A DNA stretch of 64,000 bases, taken from Thermogemmatispora aurantia. GTDB lineage: Bacteria > Chloroflexota > Ktedonobacteria > Ktedonobacterales > Ktedonobacteraceae. The stretch covers positions 915,319 to 979,318 of the forward strand of contig NZ_BKZV01000001.1 in assembly GCF_008974285.1 (NCBI RefSeq), in the 5' to 3' direction. The notes beneath the pieces are model-generated. The model saw nothing but the letters and a program-made list of their open reading frames with translations, did not search any database and was not told the origin of the DNA. Shown piece by piece: positions 1 to 64,000 of the stretch; position 1 is the first letter of the stretch, and the number at the start of each line of letters is the position of its first letter. Position numbers and translations under genes: made by a program.

Positions 1-2
1 GC

Positions 3-1046
3 GGCAATGCCTCCCCGAGCGCATCGGGAACAACGGGCGCCCCAACCAGGAGCGTCAGCACTTCCACTGCGCGCAGCAGCACACGTACGGAATCGACTAG
101 CCGCCCGAGTAGCAGCGCTCGTCAGCCACAGCGCCGCTACACACGCCAGCGCATCAGTGGGCGGACACGCTGGCTCATCGTCGCCGGGGCCTTGGTTGTC
201 GTGCTGGCAATCATTGGAGGCTTCATCTTCCTCTCGCAGCAGCACAGCAGCCCTGGAGCACGTGGCGGCACCGATCCCGAGGTTCTGAATACGGTCACTC
301 GCCTCGACGCCAATCTGCTGGCCCAAATCGGGACTGGTGGCCAGAAGAATCCATTGCAGGCCGTCACAAACCGCGATCGTCTGGTAGGTCCCCACGGCAA
401 GCCCGAGGTCTTCTACTGGGGTGCCGAGTTCTGCCCGTATTGCGCCGCGGAACGCTGGTCGCTGGTGGTCGCTCTGAGTCGCTTTGGCCACTTCAGCGCT
501 CTTCCAGAGACGACCTCTTCCAGTAGCGATGTCTATCCCGATACGGCAACGTTCACCTTCTACGGCAGCAGCTACACCAGCTCCTATATTGATTTTGTGC
601 CGCTGGAGGTGGAGGACCGCAATCAGCAGCCGCTACAGACGCCCAACCAGGATCAACAACAACTGGTGAACGCCCTCAATCCCAGCGGCGGCTTCCCTTT
701 CCTGGACATCGCTAATATCTATATGTCGCAAGGCCAGACCGTCGACCCGGGGCTGCTCAGTGGTCTCTCGCAGAAGGATATCGCGATTCAGATGACCAAT
801 TCAAGCACGTCCATTTCGAAGAGCATCCTGGGCGTGGCTAACTATCTGACGGCAGGGATCTGCGTGGCGACCAACGATCAACCGGCCAGCGTCTGTAAGG
901 CTTCGTTTATTCAGACAATTGAGAAGCAGCTCCCACGGGTAGCCCTGGCCCGCTCTGACTCCGTGGCAGTCAACCTGACCTCGCTCAGCGAGGGCCTGCC
1001 ACCGACCAGTAGCAGCCGCCCGCGTAGCGGCAGCCGGTCCATCTAG
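3..1046 (+). CDS. DUF929 family membrane-anchored thioredoxin-like protein (5' partial)
   Basis: The frame is open to the left edge, so the true start lies outside the window; 347 residues are visible. A Ser/Thr/Arg-rich cytosolic segment is followed by one hydrophobic helix (codons near 160-235), then a domain placed outside the membrane. The sequence [16 protein letters not shown] holds a CPYC pair typical of thioredoxin-like folds and fits DUF929, whose biochemical role is not established. The C-terminal tail is Ser/Arg-rich. A redox or disulfide role at the cell surface is inference from the CxxC motif. The stop is TAG at 1044-1046. An internal TTG at 192 would start inside the membrane helix and is not a credible start. 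Confidence 0.8.
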
Positions 1047-1117
1047 AAAATCTGTCTGTTTGCTCTCAAGCGGCTCGGGAGGCGGCTTCTGCCCTTCCGA
1101 GCCTGGCTGCACTACGG

Positions 1118-1146
1118 TTGACAAGCCTATCTAGATGACGTACCAT
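1118..1146 (+). promoter_or_regulatory. Sigma-70-type promoter ahead of the nadK leader
   Basis: TTGACA at 1118-1123, a 17-base spacer and TACCAT at 1141-1146. It predicts a transcript starting near 1153, about 425 bases before nadK. The -35 box is perfect; the -10 box matches four of six consensus bases. Confidence 0.5.
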
Positions 1147-1152
1147 TACCTT

Positions 1153-1500
1153 GTGACATTCCGCTGGGGCAGAAGTCGGGCGGCTTCTGCTGGAAGCTGT
1201 GCACGCACCATAGTGGGAGGCGGTTTCTCGCCAAGGGCTTCCCTGATGAGCGAGACAGGCGTGCGGCAAAACCGCAGATCCGTGGGAAGAGCGGGCCATC
1301 CCTCAACTGCAGGGATACACCCAGCTGCCCGTCTGCTCCCTCTGACCGCACCTATCCCGCGGTGGGGAGATGTTCCAGAATAAGAAAAGGATAGAGAGTG
1401 TCTGGCTGACTCGCAGTCAAGGCTGAAGCCTAGGAGGTAGGGAACTTGCCTCACCGCCGCTGGGACTGGACCCCGAGGCTGGCGGCGGCTTTCTCTGTTA
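1153..1500 (+). ncRNA. Structured leader or small RNA candidate upstream of nadK
   Basis: This 350-base stretch carries several small hairpins read directly from the sequence: GCAGAAG/CTTCTGC (1169-1190), GGCG/CGCC (1219-1232), TGCGG/CCGCA (1262-1276), ATCCCT/AGGGAT (1298-1316) and CCGCCGC/GCGGCGG (1454-1488), the last followed by CTTTCTCTGTT. No signature of RNase P RNA, SRP RNA, tmRNA or a known riboswitch was recognised. It may be a long nadK leader or a separate small RNA. Hairpins are common by chance in GC-rich DNA, so confidence is low. Confidence 0.3.
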
Positions 1501-1565
1501 CCAGGACCGTGGAGACAGCAGCCAGGCGCGCTTTCTCAGATCTGCTCGACCGACCGACCGACTGA
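1446..1565 (+). CDS. Possible 39-residue leader peptide upstream of nadK
   Basis: A perfect AGGAGG at 1432-1437 sits eight bases before a TTG at 1446 that opens a 39-codon frame ending in TGA at 1563-1565, only 12 bases before the nadK GTG. The predicted peptide starts MPHRRWDWTPRLAAAF and is basic. The spacing would allow translational coupling to nadK. It covers the GC-rich hairpin at 1454-1488, so translation and folding would compete. There is no homology support; the only evidence is the ribosome-binding site and position. Confidence 0.25.
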   Translation: MPHRRWDWTPRLAAAFSVTRTVETAARRAFSDLLDRPTD

Positions 1566-1577
1566 CTGGAGCCATCT

Positions 1578-2420
1578 GTGAAGGTCATCGCCATATTCTA
1601 TCAGGGCCGCAAACAGCACACCGCTGAGGCTGCAGCCCAGATCGAACCATTCCTACGCCGCCGCGGCTACGAGGTCCGTAGTGTTGATATCCGCGAGGAG
1701 GGGGAGGAAACCCCCGAGGGGCTTTTGCAGGGCTGTGAGCTGGTCATCGTGCTAGGCGGCGATGGAACGATTTTGCACGCCGCACGCCTGTGTGCTGCCG
1801 ATGGCATTCCAATTGTAGGAGTAAAGTACGGGCGCGTCGGCTTTCTGACGGAACTGGAACCCCGCGATCTTCCCTACGAGCTTGTACACTATCTGGAGAA
1901 GGATGATTCGGTCTGGGTGGATACGCGCACGATGCTCACCGCCACCCTGGACCAGGAAGGACAAAGCGAGACCTTTCTGGCGCTCAATGACATTGTGATC
2001 GCACGCGGCACCTGGCCCCGCGTAGTGCAGGTAGGTATCTGGATCGACGATCATTTTTATAGCACAACCTACGCCGATGGGGTTATCGTCTCAACGGCTA
2101 CTGGCTCAACGGCCTATAATTTAGCTGTTGGGGGACCTCTGCTGCACCCACAGGTGCAGAGCATGGTCCTGACACCTATCGCTCCTCATCTGGCTTCTGA
2201 TCGTTCGCTCATTCTTCACCCCGATGCCTGCGTGCGCCTGCAAATCGTGACCGGCTCGCAAAGCGGCGTCTTCTCCGCCGACGGCCAACTGAATCGCGAG
2301 ATACGCAACGGCGCAATGGTCACTGTCCAGAAAAGCCAATACGAGACCCGCTTCCTGCGACGCCGACCACCAACTTACTTTTATCAGATTATCAATGCGA
2401 AGCTGAGAGATGACGAGTAG
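1578..2420 (+). CDS. nadK: NAD kinase
   Basis: ATP-dependent NAD kinase, which phosphorylates NAD to NADP in the cytosol. The 280-residue length fits the family. Visible motifs are VIVLGGDGTILHAAR (GGDG at residues 60-63), the VGFLTELEP strand, and the STATGSTAYNLAVGGPLLHP segment that forms the NAD site; the FSADGQ loop follows. The start is GTG at 1578, with GGAG about seven bases upstream; no earlier start in frame looks better. The next gene on the same strand is recN, 169 bases downstream, an order (nadK-recN) seen in many bacteria. A long structured leader and a possible small ORF precede it. Confidence 0.95.
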   Translation: MKVIAIFYQGRKQHTAEAAAQIEPFLRRRGYEVRSVDIREEGEETPEGLLQGCELVIVLGGDGTILHAARLCAADGIPIVGVKYGRVGFLTELEPRDLPYELVHYLEKDDSVWVDTRTMLTATLDQEGQSETFLALNDIVIARGTWPRVVQVGIWIDDHFYSTTYADGVIVSTATGSTAYNLAVGGPLLHPQVQSMVLTPIAPHLASDRSLILHPDACVRLQIVTGSQSGVFSADGQLNREIRNGAMVTVQKSQYETRFLRRRPPTYFYQIINAKLRDDE

Positions 2421-2589
2421 GATCGCTCGTACGCTCATGCACTCGCTCATCCCCGATGCCAGGCGCGCGCTCACCCGCACTCCCTTCAGCAACGGGTGCC
2501 AGGTGGCGACCCGGCTGCCGGTCCGATCCTCCGGCCCGCTGTTGCCTCCCGCTTTGCTCATCCGTTGAGAAAGTTGCCTGTGCAGTGCC

Positions 2590-4563
2590 ATGTTGCTCGA
2601 ACTGAATATTAAAGATTTCGCTATCATCGACAATCTGCATCTCACTTTCCATCGACTCTTCAACGTCTTTACCGGCGAAACAGGGGCCGGCAAGTCTATC
2701 ATCATCGACGCCGTCAGTGCCCTGCTGGGAGGAAAGATCGGTGCAGAGTATGTGCGCGCCGGCTGCGAGCGCGCCAGTGTCGAGGGCGTCTTTTCACTGG
2801 AGACGCTGCTGCCACCCGGCGGCAATGGCTTCCAGTCCCTGGCCCGCCCGACTGAGGGGGAGGAGGAAGCGGCTGCTGTCGGCAATACGCTCTATGAAGC
2901 CCTGGAGCAGGTCGAAAGCCAGGAGGGCCGGCGCCTGGAACGCCTGCAGGCCGACCTTTCCAGCGCCGATGCGCGCGTGGTCCTCGCCAGCCTGCTCCAG
3001 GAGTACGGCCTCCAGCCCGAGGATGGAACGCTGATCCTCTCGCGCGATATTTTCCGCTCGGGACGCACGGTCTCGCGGATCAATGGGCGCGCTGTCTCTC
3101 AGCATGTGCTGCAGCAGGTGGCCAGCTGGCTGATCGATATCCACGGTCAGAGCGAGCATCTGAGCCTGCTGCGCCCAGAGCAGCACGTTAATTTCCTTGA
3201 TCGCTATGCTGAGCTGCTGCCGCTGCGCGAGCAGCTGGCGGCTCGCGTCAGTGAGTGGCGCATGGTGCGCAAGAGCTTGCAGCAGCTCTTGCAGACTGAG
3301 CGCGATGAGAGCCGCCGCGCTGAGTTCCTGCGCTTTGAGATCGAGGAGATTGAGAAGGCTGAGCTGCAGCCCGGCGAGATCGAGGAGCTGGAGCGCGAGC
3401 GGAAGGTACTGAGCAATGCCGAACGCATGCGCGAGCTGTGCGCCCTGATCTATGGGGCGATCAAGGGGTCGGAGCTGGCCAGCGATCTGACACAGTCGGC
3501 CCTCGATCTGTTGCGCAGCGCCGCCCGTGCCCTCAACGAGCTGGCTCGCCTGGATAAGAGCCTTGCGGAACAGGAGGCCAACCTGGACGAGGCCATCTAT
3601 CGCCTGGAGGATGTGGCCGCCGCTATTAGTAGCTATGAGACCGATATCGAAGATGATCCAGCTCGCCTGGCAGAAATTGAGGAGCGCCTCGATCTGATCG
3701 CCCGTCTGAAACGGAAGTACGGGGCCACGATTGAGGAGATTCTCAGGCGCGCTGAGGAGGACCGCCAGGAGCTGGACCGCATCGTCAACCGCGAGGAGCA
3801 TATCCGCAGGCTGGAGCAGCAGGATCAGCAGCTGCGCCGCGAGATCGGGCGCATCGCCCAGGAGCTGTCGGAGCGCCGCCGCGCCGCCGCCGCTCGCCTG
3901 GCCAGCGCGATGGAAGAGCAGCTGGATGACTTGAATATGAAGCGGGCTCGCTTCGCAGTGGAGATCCTTCAGGAGCCTGATCCCGAGGGGGTGCCGGCCA
4001 CGATCGACGGCCAGCCCGAGCGGTTCTACGCCTGCGATGCGACTGGCATCGATCGCATCCAGTTCCTGATCGCTCCTAATCCAGGCGAGCCTTTCAAGCC
4101 TCTGACAAAGATTGCTTCGGGCGGCGAGACCTCACGCCTGATGCTGGCTTTGAAGACAATCCTGGCCCGGGCCGATGCCACGCCAACACTGATTTTCGAC
4201 GAGATCGATTCAGGCATTAGTGGACGCAGCGGCCAGGTAGTGGCCGAGAAGCTGTGGATGCTGACGCGCAACCACCAGGTGATCTGCGTGACGCATTTGC
4301 CACAAATTGCAGCTTTTGCCGATTTGCACTTCAATGTGAATAAGCAGGTGCTGGGAGAGCGGACGATCACGATCGTCAATGAGCTGCGTCCCGAACAGCG
4401 TGTGCGCGAGATCGCTCATATCATGGGCGGGAACGTGAGCGAGTTCTCTCTTAAGAGCGCCGAGGAGCTGCTGGCACGCTCCCAGCTCTGGAAGGAGAAT
4501 TGGCTGCGCCAGGTTGAGAGCCAGACAGCAGGCCGGGACGCCTCTCAGGCCCAGGCTCGCTAG
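2590..4563 (+). CDS. recN: DNA repair protein RecN
   Basis: SMC-like ATPase of double-strand-break repair; 657 residues. The N-terminal half carries the Walker A motif GETGAGKS (29-36); the middle (roughly 180-450) is rich in Glu, Arg and Leu with coiled-coil character. The C-terminal half carries the ABC signature ASGGETSRLML and Walker B TLIFDEIDSGISG. An insertion of about 60 residues (near 85-145) lies between Walker A and the conserved VSRINGRAV region. The ATG at 2590 begins directly with MLLELNIKDFAII, the usual RecN start. Its proximity to nadK suggests co-transcription. Confidence 0.95.
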   Translation: MLLELNIKDFAIIDNLHLTFHRLFNVFTGETGAGKSIIIDAVSALLGGKIGAEYVRAGCERASVEGVFSLETLLPPGGNGFQSLARPTEGEEEAAAVGNTLYEALEQVESQEGRRLERLQADLSSADARVVLASLLQEYGLQPEDGTLILSRDIFRSGRTVSRINGRAVSQHVLQQVASWLIDIHGQSEHLSLLRPEQHVNFLDRYAELLPLREQLAARVSEWRMVRKSLQQLLQTERDESRRAEFLRFEIEEIEKAELQPGEIEELERERKVLSNAERMRELCALIYGAIKGSELASDLTQSALDLLRSAARALNELARLDKSLAEQEANLDEAIYRLEDVAAAISSYETDIEDDPARLAEIEERLDLIARLKRKYGATIEEILRRAEEDRQELDRIVNREEHIRRLEQQDQQLRREIGRIAQELSERRRAAAARLASAMEEQLDDLNMKRARFAVEILQEPDPEGVPATIDGQPERFYACDATGIDRIQFLIAPNPGEPFKPLTKIASGGETSRLMLALKTILARADATPTLIFDEIDSGISGRSGQVVAEKLWMLTRNHQVICVTHLPQIAAFADLHFNVNKQVLGERTITIVNELRPEQRVREIAHIMGGNVSEFSLKSAEELLARSQLWKENWLRQVESQTAGRDASQAQAR

Positions 4564-4586
4564 AGGGAAGGGGTGAAGTACCAGCA

Positions 4587-5678
4587 ATGGAGAGCTGGCC
4601 GGCGACGAGGGGAGAGAGCGAGCGCGAGCAGAGCGTAGAGGTGGCCGTGATCGGCGCCGGGGTCTCCGGCCTGGCGGCGGCGCATGTGCTGCGCGACCAC
4701 GATCTGAAGGTGGCGCTCTATGAGCGTGAGGAGCGCGTGGGAGGCCGGGCGACGACGCGCTCCCGCGCAGGTTTCCGCTTTGATCCCGGCGCCCAGTATA
4801 TCCACGGCAATGCCCCCGTCAGCGACGCCCTGCTGTTACAGCGCTTCGCTACCTCCGAACTGGTGTCCATTGCCAAGCCGGTCTGGACCTTCGATAGCCA
4901 GAATCGGATTCGCGAAGGTGACCCACGCCAGAACGCTCTACCGCGCTGGACCTATCGGCACGGGCTGCTGACGCTGGCAGAGCTGATGGCGCGTGAGCTA
5001 ACAGTCTATACTCACTGTGAGATCGCCCGTCTGGCCTATATGAGACCAGGCTGGCGCCTCTTCTCTGCCACCGGTCAGGTTGTGGCCGAGGTCCCTGCTG
5101 TGCTGGTGACGTTGCCTGCTCCAGAGGCAGCAGCCTTGATTGCCGCGAGCGAGCTACCACCTGGGCTGCAGCAGACCCTGCTCGCCGAGCTGGGCCGTGC
5201 TCGCTACCGTCCCCTGCTGTCCCTCGCTCTGGCCTGGCCCCGGAAGGCACTCCCACCTACCCCTTACTACGCCCTGGTCAATAGCGATAAAACTCACCCT
5301 ATCTCCTGGCTGGCCCGCGAGGAGGAAAAGAGTCCCGAACGGGTCCCTCCCGCCTGGACGCTGCTCATCGTTCAGCTCGCGCCTGACTACAGCCGGGCAC
5401 ACTGGTCATGGGATGATCAGGCCCTGGCTGCAGCAACGACGACTCTGGTCTCGGCTCTGCTCGGACAGCCGCTGCCAGCACCGCATTTCTACGACGTCCA
5501 GCGCTGGCCCCTGGCCCTTCCTGAACCGGAAAGACTGCTGGATGCCGAGACCCTGCACAGGGTGAGCGCCCCCTATGGGCTATTCTTCAGCGGCGATGCT
5601 TTCACTGGCGGACGAGTGCATCTGGCGCTGGCGCAGGGCCAAGAGAGCGCTTTACGCCTCTTGGCCAGCCATCGTTAG
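4587..5678 (+). CDS. FAD-dependent oxidoreductase (amine oxidase/renalase-like)
   Basis: 363 residues. A Rossmann dinucleotide-binding motif lies near the N-terminus (AVIGAGVSGLAAAHVL), followed by the acidic strand end YEREERVGGRATTR and the FDPGAQYIHG segment, all typical of the flavin amine oxidase/renalase-like group. The C-terminus has the second FAD contact, FFSGDAFTGGRVHLALAQG. Length and motifs suggest a soluble cytosolic enzyme using FAD; the substrate cannot be told from sequence. The gene starts 23 bases after recN, behind AGGGAAGGGG, so it may be the third gene of the nadK-recN unit. Confidence 0.8.
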   Translation: MESWPATRGESEREQSVEVAVIGAGVSGLAAAHVLRDHDLKVALYEREERVGGRATTRSRAGFRFDPGAQYIHGNAPVSDALLLQRFATSELVSIAKPVWTFDSQNRIREGDPRQNALPRWTYRHGLLTLAELMARELTVYTHCEIARLAYMRPGWRLFSATGQVVAEVPAVLVTLPAPEAAALIAASELPPGLQQTLLAELGRARYRPLLSLALAWPRKALPPTPYYALVNSDKTHPISWLAREEEKSPERVPPAWTLLIVQLAPDYSRAHWSWDDQALAAATTTLVSALLGQPLPAPHFYDVQRWPLALPEPERLLDAETLHRVSAPYGLFFSGDAFTGGRVHLALAQGQESALRLLASHR

Positions 5679-5747
5679 CTCCTTCTCTCTCCCAGCTCAG
5701 ACCCACCCGGCTGCGCGAGCGGCTGGCAGTCCGCTGGACGGATATGC

Positions 5748-5753
5748 TACAAT
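5748..5753 (+). promoter_or_regulatory. Extended -10 promoter element
   Basis: TACAAT preceded by TG and one base, with no convincing -35 box. It lies in the 266-base gap before the small membrane protein gene at 5945, giving a leader of about 185 bases. Nothing else was recognised in this gap. Confidence 0.35.
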
Positions 5754-5944
5754 ACTAGCGAGTATTTGCCGCTGGCTGGCGGCGGACCCGCCCACTCTGA
5801 GACGGCTCAGATCAGGAGCACCAGCCCAAAGCCACAGCAGAGTGAGATGCGTTTTTTTCATGCTCCAGCCGGCTCCTGTAGCACAGGGAGAATGCCAGGC
5901 AGCGGCAAGCGGCCAGCTGACCAGTACGTAAGGACCGTAAGGCT

Positions 5945-6175
5945 ATGAGCAAGACCATTCTCAGCACGGTGTTGCTGTTTCTCGTATTTGCGGCGTTTCT
6001 GTGGTGGGGGCTTTGGCAATTGGCGAATCGCACCAGCACCGAAGATGTCATTTACGCCTTGATGCTCTTGGGGTGCGCAGGCTATGCTCTGGTTTCTATT
6101 TTGCTACTGCCGCGCAAGAAGACAGAAGACGAGCGAGAACGGCAGAGCAGAAAGGCCAGGCATGCCCAGCGCTAG
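5945..6175 (+). CDS. Small two-helix membrane protein
   Basis: 76 residues with two hydrophobic segments (about 5-24 and 36-53) and a strongly charged C-terminal tail (RKKTEDERERQSRKARHAQR) that should face the cytosol. No family was recognised. The ATG at 5945 follows a weak AAGG site. The GNAT gene begins 40 bases downstream on the same strand, so the two may be co-transcribed. The function is unknown. Confidence 0.6.
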   Translation: MSKTILSTVLLFLVFAAFLWWGLWQLANRTSTEDVIYALMLLGCAGYALVSILLLPRKKTEDERERQSRKARHAQR

Positions 6176-6214
6176 TCGAGCCGCGAGAGCAACTCTAGCG
6201 TTCATCGGTCACCT

Positions 6215-6685
6215 ATGGTAGAGGAGCGCGCCACCCCCCTTGTGATTCGCCTGGCCTGTGCGGAGGATATCCAGAGCATCGAATACCTGGATCGCTTCGG
6301 CACCTCGCCCACGCGCAATATTCATCGTGAGCTGGAGAAGTATTTTGGCTCGGTTGATCCCTCCACGCACGAGCGCGGTTTGATTTTTCTTGGGGAGCTG
6401 GAGGGGCGAGCCGTGGCTAAGGCAGAGCTGATGTTGCCGCCCGCCGATGGCAGCGAAGGGAGCCGCACCGGCTATATTCGCCGGGTGGTGGTGCTGCCGG
6501 AATATCGGCAGCGGGGCCTGGCCCGCCGTCTGCTCCAGTATATCATTGACTTTGCCCGCCAAGAGGAGCAACTGGAGGCACTGGACCTGCACGTTTGGGA
6601 GGAGAACAGGCCAGCCATTCGCCTCTATGAGTCGCTGGGCTTCCAGCTGCAGCACCGCGAGCTATATTATCGCCTTTCTCTCTAA
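6215..6685 (+). CDS. GNAT family N-acetyltransferase
   Basis: 156 residues spanning one GNAT fold. The acetyl-CoA pyrophosphate loop is visible as VVVLPEYRQRGLARRLLQYI, the family's RxxGxA/G pattern, and the C-terminal LYESLGFQLQHRELYY strand is typical. The enzyme should move an acetyl group from acetyl-CoA to an amine; the substrate is not predictable. The RimI-like motif at the end allows protein N-terminal or ribosomal targets but does not prove them. The ATG at 6215 starts just after the membrane protein gene. Confidence 0.85.
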   Translation: MVEERATPLVIRLACAEDIQSIEYLDRFGTSPTRNIHRELEKYFGSVDPSTHERGLIFLGELEGRAVAKAELMLPPADGSEGSRTGYIRRVVVLPEYRQRGLARRLLQYIIDFARQEEQLEALDLHVWEENRPAIRLYESLGFQLQHRELYYRLSL

Positions 6686-7050
6686 CTCAGCGCAGCGGTG
6701 GCCCTCCACCACCCGCTTCCTTTTCTTTGCCTGCTCGCTTGCTTACTTACTAATCTCCAGATCTCTGCAAGACGAAGCGGCCTCCCCAGCCTCACGCCAA
6801 TTTGTGACGCCCGGCTCTTCCTCTTCGTTGTAAGACTCAGGCTGGGGAAACATCTGAGAAAGCCCTGCCCCGCCCGTTCTCTGGCCGTCCTGGTTGCACT
6901 GGCTCGGTTGTCTGGCCGGTGCAGCAGGCCCGAGAGCAGATCAGGCCGTCTCCCACAGGTTCCCGGTGCCGGTTGGGTAGTGGTCCTGTCATACGCACGA
7001 GTATACAACAGGCTTGCCTTACATCAGTATCAGGAGGGAAGTGGAACGCT
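6686..7050 (+). other. Intergenic stretch without a recognised gene
   Basis: 365 bases between the GNAT gene and the glycosyltransferase gene. A possible -10 (TATACA near 7001) lies about 50 bases before the next start, but no good -35 was seen. The frame of the next gene stays open through the last 130 bases, yet the protein encoded there has no membrane or domain character, so it was treated as untranslated. Confidence 0.4.
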
Positions 7051-8706
7051 ATGGTGCAGCCATCCCTACTGCCCCCGTCCCTGGAGGCGTGCGAGCAGCA
7101 GGCCACGCAGGCCACCACCACAGCCAAACGCAGCTGGTTACGGTTCTTCTTTAGTGAGGATCAAAGCCCCGACAACTACATGGTCCGCGCCCTGCAGGAG
7201 CGCGCTGTCTGGATCGGCATTGCCCTGATCCTGCAAACGCTTAACGAGATCGATCACCGTCTCTATATGCCCTACCTGCTCCCCTATGGCTCGCTCATTC
7301 CTCTGGGGTTGATTCTGGGCAGCTTCGCCGCCATGCTGATGGCCCTGCGCCCCTTACCGCGTCGGCCACAGCCGCGGACTTTGAGCCAGCCTTTCCCACG
7401 CCGCTGGCAGCGCATCGCTCTCATTCTCATCTTGTTGACAAGCGTGGCAGGCGTGATAGAGCTAGGTCGTGGCGTGGTGATGTGCTTCCTCCCTCCCGAG
7501 TTCTCCAACGATGGCACAACCCTGGACACCAACGCCGCTGCACTCCTGCTCGCGGGGCGCAATCCCTATAGCGATTCGAACTTTGTGAGTATCGCGCGCA
7601 CCTTCGCAATCCAGCCTGAGTGGACCACCCCTCTGCGTCAGGGCCGCTTTGCCAACCGTCTGGACTATCCCTCGGATGCTGAGCTGGCCGCCGCTTTCGC
7701 CGCAGCCCTCAAAACCGGCCAAGCCCCTGAGTTCGAGGGTAAGGTGAGCTATCCCGCGCTCTCTTTCTTGACTCTTGTTCCCTTTGTGCTACTTCATTCC
7801 CCTTTACGCGATGTGAATGTGCTCCCTCTGTATTTGCTGAGCTACCTGCTGATCGTGGCAATTGGCTGGCGTGTGGCTCGCCAGGAGCTACGCCCCTGGG
7901 TTTTGCTTCTCAGCCTGGCCAATGTCCCTATGTGGGCCTCAACAACAGGGGCGAATCTTGATATTTTGTGCTGTCTGTTGCTGCTGCTCGCCTGGCTGCT
8001 GCGCGAGCGTGGCTGGCTCTCGGCCCTCTTACTGGGACTGGCCATCGCCACAAAGCAACCAGCCTGGTTCTCGACGCCTTTCTATCTGATTATGGCCTGG
8101 CGCCTTTATCAGCCCCGGGAGGCACTGCGCCGCCTGGGGATTGCTGCCGTGACGGCCTTGGTGGTGAACCTCCCGTTTATTGTCTGGAACCCCGGAGCCT
8201 TCGTCTCCGGCGTGCTGGCCCCTCTCAACGATCCAATGTTCCCGCTCGGGGTCGGGATCATTAATCTGAGCGCCACGCACCTGATCCCCTATCTCCCTGA
8301 AAAGGTCTACCTGGCTCTTGAGCTGGCGGCTATGCTGGCTTCGCTGGCCTGGTACTGGCAGATCTGTCGTACACGGCCAGAGGCAGCCTTCTTTTTGGCG
8401 GTGGTGCCGCTCTTCTTCGCCTGGCGCAGCCTCTCATCTTACTTCTACTGTGCGGCCTTCCCGCTCTTTGTGCTGCAGATGGCTCGCCAGCGACAAAAGG
8501 CGACGGCCCCCAGACGCGAGCAGCACCCCTCTCAGCGTCCTGGCTCCGGCGAGCCGTTCCCCGCGCTGGTCGAGCAGCGACCTCTACCAGCTTTGAGCGG
8601 ACGGGCGGCCTTGCAGCCAGCGGGGGCAGGGCTGTTGTCAAGCCTGCCGGCGGTTGATTCATTCCCCGCTCTGCCACTGCAGCGACAGTCACGATTGTCA
8701 GGCTAG
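7051..8706 (+). CDS. Multi-pass membrane glycosyltransferase-like protein (GT-C/DUF2029 type)
   Basis: 551 residues with about ten hydrophobic helices. The layout resembles polyprenol-phosphate-dependent mannosyltransferases: an N-terminal helix, a long outer loop with acidic and aromatic residues (NAAALLLAGRNPYSDSNF, reminiscent of the family's YxxPF-type loop), then clustered helices and the KQPAWFSTPFYL segment. A role in building lipid-linked sugars or cell-envelope glycans is inference. The start at ATG 7051 was preferred because AGGAGGG lies about 13 bases upstream; the open frame extends to 6919. The last 70 residues are polar and low in complexity and should be cytosolic. Confidence 0.65.
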   Translation: MVQPSLLPPSLEACEQQATQATTTAKRSWLRFFFSEDQSPDNYMVRALQERAVWIGIALILQTLNEIDHRLYMPYLLPYGSLIPLGLILGSFAAMLMALRPLPRRPQPRTLSQPFPRRWQRIALILILLTSVAGVIELGRGVVMCFLPPEFSNDGTTLDTNAAALLLAGRNPYSDSNFVSIARTFAIQPEWTTPLRQGRFANRLDYPSDAELAAAFAAALKTGQAPEFEGKVSYPALSFLTLVPFVLLHSPLRDVNVLPLYLLSYLLIVAIGWRVARQELRPWVLLLSLANVPMWASTTGANLDILCCLLLLLAWLLRERGWLSALLLGLAIATKQPAWFSTPFYLIMAWRLYQPREALRRLGIAAVTALVVNLPFIVWNPGAFVSGVLAPLNDPMFPLGVGIINLSATHLIPYLPEKVYLALELAAMLASLAWYWQICRTRPEAAFFLAVVPLFFAWRSLSSYFYCAAFPLFVLQMARQRQKATAPRREQHPSQRPGSGEPFPALVEQRPLPALSGRAALQPAGAGLLSSLPAVDSFPALPLQRQSRLSG

Positions 8707-8798
8707 GTCAGTTGCGATGTTGCTCTCTGTGGGCAGCACCGGGTCGGCCTGCCTGGCTGCCAGTAGATGAGGTCTCGACGCCTCACGCCCGGACGTGA

Positions 8799-8804
8799 TA
8801 CAAT
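8799..8804 (+). promoter_or_regulatory. Extended -10 promoter element before the TPR gene
   Basis: TGATACAAT, with TG one base before TACAAT (8799-8804). The same TGATACAATCC string recurs before the gene at 60233. Predicted start of transcription is near 8811. Confidence 0.4.
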
Positions 8805-8825
8805 CCTCCCAACAGAAACAGAGGT

Positions 8826-11213
8826 ATGTCGCCGCGAGGGGAGGAGCAGAATACTACTCATATGGCACGTAAGAAAGAAATTGCCAGCCCGGTCTCTGCA
8901 GAGGACCAGTCTCGTCTCCAGAGCCTGCTCGCACAGGTCCCTGATTTGGCCAAGCAGCTCCGCAGCAGTCAGAGCCAGCAGGAGGCGGAGGCTGCTCTGG
9001 CGCCTATTACTTCCGCTCCCATGAACGTCCAGCTTGCTTTCATGCGGGAGCTGGCGCAGGGATCGCCGGGACCCGCGATAAGGGAGCAGTCCCCGGAGTC
9101 ACAAGCACTACAGACACTTTCCTCTGCAGGAGGGCCTCGCTGGAGCGCACAGGACGCCGCCGATCTCTTGCTGGCTCTTTATCAGTACAGCCCTGAGAAG
9201 GAGTGTCGCAAGGAGGCCAGGCGTTCGCTGATACGCCTGGAAGGAGCCCGCATTTATCCTCAATGGCAGCCGCCACGCGAACAGCCGGCAGCTTTCCAGA
9301 GCCGTCCCCCACGCTTCTGGAAAGGGCTGGTCTCAGAGACACGCGAGCGGGGTGAGGTCCAGCTCTTCCTTTGCTGGGAAGAGGGCTACGACTATGATGA
9401 GGCGCGCCTGATCGCGCTCGGGCTGGATTTCTGGCAGCAAGGAGTGCGCGACTGCATCGTCGAGCGCGCGAGCAAACGCCGCATCGAGGCCCGCCTTAGC
9501 GAGCTGATGAGCCGCCAGGAGGAGGTGCGCTTTAGCGAGTGTACGCTGACCGAGGGCCGCCGCCTGCTGGAAGAGGCGCTGACGGTGAGCCGCTGGCGCG
9601 GGCAGGAGCTGCCGGAAAGCTATCGCTATCACCTGCCGCTGATCCGCCAGCTGGTCCTGGAGGCCCCCGAAGCTGAGGCCGGCCAGGATCGCGGCCTGAC
9701 CTTCATTCAGCCAGCTCTGGACCCGGAAGAGCTGGTTCTCACCTTTATCGGCGCCTGGTCGCTAGGTGACTTCGGGCTGGCCTACGATTTGCTGACACCG
9801 CAGAGTCCTTTGCGCGAGGGGTTGAGCCGCGAGGAATGGGTTGAGCGCCGCCGCGCCTGGGCCAACGAGGCACACCCTGCCCGCCTGACGGTCAGTTTCG
9901 TGACCGAAAGCGAGCAGCCACAAAGCGGCCTCTGGCTGCCCGGCAGCACACTCTCCAGCCGCGGTCCACGCAAGCTGGTCGAGATCGGCTGGTCACTGGA
10001 GCTGAGCGAGACGCCCCTGAGCGGTACCCTGCCAGAGATGGCCATGGGAACAGCGGTAAATAAGGAAACAGGCCGACACTGGTTCTGGACGAGCTATACG
10101 CTACTACGCCAGGATGAAGCCTGGCGCATTCATTCGATGAGCGATGAGGGCGCCCGCGCACAGGGTCTCCCGATTCCTGAGCTGCAACAGCGCATTAAGG
10201 AGCACGATGATCGCGTCCGCGAGATTTCAATGCAACAGCGCGAAGCTTTGCTGAAGAGCATTTCACTGTTGGACCGTCCCGACCCGCAGGTACTGCTCGA
10301 AGAGATCACACGCCGCCTGACGCAGGCCCTACACTATGAGGATGCGCTGATGGTGCGCCTTCCGCTCGACCAGCAGATTGTTGAGAACGCCTATAACCAC
10401 GCCGCCGCTCTCCGCAACGGCGAGCGCGGGATGGTCTACCTGGAGCGTCTAGCCCAGCGCTTCCCAGGTCGCCGCGCCGATGCCTTGCGCGAGCTGGCCA
10501 TGACCGAGGATAGTCTGGCGACCCTTTTCGAGCAGCAGGGCTTAAAGGAGCGGAGCCGCCGCTTCGATGAACTGGCCGAGCAGCACATGCAGGAGTCGCT
10601 GGCTCTGCGTCCGACGGCCCTCGGCTATGCGCTCCTGGCGCAGATGAAGCTGCAGCACACAGCAGCCCCGCTGCCTCCGCCGGAGGCCCTGCAGGAGGCG
10701 GAGCAGCTGCTAGCGCAGGCTCGAGCGCTCAATCCTAACCGCGCAGAGGAGACCATTATCGAGGCGGCCCTGGGAACGATCGCCAGTGCACGAGGCAACC
10801 AGCCACAAGCCTTACAGCATTATGAGCGGGCCGCCGCGCTCAGCCCCGACTACCCCGGTATCTGGCTGGCATTGAGCCATACCCAGCGCGCCCTCGGTCG
10901 AAAGGCAGAGGCTCGCGAGAGCCTGCGGCGTGCTCTCCGCTATAATCCTGCCGACCTGCAAGCCTATAGCGAGCTGGTGGACCTGGCTGTCGAGGAACGG
11001 CAGTTTGGAGAGGCGCACGCCGTGTTGGAGGAAGGCTTGAAGCAGCTCCCGCAGTCGGCCCATCTGCGCGCGCTATTGGCGATGGTTCTGGCCGAGCAAG
11101 GCGATCTGCGCCAGGCCCAGCGCTTTTTAGAAGAGGCTGAGCAGATCGATCAGCGCCTGCCCAGTGTGCAGGCTGCACGTGAGATTTTGAACGAGCGCAG
11201 GAAACAGCGATGA
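8826..11213 (+). CDS. Large tetratricopeptide-repeat protein
   Basis: 795 residues, soluble and helix-rich. The first 300 residues contain helical repeats rich in Arg and Glu. A central part (about 310-455) begins DPEELVLTFIGAWSLGDFGLAYDLL and reads like an NTF2/SnoaL-type cone fold, though this is tentative. The C-terminal third carries TPR units such as NQPQALQHYERAAALSPDYPG, ARESLRRALRYNPAD and AHAVLEEGLKQLP. A protein-protein scaffold is likely; the partner is unknown. An ATG at 8862 with GAGGAG 15 bases upstream is an alternative start. The stop overlaps the next start as ATGA, so it is coupled to the methyltransferase gene. Confidence 0.7.
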   Translation: MSPRGEEQNTTHMARKKEIASPVSAEDQSRLQSLLAQVPDLAKQLRSSQSQQEAEAALAPITSAPMNVQLAFMRELAQGSPGPAIREQSPESQALQTLSSAGGPRWSAQDAADLLLALYQYSPEKECRKEARRSLIRLEGARIYPQWQPPREQPAAFQSRPPRFWKGLVSETRERGEVQLFLCWEEGYDYDEARLIALGLDFWQQGVRDCIVERASKRRIEARLSELMSRQEEVRFSECTLTEGRRLLEEALTVSRWRGQELPESYRYHLPLIRQLVLEAPEAEAGQDRGLTFIQPALDPEELVLTFIGAWSLGDFGLAYDLLTPQSPLREGLSREEWVERRRAWANEAHPARLTVSFVTESEQPQSGLWLPGSTLSSRGPRKLVEIGWSLELSETPLSGTLPEMAMGTAVNKETGRHWFWTSYTLLRQDEAWRIHSMSDEGARAQGLPIPELQQRIKEHDDRVREISMQQREALLKSISLLDRPDPQVLLEEITRRLTQALHYEDALMVRLPLDQQIVENAYNHAAALRNGERGMVYLERLAQRFPGRRADALRELAMTEDSLATLFEQQGLKERSRRFDELAEQHMQESLALRPTALGYALLAQMKLQHTAAPLPPPEALQEAEQLLAQARALNPNRAEETIIEAALGTIASARGNQPQALQHYERAAALSPDYPGIWLALSHTQRALGRKAEARESLRRALRYNPADLQAYSELVDLAVEERQFGEAHAVLEEGLKQLPQSAHLRALLAMVLAEQGDLRQAQRFLEEAEQIDQRLPSVQAAREILNERRKQR

Positions 11214-12580
11214 TGGAGGGAGAGCGTTCGCTGACCTACCATACGGTGACCCTGGGGCCACTGACACGCTCTGGTCTGGCTCAGGCGGAGATTCCTGGCG
11301 AGCAAGCGAGCGAGGTAGGCGAGGCGCCCACCAGTCGGCCCCGGGTTGTGGAGGTACCCGCCGGTCTTCCGGGCGAGCGTGTGACGATCGCTATCGAGGA
11401 ACCAGTATTGTCTGCCCGTCGGCGGCGTGCTCGCCGGCAGGCCCCCCCGCGCGTCTGGATCAGCGCTATTCACGAAGCCTCTCCTCTGCGGGTGCCCGCT
11501 CCGTGTCCGGTCTTCGGCACCTGTGGCGGCTGCCAGCTACAACACATGCGCTACGATGCTCAGCTGGTCTGGAAGCGCGAGGTGGTCGTGTCTTTGCTGC
11601 ACGAGATTGGCGGCTTCGACGCCCTGGAGCTGCGCGAAATTGTGCGCGCGACAGAGCCATGCGCTGTACCCTGGCACTATCGCAATCACATGCGCTTTTC
11701 GGTCAATCGCGAGGGTCAGCTCGGGTTGACTGCGCGCGGCAGCCATCGCGTGCTGCCGCTCAGCTCCTGCCCCATCGCCCATGAGCGGATCAATACTGTT
11801 TTGGGAGTATTGGCGCGTCACGTTAATCCGCGCCCCCAGGTTTTGGTACGCTGTGGTGCAGCCACGGGCCAGGTGCTCATGCAGCCAGCCCCAGCGCCGG
11901 AGGTTGCTGAGGAGCTGAGCCAGGCCGGTATTGAGGTTCATACTCAGGCCATTGAGGAGCGCCTGGCGGGCGAGACCTTCCGCATTCGTCCCAGCTCGTT
12001 TTTCCAGACCAACACGGCCCAGGCAGAGAAGATGGCACACCTGGTCATTGAGGGTCTGCTCCAGGACAGGGCCGTTGTCAGTGTCGGCGCCTCTTCCCTC
12101 GGGCAGAGCCAGGTGTTGCCTGAGCCCGCCGCGTCTGAGCGCCGACCAGTCCTGGCCGACGCCTATTGTGGCGTGGGTACTTTCGCGCTGCTTTTGGCAC
12201 GCTACGCCGCCAGAGTCTACGCCATCGAGGAGTCGCCAAGCGCTATTGAAGATGCTCAGTGGAACCTGCGTCAGGTCAACAATGTTGAGATCCTGAAAGG
12301 TAAGGTAGAGCACCTCCTGCCCACGCTGGCCGGTCAGCTCGATGGCCTGGTGCTTGATCCACCGCGCGCCGGTTGTCAGGAGGTGGTCCTGGAGGCGCTG
12401 CTACAGCACCCAGTGACGAGGATCGTTTATGTCTCCTGTGATCCATCGACGCTAGCCCGCGATTTGCAGGTCCTCTGTCGGCGTCAGACCACCTACCGGC
12501 TGCTCTCGGTCCAGCCGCTGGATATGTTTCCTCAGACCAGCCATATCGAATGCATTGCAATCCTGGAGAGGCAGGCATGA
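11210..12580 (+). CDS. rlmD: 23S rRNA (uracil-5-)-methyltransferase, RlmD/TrmA family
   Basis: 456 residues. An N-terminal TRAM-like part (about 1-70) is followed by the Fe-S cluster cysteines CPVFGTCGGCQLQH (C99, C105, C108), with a further cysteine in SSCPIAHERIN. The SAM-binding motif is DAYCGVGTFALLLA, then VLDPPRAGC, and the catalytic cysteine lies in VYVSCDPSTLARDL. It should make 5-methyluridine in RNA using SAM; whether the target is 23S rRNA or tRNA cannot be decided from sequence, so the symbol is provisional. Start and stop overlap the neighbours by four bases on both sides, so the TPR, methyltransferase and maf genes form one unit. Confidence 0.85.
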   Translation: MMEGERSLTYHTVTLGPLTRSGLAQAEIPGEQASEVGEAPTSRPRVVEVPAGLPGERVTIAIEEPVLSARRRRARRQAPPRVWISAIHEASPLRVPAPCPVFGTCGGCQLQHMRYDAQLVWKREVVVSLLHEIGGFDALELREIVRATEPCAVPWHYRNHMRFSVNREGQLGLTARGSHRVLPLSSCPIAHERINTVLGVLARHVNPRPQVLVRCGAATGQVLMQPAPAPEVAEELSQAGIEVHTQAIEERLAGETFRIRPSSFFQTNTAQAEKMAHLVIEGLLQDRAVVSVGASSLGQSQVLPEPAASERRPVLADAYCGVGTFALLLARYAARVYAIEESPSAIEDAQWNLRQVNNVEILKGKVEHLLPTLAGQLDGLVLDPPRAGCQEVVLEALLQHPVTRIVYVSCDPSTLARDLQVLCRRQTTYRLLSVQPLDMFPQTSHIECIAILERQA

Positions 12581-13335
12581 ACAATCAGAGGACCAGTGAA
12601 GGGCATGGGGGTAGCCAGCGGCTACCAGTCTTGTTGCTGGCCTCGGCTTCGCCACGCCGGCGCCAGCTGATAGCGCAGCTGGGCCTGCCTTTCAAGGTAA
12701 CAGTCTCTCCTCTCGACGAAGAGTGGCTTGAGGCGCGCTACGATGGCCCTGCTGAGGAGTTAGGGCGCTGGCTGGCTGAGCGTAAGGCAGAAGCCGCGCT
12801 GGCCTTGCCCGAGGCTGCCGACTGCCTCGTAGTGACCGCCGATACCACAGTCATCCTCGATGGAATCTCTCAGGGGAAGCCTCGCGACGCTGCACACGCC
12901 CGAGCTATCTTGCGCCGGCTGCGCGGACGCTGGCATCAGGTCATTACAGGGGTGGCCGTTGCCTTTCCCACGAGGAGAGACGAGGCCAGCGCGTCAGGTG
13001 CTTACCAGGGCCAGAAGCCGGCCCTGATCAGGAGCAGTCAGTGTGTGACGCCGGTCTTGATGCGCGCCTACAGCGATGAGGAGATCGAGGCTTATATTGC
13101 CAGCGGCGACCCGCTCGATAAGGCTGGCGCCTATGGCATTCAGAACCCCGATTTTCAGCTGCCCGAACGCATCGCCGGCTGCTACCTTAACGTGGTGGGC
13201 TTCCCGCTCTGCACTCTGAGCGCACTCCTGGAGGCAAACGGCTTCACTCTGCCAGCGCCAGTGCAGCCTTCGGCAGGCCGCTTCTGCCCCTGGTCAGAGC
13301 ACTGCCTGCCGCCAGCAAGGAAGAGTATGATATAA
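12577..13335 (+). CDS. maf: Maf family nucleotide pyrophosphatase
   Basis: 252 residues. The N-terminal signature LLLASASPRRRQLIAQLG and the VVTADTTVI and GKPRDAAHARAILRRL segments are characteristic of Maf/YhdE proteins, which hydrolyse non-canonical or dTTP/UTP-type nucleoside triphosphates and were first linked to septum formation. The C-terminal GAYGIQ and IAGCYLNVVGFPL motifs are also present. An insert after VITGVAVAF (about residues 130-155) makes it longer than the usual 190-200 residues. The ATG at 12577 overlaps the upstream stop (ATGA) and has GGAGAGG six bases before it. Confidence 0.9.
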   Translation: MNNQRTSEGHGGSQRLPVLLLASASPRRRQLIAQLGLPFKVTVSPLDEEWLEARYDGPAEELGRWLAERKAEAALALPEAADCLVVTADTTVILDGISQGKPRDAAHARAILRRLRGRWHQVITGVAVAFPTRRDEASASGAYQGQKPALIRSSQCVTPVLMRAYSDEEIEAYIASGDPLDKAGAYGIQNPDFQLPERIAGCYLNVVGFPLCTLSALLEANGFTLPAPVQPSAGRFCPWSEHCLPPARKSMI

Positions 13336-13336
13336 T
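13331..13336 (+). promoter_or_regulatory. Extended -10 promoter element before the MscS gene
   Basis: TGATATAAT, with a perfect TATAAT at 13331-13336 overlapping the maf stop codon. The predicted leader of about 60 bases ends at the mechanosensitive channel start. Confidence 0.45.
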
Positions 13337-13403
13337 TTGCGACGAAGTAATACACAACACACGCTCTTTTCAAGGAAGGTAAAGAGCCGGACGCGGGTTT
13401 GCA

Positions 13404-14444
13404 ATGGGAATCCAGGTGCAACAGCTTATTTACTCGATCCTGACTCTCCTCATTACGGGAGCAGCGGGCTTTTTTTTACGTCGCTTGCTGGTTGGGCGCC
13501 TGCGCCAGACTGTGCTTGATGACTGGCTGGTCGAGACCCTGGGCGTGATGGTCATTTTGCTGCTGCTTGCCCTTGGGATAGTGGTGGTTATCAGCATCTG
13601 GAGCATTAGCAATTTGCAGCAGCTGTGGCATAGCTTCGCCGGCAATCTGGCCATCGAGAAGCTGGCCAACTATATGGGCGATGTCTGGACCGTCATTCTG
13701 AGCGCCTTCATTCTGGTGCTCGGCATCGGCGTCGGACGCACGGTGAGCAAGATCATCATCCGCAACCTGGCGGAGAACCGCATCGACATTAACATGCGGA
13801 CGCTGATCGGGCGCATGCTGAGTTTTGTGGTGCTGGGCATCGCCATCTTCTGGATTCTCGCCCTCTGGCACCTCTCGATCGAGACGCCTCTGGCGATTTT
13901 GGGCACCATCACGGTGGCCTTTACTTTTGCCATCCAGGATATTCTCAAGGATCTTGTGGCGGGCTTCTACATTCTGATCGAGCGCCCTTTCCACATTGGA
14001 GATGAGATCAGCATCGAGGGGGGAGCCGCCGGTATTCTGACCGGGCGCGTCGAGGACGTGCAGCTGCGCGCGACGAAGGTGCGTCTGGTCAGTGGCGAGG
14101 AAGTGACGATTCCAAATACACGGATTTTTAGTACCACGGTTATCAACAATACTTTTTATGGCGAACGCCGTGTGACTCTGACGATAACGCTGCCCCAGGA
14201 GCAGTATGATCGCGAGCAGACGCCTGCGCGGATTCTAAGCATCCTGCGCGAAATTGATGAAATTATCCCCAAACCGGAGCCAGTGGCCACCATTAGTGGC
14301 TATACGCGCGAGGCAGTGACTCTGACGGTGCGCTTCTGGATCGTCCACGGCCAGAGCGGCGTGATCGCTGACGTCCTGCACGCCCTGCGCAATGCCTTCG
14401 CCGAGGCCGAGCTGACAGTCCAGGAGTCCGCCGGAGCCATTTAG
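13404..14444 (+). CDS. MscS-family mechanosensitive ion channel
   Basis: 346 residues. Three or four N-terminal helices (about 5-25, 45-70, 95-120 and 135-155) lead to the pore-lining segment and the highly typical VAFTFAIQDILKDLVAGFYI, followed by ERPFHIGDEISIEG and the beta domain with EVTIPNTRIFSTTVIN. This is the YnaI/MscS small-conductance architecture: a homoheptameric channel in the cytoplasmic membrane that opens on osmotic downshock. The start at ATG 13404 lies about 65 bases after a TATAAT -10 element. Confidence 0.9.
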   Translation: MGIQVQQLIYSILTLLITGAAGFFLRRLLVGRLRQTVLDDWLVETLGVMVILLLLALGIVVVISIWSISNLQQLWHSFAGNLAIEKLANYMGDVWTVILSAFILVLGIGVGRTVSKIIIRNLAENRIDINMRTLIGRMLSFVVLGIAIFWILALWHLSIETPLAILGTITVAFTFAIQDILKDLVAGFYILIERPFHIGDEISIEGGAAGILTGRVEDVQLRATKVRLVSGEEVTIPNTRIFSTTVINNTFYGERRVTLTITLPQEQYDREQTPARILSILREIDEIIPKPEPVATISGYTREAVTLTVRFWIVHGQSGVIADVLHALRNAFAEAELTVQESAGAI

Positions 14445-14527
14445 CAGCTCAGCCGGGTGGACGCGCCGCCTACAATTGTTGCTGAGAGGAGTTGTTTTCG
14501 CCTATGGGTATGGGAGAGACGCAAGCT

Positions 14528-15202
14528 ATGAGGCGCATCGGCCTGCTGGGAGGGACCTTTGATCCGATCCACTACGGGCATCTGGTGATTGCCGAGGAGG
14601 TGCGGGCGACGCTGGCACTCAGCGAGGTGGTGTTTATCCCTGCTGGCCAGCCACCCCATAAGCCGGGCCGCCCGGTAACGCCGGCGCAGCATCGCCTCGC
14701 TATGCTGCAACTGGCCATTGCGTCGAATCCCGCTTTCTCTCTCTGCGAGATCGAGATCGAGCGACCAGGTCCCTCCTATACGGTGGATACGCTGCGCTTG
14801 CTGCGCCAGCGCTGGGGATCACAAGCCTATCTGGCCTTCATCCTGGGCGCCGATAGCCTGGCTGAGTTCACCAGTTGGTACAACGCTGCTGGCGTTCTGG
14901 CGCAGCTTGACTGCTTAGTGGCGGTAGGCCGCCCAGGTTATCGCCCCCCCCAGGAGCTGGTCACCGCTCTGGAAGAGCGCCTGCCAGGCATAGGCGAGCG
15001 GCTCCGCGTGGTCAACGCGCCCTATCTCTCCATCTCGGCAAGCGATCTGCGTCGGCGCGTGGCGGAGGGGCGCCCAATCAAGTATCAAACACCGGAGAGT
15101 GTCGAGGCGTATATTGCACAGCACCAGCTCTATCGTGAGCCGATGCCACGTGAACCAGCAGAGGGGAGGTCCAGCTATGTCCAGGATGCCCATGCATCTT
15201 GA
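14528..15202 (+). CDS. nadD: Nicotinate-nucleotide adenylyltransferase
   Basis: Transfers AMP from ATP to nicotinate mononucleotide, giving NaAD in NAD synthesis. 224 residues from the chosen start, with the nucleotidyltransferase motif [12 protein letters not shown] at the N-terminus, [10 protein letters not shown] and the C-terminal [10 protein letters not shown] (ISxTxxR) motif. ATG 14528 was chosen because the protein then begins MRRIGLLGG as is usual and GGAGAG lies nine bases upstream; 14504 is an alternative with GAGAGGA 13 bases upstream. nadK at 1578 and this gene are both NAD pathway members but are not adjacent. The 3' end overlaps the DUF951 gene. Confidence 0.92.
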
Positions 15203-15425
15203 GCTTGGGGACCGCTTGCGCCTGCGTAAGCCGCATCCGTGCGGCGGGTCGACCTGGCAGGTAGTCCGCCTGGGCGCCGATATCGGCCTGCGCTGCGAGA
15301 CGTGTGGACGGCGCGTGTTGCTGCCTCGCTCAGAGGTGGAGCGGCGCACCAAGGAACGGTTGCCACCCGTGACTCCGCCGGCGCCGGATGACGACCCGCA
15401 GGCGCCTTCGACGTTCCAGCCCTGA
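15177..15425 (+). CDS. DUF951 domain protein
   Basis: 82 residues. The core [21 protein letters not shown] and the following [21 protein letters not shown] match the small DUF951 family found in Firmicutes and Chloroflexota. One Cys in HPCGG and two in CETCG suggest zinc binding (inference). The ATG at 15177 has GAGGGGAGG about seven bases upstream and overlaps the last 26 bases of nadD in another frame, so translation is probably coupled. The tail after residue 60 is Pro-rich and probably disordered. The function is unknown. Confidence 0.8.
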
Positions 15426-15611
15426 CCGACAGAGCGAGGGCCAGTACACACACGAACAGGAAGAGACAGATGAGCGGGAAAGGCTCCAGCTCAGGCCGCT
15501 GTCCAAGCTGGAGCCACCGCCAAGCGGGTCCCCAGGTGGTCATGGCTCTGTGCCTGGTCGTGATCGCTGCTCTGTGTTCACTTCGAAGCTAGCACATTTG
15601 GGAGAGATGCT

Positions 15612-17051
15612 ATGGATGTTGCCAGGTCCAAGCAAGGGGGAGGCTTCAAGACACTTCTCAGGAAGAAGAACTTTGTCTACCTCTGGCTCGCTCAGTTGAT
15701 CTCGATGACCATCCTCAACGCCTCCAATTACGCCATCATGGTCCTTGTTGAGGAGGTCACGGGGTCGACGACGCTGGTGGGCGTGGCGATTATCAGCTTT
15801 AGCTTGCCCGCTCTGCTCTTCAGCGCCCCCGCTGGCGTTTTTGTCGATCGCTTGGACAAACGGCTGATTCTGTGGGGCAGTAACTGCCTGCGCGCTATTG
15901 CAAGTTTCGGTTTCGTGATCTCGCTGCTGATCGATGCCAGACAGCTCATCCCTGCCTACTTGCTGACCTTCCTGATTTCGAGTATCGGTCAGTTCTTTAC
16001 GCCAGCTGAGAGTTCGACGATCCCCCTGCTGGTCGATGAGGATGAGCTGATGCCCGCCCTGGCACTTTTCAATATTACGTTTATGACATCGATGGCCCTG
16101 GGGATGATTATTTTCGCCCCGCTGGTGCTGAGCCTGCTCCCCACCTTCCAGCTCTTTTCACTGACAGTGCAGCCAGTGGAGACACTCTATTTCTTGATCG
16201 GGCTGCTCTACCTGGCCTGCGCGGGCCTGATCTTGTTGATCCCTCCCCGCGCTTTCGAGCAGCATGCTCCGCGTCGCCCTGTTGCTTCCGGCGAGGACCT
16301 GGCAGCACAGTCGCTGAGCCTATTCGGCAATATCGGCAGCGAAATGCGCCAGGGCTGGCTCTTTATTCGTCAGAATAAGCCGCTGCTGCTGGCGGTGGTG
16401 CAGCTGTCATTCGCCGGTATCTTGCTGGCTCTGGTGGCTGAGCTGGCTACGGCTCTGGTGACGCGGCTCTTCCTGCTGCCCGCCGATACTCTGGCCTTTG
16501 TCTTTGCTCCCGCCGGCATCGGCCTGGTGCTGGGGTCGCTCTTTATGCCACGCATTACGCGCCGCCTGGGCATTTCTCGCTCGATTCTTCTGGGCTGCCT
16601 GGGCTTCGCTTTGATCATTCTGCTCTTGCCACTCTTGACGGTCATTGCCCGTAGTCTACAGCCGGTTGGTTGGAATACCCATCCGCTCTTCCTGGGCAGC
16701 GCCGCACTGATTATGTTCCTGGGCGGCATTGCCCTGGATTGTATTAATATCCCCGCTCAGACACGCGTCCAGGAGGAGACCCCCGAGTGGATTAAGGGCC
16801 GTGTGCTGGCACTGCAGCTGATGCTCTATAACGCCGGGACAATTCCAGTGATTCTGCTGACAGGCGCGGCAGCTGATCTGCTCGGTATCGACCGCGTAAT
16901 CTATTTGTTATCTCTGGCTATCCTGCTCTTCGCTCTCTGGGGCTTCTTCTATGAGCGCCGCCATCCTCCTGCCGTTTGCTTGCAGGAGGAGCCAGAGGAA
17001 GAATATGGGCACGAGGAGTTTGAGACGGAAGCCGATGAGATAAGTCGCTGA
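15612..17051 (+). CDS. Major facilitator superfamily transporter
   Basis: 479 residues with about twelve hydrophobic helices in two halves joined by a charged loop near residues 215-240. The N-terminal half includes FVDRLDKRLILWGSN, the family's loop 2-3 signature (GxxxDRxxRR-like). The overall pattern resembles drug or macrolide exporters of the DHA3 type, but the substrate is not predictable. The ATG at 15612 follows GGGAGAG. The acidic C-terminal tail (EEPEEEYGHEEFETEADE) is cytosolic. No regulator is adjacent. Confidence 0.85.
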   Translation: MDVARSKQGGGFKTLLRKKNFVYLWLAQLISMTILNASNYAIMVLVEEVTGSTTLVGVAIISFSLPALLFSAPAGVFVDRLDKRLILWGSNCLRAIASFGFVISLLIDARQLIPAYLLTFLISSIGQFFTPAESSTIPLLVDEDELMPALALFNITFMTSMALGMIIFAPLVLSLLPTFQLFSLTVQPVETLYFLIGLLYLACAGLILLIPPRAFEQHAPRRPVASGEDLAAQSLSLFGNIGSEMRQGWLFIRQNKPLLLAVVQLSFAGILLALVAELATALVTRLFLLPADTLAFVFAPAGIGLVLGSLFMPRITRRLGISRSILLGCLGFALIILLLPLLTVIARSLQPVGWNTHPLFLGSAALIMFLGGIALDCINIPAQTRVQEETPEWIKGRVLALQLMLYNAGTIPVILLTGAAADLLGIDRVIYLLSLAILLFALWGFFYERRHPPAVCLQEEPEEEYGHEEFETEADEISR

Positions 17052-17072
17052 TTCCTGAAGAACGTGACCCTA

Positions 17073-17102
17073 TTGACGCTCGTCCAGATCCTTCTCTACA
17101 AT
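17073..17102 (+). promoter_or_regulatory. Sigma-70-type promoter
   Basis: TTGACG at 17073-17078, an 18-base spacer and TACAAT at 17097-17102. The predicted start near 17109 leaves a leader of about 45 bases before ATG 17155, and makes the upstream GTG at 17116 unlikely as the start. Confidence 0.55.
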
Positions 17103-17154
17103 AGAGATAAGATGAGTGGCCGTCGCGCTGTCGACCGTCGCTGAGGCTATGCTC

Positions 17155-17955
17155 ATGGACCCTGCCCTGACTGCTCAGATCAGGCCCTATGAACCCTGGC
17201 TGCTGATTAGCGGAGTTTTTGTGCTCTTTATCCTGCTCCGCCTGACCTGTCGTGCTCTGCGCCATCGCGTCGATCGTATCGGTTATCGTTTGTTCGGCGA
17301 GCGGGGCCTGCTGATCTGGTTCTGGATGAATGCCCCCGGCGTCATCTTGCATGAACTCTGCCATGCCTGCGTGGTGCTGCTCTTCCGTCCTTTCGGCTTC
17401 CGCATCACCAAGATCACGCTCTTCCGCATCAAACCACTGGTGCAAGAAAGACCGTACGGTATGCTGCAGCGCGGTATGCCCCAGGCTCTGCAGCTGGGTG
17501 AGGTGCAATATGTGCGCCCTCCCGGGCGCCTGGTCAGCCATATCGGCGACGGCTTGAGCGCCATCGCTCCTCTAATCGGGGGGATTGGGGCGATCATCTT
17601 CCTCTACTGGGTGGCCACCGGCTACAATATCTGGGAGGTACGCCTGCAGCTGATCCGGCCAGGTTGGCCCTGGTGGACACTCCTCTTCGCCCCCTACTTG
17701 ATCTTGACTATTACTGCCGAGCTTTGGCCCAGCTCCCAGGACTGGCGCGGCGCTCGCTGGCTCTTGACGGGCCTCTTGCTTCTGGCCGGGATTGCCCTGG
17801 CAACGCTCTGGTACATGCATCTGCTCGTCTTCAATGAGGCTCTCTTGCAGGGAGTGGCCTCGGTGGCTCTCCACATTGATTTTGCTTTGCTGGCCTTGCT
17901 GATCCTCGATCTGGCTATCTTTATTGTGGCCGATCTCCTCAACCGGCTGCTATGA
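17155..17955 (+). CDS. Multi-pass membrane protein with HELCH metallopeptidase-like motif
   Basis: 266 residues with about six hydrophobic helices. The second helix carries PGVILHELCHACVVLLF, an HExxH zinc-binding pattern inside a membrane segment as in site-2 proteases (M50) and related families. A second metal ligand of the M50 type (NxxPxxPLDGG) was not seen, so activity is uncertain. The start at ATG 17155 has GAGG eight bases upstream and fits the promoter position; the frame is open to GTG 17116. It faces mutL convergently. It could be an intramembrane protease or only a structural relative. Confidence 0.5.
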   Translation: MDPALTAQIRPYEPWLLISGVFVLFILLRLTCRALRHRVDRIGYRLFGERGLLIWFWMNAPGVILHELCHACVVLLFRPFGFRITKITLFRIKPLVQERPYGMLQRGMPQALQLGEVQYVRPPGRLVSHIGDGLSAIAPLIGGIGAIIFLYWVATGYNIWEVRLQLIRPGWPWWTLLFAPYLILTITAELWPSSQDWRGARWLLTGLLLLAGIALATLWYMHLLVFNEALLQGVASVALHIDFALLALLILDLAIFIVADLLNRLL

Positions 17956-18089
17956 CCATCCCTTCCCACCTCTTGCTCGACGCGGATGCCCCACACCCCA
18001 AGAGCGAGCGATCGGTACCACAAGGGGCTGTCCCAGTCTCCTCCCTCTCTCCCCCGGACTGACTCCGCTTCGGCAACCGGCGGCCAATG

Positions 18090-19901
18090 TTACCATTCAA
18101 ACTTTTCGCTGAGGAAGGCACGGCTATAGTGCAGCAGCACCGGGCTACCATGCGGGCAAACGGCTGGTGCTGCAGTCTGGGCCAGGCGATGCAAGAGATC
18201 TTGTTGTTCACCCTGGCTCAAGATGCGCCCCCGGCGCAGGGCCGAACGGCAGGCCAGCCCAATCAGCAGGTGATCTTTCCAGTCTTCGCTATCTTCAAGA
18301 GCGATCTCCACCAGCTCGCGCAGATGGGCCGCCAGTTGCTCGCTATCGCCGATCCCTTCGGGAACGGAACGCACAAGGAAGCTGTGCCCTCCGAAGTGCT
18401 CGCAGTCTAGACCCAGACTGGCCAGGATCGGCAGGCGCTGCTCCAGCAGCTCCGCCTGCCAGCCCTTCAACTCTAACACCACCGGTTCAAGCAGGAGGCG
18501 CGCCGCCAGGTTCTCTGCTCCTTCGCTGCCAGCGCCAGCGCTCTGGCCACGCAGATACTCATAGAGGATACGCTCATGAGCACGGTGCTGGTCGATGAGA
18601 TAGAGGCTCCCATCAGGGGCTTCGGCCAGAATGACCGCTTGCTGCAACTGGGCCAGAGGACGCAGGGCCGCCAGCACCTCGGCAGGTGTCGGAAGACTGC
18701 CTTCGCCGCGATAGTGCTCGCCTGCCTCCAGGACGCGCAGACCTCGCCGACGCGGGCCCGGCAAGCGCGGCTGATAGACGCTGGGCGGGCCTGGCCAGGT
18801 GCTTTCGGCGGGCAGCGCTGGGCTGCGTTCGAGTACCGCTCGAACGCTTCGGGTAAGCAGCGTTGCCAGCTCGCGCTCACGCCTCAGACGGACCTCTGTT
18901 TTGGCCGGGTGGACATTAGCATCGACCTCCTGGGCTGGCAACTGCAGATGAAGCACCAGCAGGGGATGGCGTCCTTTGGCCAGGAGCGGGCGATAACCGG
19001 CTTCCAGGGCCTCTTGCAGAGCGCGCACCTGTACGGGTCGCCCATTGATGAAGAGCATCACATGCTGCCGATTGGGCTGGGCCAGAACACGGTTGCCTAC
19101 GTAGCCAAAGATCCTGATCCCCTCCTCATCTGTCACTTCGATGGGGATGAGTAGCTCAGCGAGCGGCAGGCGGTAGAGTTCGGCCAGGGCGATAGCCAGG
19201 TCACCACTGCCACTGGTTTGTAGTAGGGATTGCTCTTCGATGCTCAGGTTAAAGCGCACGGAAGGATAGCCGGCAGCGTAGTGATTGAGGAGCTGCAGGA
19301 TCTGGCCGGCCTCGCTACGGGCGCTACGCATGAACTTGAGACGCGCCGGCACATTATAGAAGAGTTCGCGTACGGTGACGGTTGTGCCGTGCGGACGCGC
19401 TCGGTGGCCGCGCTGGACGAGTTCCCCACCGCGCACGGTAATCCAGGCCGCCGGCTCCTCCTGGCCACGTTCCTCGCTCTCGATGGGCCGACTGAGCAAA
19501 GTCAGCTCGGAGACCGCTGCGATACTGGCCAGCGCCTCCCCTCGGAAGCCCAGAGTTTGTAGATGCTCTAAGTCCTCGACACGCACGATCTTACTGGTAG
19601 AGTGACGCGCGCAGGCCCGCTCCAGGTCTTCTTCAGGAATTCCCTGGCCGTCGTCGCTGACACGAATGAGACGCAGGCCCCCGTCACGGATCTCAACGCG
19701 GATCTCACGGGCGCCGGCGTCAAGGGCATTCTCCACCAGCTCTTTGACCACTGAGGCGGGGCGCTCGATGACCTCGCCAGCAGCAATACGTTCCGCTACC
19801 TCCGCTGGCAACTGGCGAATGGGTAGGCGCGGCGGGAGCGATATAGGCACAGATGGAGCCTGGTGAGTCGGATCTGGCATGAATGGGTCCGGACGACTCA
19901 T
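18090..19901 (-). CDS. mutL: DNA mismatch repair protein MutL
   Basis: 603 residues. The N-terminal GHKL ATPase is intact: AAGEVIERPASVVKELVENA (general base E54, Mg-binding N58), DDGQGI and TLGFRGEALASI. Residues 30-350 form the ATPase and transducer parts. The C-terminal part has the endonuclease-type motif DQHRAHERILYE at 437-448, with Arg in place of the usual Ala, plus ACRSALRRG and CPHGSP, where the usual Arg is Ser. A 27-residue extension precedes the usual start. Its ATG overlaps the mutS stop by four bases (ATGA), so the two are translationally coupled. Confidence 0.95.
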   Translation of the reverse strand: MSRPDPFMPDPTHQAPSVPISLPPRLPIRQLPAEVAERIAAGEVIERPASVVKELVENALDAGAREIRVEIRDGGLRLIRVSDDGQGIPEEDLERACARHSTSKIVRVEDLEHLQTLGFRGEALASIAAVSELTLLSRPIESEERGQEEPAAWITVRGGELVQRGHRARPHGTTVTVRELFYNVPARLKFMRSARSEAGQILQLLNHYAAGYPSVRFNLSIEEQSLLQTSGSGDLAIALAELYRLPLAELLIPIEVTDEEGIRIFGYVGNRVLAQPNRQHVMLFINGRPVQVRALQEALEAGYRPLLAKGRHPLLVLHLQLPAQEVDANVHPAKTEVRLRRERELATLLTRSVRAVLERSPALPAESTWPGPPSVYQPRLPGPRRRGLRVLEAGEHYRGEGSLPTPAEVLAALRPLAQLQQAVILAEAPDGSLYLIDQHRAHERILYEYLRGQSAGAGSEGAENLAARLLLEPVVLELKGWQAELLEQRLPILASLGLDCEHFGGHSFLVRSVPEGIGDSEQLAAHLRELVEIALEDSEDWKDHLLIGLACRSALRRGRILSQGEQQDLLHRLAQTAAPAVCPHGSPVLLHYSRAFLSEKFEW

Positions 19902-22687
19902 AGCGCCTTTCTCTGTTTCTGTCGCTGACGTTGGATCAGAAAGAGTAGATTGAGAGCATCCAGTGGGGTGATAGCACAGATATCGATGTGATCAAGCAGG
20001 GCTTCATTCGTCCCCTGACGCTCAAGAAGAGCTGCCAAACGTCGTCCCTCTTCGCTCTGCCAGGCATAGGTAAGCACCAGTTCGCCACTCTCCTCAGCGA
20101 CTCTGACGCTCTGCTCTCCTTGACTACGCCCCGCCCCTGCCCGATGACCATTGGTGACAGAGACAGAGGCTGATGACTCAGCAGCCGGGGCAACGGGCAA
20201 CGCGCCGGTCACCAGAGCGACGCCGGCCACCTGGCCCGGGGCATGCTGACCAACCTCCAGCGCCTTCAGCACTTCCTGGGCGCGGCGGATAATGCTCGGC
20301 GGCATGCCCGCCAGACGCGCCACATGGACGCCATAGCTGCGTCCGATGCAGCCGGGAGTCACGCGATGTAGGAAAACGATCTCGCCATCCTCATCCTCGC
20401 TGATCGCCATCGTGTAGACGCGCAGATGAGGCAGCTCATTAGCCATTGCGGCCAGCTCGTGATAGTGGGTCGCGAAGAGCGTGCGCGCTCCAATCACCGA
20501 ATGTAGATGCTCAACCACCGCGCGGGCGATGGCCAGGCCATCATAGGTACTGGTACCGCGCCCGATCTCATCGAGCACAATCAGGCTGTGACGCGTCGCA
20601 TGGTGCAGAATGGCCGCCGTTTCTTCCATCTCCAGCATGAAGGTGCTCTTGCCGGAAGCGATATCGTCCTCAGCTCCTACGCGTGTGAAGATGCGATCGA
20701 CCAGGCCGATGCGAGCGCTCCTGGCGGGAACAAAGCTGCCAATCTGGGCCAGCAAGGTAATAAGGGCGACCTGCCGCAGATAGGTTGACTTGCCAGCCAT
20801 ATTCGGCCCGGTCAGTAACAGGATGCGCTCGCCCTCATCGCCATCCAGGTGGGTATCGTTGGGAATAAAGACATCGCCATCCAGGCTACGCTCAACCACG
20901 GGATGTCGTCCGCCAACAATGTCGAGCACGTGTCCCTGCTCCAGGATCGGCCTTACGTAGCCATAGTGAGCAGCCACCTCGGCCAGGCTTAGCAGGGCAT
21001 CGATGCGCGCCACTGCCGAGGCTGTGGTCATGATTTGACCGTAGGAAAGGCTCAACTGACGCAGCACGTCGGCATAGATGCTGCGCTCAAGTTCTTCAAT
21101 GCGCTCCTCAGCATTGAGAATGCGCGCCTCATGCTCTTTCAGCTCGGGGGTGATATAGCGCTCCGCGTTTGTCAGGGTCTGGCGACGCTCATAATCGGGA
21201 GGGACCAGATGGCGATTGGCCTTACTGACCTCGATATAGTAGCCAAAGACTTTGTTGTAGCCAACTTTGAGCGACTTGATGCCGGTGCGTTCGCGTTCGA
21301 GCGGCTCCAGACGGGCCATCCAGAGGCGCGAGTCGCGGATGGAAGCGATCAAGGCATCCAGCTCAGGATGAAAGCCAGCGCGGATCAGTCGTCCGTGCTC
21401 GGCGCCGTCATCCACCTGCCCTTCGGAGACCAGGGCCCGGGCAACGAGATCGCGCACCTGGGGACAATCATCCAGCTCTGCGGCAATCTCTTGCAGCAGT
21501 GGAGCCTGACAGCCCTGCAACAGCTCGCGCAGACGGGGAACGATCTCCAGATAATTGCGCAATCCCTGCACCTCGCGCAGGGTGGCCGTCCCCTGCCGTA
21601 CCCGTCCGGCGCAGCGCTCCAGATCGCCCAGGCTCTGTAGACAGGCGGCGATGCGACTGCGCAGGGCGGGGCTCTCGTATAGCTCTTCGACACTTTCCAG
21701 GCGCGCGTTCAGTAAGGTCAGATCGAGCAGCGGCTGCGTCACCATCCGACGCAGATAGCGCGCGCCCATCGGCGTCAGCGTTCGATCGAGTACCCCCAAT
21801 AGACTCCCCTGGGTAGTACCGCTGCGTGAGCCTTGCAGAATATCGAGATTACGCTGGGTGTGGGCATCCAGCACCATATAGCTGGTCGTCTGGTAGGAAT
21901 GGAGGCCCGTCAAGAGCGAAAGGAGGGCCGTATTCATCTTCTCCAGATAGGCGATAATGGCCCCAGCAGCGGCAATGGCCTGGGGAGCGCCGGCACAGCC
22001 ATAGGCATCGAGCGACTGCACACCGAAATGACGGCAAAGCCGCGCGCGAGCCGCATCGACATCGAAGAAATGGGGTGGGCAAGGAGTAATGGTCACAGTC
22101 TGCGAAGGAAAGCGGTAGGCATCCCGGCCTGCCCCTTCAACAAGCAGGCATTCGGAGGGGGCCAGACGCTGCAGCTCGGCCTCTAAGGCCGCCGGCAGCT
22201 CAGCGGGTGCAAACCAGGTCACGCTGAACTCGCCCGTGCTCACATCGACCGCCGCCAGCCCAGTCTGCTGACGCGAGGCAGCAATGGCCACCAGATAATT
22301 ATTCTGCCGCGCTGGCAAGAGATTTGGCTCGGAGAGAGTGCCTGCCGTCAGAATGCGCGTCACAGCGCGATCAACTACCCCATGACCCACCTCGCCGACC
22401 TGATCACAGATCGCCACCTTATAGCCCCGCTGAATCAACTTGCCCACATAGTTTTCGAGCGCATGCAGCGGGATGCCGGCCAGCGGTACCCGCTCCTCGC
22501 CATAGTTGCGCGCCGTCAGGACGATCTGCAGCTCGCGGGCAGTGATACGCGCATCCTCATCGAAGGTCTCGTAAAAATCGCCAACCTGATAGAGCAAAAT
22601 TGCGTCGGGATATTGGCTCTTGATCTGCAGATACTGGCGCCGTGCGGGGGTAACCTTCACCGCTTTCTTCTCCTCCTGCCAAGCCAT
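19898..22687 (-). CDS. mutS: DNA mismatch repair protein MutS
   Basis: 929 residues from ATG 22687. The mismatch-contact motif is QVGDFYETF near the N-terminus, then connector, lever and clamp regions. The ATPase has Walker A GPNMAGKST near residue 630, Walker B LIVLDEIGRGTSTYDG and the ATHYHEL segment. A low-complexity Ala/Ser linker lies near the C-terminus. The open frame continues to 22810, but a near-consensus promoter at 22712-22740 lies inside that extension, so ATG 22687 (MAWQEEKK) is the better start. mutL follows in the same transcript. Confidence 0.96.
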   Translation of the reverse strand: MAWQEEKKAVKVTPARRQYLQIKSQYPDAILLYQVGDFYETFDEDARITARELQIVLTARNYGEERVPLAGIPLHALENYVGKLIQRGYKVAICDQVGEVGHGVVDRAVTRILTAGTLSEPNLLPARQNNYLVAIAASRQQTGLAAVDVSTGEFSVTWFAPAELPAALEAELQRLAPSECLLVEGAGRDAYRFPSQTVTITPCPPHFFDVDAARARLCRHFGVQSLDAYGCAGAPQAIAAAGAIIAYLEKMNTALLSLLTGLHSYQTTSYMVLDAHTQRNLDILQGSRSGTTQGSLLGVLDRTLTPMGARYLRRMVTQPLLDLTLLNARLESVEELYESPALRSRIAACLQSLGDLERCAGRVRQGTATLREVQGLRNYLEIVPRLRELLQGCQAPLLQEIAAELDDCPQVRDLVARALVSEGQVDDGAEHGRLIRAGFHPELDALIASIRDSRLWMARLEPLERERTGIKSLKVGYNKVFGYYIEVSKANRHLVPPDYERRQTLTNAERYITPELKEHEARILNAEERIEELERSIYADVLRQLSLSYGQIMTTASAVARIDALLSLAEVAAHYGYVRPILEQGHVLDIVGGRHPVVERSLDGDVFIPNDTHLDGDEGERILLLTGPNMAGKSTYLRQVALITLLAQIGSFVPARSARIGLVDRIFTRVGAEDDIASGKSTFMLEMEETAAILHHATRHSLIVLDEIGRGTSTYDGLAIARAVVEHLHSVIGARTLFATHYHELAAMANELPHLRVYTMAISEDEDGEIVFLHRVTPGCIGRSYGVHVARLAGMPPSIIRRAQEVLKALEVGQHAPGQVAGVALVTGALPVAPAAESSASVSVTNGHRAGAGRSQGEQSVRVAEESGELVLTYAWQSEEGRRLAALLERQGTNEALLDHIDICAITPLDALNLLFLIQRQRQKQRKAL

Positions 22688-22711
22688 AGCAGATCTCGAC
22701 TGAACGCCTGT

Positions 22712-22740
22712 ACTATAGCGTATTCCAGTGCGATTGTCAA
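22712..22740 (-). promoter_or_regulatory. Strong sigma-70-type promoter for mutS-mutL
   Basis: On the minus strand, TTGACA (22735-22740), a 17-base spacer and TATAGT (22712-22717). Transcription should start near 22705, about 18 bases before the mutS ATG, which rules out the longer open frame. The best promoter match seen in the window. Confidence 0.75.
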
Positions 22741-22824
22741 AACCCGGTAGCCCGAATGCGGAGCGGTCGGCACCTGGGCAGACAAAAGGCAACGCGCTCG
22801 TGGCAAGCACCGGCAGTACAGCAG

Positions 22825-22869
22825 CAGGGGAGGCGCTCCTCTTGACAGTTGCTGGAGGCGCCTCCCCTG
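22825..22869 (-). terminator. Hairpin between the GNAT gene and mutS
   Basis: Perfect 12-base arms CAGGGGAGGCGC (22825-22836) and GCGCCTCCCCTG (22858-22869) around a 21-base loop. It lies downstream of the GNAT gene and just upstream of the mutS promoter. No U-rich tract follows on the minus strand, so a Rho-independent terminator is not certain. Confidence 0.35.
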
Positions 22870-22945
22870 TCCGTCCATGCCTGGCATGGCAGAAGCTTTT
22901 TCGCTGTTTGTGCCAGGCGCTGGTGCTTAGGCAACGCTATGCTGT

Positions 22946-23770
22946 TCAGGCCAGGACATAGGTCTTGAACAGACAATACTCTTGCCAGCCCAGACGCCGA
23001 TAGACATTCAGACCCATTGGTGTGGCCTGCAAGGTCGCGCGACGGTAACCCAGCTGCTCAGCCGTGCGCATGGCTGCCAGCGTCATAGCTGTACCAACTC
23101 CTCGACGACGCGCCTGGGGAAGGGTGGCCACGCCGTAGAGACCAGCCAGACCCCCACCGAAAGTCAGCAGGGCCGTCCCGACTGGCTCCCCATGCCAGAA
23201 ACCCAGGAGATAGCGCACCTGCTGGCCCGGCAGGAAGCCATAGCGCTGGTAGAGATCGAAGAAGACCGCTCTGATCGGTTCAGGGAAACCAAAGCCATCG
23301 CAGAGCACCTGCAGCCAGGTCTCCATCGCCCGCGCCTCGCCGACCTCCTCGACAACCAGATCTTCGGGCACCGGGGGCGCCGCTGCCGGTACCGGCTGCC
23401 CTAGATCGATCGCCATGCCCGGGACCTCCTCATCCAGCCGACAGCCCTGCGCCTGCAGACGCTGTTCGAGGTCCCCGGGACGCGACGAGGGAGCCAGTAG
23501 CCAGGTCAGAGGCACCTGTCGGCGTCGCGCCTCCGCACAGAGGGCCGCGATCTGCTCATCCGCCTCCTGCTCAGCAAGCTGGCAGCGTATCACTCCGTTG
23601 CCGAAGAAGACCGGTCGTCCGCTGAAAAAGAAGAGCAGGCCATCACGCTGGTGAAACTCACCGCCCAAGGCCCGCCCAAGGTGGGCATAGGCTTCAAATA
23701 GATTGGCTTCCATAGCTGCTAGCAGCTCGGGCGAGGGTCCTGTCCCCGACTGCTCCATTGCCTCTGTCAT
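22946..23770 (-). CDS. GNAT family N-acetyltransferase with N-terminal extension
   Basis: 274 residues. The C-terminal 120 residues contain the acetyl-CoA loop VATLPQARRRGVGTAMTLAAM and the NVYRRLGWQEY strand of the GNAT fold; the first 140 residues look like a second, degenerate GNAT half. ATG 23770 was chosen because AGGAGGAAAAGCG precedes it; an ATG at 23800 is less favoured. It lies 59 bases after the permease gene at 23830 on the same strand and may be its co-transcribed partner. The substrate is unknown. Confidence 0.8.
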   Translation of the reverse strand: MTEAMEQSGTGPSPELLAAMEANLFEAYAHLGRALGGEFHQRDGLLFFFSGRPVFFGNGVIRCQLAEQEADEQIAALCAEARRRQVPLTWLLAPSSRPGDLEQRLQAQGCRLDEEVPGMAIDLGQPVPAAAPPVPEDLVVEEVGEARAMETWLQVLCDGFGFPEPIRAVFFDLYQRYGFLPGQQVRYLLGFWHGEPVGTALLTFGGGLAGLYGVATLPQARRRGVGTAMTLAAMRTAEQLGYRRATLQATPMGLNVYRRLGWQEYCLFKTYVLA

Positions 23771-23829
23771 CGCTTTTCCTCCTGCTAGACTCTCTTTCAT
23801 CGCTAGCGCGCTCTCACTGGCTACTCTGG

Positions 23830-25299
23830 CTACTCGCCGGCATGCTCTCCCAGGATCTTCCCGAAGCGCTGCACCTGCTGCGGGTTGCGCAGCTGAAGAG
23901 CAATCAACAGCCCCAGACCAATGACTAACCAGGCAGCAGCAATGTAGGGTGCCAGGTTGAGCGGGAACTGCGGCACTGGCACAATTGAGCTGTAGATAGT
24001 AAAGGCGCAGATCACGATCGCAATCAAGGGCAGCAGGATGTCGAAGACCAGGGCCAGTGGCGTGCCCTCACCGCGGACCCGGGCCTGGATGGAGGCCACA
24101 ATCCCGGATAAGGCTACCAGAATGTAGGCCAGCAGAATGCCAAGCGAGGCTGTCGTCGCCATGAAGCCGAAGAAGAGGAACGGTCCCAGCTGTATCCCCA
24201 GGGCAGCCCCCAGCAGCAGCGTGAGAGCCAGCACCACCAGAATCGCAACCCAGGGCGTCTTGTAGCGAGGATGGGTCACGGCGAAGGCCGCCGGTAGACC
24301 GCCATCACGCCCGACGGCGAACATCATGCGCGAAGCCAGGATGACCCCCGCAAGCGTGGCGCTAAAGGCCCCAATGGCAACCATGAGGTCAATGAGAGTC
24401 GCCAGGAAAGCCCCAGCGTAGCGTGTGGCCAGCGTGTCCAGGGGCGCTTCGTCATTGGCCCACTGACCGATGTGGGCCACGCCGTAGCCGTTGGCCATCG
24501 CGAAGGAGACCAGAACATAGTAGATGATGGCCACAAGCACCGCTGTCAGAATGGCCCAGGGAATAGCCTGACGCGGACGCTGTGTCTCTTCTCCGAGCAC
24601 CGCCGCCGCCTCGAAGCCAATAAACGAGGTGAAGCTAAAGATGGCGGCGAAGAAGAGCGAGGACCAACCGCCGGCCAGTCCAGCCGGCGACAAGGGGGTG
24701 AAGCTAATGCCGCTCGCTCCACCACGGGCCAGGATAATCACAGCCAGGGCGAGGACCGAGAGCAGACCGATAAAGGAGAGCAGTAGCTGCGTTCGCGTCG
24801 AGAGCCGGACATCAAAGAAGGCCAGGACAAAGAGAAGCACCAGTAAGATACAGAAAATGACGAACCAGTGAAGCGTCAGCCCCAGATGTTCCAACAACTG
24901 ATCAAGAAAGATACTGGAAATAGCAAGTGTGAAGGAAGCCCCAGCAGCAAAAGCTCCGCCATACATCCAGCCGCCAATAAAGCCAGCCTGCGGCCCCAGC
25001 CCGTGCGCAATATAGGTATAGAGGCCACCAGCACTGGCAATGCGCCTGGTGAAGCGAATGATGACGTAGGCCAGACAGAGACTGGCGAGGCCAGCGACGA
25101 CATAGGCCAGAGGCACAGCAGCCCCCGCCGAAGCGGCGGCAAAGGAGCTGGAGAGCGCAATCCCCATCTCCAGCGAGAGCAGAGCCACCGACTGAGCAAC
25201 GGCGTCGAAGAGACCCAGGCTGTCCTTGCGCAAGGCATAGACCTGCGCCTCGCTCTGAGACAACAGCCCCGATGAGGTCTGCATCTGGCTTTCACTCAT
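23830..25299 (-). CDS. APC-superfamily amino-acid permease
   Basis: 489 residues with about twelve hydrophobic helices in the APC pattern: VALLSLEMGIALSSSFAA in helix 1, GGLYTYIAHGLGPQAGFIGG, and FTSFIGFEAAAVLGEETQRP with the conserved E of the amino-acid permease family. The likely role is uptake or exchange of an amino acid or amine through the cytoplasmic membrane; specificity cannot be set. GAAAGGAAT lies about nine bases before ATG 25299. A second permease gene is upstream, separated by 125 bases that can fold (see 25339-25420). Confidence 0.85.
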   Translation of the reverse strand: MSESQMQTSSGLLSQSEAQVYALRKDSLGLFDAVAQSVALLSLEMGIALSSSFAAASAGAAVPLAYVVAGLASLCLAYVIIRFTRRIASAGGLYTYIAHGLGPQAGFIGGWMYGGAFAAGASFTLAISSIFLDQLLEHLGLTLHWFVIFCILLVLLFVLAFFDVRLSTRTQLLLSFIGLLSVLALAVIILARGGASGISFTPLSPAGLAGGWSSLFFAAIFSFTSFIGFEAAAVLGEETQRPRQAIPWAILTAVLVAIIYYVLVSFAMANGYGVAHIGQWANDEAPLDTLATRYAGAFLATLIDLMVAIGAFSATLAGVILASRMMFAVGRDGGLPAAFAVTHPRYKTPWVAILVVLALTLLLGAALGIQLGPFLFFGFMATTASLGILLAYILVALSGIVASIQARVRGEGTPLALVFDILLPLIAIVICAFTIYSSIVPVPQFPLNLAPYIAAAWLVIGLGLLIALQLRNPQQVQRFGKILGEHAGE

Positions 25300-25338
25300 C
25301 TTGCACCATTCCTTTCTCTTCTCATCTCAACTCTCATA

Positions 25339-25420
25339 AGCACTTGCTCAGCGTCCCTGGCCCCTCACCTGTCAGGCCAGTCTGGCCCCGGCGAAGCCAG
25401 GTTCGCCGCCACTGAGTGCT
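25339..25420 (-). promoter_or_regulatory. Foldable leader between the two permease genes
   Basis: On the minus strand, AGCACTCAG near one end can pair with CTG and AGTGCT near the other (plus-strand 25412-25420 with 25339-25344 and 25349-25351). This encloses GGCGAA/TTCGCC and GGCCA/TGGCC hairpins, giving a closed multi-branch shape directly before the permease at 25299. It resembles the layout of a structured RNA leader, but no known riboswitch consensus was recognised; a terminator of the upstream gene is also possible. Confidence 0.3.
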
Positions 25421-25424
25421 CACC

Positions 25425-27134
25425 CTATGGCTCCCATCCCCCAGGACCGGGAACAGAGCCGGGCCTCGGCCACCCAGCTGGCTCGGTCTGACCTAGAGCG
25501 CCTTCCTGGAGAGGACGCCCCTCCCCTGACCAGCCAGCGAGAGCGCCGGGAGCAGCAGCAACGGAAGACACCTTTTGTACAGCTGGACTGGCCCCTATCG
25601 GCGATAGGGGCGCCTGGCTATCCGGCGGTAACAGCGCCGCCAGGTCCTCTGCCTCGGGAACTAGAAAGCTGTAGATAGCACCCACTGTCAGGCTGGCCAG
25701 CACAAAAAGCAAGACCCAGAAGCCCCAGTCTTCGTTGTTCAAGACCGCCGGTACTGGAGAACCAGCGAAGAAGGTGCAACCGATGGCCACACCGGTCAAG
25801 GCGATCCCGAGCACAGCAGATAGAAAAAAGAGCAGAGGAGGTACAACCCAGTGCTGGCGTAGCTGGCGACTGTAACGGCTACAGAGAAGAATACCGCACA
25901 GGAAGAGACTGATCATAGCTATGTCCCAGATGACCGAGGCCCCGTTAATGACGACCAGAAACACAGTGAGCGCTAGCTCTTGATTAGGCGCAACAGGAGC
26001 TACAAAGCAGATAACAAAGATAAAAGCGATGTTGATCAAGGTCTGTAAGAGCATGGCATTGAAAGGCACTCCATTGGAATTAAGGTGCGCCAGAGCACGA
26101 GGCAGGCGGCGATCCAGGCCAGCAACGAAGAGCAAGCGCCCGAACATAGCGTTGTAGGCTGCTGTCGCGCAAACAAAATAGACAAACACTATAATATAGT
26201 AGCAACTAGAAATAATATGCCCGAGATCGCTACCAAAAACATGGCTGAAGAGTATAGATATGAAAGCCGTCTCTTTTAACTCTGCGGGGGAAAGAACAGC
26301 CAGAACGCCAAAGGTGGCGAAGAGGTAGCCAGCGATGATGATCAGTGTGCCCCATAAGAGATAGCGTCCACTGCGCCGCTGGTCTACGACCTCTCCTCCC
26401 ATGTTCAGCGGCACTGCCATGCCCAATAAGGCAACCGTGACAACGGCAAGCACGGGCAGGCTAGAGATGCCGAGCTGCCAGGACTGGGCCGAGAAGTCTC
26501 CGCGCAGCGACTGACCGCTCAGGAGCCACCCCAGACCGGCCAGCCCCACAAGTCCGAACATGAGGGCATAGGCTGCGAAGACCACATTCAAGATCCGCTG
26601 AAGCTGTCTCTGGCCGAGAGCACAGAGCAACTGCGCCACCAGCAGGACCAGGATCGCCACCACTCCCTGCTCCCAGGGAAGACTCAACCAATCACTGTTC
26701 AGACCCTGGATACTGGCGACAGCAGCCTCAGCCTCCACAGTCAACCCAATAGCCCCAGGCCACCAGTTGCAGAAAAAGCCGAGGAAGGTGTCCCAGAAAT
26801 TGCCAAAGGCCCGGTTCGCCCATAGATAGACCGCCCCTTCACCGGGAAAGAGACGATAGAGTTGGGCACAGACCAGCGCTGAGGGGATGAGAAAGCAGAG
26901 AAAGCCCAGGGTCCAGTACAGCAAGCTGCCTCCCCCCGCCGCTCCTACCGTCTGGACATTGTTAATGAGCAGGACTGCAAACAAACAGAGGACGGTCAGA
27001 TCCCGCGGACGGAGGACACGCGGCAGGCGATCAAGCGGAAAGCGCTCGCTGGGCAGCGCAGGACGACTCTCGGGAGCCACTTCATTGCCAACAGATGGAC
27101 GCTGCTCGGGAGCTAGCGGGGATACAAAAGGCAT
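25425..27134 (-). CDS. APC-superfamily permease with Pro/Ala-rich C-terminal tail
   Basis: 569 residues. About twelve helices of the amino-acid permease type; TM1 includes LLINNVQTVGAAGGGSLLYWTLG and a later loop EGAVYLWANRAFGNFWDTFLG, with the Gly-rich unwound helix 1 expected. It differs clearly from the permease at 23830. The last 70 residues are Pro/Ala/Gly-rich and look disordered and cytosolic. GAGGGAG lies about ten bases before ATG 27134. An AT-rich run (27135-27182) before it may hold its promoter. The substrate is not known. Confidence 0.8.
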   Translation of the reverse strand: MPFVSPLAPEQRPSVGNEVAPESRPALPSERFPLDRLPRVLRPRDLTVLCLFAVLLINNVQTVGAAGGGSLLYWTLGFLCFLIPSALVCAQLYRLFPGEGAVYLWANRAFGNFWDTFLGFFCNWWPGAIGLTVEAEAAVASIQGLNSDWLSLPWEQGVVAILVLLVAQLLCALGQRQLQRILNVVFAAYALMFGLVGLAGLGWLLSGQSLRGDFSAQSWQLGISSLPVLAVVTVALLGMAVPLNMGGEVVDQRRSGRYLLWGTLIIIAGYLFATFGVLAVLSPAELKETAFISILFSHVFGSDLGHIISSCYYIIVFVYFVCATAAYNAMFGRLLFVAGLDRRLPRALAHLNSNGVPFNAMLLQTLINIAFIFVICFVAPVAPNQELALTVFLVVINGASVIWDIAMISLFLCGILLCSRYSRQLRQHWVVPPLLFFLSAVLGIALTGVAIGCTFFAGSPVPAVLNNEDWGFWVLLFVLASLTVGAIYSFLVPEAEDLAALLPPDSQAPLSPIGASPAVQKVSSVAAAPGALAGWSGEGRPLQEGALGQTEPAGWPRPGSVPGPGGWEP

Positions 27135-27182
27135 CGTGAGTTTCTCCCTCTCTAGCTATATATATAACTATATCTATTAAAT

Positions 27183-27731
27183 TCATTGATGAAGCTCTTC
27201 AAGAGCGATAGCTCCTCTCTGGATTAGAGAGAGAAGCAGAGGCATAATCTGTTCTGGTGAGCGACGGAGGAGGTGGGCAATCTCGGACACCGTTCGGCTC
27301 CCATCGATCAAGGCAAAAAGCAGCCGTTCCTCACGCGACCAGGACGAGAGAGGAGGCGACTGGAGCAGACGCCGAGGCACAAGATAGGACGGCCTCATCC
27401 CCTGTGAAGGCGAAGAGGGCGGAGCGCTGCGCTGGCCAGGACCCGCTGTCGGCGCTGTTGTCGTCGGCGTCAGGCCAGCAGCACCTGTCTGTTCTCCTGC
27501 CGTCAGATACCACTGTAATTCTCCTCGACTGGCAAGCCAGTCAACCGCTTGAGCACCGCTCATGAGGAGTCGCCCATCGACAAGGCTAATGATGATGCAC
27601 GAGAGAGGGCGACCTTTCTGCAGCTGCAAGCTGGCCTGCCAGGCTTCTCCTTGGCGGAGCACGATGAGTGTCCCGCTCTGCTGAGACAGGCTGAGGAGGT
27701 GCAGCAGGCTCGCGAAGTCTTTGGTGTACAT
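27183..27731 (-). CDS. DUF4388 domain protein with C-terminal winged-helix-like region
   Basis: 182 residues. Residues 1-75 (DFASLLHLLSLSQQSGTLIV and GRPLSCIIISL) fit the DUF4388/PATAN-like domain, which is often attached to signalling proteins. A Pro/Ser/Thr-rich linker (about 80-120) joins it to a helical C-terminal part (LFALIDGSRTVSEIAHLLRRSP) that reads like a winged helix. No catalytic residues were seen. It follows the HAMP-like gene by 106 bases on the same strand, suggesting a shared transcript and signalling function (inference). ATG 27731 has only a weak ribosome-binding site. Confidence 0.6.
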   Translation of the reverse strand: MYTKDFASLLHLLSLSQQSGTLIVLRQGEAWQASLQLQKGRPLSCIIISLVDGRLLMSGAQAVDWLASRGELQWYLTAGEQTGAAGLTPTTTAPTAGPGQRSAPPSSPSQGMRPSYLVPRRLLQSPPLSSWSREERLLFALIDGSRTVSEIAHLLRRSPEQIMPLLLSLIQRGAIALEELHQ

Positions 27732-27837
27732 GGCATCGCCGTCCCCATCGTCCTCCAGCAGATCGACCAGCTCACTTGCCCTCTGGGTGGGCCAGGTTAG
27801 GAAATCCTTTCGGACCTATGACCTACCCTTGACGAGC

Positions 27838-28593
27838 CTAAATAAGAGCCTCCGTGGCTAGCTCAAGCTGCTCCAGATCCCTGGCGAGTTGCTGACTGGT
27901 ATCTCTGAACTGGGTCGCAATCTCCTGGGCACTCTTCATAGCTTTATCCAGCTGCTCCGGTAATCTATCGCGCTCATAGGCATCAGCTATTCGAGCCGAG
28001 AGAAAGGAGATTTGCTGCAACCCATGACGCAGAGCCATCAGCGCCTCCAGGGTCTCGCTATCGCGGTTGGCCTGGGCCCGCTGGTGCAGAAAGACCAGGC
28101 GAGGCTGCAGACTCTGGCACGTTCGCGTAATCAGGGCAATATCGCGCACAATAGCCGTGTGGCGCACGGCAAGGTGCCGGCTGACCGCCGCTAAAATGGA
28201 GGTACCAATCTGCTGCTCTTCGGCAATACGCTGGGCGTCGACGGTCAGACGCCTTACCTCGTCCGTAGTCGCCGTAATCCGGCGCGTCGCCCGGCGAATG
28301 GGGCGCACTATCGGTAGAAAGACCCATGTTGCGGTCAAGACCGTCAAGAGGAGAATGCCGCAGAGCAGCAGCCAGGTGTTTCTTCCAGCCAGTCGATATA
28401 TCGACCCATAAAAGAGCAGAACAAATAAACTGACAGGAATAAATGAAACAATAATCATGGATATAAGAAAGCGCAGCTTGATGCCAAAGCCTGTGCGGCG
28501 TAGCAGGGTCGCCAGGTCGAGAGAAGCCTCCGGCCACGGGTCCTGTCTCGCCTCATACCCCGTTTGTAGCTCTAGACTACGATCCGCCAACAT
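27838..28593 (-). CDS. Membrane protein with HAMP-like linker and no output domain
   Basis: 251 residues. An N-terminal cytosolic segment (1-38) is followed by two close hydrophobic helices (about 39-62 and 72-92) with almost no extracellular part between them. Next comes a HAMP-like stretch (VFLPIVRPIRRATRRI), then long amphipathic helices to the end. No histidine kinase, chemoreceptor signalling or cyclase domain is visible, so the protein ends as a bare coiled-coil sensor stalk. It is unclear whether it signals through the DUF4388 protein downstream. The start is ATG 28593. Confidence 0.55.
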   Translation of the reverse strand: MLADRSLELQTGYEARQDPWPEASLDLATLLRRTGFGIKLRFLISMIIVSFIPVSLFVLLFYGSIYRLAGRNTWLLLCGILLLTVLTATWVFLPIVRPIRRATRRITATTDEVRRLTVDAQRIAEEQQIGTSILAAVSRHLAVRHTAIVRDIALITRTCQSLQPRLVFLHQRAQANRDSETLEALMALRHGLQQISFLSARIADAYERDRLPEQLDKAMKSAQEIATQFRDTSQQLARDLEQLELATEALI

Positions 28594-29033
28594 TTGGGCG
28601 CTCCTGTCAGAGGATAGGAAGAACGCTTGAACAGTTTCTTCTACACAGCTAGAGAGTATAGCACCTATCTAAACCAGATGGATATTAATAGCCTATAAAA
28701 AAATGGCACCCTATGCTAAAAGAAGTTATACAAGAAAGCTTCTGATGAGACGGTCTCGGGAGAGGAACCCACCAGCACAGGGAGTCGTCGGCTGCAGGGG
28801 CCAGAATAGTGAGGACAGATGATATAGTGCGGTGGGGCAGATAGAGCGCAGCAGCTTTTGCCAGGGTCGAGACCACTGACTGGCCCGATTTTTCACCAGA
28901 CAGCTAGCAAAGAGCAGGTGTAAGCCTGACCAAGAGGTTTTCACCGCTTCCTGACTGTGTGCTATCCCTCGGGTAGCAGGCCCGATCAGACCCATAAAGA
29001 GCCGTCGGGAGATCAGGCAGACCTGGGACTGGA
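28594..29033. other. Divergent intergenic region
   Basis: The gap between the HAMP-like gene (-) and the LRV-repeat gene (+) is 679 bases. Its first 440 bases hold only short open frames in mixed frames without ribosome-binding sites. A TATACT near 28661-28666 on the minus strand could be the -10 for the HAMP-like gene. Nothing else was recognised. Confidence 0.3.
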
Positions 29034-29063
29034 TTGACAAAGACTGGCCCTGTCGTCTATAGT
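29034..29063 (+). promoter_or_regulatory. Sigma-70-type promoter of the LRV gene
   Basis: TTGACA at 29034-29039, an 18-base spacer and TATAGT at 29058-29063. It predicts a leader of about 200 bases before ATG 29273. Confidence 0.6.
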
Positions 29064-29272
29064 ATTTTACTAGTCACTCGCCTATGTGCCTGCCCAGGAA
29101 GTAGCTCGGAGAGCCGTACAGGGTCACCCGTACTCAGCCCATGCTGTCGCTCTCCCTGCTTGACCTGACAGCCAGTTGCTTCGCGCGCGTCGCCCACCTT
29201 CATACTACTCCAGTACGTGAAGCAGCCGTTTTCAGACAATCAAGCATCAGGCTATGATGGATCTTTTAGCTT

Positions 29273-31246
29273 ATGACAACTGAAAACGTGCCCCCCGAGC
29301 TGATCGCCGAGGCTCAAAATCTTGACACGCCTCCTGAGCGGTTGAGCGAGCTAAGTCATCAGCCAGCCTTACGTCCCCTGGTCGCCGCCAATCCGGCAAC
29401 ACCGCCCGTTGTGTTGGAGCAGCTCAGCAGGGAACGCGATTTGACTGTACGCCGGGCTGTGGCACGCAATCCGAACACCTCGCTTGACCTGCTGCTGGAG
29501 CTGGCCCGCGAGTTCCCCCATGAATTTCTAGCCAATCCCATCCTGCCTCTTCTGAACCTGACGCAGCCCGATTTTATTAAACAAGCCTCGCCCCAGGCGT
29601 GGCTGCAGCTCTTGCGCTGCGAAGAGACCCCCCTGCTCTGGCTGCGCTGGCTCAATGAAGATGTGAATCTCAGCCGCATTCGTTGGTTCTCCGATGAAAC
29701 CATGTGGGCCTTACAGTGGCATGTCGCCATCGCGGGTGAGATCTCTGAGTTTAACGAACAGCGGCAGCGCTTCGTCAGCGAGGCAGTGGCTGACTACGAG
29801 CGGCGTAGCAGCCAGGTTGGCCTTTATCCGCGTTCCTTCAGCTCGACGCTGGTGCTTCTGACCCTGGCCATACCCGATCTCTATCCTGAGCTGGTCGAGG
29901 GGATCTACTCGCCTGACGACGAATGCTGGCGTCGGCTCTTGCTAGCCTGCTATCCCTATCTGCACCAGGAGACAGTGCTCAAACTGGTCAGCGAGGGGCC
30001 GCTAGCGGTCCGCGCCGAGGCTGTCAGGCTGCTACCACTTCCGCCTGAGCTACTCTATGAACTGGCACGTGCTCCAGAGGTAGAGATCCGCAGCGCGGTG
30101 GCGGCTAACCCTGCCACTCCTCCCACACTTTTGTTGACCTTGACGGAGGATGCCAGCAGCCAGGTACGCAGCACGGCGGCTCGGCATCCCCAGCTACCCG
30201 CAGAGAGATTAGCTCACCTGGCCAGGAGTGGTGAGCCGGAGGTGCGGCGGGCTGTGGCTGGCCATACCGCGCTGGGAGCTATCGAGCGTGAACTGCTCGC
30301 CACCGATGCCAGCGTCGAAGTACGGGCCGCTGTCGCACCACACCTGCCGCCTGAGAGTGCCTTCCTCCGGCGTCTGGCGGAGGATGAGGCCAGTCAGGTG
30401 CGGGCTGCCGTCGCTTCTCACTCAGCCCTGCCCACAGCGCTCAGTGCCTCTCTGGCAAGGGATTCCGCTTTAGAGGTTGTGCTCTCGCTGGCAGGCAACC
30501 CATGTCTGCCCCCCAAGCTCGCCGAACAGCTCTGCGCACACTCGCAGGCGATGGTCCGTTGGCGGATAGCTTCCCACCCGGCGCTGGCGCCAGAGACCTT
30601 GCGCCATCTGGCATCTTCCCACAGGCAGGATCGTTCCCTGCTCGCCGGTCTGGCCCGCAATCCTAACACGCCCGCCGATGTCCTGACGTGGCTTGCAGAA
30701 CTTGACGATCGCGAGATCCATCTGGCCCTGAGTCAGCAGCCAGAGCTGCCCGCACCCCTGCTGGAGCGTCTTGCCGCCCGCTATCTGAGCGAGTGGCGCC
30801 GCCAGCGCGCTGTCGTCTCGACAGATGAGGGCACTCAGCCCATTGAGATCCTTCGCTCCCTGGCAGCTCACCCTTCCTCTCCACTGACACTGCTAGAGCA
30901 GCTGCTGCGCCTGAACGATAGCGAGGTGGCGATCGCGGTCGCGACTCACCCGCGGACCATCACCCAGGGCCAGAGCCTGATCTTCGATTATCTGCTGGAG
31001 ACGCTACGCGAAGAGATTATCAAAGCTGATCTGCCGTCGCGTCTGCGTCCGCTGTTGCTGCAACGTCGAGATCTGCCACCAGCCTTACTGGAGCTATTCG
31101 CCGAATCCGGTCGCTGGGTCGAGCGCTATCTTGTGGCTCAGCATGCGGCAGTTCCATCCACACTACTGGAGACCCTGGCCCACGATGGTAACTGCTTTGT
31201 GCGCGCCGCCGCCCGCGCCCGACTAGCCAGTCAGTCGAGGGATTGA
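29273..31246 (+). CDS. LRV-like (variant leucine-rich) repeat protein
   Basis: 657 residues made largely of roughly 22-24-residue repeats with the pattern VRxAVAxNPxxPxxxLxxLA, for example VRRAVARNPNTSLDLLLELA, EIRSAVAANPATPPTLLLTL and VRAAVASHSALPTALSASLA. This is the LRV type of helical solenoid. Residues from about 85 to 235 interrupt the repeats with a different, Trp-rich helical stretch. No Cys-rich Fe-S segment or catalytic motif was seen; it is probably a binding scaffold. It stands upstream of the MoxR and VWA genes on the same strand, with a decayed tnpB between, so a functional link is inference. The start codon has a weak ribosome-binding site. Confidence 0.7.
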   Translation: MTTENVPPELIAEAQNLDTPPERLSELSHQPALRPLVAANPATPPVVLEQLSRERDLTVRRAVARNPNTSLDLLLELAREFPHEFLANPILPLLNLTQPDFIKQASPQAWLQLLRCEETPLLWLRWLNEDVNLSRIRWFSDETMWALQWHVAIAGEISEFNEQRQRFVSEAVADYERRSSQVGLYPRSFSSTLVLLTLAIPDLYPELVEGIYSPDDECWRRLLLACYPYLHQETVLKLVSEGPLAVRAEAVRLLPLPPELLYELARAPEVEIRSAVAANPATPPTLLLTLTEDASSQVRSTAARHPQLPAERLAHLARSGEPEVRRAVAGHTALGAIERELLATDASVEVRAAVAPHLPPESAFLRRLAEDEASQVRAAVASHSALPTALSASLARDSALEVVLSLAGNPCLPPKLAEQLCAHSQAMVRWRIASHPALAPETLRHLASSHRQDRSLLAGLARNPNTPADVLTWLAELDDREIHLALSQQPELPAPLLERLAARYLSEWRRQRAVVSTDEGTQPIEILRSLAAHPSSPLTLLEQLLRLNDSEVAIAVATHPRTITQGQSLIFDYLLETLREEIIKADLPSRLRPLLLQRRDLPPALLELFAESGRWVERYLVAQHAAVPSTLLETLAHDGNCFVRAAARARLASQSRD

Positions 31247-31283
31247 CAGGCATCAGGCTTTTTCCTACACTAATAGCCTGACA

Positions 31284-31315
31284 CTCCCCCGGCGCAAGCC
31301 CAGGGGGTGTTTCCT
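31284..31315 (+). terminator. Hairpin after the LRV gene
   Basis: CCCCC and GGGGG arms with a short extension close on GTGTTT and then CCTT. It lies 37 bases after the LRV stop and directly against the tnpB remnant 3' end. It may terminate the LRV transcript or be left over from the element's right end. Confidence 0.4.
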
Positions 31316-31819
31316 TCATCCAGCCACCTTGCCTGTCTTGGCGCTGCCAGAATGAGTAGCGGGTGTCTGTTCAGAAGCGCTTCGCCTCTGCTGAGAGAGG
31401 CCCGTTTCCGATTCCCCAGCGGTACAGTTGAAAGCCTTTGCTAAGATGTTCTTCGCGGCATTGTGGTCGCGGTCAAGCACCAGCCCCCAACGTGGGACAT
31501 GCGTCCTGACGGAGAGGCTTCCTGACTCGTGAATGCTGGATTAACCGCGATGACAGGAATGTCATGCACCTGTTCACAGTCGTGCAACCAGGAGAGGAAG
31601 CGCTCCATGAGGCATCACTTAGGAATCGAGGCGCAAAGCAAAGACATAGCCATTGGCAAGTTGTGAGTAGAAGCATTGCCGGCCATTTCTGCTGGTTCCA
31701 CGAGGATTCATCCACAGGCACAGGCACTTGTTACGGATAAACTGCGTCACCCGTCTCGCCTCTTCAATGGCGTCGTATTGTGCCTGATTGCCGCGGCTCT
31801 TGCACTCGTAGATTAACAT
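31316..31819 (-). pseudogene. tnpB: Decayed IS200/IS605-type tnpB remnant
   Basis: On the minus strand three fragments of one TnpB reading are visible. The N-terminus starts at ATG 31819 (IEEARRVTQFIRNKCLCLWM) and stops at 31619. A middle piece from about 31610 reads WLHDCEQVHDIPVIAVNPAF then TSQE. The C-terminus, in a shifted frame, reads LSVRTHVPRWGLVLDRDHNA then AKNIL and ends at TGA 31316. The whole is about 500 bases instead of roughly 1.1-1.2 kb. Most of the RuvC core and the four zinc-finger cysteines are gone, so it cannot act as a nuclease. No TnpA gene is present. Confidence 0.75.
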
Positions 31820-32068
31820 GAACTCTTGTCGGCCTGAATGAACAGCGGCAGCCAGACTGCCTGGCGGCTGGAGCCTTGACAACTGCTCGCTCGACGTTCT
31901 ATGGTGGTTGCTATCTACCCAGCCCCTTTTTTTCGACAGTGGCACCCGAGAGCAGTCCTCAGCACATGCTCTGTACGCGCCATGCTTCCACCTGATATCT
32001 GATAGCTGGAACGCTAGAAGATCATCTTTCGCTGAAGACGAGGATAACAAGGAGGGTGAAAGAGTCTC
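31820..32068 (+). promoter_or_regulatory. Promoter region of the MoxR gene
   Basis: TTGACA at 31876-31881, an 18-base spacer and TATGGT at 31900-31905, pointing to the MoxR gene with a leader of about 160 bases. A GCCAG/CTGGC inverted repeat lies near 31852-31866, next to the tnpB remnant's 5' side, and may be a leftover element end. Confidence 0.45.
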
Positions 32069-33073
32069 ATGCGACCTGATGCCCTGGCACGCTTTCTGTC
32101 CGGCCTGGTGAGCCGGCGCCTGATGATGAGCACCATGATCTGGGGACCACCCGGCGTCGGTAAATCGAGTATCGTCGCACAGACAGCACGTGCTCACAGC
32201 CTGGAGCTGATTGACCTCCGCCTCTCGCAGCTTGCCCCGACCGATCTGCGCGGTCTGCCCGTGGCTGAAGAGGGCACGGCCCGCTGGTACCCGCCCGAGT
32301 TTCTGCCGCGCTCAGGCCGGGGCATCCTCTTCCTCGATGAGCTGAACCTGGCTCCGCCGACGATCCAGGGCATCGCTCAGCAGCTGATTCTCGATCGGCG
32401 CGTCGGCAGCTACACCGTCCCCGAAGGCTGGTTTATCTGGGCCGCCGGCAATCGCAAAGAAGACCGCGCCGCCGTCTTCGACATGCCCGCGCCGCTGAGC
32501 AACCGCTTCATTCATCTATTTGTAGAACCGAACTTCGATAGCTTCAAAGCCTACGCCCTGGAGCAAGGCATGCACGAACACTTATTAGCTTTTCTGGCCT
32601 TCCGCCCTGAGCTGCTGCACAGGCTTGATCCGCAGCAGCCAGCCTGGCCCTCGCCGCGCACCTGGATGATGGCCGATGCGCTCTACAAGGCTGGACTGGA
32701 TATCGCCCCGGCAGTCGGCCAGGGAGCTGCCGCTGAGTTTGAGGCATTCATGGCCCTCTACGACCGCCTTCCCGATGTCGAGGCCATTCTCGAAGGCGCA
32801 GGAGAACCTATCGCTTTTCCCAGCGAGCCATCGCTGCGCTACGCCATCACAGTGGCGTTGGCGACGCGCGCCACGAGCCTGCAGCAATGCTACCAGGCCT
32901 TCGTCTGGATGAGCCAGAAAGCCCAACCTGAATGGGTACAGCTCTTCGCCACCGATCTCTTCCGCCTGCTGCGCGCACGCAACGAGCTAGGCAAGCTGGC
33001 TGCGCTGGTGCAGCGCAATCAGCAGCTTCAGAAGCTGTTTACCGAGTACATGGAGCTGCTCAATCAACAGTAA
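32069..33073 (+). CDS. MoxR-family AAA+ ATPase
   Basis: 334 residues. Walker A GPPGVGKS and Walker B GILFLDELN are intact, as are the sensor-type WAAGNRKED and PLSNRFIHLF segments; the C-terminal lid follows. MoxR ATPases act as chaperone-like partners of VWA-domain proteins, and the next gene encodes such a protein, so an ATPase-VWA pair is the natural reading. AAGGAGG lies 12 bases before ATG 32069. The intact neighbour genes and ribosome-binding sites argue for an active two-gene operon. Confidence 0.85.
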   Translation: MRPDALARFLSGLVSRRLMMSTMIWGPPGVGKSSIVAQTARAHSLELIDLRLSQLAPTDLRGLPVAEEGTARWYPPEFLPRSGRGILFLDELNLAPPTIQGIAQQLILDRRVGSYTVPEGWFIWAAGNRKEDRAAVFDMPAPLSNRFIHLFVEPNFDSFKAYALEQGMHEHLLAFLAFRPELLHRLDPQQPAWPSPRTWMMADALYKAGLDIAPAVGQGAAAEFEAFMALYDRLPDVEAILEGAGEPIAFPSEPSLRYAITVALATRATSLQQCYQAFVWMSQKAQPEWVQLFATDLFRLLRARNELGKLAALVQRNQQLQKLFTEYMELLNQQ

Positions 33074-33162
33074 TGAACGAAGGAGGGGTAACAGCTGACA
33101 TAGCCAGAGAACGCCAGTGCTCAGCCATCGCCTGAACCAGCCTGCTCCAAGGAGGAGATGCC

Positions 33163-34302
33163 ATGCAGGAGCACCACGATGTACACAAGCAGATCAGTGC
33201 CGCGATTCTGCAGCTGCGTCTACGGCAGCCGTTTTTCGCCACGCTGAGTCTCTTTGCCCAGATCAAGGTGAGCGATACCGTCGATACGGCCATGACCGAC
33301 GGGCGCAGTATCACCTTTAATCCTACCTTCTGGCGTCAGCTGACGCCAGCCGAGCGCCTGGGGGTGCTCACCCACGAGGTGCTCCACGCCGCTCTGCAGC
33401 ATGTGCCACGGCGCGGCCAGCGTGACCCGCACCTCTGGAACATCGCTGCTGATATCGTGGTCAACGGCATTATCGCCCATCTGGAAGGGTTAGAGTTACC
33501 CAGGGGCCATCTACGCGAGCCTGATCTGGAGAGACTGAGCGTCGAGGAGATCTATCAGCAACTACAGCAGAACCCTAGGCGCGCCTCTCAGCTACGTGTC
33601 CCTCTGGACCTCAAACAGCAGAGCCAGCAAGAGGACCCGCTATCGCACGAGGAGTATAACCGACAGCGAGACTACTGGTGGCGGGCCATTAAGCAGGCCA
33701 GCAGCACAGGAGCGCAATCTGGTCATTTTCCTCTCGGCCTGGAACGCGAGCTGGCCCGTATCGACCCGAGCCGACTGGACTGGCGTAGTTATCTCTGGCG
33801 CTTTCTGACGCAGACCCCGAGCGACTTCTCCGGCTTCGACCGGCGCTTTATTGGTCAGCGGCTCTACCTGGACGCCCAGGAGAACGAGCAGCTTCACGCC
33901 TACATCGCAGTCGATACCAGCGGCTCGATCAGCAACAAGGACCTGAGCCTTTTCCTGAGCGAGTTACGCGGTATCCTGGCCGCCTATCCCCATGTGATCG
34001 GCCAGCTCTACTACGTCGATACGGAATGCCACGGTCCCTACGAGGTGAGCAGCGTCTCCGCCGAGTTACCTCCACCACAGGGCGGCGGGGGAACAAATTT
34101 CGCCCCGTTCTTCGAGCGTATCCAGACTGAGCACGAACCGTGGCAGAACGCCGTTTGTGTTTACCTGACCGACGGCTTCGGCTCCTTTCCCGAGGAGCCG
34201 CCTGGGCTGCCCGTGCTCTGGGTCGTAACAGGACATCACCTTGAGCGGGAAGGCTTTCCGTTTGGCGAAGTGATCGAACTGGTGCCTGATGAAGGAAACT
34301 AA
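33163..34302 (+). CDS. DUF2201 metallopeptidase-like protein with C-terminal VWA-like domain
   Basis: 379 residues. The N-terminal part carries LGVLTHEVLHAALQHVPRRG, an HExxH zinc motif with a third His nearby, followed by WNIAADIVVNGII, as in the DUF2201 putative metallopeptidase family. The C-terminal 140 residues form a VWA-like fold with the metal-ion site AVDTSGSISNKDL. Together with the MoxR ATPase 89 bases upstream this is a recurring gene pair; substrates are unknown. AAGGAGGAG precedes ATG 33163. The gene ends in a strong hairpin shared with the convergent P450 gene. Confidence 0.85.
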   Translation: MQEHHDVHKQISAAILQLRLRQPFFATLSLFAQIKVSDTVDTAMTDGRSITFNPTFWRQLTPAERLGVLTHEVLHAALQHVPRRGQRDPHLWNIAADIVVNGIIAHLEGLELPRGHLREPDLERLSVEEIYQQLQQNPRRASQLRVPLDLKQQSQQEDPLSHEEYNRQRDYWWRAIKQASSTGAQSGHFPLGLERELARIDPSRLDWRSYLWRFLTQTPSDFSGFDRRFIGQRLYLDAQENEQLHAYIAVDTSGSISNKDLSLFLSELRGILAAYPHVIGQLYYVDTECHGPYEVSSVSAELPPPQGGGGTNFAPFFERIQTEHEPWQNAVCVYLTDGFGSFPEEPPGLPVLWVVTGHHLEREGFPFGEVIELVPDEGN

Positions 34303-34340
34303 GCGGCTTCCAATCCCTTTTGCGCAGGATCGGAAGCCGC
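34303..34340. terminator. Bidirectional hairpin between the VWA and P450 genes
   Basis: GCGGCTTCC (34303-34311) pairs with GGAAGCCGC (34332-34340); the stem continues inward with one mismatch (TCC/GGA). On the minus strand TTAGTTTCC follows. It separates two convergent genes. Confidence 0.6.
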
Positions 34341-34371
34341 CAGGGGCAGGTTACTGTCTACGGTTGTTTCT

Positions 34372-35574
34372 TTAGCGCTGGCTGCCAGCGGTCGCCGCTT
34401 CGAAGGCGATCGGCAAGGAACGGATCACAAAGACCAGACCCCGATTGACCATGATCGGAACGCCCGAGACACGCTCTAGCCTGCCCAGGCGTTGCAACAT
34501 TAACGGCAGAGCAATCTTGGCCTCCAGACGCGCTAGCGGCGCCCCGACGCAGTAATGGACACCATGACCGAAAGCCAGATGACGGTTGGGGCTGCGCTCG
34601 ATCAGGAAGCGATCCGGCTCGGGGAACTGGGCCGGGTCGCGGTTGGCCGAGGCTGTCCAGACAAGAACGTTTTGCCCTGGCGGGATGCGCTGCCCTCCAA
34701 GCTCGACCTCGATCGTTGTGCGCCGCAGCAGGAACCAGACCGGCGGTAGGAAGCGCAGCACTTCCTCGATGGCCGCCGGCATCAGCTCTGGCTGGCGACG
34801 CAGTCGCTCCATGACGTCGGGATAGTCGGTGAAGCAGACGATAGCATTAGCGATCAGGTTTTTGGTGGTCTCCTGACCAGCGGCCAGCAACAGGACACAG
34901 AAGCTCAACAGCTCATTCTGACTGAGTTTCTGCCCATCGACTTCGGCCTGACAGAGCGCGCTGATCAGGTCCTCCCGCGGCACCCGTCGGCGCTCGGCGA
35001 TCAGATCCGTGAAGTACTCCTCCATCTCTTGGCGCATCGTCCGCCCGGCCAGGCGCCGCGCCGGTGGAGCGGAAGGATCAGCCTGCGCCCAGCGCTGGAA
35101 GATGTCCCAATCCTGATCAGGGACACCGAGAAGCTCGGCGATCACTTTGGCCGGCAAGGGGAAGGCAATGTCGGCCACCACGTCTAGCTCTCCTTTGGCC
35201 AGCACTGCATCCAGCAGCTCTTGCGTGATCTGCGTGATGCGATCCGCAAGACGCGCCACAGCTCGCGGTGTGAAAGCCTGGTTGACCAGGTTGCGCAGCT
35301 TGCGATGCTCCGGCGGATCTTTAGCCAACAACGTTCCTTCAAAAAACGCTCCAACGTCCTCAAAGGCGTTGGAAGAAAAGCGCGCATAGTCCGTGAGAAC
35401 ATTTAAAACATCATCGTAGCGAAACACTTGCCAGATGCCAGTACCTTCGTGAAAGAAGACCGGGTGCGCCTCGCGCATGGCCGCAAACCAGGCAAAGGAG
35501 CGCTCGGTATCTTCCAGGGGCTGCAGCCCGAAGAGCATGGGGGCCGTTGCGCGCAAACCGGGTTGTGATTGCAT
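34372..35574 (-). CDS. Cytochrome P450
   Basis: 400 residues, the usual length of a soluble bacterial P450. The heme ligand is in FGHGVHYCVGAPLARLEAKI; the I-helix has LLAAGQETTKNLIAN; the K-helix ExxR is EEVLRF. It should bind heme and oxidise an unknown substrate with ferredoxin and reductase encoded elsewhere. A TetR-type regulator gene lies directly upstream (5 bases) on the same strand, so the P450 is probably under its control. No adjacent terpene or polyketide genes were seen. Confidence 0.92.
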   Translation of the reverse strand: MQSQPGLRATAPMLFGLQPLEDTERSFAWFAAMREAHPVFFHEGTGIWQVFRYDDVLNVLTDYARFSSNAFEDVGAFFEGTLLAKDPPEHRKLRNLVNQAFTPRAVARLADRITQITQELLDAVLAKGELDVVADIAFPLPAKVIAELLGVPDQDWDIFQRWAQADPSAPPARRLAGRTMRQEMEEYFTDLIAERRRVPREDLISALCQAEVDGQKLSQNELLSFCVLLLAAGQETTKNLIANAIVCFTDYPDVMERLRRQPELMPAAIEEVLRFLPPVWFLLRRTTIEVELGGQRIPPGQNVLVWTASANRDPAQFPEPDRFLIERSPNRHLAFGHGVHYCVGAPLARLEAKIALPLMLQRLGRLERVSGVPIMVNRGLVFVIRSLPIAFEAATAGSQR

Positions 35575-35579
35575 TGCTG

Positions 35580-36221
35580 CTATATCCTTTCCTCTCCAGA
35601 CGTCTCGCTGGCAATACCGTCAAAGAAAATCTGTGCCACCTGCGCCACGAGGCTCTCGGCAGAGAGCTGCTCGCGCTCAAGCACAGACTGGTACTTGTTA
35701 AAGAGTAGCAGGTGCATAAATGTCTGTAGCAGCAGATCGGTCGAGAGCGTGTCGCGGAACTCGCCATTGCGCTGGCCTTGTTCAATCATGGCGCGAATGG
35801 CGGCACTGATCGGTTCCAGGCGGGGACCAAGACGCTCTTTGAGGGCCTGACGCAGGTCTCCGCCATAGGTGAGCAGCTGTAAGAGGCGCGCATGCAGGCC
35901 ACTGCGCTCTAGATAGACATACTCTAGAATGCGCCTGAGTCCGCCACGAGCCGTGCTGGCAGCGCTTTGGGCCTGAGCGACAGCGCGAGCGAACTGCTCC
36001 AGATGACGCTCGAAGAGAGCGGTGATCAGCTCGTCCTTACCACCCGGAAAGTGTTGATAGAGCGTCCCCTTGGCGACGCCGCAGCGGGCCGCGATCTCAT
36101 CCATCGTCGTTTCGTGATAACCTCGCTCCTCGAAGACCTCCTCCGCCACATTGAGAATCAGCTCTGTGCGTACTTCGCGCAGCCGCTCTTTTAAGCGCTG
36201 CCGCCCCATCTCACTCCCCAT
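35580..36221 (-). CDS. TetR-family transcriptional regulator
   Basis: 213 residues. The N-terminal helix-turn-helix is clear: AEEVFEERGYHETTMDEIAA followed by GVAKGTLYQHFPGGKDELI. The rest is the helical ligand-binding and dimer domain. It precedes the cytochrome P450 gene by five bases, so it is likely to regulate its own transcript and P450 in response to a small molecule. AGAGGAGG lies about nine bases before ATG 36221. A candidate operator is at 36331-36347. Confidence 0.9.
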   Translation of the reverse strand: MGSEMGRQRLKERLREVRTELILNVAEEVFEERGYHETTMDEIAARCGVAKGTLYQHFPGGKDELITALFERHLEQFARAVAQAQSAASTARGGLRRILEYVYLERSGLHARLLQLLTYGGDLRQALKERLGPRLEPISAAIRAMIEQGQRNGEFRDTLSTDLLLQTFMHLLLFNKYQSVLEREQLSAESLVAQVAQIFFDGIASETSGEERI

Positions 36222-36330
36222 CGGCTCATTCCTCCTCTGTTATGGTTGATGCTGCTCCCTTCCTCAGACCAGGAAGGCAGGCCCTCCGCTCCACGCTCTC
36301 TTCAACCACATTGAACTTTCCAGTCATATT

Positions 36331-36347
36331 TTAGACGTATGAGTCAA
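36331..36347. promoter_or_regulatory. Candidate TetR operator
   Basis: Read on the minus strand, TTGAC-tcatac-GTC-t-AA is an imperfect inverted repeat. A TAAAAT -10-like box lies next to it. It is positioned 110 bases before the TetR start and between the divergent TetR and YbjQ genes. Confidence 0.3.
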
Positions 36348-36431
36348 GGTAAGCCAGACGTAGATCAGATAGGAGCCGCCAGAGAGGCAACAAGACCAGC
36401 TCCCGCAAGAGCAGGACGCCTTGCCGAATGG

Positions 36432-36460
36432 TTGACATTCCAGAGGCAATTGCCTATCCT
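36432..36460 (+). promoter_or_regulatory. Sigma-70-type promoter of the YbjQ gene
   Basis: TTGACA at 36432-36437, a 17-base spacer and TATCCT at 36455-36460, about 95 bases before ATG 36560. The 338-base gap from the TetR gene holds only this and the candidate operator. Confidence 0.5.
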
Positions 36461-36559
36461 GGAAAGGCGGCTCGCCGCCAGGCCAGGGTCGGCGAGCCGG
36501 TGGCAGCAAGCAAGACTACAAGAAGCGGCCAGGCAAGACCACAGCGAAAGAGAGGTCCC

Positions 36560-37000
36560 ATGAGCGAACCACGAACAGCGATGGATGTCCGACCGGGCTA
36601 CCGAGGCCGGGCCTTCACCTCCGATCTCACCGGACAGGAATTTTGGCTGGTTGTCGACAAGGGTTTTCAGCCCCTGGGTTTGGTGATGGGCAACTGCATT
36701 TACTCAATGGGCGCCATTCGCAACTGGCTGGCGGGGATCAAGTCCCACTTCCAGGGCGAGCTGAAAGAATACACCCAGCTAATGTATCAGGCACGCGAGC
36801 TGGCCTTGAGCCGTATGCAGTTTGAGGCTGACCAGCTCGGGGCCGATGGTGTTATCGGCGTCGACATCCAGGTTCAGTACCTGCATAACGGAGAATGGAT
36901 GGAGGTGACGGCTATCGGTACCGCGGTGCGCTGGGTCGGTAGCGGTCCCAATATGCCGCCTACTGGCCAGGGCCGCGTCGTTATCCCCGTAGGGCAGTAA
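36560..37000 (+). CDS. YbjQ/UPF0145-like protein
   Basis: 146 residues. The segment ELALSRMQFEADQLGADGVI followed by GVDIQVQY is the hallmark of the YbjQ family (heavy-metal-binding-like pentameric fold). The N-terminal part (VDKGFQPLGLVMGNCIYSMG) is also family-like. AGAGG lies about five bases before ATG 36560; an open frame continues to 36428 but has no better start. The function is unresolved and the metal-binding name does not prove a role. Confidence 0.7.
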   Translation: MSEPRTAMDVRPGYRGRAFTSDLTGQEFWLVVDKGFQPLGLVMGNCIYSMGAIRNWLAGIKSHFQGELKEYTQLMYQARELALSRMQFEADQLGADGVIGVDIQVQYLHNGEWMEVTAIGTAVRWVGSGPNMPPTGQGRVVIPVGQ

Positions 37001-37275
37001 CAGCCCCCTCCTGATGTACTGGCGCTGCCAGCTCCAGCGGCAGCTTCTTTTCTGATCTGACCTGATCCGAAACGGCTCATTCGCTGCTGATTGGTGGGGC
37101 AGCGCCTGGCCCTCTCGGCCCGACCTGACCACGCTGAGGCTGGCTGTGCTTTGACGAGCAGGTCAGCTCCGTCCACACCACATCGGGCAAGATGAAGAGA
37201 GCGCCGATCCCGCTCTATTTCACAATGGCATAGGTAGCCGCACGAGCAATGAGAATGAGAACGGAGCAGTAAAGC

Positions 37276-38493
37276 ATGGAACGGCAGACTCGTGCTTTTG
37301 ATCTGGCTCAGGTACGCGCGGAGACGCCAGGTTGCACCGAAGTGCTGCATTTCAATAACGCCGGGGCCGCCTTGATGCCTCAGCCAGTAGTGGAAGCCGT
37401 GAGCGCTCATCTCCAGCGCGAGGCACGTCATGGCGGCTACGAAGCAGCCGAGGAGGCGCGTGAGGCTCTCGCCCACGTCTATGAGGCGGTGGCCATGCTG
37501 CTTGGCTGCCAGCCGAGTGAGGTGGCCCTGGTGGAGAATGCCACCCGTGCCTGGGATATGGCTTTCTACGCTATTCCGTTTGCGCCCGGCGACCGGATTC
37601 TGACAGGCATGGCTGAATATGCCAGTAACTATCTGGCCTTTCTGCAGATGACCCGCCGCACTGGTGTCCGCGTCGAGGTGATTCCTGACGATGAATATGG
37701 CCAAATCTCTCTGAGCGCCCTGCGCAACGCCATCGATGAGCACGTACGCGTGATCGCTTTGACGCACGTGCCGACTAACAATGGCCTGGTGAATCCTGCG
37801 GCTGAGGTGGGGCGTATCGCCCGCGAGGCTGGTGTGCTCTATCTGCTGGATGCGACGCAATCGGTTGGCCAGATGCCACTGGATGTGCGCGCGCTCGGCT
37901 GCGACATCCTGGCTGGCACGGGGCGTAAGTTCTTGCGTGGTCCGCGTGGTACAGGATTCTTGTATGTGCGTCAGGAAGTGTTAGCGCAATTGGAGCCGCC
38001 GCTCATCGATCTACATGCCGCCAGCTGGACGGCGCCCGACCAGTATGCCTTGCGTCCCGATGCGCGTCGCTTCGAGTGCTGGGAGGCAAGTATTGCCAAT
38101 CGCCTGGGCCTGGGGGCCGCTATCGATTATTTCCTGCAATGGGATCAGCAACGTCTCTGGCGCCGTGTTCGCGATCTCGCCTATCTGCTGCGTACACGTC
38201 TCACTCCGCTGCCAGGGGTCATTGTCCATGATCGGGGAGTGGTTCAGGGCGGCATTGTGACCTTCACGGTGGAAGGCTGGGAGGCCGAGATGATCCGCCA
38301 GGCTCTGCGCCGCCAGCACATCAATGTCTCGGCGGTCTCTCAGCAGGCCGCGCTGCTGGATATGCAGGCCCACGGCCTTCAGACGCTGGTGCGCGCTTCG
38401 GTACATTACTACAATTCGGAGGAGGAGGTCGAGCGTTTCGCTCGGGCGCTGGAGCATTTGCTTGCTGCCGGCCCCACTAGCTCGCTGAGTTAA
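37276..38493 (+). CDS. Class V aminotransferase (cysteine desulfurase-like fold)
   Basis: 405 residues, a PLP enzyme of fold type I. The cofactor lysine sits in DILAGTGRKFLRGPRGTGFL; LTHVPTNNGLVNP and LYLLDATQSVGQMPLDV supply the other PLP contacts (Asp, His region). The typical SufS/NifS catalytic-cysteine loop was not recognised, so a desulfurase role is less likely than an isopenicillin-N-epimerase-like or amino-acid lyase role. The preceding 275-base gap holds nothing recognised. The ATG at 37276 follows GAGCAG. Confidence 0.85.
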   Translation: MERQTRAFDLAQVRAETPGCTEVLHFNNAGAALMPQPVVEAVSAHLQREARHGGYEAAEEAREALAHVYEAVAMLLGCQPSEVALVENATRAWDMAFYAIPFAPGDRILTGMAEYASNYLAFLQMTRRTGVRVEVIPDDEYGQISLSALRNAIDEHVRVIALTHVPTNNGLVNPAAEVGRIAREAGVLYLLDATQSVGQMPLDVRALGCDILAGTGRKFLRGPRGTGFLYVRQEVLAQLEPPLIDLHAASWTAPDQYALRPDARRFECWEASIANRLGLGAAIDYFLQWDQQRLWRRVRDLAYLLRTRLTPLPGVIVHDRGVVQGGIVTFTVEGWEAEMIRQALRRQHINVSAVSQQAALLDMQAHGLQTLVRASVHYYNSEEEVERFARALEHLLAAGPTSSLS

Positions 38494-38617
38494 GTTTCCC
38501 TATTCTTCCCTCGCTTTGTTGCAACAGGGTATCTTTTTTGCTGTCCTCCCGTCTCCCGTTCTCACTATTGCACAAGAGAACGCAAAAGCATCAACATATA
38601 CCATCTTGACTATCCGC

Positions 38618-38647
38618 TTGACATGATCATTGCCCATTCTCTACAAT
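38618..38647 (+). promoter_or_regulatory. Sigma-70-type promoter of the kinase-WD40 gene
   Basis: TTGACA at 38618-38623, an 18-base spacer and TACAAT at 38642-38647, giving a leader of about 70 bases. Confidence 0.65.
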
Positions 38648-38725
38648 CCTCCAACAGGAGGACTCGCAAGGTAGAAGGAGAAGGTGGCGGCCAAAGCAGG
38701 AACCTTGCGGGGGGAGAAGAGCGCT

Positions 38726-40639
38726 ATGGTCAGTCGAATCGATCAGCGGCTTGGAGGCTATCGGCTGGTGCGCCTGCTGGGCCAGGGCCATATGACACGT
38801 GTCTATTTGGGAGAGCACCTGCGCACGGGGGCCCAGGCGGCGCTGAAGGTGGTCGAGGCACAGCTCTCCAGCCAGGAACTGGCCGAGCTGCTGATCCGCG
38901 CACAAATTTTGACACGGCTGGAGCATCCGCACATTGTGCGTGTTTTCGATTTTGGGGCGGAGGATGGGCAGCCGTTCATCGTGATGGCCTACGCCCCTCA
39001 TGGGACGCTGCGCGAGCGGCATCCGCGAGGTATTCCTTTGCCTCTGCCAACAGTGGTTTCCTACGTGCGCCAGGTGGCTGCGGCCTTGCAGTATATCCAC
39101 GGCTATAAGCTCATCCATCGCGATATCAAGCCGCACAATATGCTGCTGGGGCCGGATAACCAGGTCTGGCTAAGCGATTTCGATATTGCAACGGTGGCGC
39201 GCAGCGCGGGCTACCGCCGCGAGAAGCTGCAGGCTTTCGAAGGCACGGTTCCTTACGCGGCGCCGGAGCAGCTGCGCGGACGTCCCCGGCTGGCCAGCGA
39301 TCAGTATGCTCTGGGTGTGGTGGTCTATGAGTGGCTGACGGGCGAGTGGCCATTTCTTGGCACGACCCAGGAGATCGCTCTGCAGCATCAGATCGCACCT
39401 CCGCCACCGCTGCGCGAACGCGCTCCGACGCTTCCTCCATTAGTGGAACAGGTGGTGCTGCGCGCTCTGGCGAAGGACCCGAATGAGCGCTTCCCCTCAG
39501 TAGAGGAGTTCGCCCGTGAGTTGGAGCGCGCCAGTCGCCAGGAGCGCCTCCCGCTTTCTTCTCTGCCACGCTCGCAGTTTAAATCGCCGCTGCCCTTTGC
39601 CCCGGCTGCTGCTCAGTCAGCGGCAGCACCAGCCGCTGAGTTGTCTCCCTCTTCCGTGGTGACCACGCCCCGCCTGGTTTATCGCGGTCACAGCGCTCGC
39701 GTGGCCTCGCTGGCCTGGGCCAGCCACGGGCGCTATCTGGCCTCCAGTAGTCAAGATGAGAGCGTCCAGATTTGGGACAGCCGCAGCGGTGAGACGCTGC
39801 TTGTACAGCACGGTCTCTCGCTGGAGGCACCGGTGATCGCCTGGTCACCCGATGGGCTCTATCTCGCTATGACCGATGGTCTGCTGTCTGAGGTGGTTCA
39901 GCTGCTCGCCGTTCTTCCCCACGACGCCCGAGCGGCCCGGCTGGAGTCGCCCGCCGGTGCACGTTATGAGGGTCTCAACGAGCGTATCCTGGCACTAGCC
40001 TGGTCGCCCGATGGGAAGTATCTGGCCGCCGCTGGCGAGGAGCAGGTCGTCCTGGTCTGGGAAATGGCTACGCGTCGCGTCGTCTGCACCTACCGCGGTC
40101 ACCACGGCAGCATCGCCGCTCTGGCCTGGTCGCCCGATAGCCGCCAGCTCGCCTCTGGCGGCGAGGATCGCACGGTCCATGTCTGGGAGCCAACAGCGAG
40201 CACCGGGGGGAACATCCGCATTTATTACGGCCACCATGATAAGGTCAATGCTGTAGCCTGGTCGCCCGATGGACGCTTTGTCGCCTCTGCCAGCGATGAT
40301 CAATCGGTCCAGGTATGGGAGGCTCGCGACCCGCGCGGCCTCGACAGCGGGCGCGAACCCCTCTGTTACTACGGCCACGACGGCGGCGTGACCTGCGTGG
40401 CCTGGTCCCCTGATGGTCGCCTGCTCGCTTCCGGGAGTGTCGATGAACAGGTCCATGTCTGGCGGGCCGACGGTGAGGTTGCCCCCGTCACCCCGCTCCT
40501 GAGCTATCGCGGCCACAGCGATTGGGTGAGCACCGTGGCCTGGTCACCCACCGGCGACGCCCTCGCCTCCGGCTCGTGGGATGGCACTGTGCAGATCTGG
40601 GAGCCTTTCAGCGAGAAGGCCGCTGCCACGGACAACTAA
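38726..40639 (+). CDS. Ser/Thr protein kinase fused to seven WD40 repeats
   Basis: 637 residues, no membrane helix. The kinase domain (about 12-270) has Lys41 in AALKVVE, the catalytic loop HRDIKPHN (131-138) and the APE-like AAPEQLRG. The DFG motif reads DFD (151-153), and the Gly-rich loop reads LGQGHMTRVYLGEH, with the third Gly replaced by Thr. Ser/Ala/Pro-rich residues link it to seven WD40 units with repeated AWSPDG and WD/WE ends, enough for a complete propeller. GGGGGAG lies seven bases before ATG 38726, while GTG 38684 is a weaker alternative. This architecture is frequent in Ktedonobacteria. The substrate is unknown. Confidence 0.85.
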   Translation: MVSRIDQRLGGYRLVRLLGQGHMTRVYLGEHLRTGAQAALKVVEAQLSSQELAELLIRAQILTRLEHPHIVRVFDFGAEDGQPFIVMAYAPHGTLRERHPRGIPLPLPTVVSYVRQVAAALQYIHGYKLIHRDIKPHNMLLGPDNQVWLSDFDIATVARSAGYRREKLQAFEGTVPYAAPEQLRGRPRLASDQYALGVVVYEWLTGEWPFLGTTQEIALQHQIAPPPPLRERAPTLPPLVEQVVLRALAKDPNERFPSVEEFARELERASRQERLPLSSLPRSQFKSPLPFAPAAAQSAAAPAAELSPSSVVTTPRLVYRGHSARVASLAWASHGRYLASSSQDESVQIWDSRSGETLLVQHGLSLEAPVIAWSPDGLYLAMTDGLLSEVVQLLAVLPHDARAARLESPAGARYEGLNERILALAWSPDGKYLAAAGEEQVVLVWEMATRRVVCTYRGHHGSIAALAWSPDSRQLASGGEDRTVHVWEPTASTGGNIRIYYGHHDKVNAVAWSPDGRFVASASDDQSVQVWEARDPRGLDSGREPLCYYGHDGGVTCVAWSPDGRLLASGSVDEQVHVWRADGEVAPVTPLLSYRGHSDWVSTVAWSPTGDALASGSWDGTVQIWEPFSEKAAATDN

Positions 40640-40732
40640 GTAAGGGAGGGCACTATCAGACCGCCTCCCACTCCTCCTTGTTCAGTGCCCCTCCTTCTCT
40701 GCACCTGGGCAGCCTTGGCTCCTTTCGCTGCT

Positions 40733-40750
40733 CCCCTACTACGATAGGGG
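40733..40750 (+). terminator. Short hairpin after the kinase gene
   Basis: CCCCTA and TAGGGG arms around six bases, followed by TCTTAA. It lies about 95 bases after the kinase stop. The U-tract is weak. Confidence 0.35.
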
Positions 40751-40839
40751 TCTTAACAGGCCCGGCCCGGCGACTGCTAGCCAATCCCTCCGCCTCAACC
40801 GGGGGCAGATCTCAACTCAGCCTGGATCGAGAAACATGC

Positions 40840-40845
40840 TATAAT
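40840..40845 (+). promoter_or_regulatory. Extended -10 promoter of metH
   Basis: TGCTATAAT with a perfect TATAAT at 40840-40845. The predicted leader of about 260 bases before ATG 41114 contains no recognised cobalamin or SAM riboswitch signature. Confidence 0.45.
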
Positions 40846-41113
40846 AGAGCAACCCGGTTAGCTTCAGCAACCTGTGATAGCGGCGGTTCTCTACCTGCAT
40901 TCACATGCCAGAGAGCCTGTTTGCTGCCGACTACAGCGCCCAAGGCCATCGGCTTCGGGGCTATCTCGCTCCGAGCGATGCGATGCGATGAGTCACCTGA
41001 CCCGACAACTGACTCCGGCTACAGACAACCAGCCAGCGCTGAGCACCTTTCATCGCCGGCCCGCCCGGAGTAGGAATACAAGCAAGAGCGTAGAGGAGGT
41101 AAGCGGTCTGCTT

Positions 41114-44100
41114 ATGAGCCGCTTTCTGGAGGCCCTGGCACAGCGCGTCCTGATTTTCGATGGTGCTATGGGCAGCACGATTCAGACCTATCAGCTGAGC
41201 GCAGCTGACTACGGTGGGCCCGCCACCGAGGGTTGTAATGAGTATCTGGTGCTGACGCGACCGGAGGTGATCGAGGAGATCCATGTGGGCTTTCTGGAAG
41301 CGGGTTGCGATGTACTGGAGACCAATTCGTTCACAGCCAGTCGCTTGAAGCTCAATGAGTATGGCCTGGGGGAGCGCACACGCGAGATTAACCTGGCCGC
41401 CGCGCGCCTGGCCCGCCGGCTGGCGGATCGCTACAGTACATCCGACTGGCCGCGCTTTGTGGCGGGTTCGATCGGTCCCACCGGCATGCTGCCGTCCTCA
41501 GATGATCCGGTCTTGAGCAATATCACGTATCAGCAGCTGGTGACGGTCTTCCAGGAGCAGGCCGCTGCTTTGCTGGAGGGAGGCGTCGATGTGCTTCTGA
41601 TCGAGACCAGCCAGGATTTGCTGGAGGTGCGTGCTGCGGTGACGGGCCTGCGCCGTGCAATGGAGCAAACGGGGCGACGCGTGCCGATTCAGGCCCAGGT
41701 CTCGCTCGATACCAGCGGACGGATGTTGCTCGGCACCGATATCGCCGCTGTGATGGCGACCCTGGTTGGGCTGCGGGTCCAGATCATCGGCCTCAATTGC
41801 TCGACCGGCCCCGAGCATATGCGCGAGCCGGTGCGCTACCTCGCCGAACACTGCCCGCTGCCGATTTCGACAATCCCTAACGCCGGTATCCCACTGAATG
41901 TCGGGGGCAAAGCCGTCTATCCGCTGGCGCCAGAGGCGATGGCCACAGCCCTGCGCGAGTTCATTACCGAGTTCGGTGTCAATATCGTAGGGGGCTGCTG
42001 TGGTAGCTCCCACGCTCATCTACGGGCTATTGTGCAAGCCTGCCGCACGGCGCGGCGCCGTCCACGCCCGCAGGCCGACGATGTGCTCCAGCGGCATAGC
42101 TTCCCCAGTGTCTCGCTTTCTCTGGTGGCCAGCGGCATGCGCGCAACCAGCTTGCGACAGGACCCGCCACCACTGTTGATCGGCGAGCGCGTCAATAGCC
42201 AGGGAAGTCGCAAGGCTAAGGAGGCGCTGCTGCGCGATGACTACGACGCCCTGCTGGCCATTGCCCGCGAACAGGTTGAGGGTGGGGCCCACGCGCTGGA
42301 CGTCTGCGTGGCTCTCACGGAGCGCAGCGATGAAGCTCTTCAGATGGCCCAGACCATTAAGAAGCTCTCCCAGGGTATTGAGGTGCCGCTCTTTATCGAT
42401 TCAACAGAGCCGGCAGTCATTCAGGCAGCGCTGGAGGTCTACCCAGGTCGGGCCGTCATCAATTCGATTAACATGGAAAATGGGCGCGAGCGCATTGAGC
42501 GTGTGGTACCCCTGGCGCGGGAGCACGGGGCAGCAGTGGTAGCCCTGACCATCGATGAGGCGGGCATGGCCCGCAGCGCTGAGCGTAAGTTAGAGGTCGC
42601 ACGCCGGATCTATGAGATCTGCGTGGAAGAGTATGGGCTGGCGCCCGAGGCGCTGCTCTTCGATCCTTTGACCTTCCCCATTACAACAGGCCAGGAGGAC
42701 CTGCGCACAGCGGCTATTGAGACATTGGAGGCGCTGCGTCGCATCAAGGCCGAGCTGCCCGGCGCCCTGACCTTGCTGGGAGTCAGCAACGTCTCCTTCG
42801 GCTTGAAGCCCCAAGCGCGCGCCGTGCTCAATAGCGTCTTTCTCTATCATGCGGTGCGCGCGGGCCTGGATGCCGCCATTGTCAACCCGTCCCACATCAA
42901 GCCATATGCGGAGATCCCCGAGGAGCAGCGCCGCCTCGCCGAGGACCTGATCTACAACCGACCCGAGGCTCTGCCACGCTATATCGCCTATTTTGAGGAG
43001 TACGCTCAGCCTGAGACGGGGACCGAGACACGCAGCGATCCAACGGAAGGTTTGAGTACCGATGAACGCATCCACTGGCAGATCCTTCACCGGCGCAAGG
43101 AGGGTATCGAGGAGCTGATCACGCAGGCCATCCAGGAGCGCTGCGCTGCCGGGGACATGAAAGCAAGCGAGGCCGCTGTCCAGGTACTCAACGGGGTGCT
43201 CCTGCCGGCAATGAAAGAGGTTGGCGATCGCTTCGGCGCCGGTGAGCTGATCTTACCTTTCGTACTGCAGTCTGCCGAGGTGATGAAGCGGGCCGTGGCC
43301 CACTTGGAAGGCTATCTTGAGCGCAAAGAGGGCTACACCAAGGGGCGGGTCGTGCTGGCCACCGTCTTCGGCGACGTGCACGACATCGGCAAAAACCTGG
43401 TCAATACGATCCTGAGTAATAACGGCTACACGGTCTACGATCTGGGCAAGCAGGTTCCGCTCAATACTATCCTCGACAAGGCCGTCGAGGTCAATGCCGA
43501 CGCCATCGGTCTCTCGGCTCTGCTGGTCAGCACTTCGAAGCAGATGCCGCTCTGCGTTCAGGAGTTGCATCGGCGCGGCCTGCGCTATCCGGTGATCGTG
43601 GGCGGCGCCGCCATTAATCGCGCCTATGGCCGCCGCATCCTCTTTGTCGAGGAGACGGACGGCAGCACACACGAGAAAGGGCGCCTGGTTCCTTACGAGC
43701 CGGGAGTCTTTTATGCCCGCGATGCCTTCGAGGGCCTGGAGATTATGGATCGCCTGACCGGAGACCCACACGAGCGCGAGGCCTTTGTGGAGCGTATCAA
43801 GCAGGAAGCCCTTCACGAGCTGCAAAAGCAGCAGCAGGCCGCCCCTGCTCCCGGGTCCGCGGCAGAGGACGAGCAGCCGTCGACCAGCATCAAGCCCGCC
43901 CCCTCCATTCCTAAGCCACCTTTCTGGGGTCCGCGCGTCCTGGAGCGCATCGGCCTGGAGGACATCGCAGCCTGCCTGGATGAGAATACGCTCTTCCGCC
44001 TGCATTGGGGTGGTAAGGCGCATGGCGATGACTTTGCGCGTCTGGCGACAGAGGAGTTTCGCCCGCGCCTGGAGCGTATGCTACGCGAGGCCAGGCAACA

Positions 44101-44710
44101 GCGCTATCTGCAGCCGCGCGTCATCTATGGCTACTATCCCTGCCAGTCGCAGGGCAATAGCCTGATCATCTATGATCCGCAGTCGCTTACGGAGGATGGC
44201 AAGGCCCTGCGTGAGCTGGCTCGCTTCCGCTTCCCACGCCAGCGCGAGCGCGAACGGCTCTGTCTGGCCGACTATTTTGCCTCGACGGCCAGTGGCCTCA
44301 TCGACGTCGTAGCGCTGCAGGTGGTCACCGTAGGCCCCGGGCCTTCGGAGCTGGTTCACCAGCTTCAGCAGGAGGGGCGCTATGCGGAGGCCTACTTTCT
44401 TCATGGGTTATCGGTCCAGATGACAGAGGCGCTGGCCGAGTATGCCAATCAACACATCCGGCGCGAGCTGGGCTTGAGAGAGCACGAAGGGCGAGGCAGA
44501 CGCTATAGTTGGGGCTACCCCGCTATTCCAGACCTGGAGGATCACCGCGTCTTATTCGCACTGCTGCCAGTCCAGAGCAGCATCGGGGTCGAGTTGACTG
44601 CTGGCTATCAGCTGGTACCGGAGCAGTCGACGGCAGCCATCGTAGTTCATCACCCCCAGGCTGTTTACTTCGCAGTGCGAGAGCCATCCCCAGGCCCCAG
44701 CGGCCTGTGA
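41114..44710 (+). CDS. metH: Cobalamin-dependent methionine synthase MetH
   Basis: 1198 residues with all four modules. The homocysteine domain is first (1-320) with zinc cysteines in GLNCSTGP and GGCCGSSH; the pterin-binding domain follows (about 350-620); then the helical cap and the B12 domain with DVHDIGKN at 754-761 (lower-ligand H756); last is the activation domain with RVIYGYYPC and RYSWGYPAIPDLEDH. It transfers the methyl group of methyltetrahydrofolate to homocysteine. The frame is open from 40874, but the conserved sequence begins at MSRFLEALAQRVLIFDGAMG, preceded by GAGGAGGT 13 bases upstream. Confidence 0.95.
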   Translation: MSRFLEALAQRVLIFDGAMGSTIQTYQLSAADYGGPATEGCNEYLVLTRPEVIEEIHVGFLEAGCDVLETNSFTASRLKLNEYGLGERTREINLAAARLARRLADRYSTSDWPRFVAGSIGPTGMLPSSDDPVLSNITYQQLVTVFQEQAAALLEGGVDVLLIETSQDLLEVRAAVTGLRRAMEQTGRRVPIQAQVSLDTSGRMLLGTDIAAVMATLVGLRVQIIGLNCSTGPEHMREPVRYLAEHCPLPISTIPNAGIPLNVGGKAVYPLAPEAMATALREFITEFGVNIVGGCCGSSHAHLRAIVQACRTARRRPRPQADDVLQRHSFPSVSLSLVASGMRATSLRQDPPPLLIGERVNSQGSRKAKEALLRDDYDALLAIAREQVEGGAHALDVCVALTERSDEALQMAQTIKKLSQGIEVPLFIDSTEPAVIQAALEVYPGRAVINSINMENGRERIERVVPLAREHGAAVVALTIDEAGMARSAERKLEVARRIYEICVEEYGLAPEALLFDPLTFPITTGQEDLRTAAIETLEALRRIKAELPGALTLLGVSNVSFGLKPQARAVLNSVFLYHAVRAGLDAAIVNPSHIKPYAEIPEEQRRLAEDLIYNRPEALPRYIAYFEEYAQPETGTETRSDPTEGLSTDERIHWQILHRRKEGIEELITQAIQERCAAGDMKASEAAVQVLNGVLLPAMKEVGDRFGAGELILPFVLQSAEVMKRAVAHLEGYLERKEGYTKGRVVLATVFGDVHDIGKNLVNTILSNNGYTVYDLGKQVPLNTILDKAVEVNADAIGLSALLVSTSKQMPLCVQELHRRGLRYPVIVGGAAINRAYGRRILFVEETDGSTHEKGRLVPYEPGVFYARDAFEGLEIMDRLTGDPHEREAFVERIKQEALHELQKQQQAAPAPGSAAEDEQPSTSIKPAPSIPKPPFWGPRVLERIGLEDIAACLDENTLFRLHWGGKAHGDDFARLATEEFRPRLERMLREARQQRYLQPRVIYGYYPCQSQGNSLIIYDPQSLTEDGKALRELARFRFPRQRERERLCLADYFASTASGLIDVVALQVVTVGPGPSELVHQLQQEGRYAEAYFLHGLSVQMTEALAEYANQHIRRELGLREHEGRGRRYSWGYPAIPDLEDHRVLFALLPVQSSIGVELTAGYQLVPEQSTAAIVVHHPQAVYFAVREPSPGPSGL

Positions 44711-45005
44711 GTATTTCAGTTGCAGAGCACCGCCGAGAATGCGCCGCCGCGGCTCAGGCCCAGCCCCAGAGGACCCTAGCCTCGGGCTGGCGGGCACGCT
44801 CCGCTGTTGGCCTCGCCGCGGCGATTGCTCTGCTGAGGTACGCTGTGATAGGATGTGAGGGGCAGGGCTCGCAGAGGGTTGGTGCGCTCTTCCTGCCATC
44901 CACACGCCTCTCTGGAGAGCTAAGACTGCTATCCCAGGTGCTGGTCAGGGCCCCTGTGAGTCGGCAGCGAACGCTCACCAGCAGTGGAGGGCAGCGAGAG
45001 ACGAG
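44711..45005 (+). other. Intergenic stretch downstream of metH
   Basis: About 295 bases between the metH stop and the 3' end of the small minus-strand ORF. GC-rich; no conserved gene, promoter or convincing terminator was recognised. Confidence 0.3.
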
Positions 45006-45194
45006 CTACTGCCCCGCTCCTTGACCGCTGACCTGCGATTCCTCTCCTTCCTCTTCCTCGGGATCAGGGTCTTCGGGCGAGGTTCCGGGCTTCCAGCGGC
45101 TCTCTCCGCCGTTGTCATCATCGTAAGGGCCTGGCCCATCGTAGGGAAAGATCCGCCAGCTGCGCTGCTCAGACTGCTTTTGTCCGTACAACAT
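45006..45194 (-). CDS. Small acidic Pro/Gly-rich protein
   Basis: 62 residues starting MLYGQKQSEQRSWRIFPYDG, then GPGPYDDDNGG and a run of Glu and Pro near SPEDPDPEEEEGEE. It is predicted to be disordered and acidic; no family was recognised. AAGGAGAG sits seven bases before ATG 45194, a good ribosome-binding site, which is the main reason for calling it a gene. A perfect 12-base inverted repeat lies 48-76 bases upstream of its start. Another frame of 101 codons overlaps it but lacks a good start site. Confidence 0.4.
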   Translation of the reverse strand: MLYGQKQSEQRSWRIFPYDGPGPYDDDNGGESRWKPGTSPEDPDPEEEEGEESQVSGQGAGQ

Positions 45195-45241
45195 AAACTC
45201 TCTCCTTTCTTATCATGGTTGATGCTGGCTAGCTGGCCTCC

Positions 45242-45270
45242 GATTTCGAGATTTTTATAATCTCGAAATC
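45242..45270. repeat. Perfect 12-base inverted repeat
   Basis: GATTTCGAGATT (45242-45253) and AATCTCGAAATC (45259-45270) around TTTAT. On the minus strand it precedes the small ORF ending at 45194. It is AT-rich inside a GC-rich region, which suits a regulator-binding site; neither side has the U-tract of a terminator. Confidence 0.5.
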
Positions 45271-45592
45271 TTAAATGCATTCAGCTATTAAAGATAGAGG
45301 CACTATAAATCGATCCTCCTCGCCGAGCTGACGCGCGGCAGTAGCTAGCCAGGGGCTAAACACAGGAAAGTGCGGCAAGAGATCGCTGCCCCAGAGGAAG
45401 CAGCCCGCAGGAAGACAGGGATCGGCTTCGGTAAGAGGAGGCCGGTATCGCCAGTTCTGCCCCTGCGACTTTGACTTTCTATCCTGTAGACGTCACAGAG
45501 GGTGCAAACCGAAAAAATGATGGGCAATGGTCACCGAGTAGAAAAAACCCGGCAATTTCTGTGCGGGGCTATACCAGCGCCCGAGAGTGTGC
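45271..45592 (+). other. Intergenic stretch before cysS
   Basis: The space between the inverted repeat and the cysS promoter element contains no conserved gene. Minus-strand frames here are short and lack ribosome-binding sites. Confidence 0.3.
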
Positions 45593-45598
45593 TATACT
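45593..45598 (+). promoter_or_regulatory. Extended -10 promoter of cysS
   Basis: TGCTATACT with TATACT at 45593-45598. The leader to ATG 45948 is about 345 bases. A CCACC/GGTGG pair lies near 45611-45636. The conserved T-box anchor sequence expected for a tRNA-sensing leader was not found. Confidence 0.4.
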
Positions 45599-45947
45599 AG
45601 CGAAGACGGACCCACCTTGACCGTCACGCATCGGTGGCTCCCTCCCGGCTGAAACCTAGACTGGCCTCCGCGCCAGCGCTCGCTATCGCGACCTGGCCCC
45701 AGGCGCGAGCACAGATGAGATGAGGCCCGACAAGACGAGAGATACAGGGCAGAGAAATCAGAGGACTGAAGGTGCTATGGGCATAATGGCGGCTATACCA
45801 CGAGCTGCAACACACTTCTGTACCCACGCTGTTTCTGACCGCAACATGTGTAACTAGCGAACTGCTTGCCTGTCTGCTTTCTTTATCCTCGGCTCCGTTT
45901 GGGTACAGTTCTGTGAGCATTTCTGCACATTAGGAGAGAAGAGCACA

Positions 45948-47378
45948 ATGAGCAGCATATCGGCCAGGCCGATTGTGCTTTATAATACACTCGGTCGTGA
46001 GAAACAGCGTTTTGAGCCGCTTCATCCGCCAAAGGTGGGTATCTATAGCTGCGGCCCCACCGTCTATCGTGACATCCACATCGGGAACTTCCGCACGTTC
46101 TTGATGACTGACTGGCTGCGTCGCATGCTCGAATACAACGGCTATGATGTTCTGCTGGTGCGCAACATCACGGATGTTGGTCATCTGCAGAACGACGTTG
46201 AGGAGAGCGGTGAGGATAAAATCGAGCATGAGGCGCGCCGCACAGGTCGCTCAGCCTACGAGATTGCCGCCTACTATACACGCCGGTACGAAGAGGACGC
46301 TGCCGAGCTGAATATTCTGCCGCCCCATATCGTGCCCAAGGCGACCGAGCACATTCCCGAGATGCAGGAGATGATCGCCAAGCTCATCGAGAAGGGGCTA
46401 GCCTACGTGACAAGCGAGGGCAATGTCTACTACGATGTCAGCCGCTTCCCGGAGTACGGCAAGCTCTCCGGCAATACCCTGGAGCAGCTGCGAGCCGGTG
46501 GGCACGGACGTGAACAGATGGAGGTGGCTGATGACAAGGAGTCTCCCGAGGATTTCGCCCTCTGGAAGCGCGGTAGTCCCAAGCGCCAGATGAACTGGGA
46601 TAGCCCTTGGGGCCTTGGTTTCCCCGGTTGGCATATCGAATGCTCGGCGATGTCCGTCAAGTACCTGGGTGAGCAGTTCGATATCCATACGGGCGCGGTT
46701 GATCTGATCTTCCCTCACCACGAGGATGAGATCGCTCAAAGCCAGGGCGTCAGCGGGAAGCCGCCAGTGCGCTATTGGGTCCACGGCGAGTTTCTGGATT
46801 TCGGCAACGCCAAGATGGCCCGCTCGAAGGGCAATGTGGTACTGCTCTCGACGCTGAAGGAACGCGGTATAGAGCCGCTGGCCCTGCGCTATCTGCTGTT
46901 GACCGCGCACTATCGCTCAAAGATCAACTTTACCGATGAGTCGATCACGGCGGCGCAGAATGGCTTGAATAATCTGCGCGAGACACTGGCCTCTCTGCCG
47001 GCTGACGGCGTGGGCGCCACCGGCCCCTGGTCTGAGGAGGCGCAGCGCCTGCGGGATGCCTTCCACGAGGCAATTAACGATAATCTGGAGCTGCCCACGG
47101 CCCTGAATCTGACCCACCGCGCTCTCCACAATCAGCTCATTCCGCCGGCTGAGCGGCGCCGTCTGCTGCTGGATTTCGACCGTGTGCTTGGTCTACGCCT
47201 GGAGATGGTGGCCCCGCGCCAGCCGCGCTCCATTCCCGAGGAGGTGCTGGCTCTGGTGCGCGAGCGTGAGGCAGCTCGCGCCGCCCGCGATTGGCAGCGC
47301 TCAGATGCCTTACGCGAGCAGATCAAAGCGCACGGCTTCGAGGTGCGCGATACTCCTCGGGGCACCGAGCTGATCTAG
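45948..47378 (+). CDS. cysS: Cysteinyl-tRNA synthetase
   Basis: 476 residues, the usual size. The class I signature is HIGN (44-47), the zinc site includes YSCGPTVY and IECSAM, and the KMSKS motif appears as KMARS (289-293). It charges tRNA-Cys with cysteine. Its DALR-type anticodon domain follows, with the C-terminal end (RSDALREQIKAHGFEVRDT) matching the family. AGGAG lies nine to ten bases before ATG 45948. A hairpin at 47376 begins at its stop codon. Confidence 0.96.
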   Translation: MSSISARPIVLYNTLGREKQRFEPLHPPKVGIYSCGPTVYRDIHIGNFRTFLMTDWLRRMLEYNGYDVLLVRNITDVGHLQNDVEESGEDKIEHEARRTGRSAYEIAAYYTRRYEEDAAELNILPPHIVPKATEHIPEMQEMIAKLIEKGLAYVTSEGNVYYDVSRFPEYGKLSGNTLEQLRAGGHGREQMEVADDKESPEDFALWKRGSPKRQMNWDSPWGLGFPGWHIECSAMSVKYLGEQFDIHTGAVDLIFPHHEDEIAQSQGVSGKPPVRYWVHGEFLDFGNAKMARSKGNVVLLSTLKERGIEPLALRYLLLTAHYRSKINFTDESITAAQNGLNNLRETLASLPADGVGATGPWSEEAQRLRDAFHEAINDNLELPTALNLTHRALHNQLIPPAERRRLLLDFDRVLGLRLEMVAPRQPRSIPEEVLALVREREAARAARDWQRSDALREQIKAHGFEVRDTPRGTELI

Positions 47379-47414
47379 CCAGGCTTGCTGAAAGGCGGGC
47401 GGCGGGCCTGGCTA
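47376..47414 (+). terminator. Hairpin at the cysS stop
   Basis: TAGCCAGGC (47376-47384) and GCCTGGCTA (47406-47414), nine perfect pairs starting at the stop codon. TCTGCCTGACTCTTCTT follows. Confidence 0.5.
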
Positions 47415-48031
47415 TCTGCCTGACTCTTCTTGCCACGATGAGAATGAGCACGACCAGACCCGGGGCTACTGCCAGGCGCTGGTCACAGGTACAGGCTCGT
47501 CGCCTGTTAGGTGCTTTGTACTCGGCAATGACCGCTGCTTTCGCTGTCAAGCCCGAACGACGGGGGTAGCTGGGCGGGGCGCCAGATCGCAGGAAGCAGT
47601 AGCGCGGCGACTATGCTCTTCGGCCAGCGCTAACTGTGAGAGCCTGCAGTCTGCGCTGTGCACAACGTATAATATTGCCTGGACGATACAGGTTGTCTGC
47701 TAGCAAGAGCGGGAGGGAGCCAGGATCAGCCTGGTGTTCTTCCCGCTGTTCTTCTGCTTTCCCTCGCTCGCCTGCTCATCCGCTCGCTATGAGCAAGCGC
47801 CGATGGTTGAAGTGTCAGTCGGATCAGCTTTCAGCATCAGAATCGAGAGACTCGCAGACTTCTGTCCTATCTCAGATGCTTGGGCAAGTGGGGAGGCTTG
47901 AGTGCGGCGTGAGGGGCGGACGAGCGGGCACTTGCGCAAGCTAGAAACCAGGAGTATCAATCATACCAGCGCTTGTCGACGCTGGTTCAGCGAGTCAGTC
48001 GTATCACACGCACGCAAAGGAGGCGAGAATC
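47415..48031 (+). other. Intergenic stretch before the acylase gene
   Basis: 617 bases. A TATAAT at 47668-47673 may be the -10 of the acylase gene but its -35 is poor. Downstream of it, nested arms AGCGGGA (47708-47714) with TCCCGCT (47741-47747) enclose CCAGG/CCTGG, followed by a pyrimidine-rich run, so attenuation is possible. No gene was recognised. Confidence 0.3.
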
Positions 48032-50479
48032 ATGGCATCCTGGTGGCAAAAGACGCTGATGGCCGCTGCCGGCCTGGCGGGTGCAGTTGGCGGCGCCTAC
48101 TATTTCTTTCTGCGTCGCCCCGTCCCCTCGCCCAAGGGTGTCCGGCGCCTGCCTGGTTTGCATGAGGAAGTCGAGGTCATTACCGACCGTTATGGCGTGC
48201 CCCATATCTATGCCCGCAACGAGGATGATCTCTTCTTCGCTCAGGGCTACGTCCATGCCCAGCAGCGCCTCTGGCAGATGGATTTCAACCGCCGTCTGGG
48301 TTCAGGCCGGCTTTCGGAAGTGGTGGGGGAGGTAACGCTGGAACTTGATCGTTTCTGCCGGCGCCTGGGCCTGCATCGCGCTGCGGCCAGCGATGTGGCC
48401 CGTCTCTCGGCCCATCATCGTCGCATTCTGGAAACCTACGCCGCTGGCGTTAATGCCTTTATCGAGAATCATACGCTCCCGGTGGAGTTCACGCTCTTGC
48501 GCTATCGGCCCGACCCCTGGCAGCCCGCCGATAGTCTGCTCTGGGCAAAGATGATGGGCTGGAATCTGAGCGGCAACTGGGAGAGCGAGTTGATTCGGGC
48601 ACGCATCGTAGCCCGTGCTGGAGCAGAGCGAGCGGCAAAACTGGAGGCTGGCTATGACCCTTCGCATCCGCTGATTATCCCGCCCGGCGCCGAATATGGC
48701 GGCGCCAATCCGGGTCTGCTGGAGCCGTATGAGCAGGTGAAGCTGCTGAGCGGCTTTGGTCCGCTGGGAGCCAGCAATAACTGGGTGGTGGATGGTAGTA
48801 AGACGGTAACTGGTGCGCCTATTCTCTGCAACGATCCGCACCTGGCCCAGGGCGCTCCTTCGATCTGGTTCGAGTGCCACCTGGCAGCCGGCGACATCGA
48901 TGTCATCGGAGCCTCGTTCCCTGGCACGCCCGGGATCGTCATCGGCCACAATCGCCATATTGCCTGGGGCCTGACGAATGCCATTTCCGATGTTCAGGAT
49001 CTCTACATTGAGAAGTTTGATCCGCAGCATCCATACCGCTATGAGTTCCGGGGCCAGTGGGAGGAAGCTCAGGTGATCCGTGAGGAGATCCATGTGAAGG
49101 GGCGGAAGGAGCCGGTTGTCGAAGAGGTGGTGGTGACACGTCATGGCCCCATTCTGACAACGCTGCCCACGAGCAAGGAGCGGGCAAGCGAAGGCGATGG
49201 CGCCACTCCCTCAGAGTTGCCGTTGGCCCTGCGCTGGACCGGCTTCGAGTCTTGTCGCATCATTGCGGCAGTGGAGAAGTTAAACCGCGCGACGTGCTGG
49301 GAGGAGTTTCTGGAGGCTATGAGCGATTGGGATGTGCCGCCACAGAATGTGGTCTATGCGGATCGCGAGGGCAATATTGGCTACATTATGGCGGGCTTGA
49401 TTCCGGTGCGCAGCCATCGCCAGACGCTGCTGCCTTCGCCGGGTTGGACGGGTGAATATGAGTGGACGGGCTTTATTCCCTTTGAGGAGCTGCCACGCCT
49501 CTTTAATCCGCCCGAGCATCTGATTGTGACTGCCAATAACCGGGTGGTGAAGGACGACTATCCTTACTACATCACTCACGAGTGGCTGAATGGTTATCGG
49601 GCACAGCGCATCCGCGACCTGCTGCAGAGCAAGGAACGCCTGTCGCTGGCCGACATGGCTCGCATCCAATCGGATCAGTATGCGCTGCCGGCGCGCGAGA
49701 TCGTTCCCCAGGTGCTGGAGACAGTTAGTCCTGCAAATGCTCTGGAGGAGACCGCTCTACAAACGCTGCGCGACTGGGACTACGTGCTCTCTCCTGACAG
49801 CGCGGGAGCGGCGATCTATGAAACATTCTTGCAGAAGCTAGAGCGTATTGTCTTCGGCGCCGTCATCGGGGATGATGAGCAGCTGCTCTATCAGTACCTG
49901 GGCGTCGGTTCGACGCTGCTGGCAATTCTTAATGGCTATGCCAGTCGAAGCAAGCCGCTGCTGATTCGCCTGCTCAAGGAGCGTGACGACACCTGGTTTG
50001 CAGAGTCGGCCATCCCCAATGGGCCACGCTCGTGGCATGCGGCTATCTCAGCAGCTTGGTCGGCGGCGATCGCTGAGCTGCTGGAGAAGCTGGGGCCGGA
50101 TGTGACACGCTGGCAGTATGGGGCAATCCACCGTCTGACTTACCAGCATCCGCTGGGGAATGTGAAACCGCTCGATAAGCTATTCAACCGCGGCCCCTAT
50201 CCAGCGGGCGGCGATATCGATACGGTCTTTATGGGTGCGGTGGTGCCTAATCAGCCGGAGCAGGTGGTGATTGTGCCTTCGTATCGCCAGATTGTGAACC
50301 TGGCTGATCTGAATGCCTCGCTTTCGGGCCACGCGCCCGGGCAGTCGGGCCATCCCGGCAGCCGCCACTACGGTGATTTTGTGCGCCCCTGGCTGCGCAC
50401 GGAACATCATCCGATGCTCTTCGAGCGCCAGGCGATCGAGGCCAATATGGAGGGCCACTTGCTCTTACAGCCGCGCTAG
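48032..50479 (+). CDS. Penicillin acylase family Ntn-hydrolase
   Basis: 815 residues. The likely N-terminal nucleophile serine of the beta chain is in LGASNNWVVDGSKT, followed by CNDPHL; the alpha part (YGVPHIYARNEDDLFFAQGY) begins near residue 50. A single hydrophobic N-terminal helix (about 10-28) may anchor or export the enzyme. The precursor should self-cleave before the serine. Family members cleave penicillins, acyl-homoserine lactones or other amides; which one applies cannot be set from sequence. AAAGGAGGCG lies a few bases before ATG 48032. Confidence 0.85.
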   Translation: MASWWQKTLMAAAGLAGAVGGAYYFFLRRPVPSPKGVRRLPGLHEEVEVITDRYGVPHIYARNEDDLFFAQGYVHAQQRLWQMDFNRRLGSGRLSEVVGEVTLELDRFCRRLGLHRAAASDVARLSAHHRRILETYAAGVNAFIENHTLPVEFTLLRYRPDPWQPADSLLWAKMMGWNLSGNWESELIRARIVARAGAERAAKLEAGYDPSHPLIIPPGAEYGGANPGLLEPYEQVKLLSGFGPLGASNNWVVDGSKTVTGAPILCNDPHLAQGAPSIWFECHLAAGDIDVIGASFPGTPGIVIGHNRHIAWGLTNAISDVQDLYIEKFDPQHPYRYEFRGQWEEAQVIREEIHVKGRKEPVVEEVVVTRHGPILTTLPTSKERASEGDGATPSELPLALRWTGFESCRIIAAVEKLNRATCWEEFLEAMSDWDVPPQNVVYADREGNIGYIMAGLIPVRSHRQTLLPSPGWTGEYEWTGFIPFEELPRLFNPPEHLIVTANNRVVKDDYPYYITHEWLNGYRAQRIRDLLQSKERLSLADMARIQSDQYALPAREIVPQVLETVSPANALEETALQTLRDWDYVLSPDSAGAAIYETFLQKLERIVFGAVIGDDEQLLYQYLGVGSTLLAILNGYASRSKPLLIRLLKERDDTWFAESAIPNGPRSWHAAISAAWSAAIAELLEKLGPDVTRWQYGAIHRLTYQHPLGNVKPLDKLFNRGPYPAGGDIDTVFMGAVVPNQPEQVVIVPSYRQIVNLADLNASLSGHAPGQSGHPGSRHYGDFVRPWLRTEHHPMLFERQAIEANMEGHLLLQPR

Positions 50480-50533
50480 CCTCCTCTCTGCGGAGACAAG
50501 GCAGCTTATCAGGCCCGGGATACCGTCACTGCG

Positions 50534-50573
50534 GAGGACAGACAACAGCTGGAATCAGCTGTTGTCTGTCCTC
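50534..50573 (+). terminator. Long perfect hairpin after the acylase gene
   Basis: Eighteen paired bases run from GAGGACAGAC... at 50534-50551 to CAGCTG... at 50556-50573 around GAAT; one further G-U pair is possible. It lies 55 bases after the stop. A weak pyrimidine tract (TTCCTTCTCC) follows. Confidence 0.55.
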
Positions 50574-50723
50574 TTCCTTCTCCGTGCGCCGGTTCTCCGC
50601 GGAGCTGCCCTATGGCCGTCCCACGCACTAGGTCAGAGGCAACGATAGCCAGCGTCTCACCCGGCACCAGTTGGATCGATCGCCAGAAGCTGCGCAGGGA
50701 CAAGCCTATCGCTGCAGAGACTC

Positions 50724-50752
50724 TTGCAAAGCCCAGGCAACTGGTCTATACT
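50724..50752 (+). promoter_or_regulatory. Promoter of the restriction-modification genes
   Basis: TTGCAA at 50724-50729, a 17-base spacer and TATACT at 50747-50752, giving a leader of about 95 bases. A separate TTGACA at 50759 has no good -10. Confidence 0.5.
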
Positions 50753-50853
50753 GCCTAATTGACAGTATTCGCCGCCACGGTTTTAGCCGCGCGGGAATCC
50801 AAAGCGGCGGATCAGAGGTACTCTTCTACTTCAAGTGCATTGAGGCTGCTGGC

Positions 50854-51783
50854 ATGGAACACGATGGGAAAAGAAGACTGATCGCCTTTGGCTGGTACGG
50901 GGGGAAATTTAATCATCTCAATTGGCTCTTACCATTGCTGCCCAAGACCACACACTACTGCGAACCTTTTGGCGGCTCTGCTGCCGTCTTGCTCAACCGC
51001 GAGCCATCACCAGTGGAGACCTACAATGATCTCGACAGCGAGGTTGTCAATTTCTTCCGCGTGCTGCGCGAGCAGAAAGAGGCCCTGATCGAAGCCATCG
51101 GCCTGACGCCCTTCTCGCGCGAGGAGTTCGAGCGCGCCTGCAGCGAAGCGCCGGCAGGCCTCTCTGATCTGGAACGGGCCCGGCGTTTCTTCATTCGCGC
51201 CAGGCAAGTTCGTACCGGGCTGGCGCAGTCCGCCAGCGCCGGACGCTGGGCACACTGCATCCTGACCAGCCGCGCCGGGATGGCAGGGGCCGTTTCGCGC
51301 TGGCTGGGCAGCGTTGAGGGACTGGCCGAAATTGCCCAACGCTTGCTGCGCGTGCAAATTGAACATGCCCCTGCGATCGACGTCATTGAGCGCTACGATA
51401 GCGAGGAGACCCTTTTCTACTGCGATCCTCCCTATCCACACGATGCTCGAGGGGATGCCAATGCCTATGCTCATGAAATGAGCGACGATGATCATCGCCG
51501 TCTGGCAGAGGTACTGCACAGTGTTAAAGGGAAGGTTGCCCTCTCTGGCTACCACTGCGATCTCCTTGATCATCTTTATCAAGATTGGAGATGCATAGAG
51601 GCACCAGTAAAGCTCTGCCATTCGAAGAAGACTCCCAGGCAAGAAGTATTGTGGGTGAATTACGACATCATGGAAGCAACATCATGGAAAGAAACGATGC
51701 AGCAGGAGAGCGACGAGATCCGCCAGCCATCCTTGATCGAGCTTTCGAGCGCGCTCACACTCAGCTTCATCAACCCCAGCTGA
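50854..51783 (+). CDS. D12-class DNA adenine N6-methyltransferase
   Basis: 309 residues. FGWYGGKFNHLNWLLPLLP near the N-terminus and CEPFGGSAAV hold the SAM-binding FxGxK-type and EPFxG motifs; the catalytic DPPY is at 191-194. This is the Dam/D12 order of motifs, so it should methylate adenine in a short DNA site. The next gene is a SacI-family endonuclease, so it is read as the protective half of a type II system. ATG 50854 was chosen over upstream frame (from 50671) because GAGG lies eight bases before it. Its 3' end overlaps the endonuclease gene by 100 bases. Confidence 0.85.
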   Translation: MEHDGKRRLIAFGWYGGKFNHLNWLLPLLPKTTHYCEPFGGSAAVLLNREPSPVETYNDLDSEVVNFFRVLREQKEALIEAIGLTPFSREEFERACSEAPAGLSDLERARRFFIRARQVRTGLAQSASAGRWAHCILTSRAGMAGAVSRWLGSVEGLAEIAQRLLRVQIEHAPAIDVIERYDSEETLFYCDPPYPHDARGDANAYAHEMSDDDHRRLAEVLHSVKGKVALSGYHCDLLDHLYQDWRCIEAPVKLCHSKKTPRQEVLWVNYDIMEATSWKETMQQESDEIRQPSLIELSSALTLSFINPS

Positions 51784-52856
51784 GTGATCCACTCAATCTT
51801 CAGAAAATTAGCTATATATGTCGCTCTATATCAAATCGTGCTTGTGCTCGTTTCCTGTTAGCTTGTTGTCTCGCAAAAGCCTATAATCCTTCATGGGATA
51901 TAAGAAAACCTTATACAGAAATCAGAAGTCCAGATTCTTACCCAGGTCGTACATATGATGAGCGCTATATTACTCCTTTTATCATTCAGCATAACCTTCC
52001 ATGTAACATGACAACCGCCTTTCTCACACCAGCGTTCAGGAATAGAAATGTTCCCTTGACTCCGGGTCTCGTAATGGTAGGGCGTCCCGAACGACTCTAT
52101 CAAGCGACTTTAGAGGTGCTCTCAGATATCCAGGCAGACAAACTCACAGCTGAAGATGTCCTTGCCGAGGTCACAAGACAGCTCCTGCTTCTTCGAGAAG
52201 AGCAGCTGCTACGGACAGAAGGTATCTCGAACCAGCTCAGGACCAGTGAGGGAGTCACTCTTTCAGCTGAAACTATCGTGACGCTCATCGAGCAGCACTT
52301 GAAATGTCCTAACTCTAGTCGTCTTCCTGTCCTCGTAGTTGCAGCTGCCTATAAGGCAGCCGAGGAACACCTCAAAGAACATGTCCTTCCTCTGACCCCT
52401 CACAACGCGGCAGATAGGAGAACAGGAGCGCTCGGTGACCTGCAAATTTGCTTGCTTGGCGACAGCCGGATCACCACAGTCTACGAAATGAAAACACGGC
52501 GCGTTACTCCCAGTGACTTAGAGATAGCCCTGCAAAAGGTAGCCAGCCTAGGCCATAGAATAGATAAATATATATTTATCACCACAGAAGAGATTACCCC
52601 ACAGGTTCATCAATATGCAATCAGCTTATATAAGCGAACAGGTGGCATAGAATTTGCAATACTTGATTGTATCTCATTTATCAGACATTTCTTGCATCTC
52701 TTTCACCACCTAAGAAACAATTTCCTTGATATCTATCAACAGCTCCTCTTAGAAGAGCCAGAAAGCTCCGTCAGGCAAGAACTGAAGGAGGCATTCCTAG
52801 CACTGCGCTTGGCAGCAGTAAGTAGCAACGGGATCGGCGGCGACGAGGGGAACTGA
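51684..52856 (+). CDS. SacI-family type II restriction endonuclease
   Basis: 390 residues. The segments CARFLLACCLAKAYNPSWDI, RKPYTEI, YDERYITPFI and TTAFLTPAFRNRNVPLT match what is recalled of the SacI endonuclease family. A PD-(D/E)xK-type site is visible as GDLQI (D252) and YEMK (E268, K270). It should cut DNA protected by the adjacent methylase. ATG 51684 was chosen; an ATG at 51585 lies further inside the methylase gene. The coding DNA is clearly richer in A/T than neighbouring genes, as expected for recently acquired DNA. Confidence 0.75.
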   Translation: MERNDAAGERRDPPAILDRAFERAHTQLHQPQLSDPLNLQKISYICRSISNRACARFLLACCLAKAYNPSWDIRKPYTEIRSPDSYPGRTYDERYITPFIIQHNLPCNMTTAFLTPAFRNRNVPLTPGLVMVGRPERLYQATLEVLSDIQADKLTAEDVLAEVTRQLLLLREEQLLRTEGISNQLRTSEGVTLSAETIVTLIEQHLKCPNSSRLPVLVVAAAYKAAEEHLKEHVLPLTPHNAADRRTGALGDLQICLLGDSRITTVYEMKTRRVTPSDLEIALQKVASLGHRIDKYIFITTEEITPQVHQYAISLYKRTGGIEFAILDCISFIRHFLHLFHHLRNNFLDIYQQLLLEEPESSVRQELKEAFLALRLAAVSSNGIGGDEGN

Positions 52857-52888
52857 GTCAGGCGGCAGGACTATGGCCCCAATAATCA

Positions 52889-52927
52889 AGCCGGTATCCC
52901 CGCCTCAAAGAGCAAGAGATACCGGCT
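52889..52927. terminator. Hairpin between the endonuclease and ABC permease genes
   Basis: AGCCGGTATC and GATACCGGCT, ten perfect pairs, between two convergent genes. On the minus strand TGATTATTG follows, so it may serve the ABC operon. Confidence 0.6.
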
Positions 52928-52988
52928 CAAAACCTGCCATCAGCAACCTGCTCGCCTGCAGGTGCAGGCAGCTATACCGCCCTCGGCC

Positions 52989-53897
52989 CTAATCCTGCTT
53001 ATTGAAAGCCAGCGCGCCCCAGACGATAAAGATCAGCCCCAGGACAGCCACAATCAGCAGCTCCACCGATGTCGAGAGCGTGGTATCAAAAACCTTGACC
53101 CCCAGACCTAAGGCATCCAGTACGAACTGGGGCAGATTGAGAGCCCGCAGTACCGCCTGCCGCAGCGGGTCCACTCCATAGGTCACCGGGTTAATCTTCG
53201 TCAGGAAGGCCAGCCAGCCGGGCAGATTGCGCAGTGGGAAGAGCGCCCCGCTCAGGAAGAACATCGGCATCAGGAAGAACTGCATGATCATCTGGAAGCC
53301 TTCCATCGACTTCATACGCGAGGCAATGACAATGCCCAGCGACGTCAAGGAGAAGGCCAACAGCAACATCTCCAGCATCAGCTTGACCACCAGGCCAACG
53401 CTCAGATTGACCCCCACCAGCGGCGCAAAGATCAGCATGATCGTCCCCTGCAACATGGCGATCGTGCTGCCACCCAAAGCCTTCCCCAAGACCAGCGAGG
53501 TGCGTGAGATCGGCGCCACCAGCATCTCACGCAGAAACCCGAACTCGCGGTCCCAGACAATTGAAATCGCCGAGAAGATCGAGGTAAAGAGCACGGTCAT
53601 GCTCAAGACGCCCGGGAAGAGAAAGGTTCGGAAATCCAGGGTCGGCGTCCCCGGCGGTAGATTGGCTTGGCTTCCAACCACATTCAGGCTGCTGGAGAGG
53701 CCGGAGCCAAAAATGAAGAGGAACATCAACGGCTGGGCCAGCGAGGTGATGATCCGTATCCAGTCACGCACAAAGCGCAAGACCTCGCGGTACCAGATGA
53801 TCACAATCGTATTGAGGTTGCGCCGAAACGGCCCGTTGATCGGCGTCAGGGTCTGCTCCATCCGCGCCGGTTGCGGCGTCACTACAGTTGTCGCCAT
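52989..53897 (-). CDS. ABC-2 type transporter permease
   Basis: 302 residues with six hydrophobic helices and the ABC-2 permease layout (EVLRFVRDWIRIITSLAQPL in the N-terminus; FFLMPMFFLSGALFPLRNLP near helix 5). It forms the membrane half of an exporter with the ATPase gene upstream. ATG 53897 lies six bases after the ATPase gene end. The DrrB-like pattern suggests drug or lipid export, but the substrate is not known. Confidence 0.88.
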   Translation of the reverse strand: MATTVVTPQPARMEQTLTPINGPFRRNLNTIVIIWYREVLRFVRDWIRIITSLAQPLMFLFIFGSGLSSSLNVVGSQANLPPGTPTLDFRTFLFPGVLSMTVLFTSIFSAISIVWDREFGFLREMLVAPISRTSLVLGKALGGSTIAMLQGTIMLIFAPLVGVNLSVGLVVKLMLEMLLLAFSLTSLGIVIASRMKSMEGFQMIMQFFLMPMFFLSGALFPLRNLPGWLAFLTKINPVTYGVDPLRQAVLRALNLPQFVLDALGLGVKVFDTTLSTSVELLIVAVLGLIFIVWGALAFNKQD

Positions 53898-53903
53898 AAT
53901 CTT

Positions 53904-55001
53904 TTACCTCCTTCCCCAGCGGCGCGAGCGCATGAAGCCGCGCATCAGCTCTCGGGCATCAGCCTCTTCATCACGGATTTCACGCCCGGTGAGCTTGATG
54001 AAGACATCGTCCAGCGTCGGGCGCCGCACGCTGATCGAGGCGATGCGCGCCGTCACCTTTTCAACGATACGCGGGACCAGCTCTTCACCGCCTGCAATCT
54101 CAAAGACCAGCTCCCCCTTATTCTCGCGCGGCTCCACTCCAAAATGCTCCTTGATCTGCTGCGCCGCCAGGGCATTATCGCTGGTCCTGAGACGAATGAC
54201 ATCGCCTCCTACCATGTCCTTGAGCCGACTCGGTGTGTCCAGAGCCACGATCTTGCCATGATCTATAATGGCAATTCGATCACAATATTCGGCTTCATCC
54301 ATATAATGCGTGGTCAAAAACATCGTAATCTGCTTTTGCTGACGCAGATTTAGAATATATGACCAGAGATGCAAGCGTGTCTGAGGATCAAGGCCGATAG
54401 TTGGCTCATCGAGGAAGAGAACACGCGGATAGTGCAAAAGGCCGCGAGCGATCTCCAGACGGCGCTTCATGCCCCCCGAGAAAGTGCGTACCAGCTGGTC
54501 ACGCCGGTCGTAGAGATCAACCATCTTGAGTAACTCCTCGCGACGCTGCTTGCTGACCGCCGCCGGCAAGCCATAGACAGTGGCATGAAAGCGCAGGTTT
54601 TCGTCCGCAGTCAGGCGATCGTCAAGGCTCGGGTCCTGGAAGATGAGACCGATTGATTCGCGCACTTTGTTGCGCTGTGTCACAAGGTCGTAGCCAGCAA
54701 TGCGCGCCCGCCCAGCGGTGGGACGCAGCAGCGTACAGAGCATGTTGATGGTAGTCGATTTGCCGGCTCCATTGGGACCGAGGAAGCCGAAGATCTCCCC
54801 CGGATAGACTTCGAATGAGATGCCTTTGACCGCCTCTAGCTTGCCATAGTGACGGGTCAAGCCCTCAACTTCGATGATGGGCGTGCCCGTGGGCCGCACT
54901 CCCTCGCTCGCCACGGCCATCCGCAAATCCGCCGGCGACTGAATCCGTCCGTTGAGCTCTTCTCCCTGCAGCGTCTGCTCTTCAGCAGCCATGTCTGCCA
55001 T
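53904..55001 (-). CDS. ABC transporter ATP-binding protein (DrrA-like)
   Basis: 365 residues. Walker A GPNGAGKST, the signature RTFSGGMKRRLEIARGL, Walker B VLFLDEPTIGLDPQ and the H-loop TTHYMDEAEYCDR are all present. The C-terminal 90 residues follow the DUF4162-like region of DrrA ATPases. An extra 40-residue polar N-terminal segment precedes the conserved start. AAGGAGAG lies six bases before ATG 55001. Its 5' end overlaps the MarR gene by 20 bases, so regulator and exporter share a transcript. Confidence 0.92.
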   Translation of the reverse strand: MADMAAEEQTLQGEELNGRIQSPADLRMAVASEGVRPTGTPIIEVEGLTRHYGKLEAVKGISFEVYPGEIFGFLGPNGAGKSTTINMLCTLLRPTAGRARIAGYDLVTQRNKVRESIGLIFQDPSLDDRLTADENLRFHATVYGLPAAVSKQRREELLKMVDLYDRRDQLVRTFSGGMKRRLEIARGLLHYPRVLFLDEPTIGLDPQTRLHLWSYILNLRQQKQITMFLTTHYMDEAEYCDRIAIIDHGKIVALDTPSRLKDMVGGDVIRLRTSDNALAAQQIKEHFGVEPRENKGELVFEIAGGEELVPRIVEKVTARIASISVRRPTLDDVFIKLTGREIRDEEADARELMRGFMRSRRWGRR

Positions 55002-55506
55002 GTATCTCTCCTTCTCTCTCAGCTCTCTCAGCTATCACAGCGGCCAGTTCTTCTAGCCCACGAAGAAGGGAAAACCGTCCCTCTTCGCTCATGAGGCTAA
55101 AGACCGTCTTGAGCTGCTCTTTCATCTGCTGTGCCATGTGCTGGCGCAATTCTCGCCCAGTATCGGTGAATTCAACAAAAACCTGGCGACGGTCTTGATG
55201 ATCCCGCCTCCTCATCACCAGCCCCCGCCGTTCCAGGCTGTCAACCGCCCGCACCACCGTTGCAGGATCAAGGTCAAGACGGCTGGCCAGCAGACCGATG
55301 GTATACGGCTCCCCCCCTTCTTGCAGTGCCCTCTGCAGCAAGCCCAGAACCATGAACTGGGTCGTACTCACCATCGTTCCATGTTGATGGGCACGCTTGA
55401 AACTCGCTCCCATCGCCCTCTGAACCTGACTGAAGAGGGATGCAAAGCGCTCCGCTTGCTCCTCCAGGTCGCGCACCTGCCTTTCACCATCGGTCTCTCT
55501 TTCCAT
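54982..55506 (-). CDS. MarR-family transcriptional regulator
   Basis: 174 residues. The winged helix is visible as YTIGLLASRLDLDPATVVRA and VDSLERRGLVMRRRDHQDRR; the flanking helices make the dimer. ATG 55506 follows AGGGG, with AGGAAAG slightly further upstream; the open frame reaches 55581, which overlaps the promoter and is not a good start. An inverted repeat TTGATacaATCAA overlies the transcription start, so self-repression of this exporter operon is likely. Confidence 0.9.
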   Translation of the reverse strand: MERETDGERQVRDLEEQAERFASLFSQVQRAMGASFKRAHQHGTMVSTTQFMVLGLLQRALQEGGEPYTIGLLASRLDLDPATVVRAVDSLERRGLVMRRRDHQDRRQVFVEFTDTGRELRQHMAQQMKEQLKTVFSLMSEEGRFSLLRGLEELAAVIAERAEREGEIHGRHGC

Positions 55507-55584
55507 GACCCCTGCTTCTTTCCTTTCTCCCTGCCTTGCTGTGTTGCGTTGATTGTCGCCACCAATTACTGGTAGTAACAATCA

Positions 55585-55597
55585 TTGATACAATCAA
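55585..55597 (-). promoter_or_regulatory. Candidate MarR operator
   Basis: Five-base arms TTGAT and ATCAA around ACA, placed directly after the -10 box of the MarR promoter, where binding would block transcription. Confidence 0.5.
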
Positions 55598-55626
55598 AGA
55601 ATAGCGCGACTTCGTCCCTCTGTCAA
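55598..55626 (-). promoter_or_regulatory. Sigma-70-type promoter of the MarR-ABC operon
   Basis: On the minus strand, TTGACA (55621-55626), a 17-base spacer and TATTCT (55598-55603). Confidence 0.65.
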
Positions 55627-55957
55627 GTCCCTCCCACCGGTACGATATATCGCGTTGTCCGCGAGACAGGGACGGCTTCTCTGCGCCCCAGGCCGCCCCT
55701 CACGAGGCCAGAGTCAGCTGTCGGTCCGGGCAAGAGGCAAGCACTCGCTTTCGCCTGCTGCTCCGCCGGAATACAGCGCGGGGGAGTGTCCAGGTCAAAA
55801 AACGGGGTTCAGAAAGGAAAGTAAAAAAGAGAGGGCCACGACGGCAGCGCCGCCGCGGGGAGATCAGGACAACAGAGGTCAGCAGGTTAAACCAGGTCAC
55901 TCAAGGCAGGAACACCAGGACTGGAACGATGCCCGCCTGCTCGCGGGGCTGAGCGTC
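55627..55957. other. Intergenic stretch between the MarR promoter and tatA
   Basis: 331 bases with no recognised gene or site; the short plus-strand frames here lack conserved features. Confidence 0.3.
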
Positions 55958-56284
55958 TCAGGCGCTGGCCGCGCTATCGCGCACCACCCGCTCGTTCGTT
56001 TCGCTCGCACGACTTTGAGCTGTCCCCTCACTCGGGCGCTTCTCCTTCTGCTCCTTCAACAAGAGGCTGGCAGCTTCCCGTGTATTGAGCGGCAGACGAG
56101 GGATACTCTCAGAGATCTGCGATAGCTCTTCAACCTGCAGCTCTTCTTTGATCTTGTCTTTCACTACGCGGGCCTGGCCAACTCCTCTACCCAGGTTGCG
56201 CGCTACCGATTGGAGCGCCCGCGGTCCAAAGAGCGCTAGCCCGAAGAGGAGAATAATTAGCAGGTCAACTGGATGAAAGCCCAT
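55958..56284 (-). CDS. tatA: Twin-arginine translocase protein TatA-like
   Basis: 108 residues. One N-terminal helix (VDLLIILLFGLALFG) followed by PRALQSVARNLGRGVGQARV, the amphipathic helix and FGxxxLP-like hinge of TatA/TatE proteins; the rest is a charged tail. It should form the pore of the Tat pathway, exporting folded proteins. No tatC or tatB gene is adjacent. AGGAAAGG lies about ten bases before ATG 56284. Confidence 0.75.
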   Translation of the reverse strand: MGFHPVDLLIILLFGLALFGPRALQSVARNLGRGVGQARVVKDKIKEELQVEELSQISESIPRLPLNTREAASLLLKEQKEKRPSEGTAQSRASETNERVVRDSAASA

Positions 56285-57184
56285 AGGGGCCGCCTTTCCT
56301 GTTCGCTCTCCAGCTTTTTGGGTGGCGATGAGTGCTCTCTCGACTCTTCGCTATAAGAGTATGATACCACATGGTTGTTGCTCTGACGAGATCTCTCCGG
56401 TGCTGGTCTGGGAGAGCCTGCTTGCCGCAAGAGCCGGCTGCCTCTCCCAGGTTGAAGCCAGCCGGGCCATGTGATCGCCCTCTATAGCGACCCTCCTGAC
56501 GCCTCCGTCGCTGCTTCCTCCGTCGTCGCCTGTTTCCTTTCCTGACTCAGGCTGCCTGGCTCACACGGATTCTTTACGACTGACCGGGACAGGAGAGCGA
56601 AAAATTCAGGAACGAAAAAGTTATCGTTAGGAGTTTATTATAATGGAGAGAGTGCCGAGGTTGACCGCCCGGCTCTCACTCATAGCATAGTTCATCCTAT
56701 CTCTCAGCATATCTTCGCGCCTCTCAGCCTCGCCTCGTAAGAGGGGGCAATCGCAACCCACCACGAGGAATGAGAAGACGAGAAAGCTGAAGACCAGGGC
56801 TATGGCTGTGAGAACAGAGGCCAACGCGGTCAACGCAGGAGATCCAGGCCCGGGGCTTTCCCCCACACACCCCCACTCCGAGCCTGCCGATTGCTGTTTT
56901 TTGGTTCCTGCTACAGCAATCGGTCTCCTTCTTTTTTGGCAGAACAATCAGCCACCCTGGCCCCCTCCCACCTTCTCAACTCTCTCCTAAACTACTAGCT
57001 TATTCACCCTCGTGCCCTCCCATATGGCCAGATCGGGGGAGAAACAGGCTTATCACTACTGCCCATTCCCTGGCCTGTGCTATCATCTAAGCCGAATATA
57101 GAAATGCAGAAATAAAAGGGAGAGCAGCGACGTGACCTTTGTCACGCGGGCAAGCGAGTAAGCGAGTAAGTGAGTGAGGAGATC
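56285..57184 (+). other. Long intergenic region before the anchored protein gene
   Basis: 900 bases without a convincing gene. It holds an extended -10 TGCTATCAT (57081-57086), a short hairpin CGTGAC/GTCACG at 57131-57146 and a GAGTAAGC-like tandem run at 57151-57179 before ATG 57185. A TATAAT-like run lies near 56640. A 106-codon minus-strand frame (56627-56947) has no homology signal. Confidence 0.35.
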
Positions 57185-57880
57185 ATGCAGCCCAGAGAGA
57201 GCTTTCCGCAGAGTGGAACCCATCTCCGTACGATCGTCGTCAGTGCCCTGGTTCTTTTTGCTCTGGCCGGTATCATGAGCGGCTTCGCCTTCGGGGCCGC
57301 TGTGCACCACCGATCCGGCGCCAGCCAGCCGACTCCCTCGCCGACGGTGCCTACTATCGCTCAACACACCATTACACCGACGCCTACCCCCTCGCCGGTG
57401 CCCATTTTGCTCGGTATTCCTCGTTTTGCCGCCGGACCAACCTTCAGCGAAGTTGCTGACGGCCAAACCAGCTACACCGTTACCGTGCAGGCCATCGATA
57501 AGCAAGGGCAGGCGATCAACCGCAGTGGAGTGACCTGCAAGCTCTGGCTGGTGCACCGCGTCCCTGACGGGGCTCTCTTACAGCTGCCAGACATCGGCAA
57601 GCGTATGGATCTGGCCAGCATCCAGCAACCCATTCCGGGCCAGGTCAAAGACAAGCCCTACGACGAGGTAGCAGGATTACAGTTTTCGGCAGGCACCCCA
57701 CAAACCCAGTCCTGCGATTCTCAGGGGCGGGCCACCTGGAACTACACCATCTCCCCCAGCGTGCCGCCGGGCAAGTATGATCTCGTCCTGCTCACCGACT
57801 GGCAGGGCATCCATTACAACTGGAGCTGGGCCCACATCGTCATTACCAAAGCACAGGGAATGGGACCAGGCAACGACTGA
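57185..57880 (+). CDS. Membrane-anchored extracellular protein with Pro/Thr-rich linker
   Basis: 231 residues. A short cytosolic start is followed by one hydrophobic helix (about 16-38: TIVVSALVLFALAGIMSGFA), then a Thr/Pro/Ser linker (TPTPTPSPVP) and a C-terminal beta-rich part (NRSGVTCKLWLVHRVPDGALL and YDLVLLTDWQGIHYNWSW) that resembles an Ig-like or carbohydrate-binding fold, though no family was identified. The protein should face outward. ATG 57185 has GAGGAG five bases upstream. Confidence 0.6.
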   Translation: MQPRESFPQSGTHLRTIVVSALVLFALAGIMSGFAFGAAVHHRSGASQPTPSPTVPTIAQHTITPTPTPSPVPILLGIPRFAAGPTFSEVADGQTSYTVTVQAIDKQGQAINRSGVTCKLWLVHRVPDGALLQLPDIGKRMDLASIQQPIPGQVKDKPYDEVAGLQFSAGTPQTQSCDSQGRATWNYTISPSVPPGKYDLVLLTDWQGIHYNWSWAHIVITKAQGMGPGND

Positions 57881-58121
57881 GCACCTTCCGGCTGCTGCCT
57901 CTCGTCGCGATCTCCGGCCAGGCCAGAGCTGACAGCGTGCCAGCAGTAGTCGCCCTGTTGCGTCTCACTGACCAGCAAGCAGCTCGGCGTCAGGAACTTC
58001 TTGTTGGCCTGGTCTCCGGAGGAGAGGAGGGAGCAGTTGGAACGCGAAGCTGCCAGCGGCCTTTTTCCCTTGTACCTTCGTAGGCCGACGACAGCGCTCC
58101 ACTTCCTTACTCACTACTCAC

Positions 58122-58988
58122 TCACTCACTCGCTTGCTCCACTCGTCCCTGCAGCATCTGCGCCAGCTCGCGCAGCACCCCCCGGATCAGTAGCACAAAG
58201 CGCGAGCTGGCGGCTGCCGCCGCTGCCAGCACCTCGCCATGATCCACCGGCTGCCCCTCGGTCCCGGTGGCGCTATTCGTAATCAGGCTCAGACCAAGGA
58301 CACGCTGCCCCATATGGCGGGCCACGATCACCTCGGGCACGGTAGACATTCCCACAGCATCGCCCCCAATCTGGCGCAGAAAGCGCAGCTCAGCCGGCGT
58401 CTCGTAGGATGGGCCACTGACCATCACATAGACTCCCTCGTGCAGGTGCAGGCTGGGAATCTCCCCGGCCACCCTCTGCACCAAGGCCCGCAGCTCCTGA
58501 TCGTAAGCCACGGTCATGGCCGGGAAGCGTACCCCAAACCGCTCATCGTTAGGACCACGCAGTGGATGCCAGCCCGCCAACCCGGGCAGATTGATGTGAT
58601 CGCGAATCAGCATGAAATCACCCGGCTGATAGGCTGGATTCAAAGCGCCTGCCGCATTGGTCACCACGAGCACCTGAGCCCCCAGACGCGCCATCACTCG
58701 CACAGGCAGCGTGACCTCCTGGGGCGTATACCCCTCATAGAGATGCTGTCGGCCCTGCATGGCTACCAGCGCCACTCCCTCCAGCTGCCCCAATATCAAG
58801 CGACCAGCATGGCCCGCTACCGTCGATGAGGGCCAATGCGGAAGCTGAGCATAAGGAATGGCAGCAGCGGCCTCTACCGTCTCGGCCAACTCGCCCAGGC
58901 CCGACCCTAGAATCAGGGCCACCTGAGGCACCAATGGAGAAAGCTGCCGGATCGCCGCCACGGCCTCCTCGACCTGGTCGTACAACAT
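58122..58988 (-). CDS. Purine nucleoside phosphorylase
   Basis: 288 residues, trimeric-type PNP of the PunA/MTAP group. LILGSGLGELAE, the phosphate-binding GHAGRL and GRQHLYEGY segments, VTNAAGALNP and SGPSYETPAELRFLR are characteristic; the catalytic Asn is in ITNSATG. It should split inosine or guanosine with phosphate. The gene starts four bases after the recombinase-like gene, so the two are cotranscribed; a similar xerD-linked purine gene arrangement is known from Bacillus. ATG 58988 has GAGG nine bases upstream. Confidence 0.92.
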   Translation of the reverse strand: MLYDQVEEAVAAIRQLSPLVPQVALILGSGLGELAETVEAAAAIPYAQLPHWPSSTVAGHAGRLILGQLEGVALVAMQGRQHLYEGYTPQEVTLPVRVMARLGAQVLVVTNAAGALNPAYQPGDFMLIRDHINLPGLAGWHPLRGPNDERFGVRFPAMTVAYDQELRALVQRVAGEIPSLHLHEGVYVMVSGPSYETPAELRFLRQIGGDAVGMSTVPEVIVARHMGQRVLGLSLITNSATGTEGQPVDHGEVLAAAAAASSRFVLLIRGVLRELAQMLQGRVEQASE

Positions 58989-58992
58989 GACA

Positions 58993-59886
58993 CTATCCTC
59001 GCTTCAATAGAGAATCATCACCCTCAGACGCTCCCCAGCGCTCCGACTGTCCCGCTCCCCTTGATAGGTGAGCATATTCCAATAACGCCTGGATACCTTG
59101 CGGCTCACTACTACGCTTGATAGCCAGAAGCATCAGCGACTGACGCAACTGGCAGGGCGTCAGCTCAGCAATACCGGCGCGCAGGGCATAGTTTCTGACC
59201 ACTAACCAGAAGCCCTGGCGAGTGAGCCTGCGGCCATGATGGTTCACGAACAGGCCAGGCTCCTCGGGATGACGGCGGGCCAGATAAGGACGCGAGCGCA
59301 ACAGATACTGCTCCAGCGCCATAATGGCCTGCGATGTCAGCGGGCACTCGCGCAAACGACCATCGCTGCGCGGATAAACCAGCGAGCCATAGAGGCGATT
59401 GAAACAGCTCACATCGAGAGCCACCAGCTCGGTGAGATGCATCCCCGTCGCATAGAGCACCTGCACCATCGCCAGATCGCGCATGCCCGTTGGTGTGAAC
59501 GGCGGAATCTGCTCCAGCAGGCACGCAAGCTGCTCAGCAGAAAGCACTGGAAAGGTGGTCCTGAGAGCACGGGGAGCTTGCACCGTCTCCAGCAGATTCC
59601 TCTCCAACAGCCCCTGGCTTTTGAGATGACGCAAAAAGGTCTTGAGCGCGGCCAACTTGCGACTGATCGTCGTAGGCTGATAGGCACGTACCTGACGCAT
59701 CTCCTCTAGATAAGCCTGCACATCCTCGCTCTCTACCTCCGACCAGTGCCGGCGTAGCCGCTTTTGCTCTAGAAACGAGGAGAACTGAGAGAGATCATTG
59801 CGATAGGCCGCCACCGTGTGGTGATTGATTCCGGCGCCCCTCTCAGCCAGAGTGGCGAGATAGGCATCGACAGCTTCTTGCAACAT
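58993..59886 (-). CDS. Xer/phage-integrase family protein with lost catalytic residues
   Basis: 297 residues. The N-terminal SAM-like domain (HTVAAYRNDLSQFSSFLEQK and TISRKLAALKTFLRHL) and the core (FPVLSAEQL, LAMVQVLYATG, ECPLTSQAI) match tyrosine recombinases. But the box I Arg is His150 (ATGMHLTELVAL), the HxLRH motif reads PCQLRQ, and no nucleophilic Tyr is found near the C-terminus. So it is probably a DNA-binding but non-recombining paralogue. ATG 59886 has AGGGGA nine bases upstream; the frame is open to 60147 without a better start. Confidence 0.7.
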   Translation of the reverse strand: MLQEAVDAYLATLAERGAGINHHTVAAYRNDLSQFSSFLEQKRLRRHWSEVESEDVQAYLEEMRQVRAYQPTTISRKLAALKTFLRHLKSQGLLERNLLETVQAPRALRTTFPVLSAEQLACLLEQIPPFTPTGMRDLAMVQVLYATGMHLTELVALDVSCFNRLYGSLVYPRSDGRLRECPLTSQAIMALEQYLLRSRPYLARRHPEEPGLFVNHHGRRLTRQGFWLVVRNYALRAGIAELTPCQLRQSLMLLAIKRSSEPQGIQALLEYAHLSRGAGQSERWGASEGDDSLLKRG

Positions 59887-60195
59887 TGCAACATATCCCC
59901 TGCCCAGAAATGAGAAAGAAGTGCACCTACCACCATCTTCTCGTCTCGTCCGTATCTGAGGGAGGAGTGGGTGGCTTGCCTTGGTGCTGGCATTATATGC
60001 CAGAGGCTGGACAGAGGCAAGAGTGGCGACAGAAGAGTACCACTGCGCCAACCCAGAACGGAATGCTATAATAGGACTATCCGCCCGGCATGCGCAGAGA
60101 CTGAGATGTGGCAGGTCGGGGCGCCAGTTGTCGCCTTCGTTCGTCACAAGCGGGCGGACGAGCGAGCGACGATGACCCCACCCCTGTTGCTATGA

Positions 60196-60201
60196 TACAA
60201 T
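60196..60201 (+). promoter_or_regulatory. Extended -10 promoter element
   Basis: TGATACAAT, TACAAT at 60196-60201, about 30 bases before ATG 60233. It shares the string TGATACAATCC with the element at 8799. Confidence 0.4.
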
Positions 60202-60232
60202 CCTATCCACTATCAGCTAGCGGGAGAGAGAG

Positions 60233-61069
60233 ATGAGCAAGTTTTCTGATATGTTGAGCCAGGCGCGGCGCGGCCAGAGCGGCGGCGCCATCGGCTTCTT
60301 CGGTGGCAAAAGCCGACCAGCGGTTAAGCCCCGTGCCGCCGCGCTGCTGATTGAGTTTCCCGCCGTGGACGCCGGCGAGGCGGAGGCCGCCATCAAAGCC
60401 GGTGCCAACGGCCTGCTCTTCCATTGGTCTGGCTCCCCCCTGGAAAGTGCTAGCCTTGCAACTCTGAAACAGCTCAGTGAGACTATTCAGAGCCAGGACG
60501 AGAACGCCGCCCTCGGCCTGCGCCTTCTCGGCAACGGGGCCAATATCGAGCGCAAGATGCTGGATTCTCTCAAAGAGCACGGAGTCCATTTCCTGATCGT
60601 GCCGCTCCAGGCCCCAGCCCGCTTATTGAGCACGCACCTGAAGGACTTCGATCTGGCAGTAACGCTACCCTGGCGCGGGAACGACCCCCTCTATCCTCTG
60701 GTGGTACGCAACCTGGGCGCCTTCGAGGGCCTCTCGGCCCTGCATCTGGATGGCCGAGAGCTACCATTAGAGCGCCTGAGCATCGAAGAGGCTCTTGGCT
60801 ACCGCGCCATCCGCGAGGCGCTGCGCCTGCCGGCCCTTCTGAGCCTGACGTCGCTCAATAGCGAGGCTGCCGCCTATGGCCTGCTGACGCTGGGCGTTCA
60901 GGCGGTGATTGTGCCGGCCAGCGAGAGCACCGCCGCGACGACGCAGCGCATTCAGGAGCTGCGCGAGTGGTTGGAGAAGGTCCATCGGCAGGAAGAAAAG
61001 GAGCTTCCTCCGCCGACCGTGCCTCAGCCGTCGCTCTCAACCTCCTTTGAGGAGGAAGAAGAACCCTAG
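60233..61069 (+). CDS. Uncharacterised protein, possible TIM-barrel-like fold
   Basis: 278 residues, soluble. The order of strands and Gly/Ala-rich turns (AAIKAGANGLLFHWSGSP, VHFLIVPLQAPA and GLLTLGVQAVIVPASES) suggests a barrel of the TIM type, but no catalytic residues were recognised. The last 40 residues are charged and disordered, ending in a run of Glu. Alpha/beta barrel enzymes of vitamin or amino-acid pathways are possible alternatives. AGAGAG lies just before ATG 60233. Confidence 0.4.
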   Translation: MSKFSDMLSQARRGQSGGAIGFFGGKSRPAVKPRAAALLIEFPAVDAGEAEAAIKAGANGLLFHWSGSPLESASLATLKQLSETIQSQDENAALGLRLLGNGANIERKMLDSLKEHGVHFLIVPLQAPARLLSTHLKDFDLAVTLPWRGNDPLYPLVVRNLGAFEGLSALHLDGRELPLERLSIEEALGYRAIREALRLPALLSLTSLNSEAAAYGLLTLGVQAVIVPASESTAATTQRIQELREWLEKVHRQEEKELPPPTVPQPSLSTSFEEEEEP

Positions 61070-61147
61070 AATAGTCGGTTCGGCCTTCGCGCCAGGTTGA
61101 GCGCGGGGCGGGCCTACGGTCGGGCCATGCGTGCGTGATCACGTGGC

Positions 61148-61864
61148 TCAGTTCATCACCAGATGATGAAATGCCTCGGCACAGGTAAAGCCGTGCTCGC
61201 TGCCGAGCGGACGACCACGCTGGAGCACCAGTTCGCGGATGGCCTGGGCATCGCGCCCGCGCATCTGGCTGGCATGGCAAAGGAGCGCCTCGACTTTCCT
61301 GTCGATCACAGCGCTAATGTCTACCCAGTGGTTCGGCTGGTCACTGGCAAAGAAGTAGATCTGGCGTACGCGATGCGGCCCACCCGTCTCGGCAAATTGC
61401 TCAGGATAATACATGAGATTACGTGAGGCGGCCAGGGCGTCCAGGGTGCAGAGACCTACTGCGCGGTGGTCAGGGTGCACCTGATAGCGCTGCCAGGGAT
61501 CAAAGGTAAAGACTACGTCCGGCTTGAGCAGACGCACCATGCGGGCGATCTCACGCCGCATCTGCAGCGACGGCTCAACATCGCCATCGACATAGTCGAG
61601 GAAGAGCACCTGGCGTACGCCAAGGACTTCCGCTGCCCGCCGCTGTTCGGCCTCACGGATCACCGCCAGGCGCTCCGGCGTCATGGCCGGGTCATCGCTG
61701 CCGCGCTGCCCGCGGGTGGCCAGAAGATAGCTGACTTCACAGCCCTGAGCGGTCAAGCGGGCAATGGTTCCACCGCAGAGAAACTCGGCGTCATCGGGAT
61801 GAGCCATCACGACCAGGATACGCTGACCACCAGGGGGAAGAAGGATGTTGCTGTTCTCTACCAT
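61148..61864 (-). CDS. PIG-L family deacetylase
   Basis: 238 residues. AHPDDAEFLCGG near the N-terminus supplies the zinc ligands (His, Asp, Asp) and VHPDHRAVG a further His. The family removes acetyl groups from N-acetylglucosaminyl compounds, for example in mycothiol, bacillithiol or GPI-related synthesis; the exact substrate is open. ATG 61864 has GAGG and AAACA before it; ATG 61879 sits too close to its ribosome-binding site. It follows the glycosidase-like gene after seven bases, so both are in one transcript. Confidence 0.85.
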   Translation of the reverse strand: MVENSNILLPPGGQRILVVMAHPDDAEFLCGGTIARLTAQGCEVSYLLATRGQRGSDDPAMTPERLAVIREAEQRRAAEVLGVRQVLFLDYVDGDVEPSLQMRREIARMVRLLKPDVVFTFDPWQRYQVHPDHRAVGLCTLDALAASRNLMYYPEQFAETGGPHRVRQIYFFASDQPNHWVDISAVIDRKVEALLCHASQMRGRDAQAIRELVLQRGRPLGSEHGFTCAEAFHHLVMN

Positions 61865-61871
61865 TGTTTCC

Positions 61872-62858
61872 TCACTCATCTCCCAGGCGTGGAATAGCAA
61901 AGTGCTTGCCGGTCTGCCAGTGCAGCTGGCGCCGGGGAATGCTCCGCAGCAATTGCCTGGTGAGCTGCCAGACTCCCTCTGGATCACTATTGTTGCGCCA
62001 GTAGTAATAGCAAGCAACTTCGTCAGGTTCAGCATGCAGCGCCAGCTGGAAGAGCTGCGGTAGCTCCTGCTGGCCTTCTTCGTCCAGATCGAAGTTCTGC
62101 AACCAGAGCAGGCTACGCTTCTGATGCTGGCGCGCCCGATCAACAATCTCCCGCTCGCTACGATCATAACTGCCAGTCACAACCTCAGTAGCTTGAGGCT
62201 GCTGGCGGGGTCGACGCTGCAAGTGGAGGCCCAACATGTCCAGGTCCGGTAAGAGGGCAAGGTCCTCGATCAGGCTGGCATCGTAGGAGGGGAGTACAAT
62301 AACGGTCCGAACATGCTTGTCCAGACCTTTAATATAGGCGCAGAGATCGCTCAAGAAGGTCACCCAGGAGCGGCGACGAAAGCCCGCCAGGTCGGTCACA
62401 TCGGGACAAAGCGCCCGACACACCGAGCAGAAGCAGGTAATTTCTCCGTAGTCTGGTTCATCGAGCAGAATCCCATTAATGGGATAGGTGTTTAAATAAA
62501 AAGCGATCTCTTGAAAGAGCCAGCGACGAAACGGCTCATGGTTGAAGCAGGTCAGATCGTGATAACGACCGTGGCGGTCCAATACACGTGACTCAGGGTG
62601 ATGGAAGGTATACCAGCTTGGGGCCGGCGAAGGGGTGGCGAAAAGATTACCATGCTGGCCCGGACTCAGGTAGACTTTGAGACCCACGTCTTGCGCGAGG
62701 AGCAGGCCACGCTCCAGATCACGAGGCCAGTAGTGGCGCTCTTCATCTAGAATGCTGTAAACGATGCTGCTGGCGCCCGCGGCGCGGATCTGCTCAAAGT
62801 CCCGTTTGACGAGGTCGGGATGAAAGAGCGAGTGGAAATAGGCAACGGTAATGTCCAT
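61872..62858 (-). CDS. Glycosidase-like (TIM-barrel) protein
   Basis: 328 residues. The N-terminus (ITVAYFHSLFHPDLVKRDFE) and PINGILLDEPDYGEITCFCS, where an Asp-Glu pair ends a beta strand, resemble glycoside hydrolases of the alpha-amylase-like clan, with four Cys in CFCSVCRALC (possible metal site). The W-rich C-terminal part is close to sugar-active enzymes, but a family could not be assigned. ATG 62858 has GGTGAG six bases upstream. Its coupling to the PIG-L deacetylase gene suggests an amino-sugar or glycoside substrate (inference). Confidence 0.5.
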   Translation of the reverse strand: MDITVAYFHSLFHPDLVKRDFEQIRAAGASSIVYSILDEERHYWPRDLERGLLLAQDVGLKVYLSPGQHGNLFATPSPAPSWYTFHHPESRVLDRHGRYHDLTCFNHEPFRRWLFQEIAFYLNTYPINGILLDEPDYGEITCFCSVCRALCPDVTDLAGFRRRSWVTFLSDLCAYIKGLDKHVRTVIVLPSYDASLIEDLALLPDLDMLGLHLQRRPRQQPQATEVVTGSYDRSEREIVDRARQHQKRSLLWLQNFDLDEEGQQELPQLFQLALHAEPDEVACYYYWRNNSDPEGVWQLTRQLLRSIPRRQLHWQTGKHFAIPRLGDE

Positions 62859-63034
62859 GACGCTCACCAGGCAAGCGGTCCAGGATAGGTGGTGCGGAGA
62901 CCGATTCTTCACTCGTACTGAGCAAGCAGCTGGGCTATATTGGGAAATAGCTCGCTGGTAGTATACCACAGGTGGGACAGAATAGTTCTCCCACGAGCGA
63001 AAAAGGACTAACTTCCTTCTCTGGGGCCGCATTC

Positions 63035-63063
63035 TTGACAGCCTGGTCACGAAGCGGCACAAT
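63035..63063 (+). promoter_or_regulatory. Promoter of ispE
   Basis: TTGACA at 63035-63040, a 17-base spacer and CACAAT at 63058-63063. Transcription near 63070 leaves only about seven bases before ATG 63077. Confidence 0.5.
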
Positions 63064-63076
63064 CCAGACGAATGGA

Positions 63077-64000
63077 ATGGCTATGGCTATGCAATGGCAA
63101 TGGTTACAACCGGGTAGCAGCTGCACGGTACGCGCCTACGCCAAGATCAATCTGACACTTGACGTCCTTGGCCGTCGCGGCGATGGCTATCATGCGCTGG
63201 CGACGGTGATGCAGACGATCGATCTCTACGACACACTCTCATTGACGCTGCGCGAGGATGGGCTAGTGCACCTGGTTTGCACGCAGCCCGAGCTGAGTAC
63301 GGAGACGAATCTGGCGCTACGCGCGGCGATGCTGCTCAGAGCACATACTGGCGAGCGACGTGGCGTGCTGATTGAACTACAGAAGCGCATCCCGAGCGCT
63401 GCCGGCCTGGGTGGAGGAAGTAGCGACGCCGCGGCGGCTCTGTTGGCTCTGACACGCCTGTGGCAGCTGCGACTGACTGCAACGGAATTAATGGAGCTGG
63501 CGGCCTCGCTCGGCTCGGATGTGCCTTTCTTCCTCTATGGCGGATTGGCACTCTGCGAGGGCCGGGGCGAGCTGGTAACCCCTTTGCCTCCCTGCTGGCC
63601 CGCCGAGCTGCGCTGGCTGGTGCTGCTGAAGCCAGCGATCAGTGTGGCAACCGCCGGGGTCTTTGGGGCGTTGACGGCGCACGACTATAGCGATGGTTCG
63701 CACACGCAGGCGGTCTGCGCGGCTTTGCAGGCGCAGCGGATGCCTGCCCTGTCTCATCTCCACAATGGTCTTGAGCGCGGGGTCCTGGAGCGCTATGCCG
63801 AGGTGGCCGTCGGACGGGCCGCGCTTCTGGAGGCCGGGGCACCTTTCGTCCGTCTCTCAGGCAGCGGTCCGACGCTCTTTACGGCTCTGGCCGATCTTGA
63901 GGAGGCTCACCGCCTCTGGCTCCGCCTCCAGGAGCAGGGCTACGAGGTCTACCTGACCCAGGTGGTCTATCCCTCAGCAGAATCCCTGACTCTTGCGTCT
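63077..64000 (+). CDS. ispE: 4-diphosphocytidyl-2-C-methyl-D-erythritol kinase (3' partial)
   Basis: The frame runs off the right edge; 308 residues are visible with no stop. AYAKINLTLDVLGRRGDGYH near residue 20 is the IspE N-terminal signature and PSAAGLGGGSSDAAAAL (106-122) is the GHMP kinase ATP loop; GSGPTLFTA occurs near the end. It phosphorylates CDP-methylerythritol in the MEP isoprenoid pathway. ATG 63077 opens MAMAMQWQWL; 63083 and 63089 are also possible. The leader is very short and no ribosome-binding site is seen, so near-leaderless translation is possible. Confidence 0.88.
   Translation, partial: MAMAMQWQWLQPGSSCTVRAYAKINLTLDVLGRRGDGYHALATVMQTIDLYDTLSLTLREDGLVHLVCTQPELSTETNLALRAAMLLRAHTGERRGVLIELQKRIPSAAGLGGGSSDAAAALLALTRLWQLRLTATELMELAASLGSDVPFFLYGGLALCEGRGELVTPLPPCWPAELRWLVLLKPAISVATAGVFGALTAHDYSDGSHTQAVCAALQAQRMPALSHLHNGLERGVLERYAEVAVGRAALLEAGAPFVRLSGSGPTLFTALADLEEAHRLWLRLQEQGYEVYLTQVVYPSAESLTLAS

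Follow-up and report, generated by a model that had tools for sequence, protein, structure and literature searches.

A XerD ortholog of Thermogemmatispora that has lost its active site and is maintained as a non-catalytic, probably DNA-binding protein

To our knowledge, XerD is regarded as an enzyme that almost every bacterium with a circular chromosome uses for DNA cutting, and its usual job is the untangling of doubled chromosomes. XerC and XerD support each other mutually as partner recombinases. In Bacillus subtilis, XerD (RipX/XerD) is a catalytically intact recombinase. For streptococci, a XerD-like protein (NF002685/PRK02436) is described, which we take to be a XerD homolog without active-site residues that is present beside an active XerS. 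Proteins of this fold can act without recombination. MrpR, the master repressor of prophage SPbeta, has a tyrosine recombinase fold that no longer recombines and instead represses by binding DNA (PMC10516654). For B. subtilis XerD, a role as SMC unloader at the terminus was identified, according to the account in PMC12322038 of the work of Karaboja et al. (2021), and as described there a Xer protein can act through DNA binding at specific sites.

This paper describes a xerD-like gene in a stretch of 64,000 nucleotides from Thermogemmatispora aurantia, which is referred to as the window. Members of the genus Thermogemmatispora are heat-loving soil bacteria. The gene is located directly upstream of a purine nucleoside phosphorylase (PNP) gene (Table 1). 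Its open reading frame starts with an ATG and codes for a protein beginning with MLQEAV; the coding part comprises positions 58996-59886, and the end given in Table 1 includes the stop codon. The PNP was matched by the NCBIfam model PRK08202 with 363 bits (cut-off 218) and also by PF01048, and for the divergent gene no match was found in Pfam or NCBIfam.

Table 1. Positions of the xerD-like gene, its parts and its neighbours in the window
Feature	Position	Strand	Basis
xerD-like gene, catalytically dead XerD ortholog, 297 aa	58993..59886	-	ORF, profile matches, alignment
Purine nucleoside phosphorylase gene (punA/PNP), apparently intact	58122..58988	-	PRK08202, PF01048
Codon of H150, which stands where the catalytic Arg I (XerD R148) was	59437..59439	-	alignment
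Codons of CQLRQ (245-249) in place of HxLRH; Arg II (R248) alone survives	59140..59154	-	
Residues 221-235 (LTRQGFWLVVRNYAL), equivalent of XerH helix alpha-K by position	59182..59226	-	helix in model
Residues 281-297, unconserved C-terminal tail; normal site of the Tyr-bearing segment and the C-terminal exchange helix	58996..59046	-	
Upstream control region, conserved in the genus	59887..60100	-	species comparison, promoter-like motif, inverted repeats
Divergent conserved gene, function unknown	60233..61069	+	constant xerD/PNP neighbour in the family

The window protein was identified as a member of the tyrosine recombinase fold by matches to PF00589 (63 bits, cut-off 27.1) and to the SAM-like N-terminal domain PF02899 (51.7 bits, above the cut-off). 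Its best NCBIfam model is that of XerD, TIGR02225, but with 174.6 bits it fails the equivalog cut-off of 329.6. NF002685 is not among its NCBIfam matches, so that the streptococcal XerD-like protein is a parallel case at most and not a family to which the window protein belongs. In an AlphaFold model (pLDDT 80 overall) both domains are confident, residues 273-297 are disordered with a pLDDT of about 30 in the tail 281-297, and the pTM of 0.54 leaves the arrangement of the two domains uncertain. The best Foldseek match of this model is XerD (1a0p), further matches being XerA, XerH and lambda Int and, at lower rank, the phage repressors MrpR/YopR and SroF. A PDB match labelled RaiA (9i5v) was set aside, since its alignment shows an ordinary intact Xer sequence.

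When numbered by alignment to E. coli XerD, five of the six catalytic residues are lost, namely Arg I, Lys, His II, His III and the nucleophilic Tyr, with Arg II as the sole survivor, and the C-terminal segment is replaced. R148 of XerD corresponds to H150, K172 to S or G depending on the species, H244 to C245 (S in one species), H270 to Y271 (H in one species) and Y279 to Q, R or P, and R247 is retained as R248. The initial annotation, made on the window sequence, had described a His in place of the catalytic Arg, a changed HxLRH motif, a missing Tyr and a fold that is kept; the alignment, the domain matches and the model bear out all four. The gene is present with the same losses in all six sequenced Thermogemmatispora species, none of which retains the complete set R-K-H-R-H/W-Y. 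A sequence error or rarity of the changes, which would have spoken against the annotation, was not found, as six independent assemblies carry the same changes. With dS values of up to 0.89 and a dN/dS of about 0.1 between them, the changes are more than chance, and a sequencing error was rejected.

Among 80 Chloroflexota orthologs at related loci in public genomes, R-H-R-H-Y is intact in 73. The seven exceptions are four from Thermogemmatispora, the ortholog of Tengunoibacter (L209), in which Tyr and His III are lost, and two with a changed His II, and the substitution H244Y was identified at locus L218. The nearest named organisms are T. tikiterensis (98% identity) and T. carboxidivorans (89%), and Thermogemmatispora forms one clade in the tree. 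The closest relatives of the window protein are the Ktedonobacterial XerD proteins encoded at the same locus before PNP, by which it is a XerD ortholog by descent and position. The Ktedonobacterial XerD has thus been passed on vertically to Thermogemmatispora, where catalysis was lost, most simply in a single event on the stem of the genus.

The likeness to MrpR/YopR and to SroF of phi3T consists in a tyrosine recombinase fold without most of the catalytic residues, a combination also found in the window protein. However, MrpR is a phage protein with less than 25% identity to recombinases which retains Lys and Tyr, whereas the window protein is orthologous to a housekeeping XerD of the chromosome, shares 40-50% identity with the intact relatives in its family and has no noted prophage context.

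All pairwise comparisons within the genus postdate the loss, and the substitutions compared were therefore accumulated after inactivation. For residues 1-270, dN/dS was 0.04-0.15 in these pairs, and for the adjacent PNP it was 0.05-0.09. A pseudogene in decay, heading for the loss that related genera have undergone, would be in line with the absence of XerD from the same locus in several of these genera, its splitting by frame changes in G028, the Tyr-less Tengunoibacter protein, H244Y at L218 and an early stop in the tail of one Thermogemmatispora species. This is very improbable and largely refuted already by the purifying dN/dS values after the loss, by reading frames that are open through residue 283 in all six species, and by the strong constraint on residues outside the active site; a relic was thus ruled out.

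In other Ktedonobacteria, erosion or clean deletion of XerD has occurred repeatedly and apparently independently (eroded at L209, L218 and L328; absent from L322-L327 and L329). Genomes without XerD at the locus are, for example, G012, G016, G017, G021 and G024-G026.

The constraint is unevenly distributed over the protein. Conserved columns were defined as positions kept in at least 90% of the intact orthologs. The dead XerD retains 16 of 19 of these columns in the core-binding domain. In the catalytic domain, 31 of 38 are retained as far as XerD residue 240, compared to just 7 of 20 in the active-site stretch 241-283. Across the six species, 2 of the 30 columns at residues 211-240 are variable, compared to 12 of 17 at the last 17 residues, 281-297. 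In XerH, helix alpha-K (residues 285-299) inserts into the major groove of DNA (PMC5241119). The equivalent of this helix, which was placed at residues 221-235 by the register of H309 and R312 in a mapping that is our own, is nearly invariant in the genus, and the drift is confined to the C-terminal tail, where the one premature stop is also located.

Lost cutting residues in a preserved protein suggest DNA binding in place of cutting. The reading that we consider somewhat more probable than all others together is that XerD was turned into a non-catalytic protein which has been maintained since the loss, most likely as a sequence-specific DNA-binding marker of a chromosome site or as a regulator. 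The ancestral XerD lost its active site together with the Tyr-bearing C-terminal segment, most simply on the Thermogemmatispora stem, and purifying selection has kept the non-catalytic protein since. The retained two-domain clamp may bind DNA sequence-specifically without cleavage, and the bound protein would act as a marker or regulator. We infer the DNA binding as well as its site and effect. DNA binding could also be weakened by the missing C-terminal helix and the changes of His II and His III, and conservation by itself would fit a protein-protein role as well. B. subtilis XerD, as presented in PMC12322038, has specific terminus sites, for which the dead XerD of Thermogemmatispora has no known counterparts. 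Of the initial annotation, which considered a structural, DNA-binding or regulatory role possible, the inactivity, the retained fold and the conservation of the changed residues are supported, with DNA binding as the most likely role.

The linkage to PNP, by contrast, explains little. The spacing of four bases between the two genes had been reported correctly for the window, and it was taken as a coupling to a metabolic gene. Of the 80 loci, 21 have PNP no more than 400 bp downstream; almost all of these are from Ktedonobacteria, and the majority encode a catalytically intact XerD. As PNP follows an intact XerD in other Ktedonobacteria as well, the linkage is older than the inactivation and PNP is not the explanation for it. 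Further, PNP and the divergent neighbour are still present in several related genera in which XerD is deleted. The gap is 4-7 bases in most Thermogemmatispora species and 9 bp in two other loci, so that short spacing is not peculiar to this genus. The likeness to XerD extends to this linkage, with one Bacillota locus having PNP 1.3 kb downstream; the gene order in B. subtilis is presumably xerD-drm-pupG.

It is hardly conceivable that the xerD frame serves as a mere translated leader for PNP, with translational coupling and an irrelevant protein. The gap of 4-7 bases and a GAGG inside the 3' end of xerD in the genus would suit this, but coupling would not hold a whole sequence of 260 residues at a dN/dS of 0.1, and in the species with the early stop, xerD ends 46 bases ahead of PNP.

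Upstream of xerD, about 175 bp differ by 2-11% between species, compared to 7-40% at codon third positions, and in most species pairs this region diverges about three to four times less than the third positions of the coding sequence. It was not detected in genera other than Thermogemmatispora. A sigma-70-like promoter, TTGCCT-17-TATAAT, is located at 60020-59992 on the minus strand, and nested inverted repeats lie over it (CTGGCAT/ATGCCAG around the -10 element and CTTGCCT/AGGCAAG). No tRNA was found upstream of xerD, and a structured leader RNA or riboswitch was rejected, with no Rfam match reaching the threshold and a folding z-score of -0.64. A promoter and inverted repeats in a region conserved in the genus alone, together with the short xerD-PNP spacing in most species, are what would be expected if the dead XerD regulated itself or its own operon with PNP by binding to this region. 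We regard this as unlikely, given that the inverted repeats are unlike Xer half-sites, that a promoter can be conserved without autoregulation and that the linkage to PNP is older than the inactivation.

The function given up by XerD appears to be still required. The two ends of the chromosome contig of T. carboxidivorans adjoin in three other species, as shown by synteny, from which a circular chromosome is concluded. Since FtsK-gamma (PF09397) is also present (85 bits, G000 C5:179305), dimer resolution should still be needed, and if it is still performed, it must fall to another enzyme. Linear replicons were reported in some Dictyobacter (PMC13289182). For Thermogemmatispora, a linear chromosome that makes XerD dispensable is unsupported, as the contig ends of T. 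carboxidivorans are adjacent in three relatives and as contig ends did not reveal any terminal inverted repeats. A classical XerD-arm dif site was not found in Thermogemmatispora, and elsewhere matches occurred at the control rate only; the canonical site is absent also from most relatives with intact XerD. In three Thermogemmatispora genomes, two full-strength DnaA-domain genes are present about 0.33 Mb apart (for example, G000 C1:1542019 and C1:1216058; G004 C1:328857 and C1:652192).

Only three tyrosine recombinase families were identified in all six genomes: the dead XerD, a degenerate Xer-like protein and one intact enzyme. A search for the intact XerC/XerD pair that might accompany an inactive protein did not reveal the classical pair in the genus, but instead this different recombinase. 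It has the set R-K-H-R-W-Y, is encoded outside the window (G000 C3:130710-131870, minus strand; L003/L132/L190), and is single-copy, 93-99% identical within the genus and patchy outside. No other intact tyrosine recombinase was found to be shared by all six genomes. In T. carboxidivorans the gene sits 2.498 Mb into a total of 5.608 Mb, where the sampled cumulative GC skew peaks. Local skew was examined in five genomes, and in each of them its sign switches no more than about 5 kb from the gene. Gene orientation may cause part of this sign change and the skew of T. tikiterensis is noisy; because of this, the recombinase near the replication terminus is presented as a candidate replacement for XerD. 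The gene is preceded by a conserved promoter and an AT-rich block. A dif-like site beside it was not convincing, being just the AT-rich block conserved with the promoter.

Tentatively, a swap of Xer proteins may be envisaged, in which a tyrosine recombinase, acquired and fixed in the genus near the terminus, resolves dimers of the circular chromosome and XerD is kept as a non-cutting DNA-binder, for example, as terminus marker or SMC unloader. The dead XerD might also be an accessory subunit that occupies an arm of a dif-like site in support of a recombinase partner that is still active, for which FtsK-gamma and the intact tyrosine recombinases of the genus, including the single-copy one at the GC-skew switch, could be adduced. 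This is improbable to about the same degree as the autoregulation, as the unconserved tail replaces the Tyr-bearing segment that reaches the neighbouring subunit in Xer tetramers, and as the classical XerD-arm search gave no dif-like site.

The second Xer-like protein is likewise encoded outside the window (G000 C1:783872-784888, plus strand; L005/L039). It was found as a single copy in nearly all relatives (29 of 31 genomes searched), with identities of 94-100% within Thermogemmatispora and of 50-59% over the whole order. In every full-length sequence aligned, Lys has replaced Arg I (GLKKEE), Gln has replaced His II (LQLLRD) and Leu has replaced His III, and the Tyr is displaced. To judge from these residues, it is probably an order-wide non-catalytic Xer.

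The kind of change is known from MrpR; its occurrence in a housekeeping XerD of a circular chromosome is, as far as found, new. No report of such a case was identified in the open-access literature searched, outside of which most subscription papers lie. With its circular chromosome, its FtsK-gamma and a XerD kept as a non-cutting protein, Thermogemmatispora offers a natural separation of XerD recombination from other proposed roles, like the marking of sites or the unloading of SMC. The recombinases that were turned into DNA-binding proteins, of which phage repressors are the best-known cases to date, would also gain a chromosomal example.
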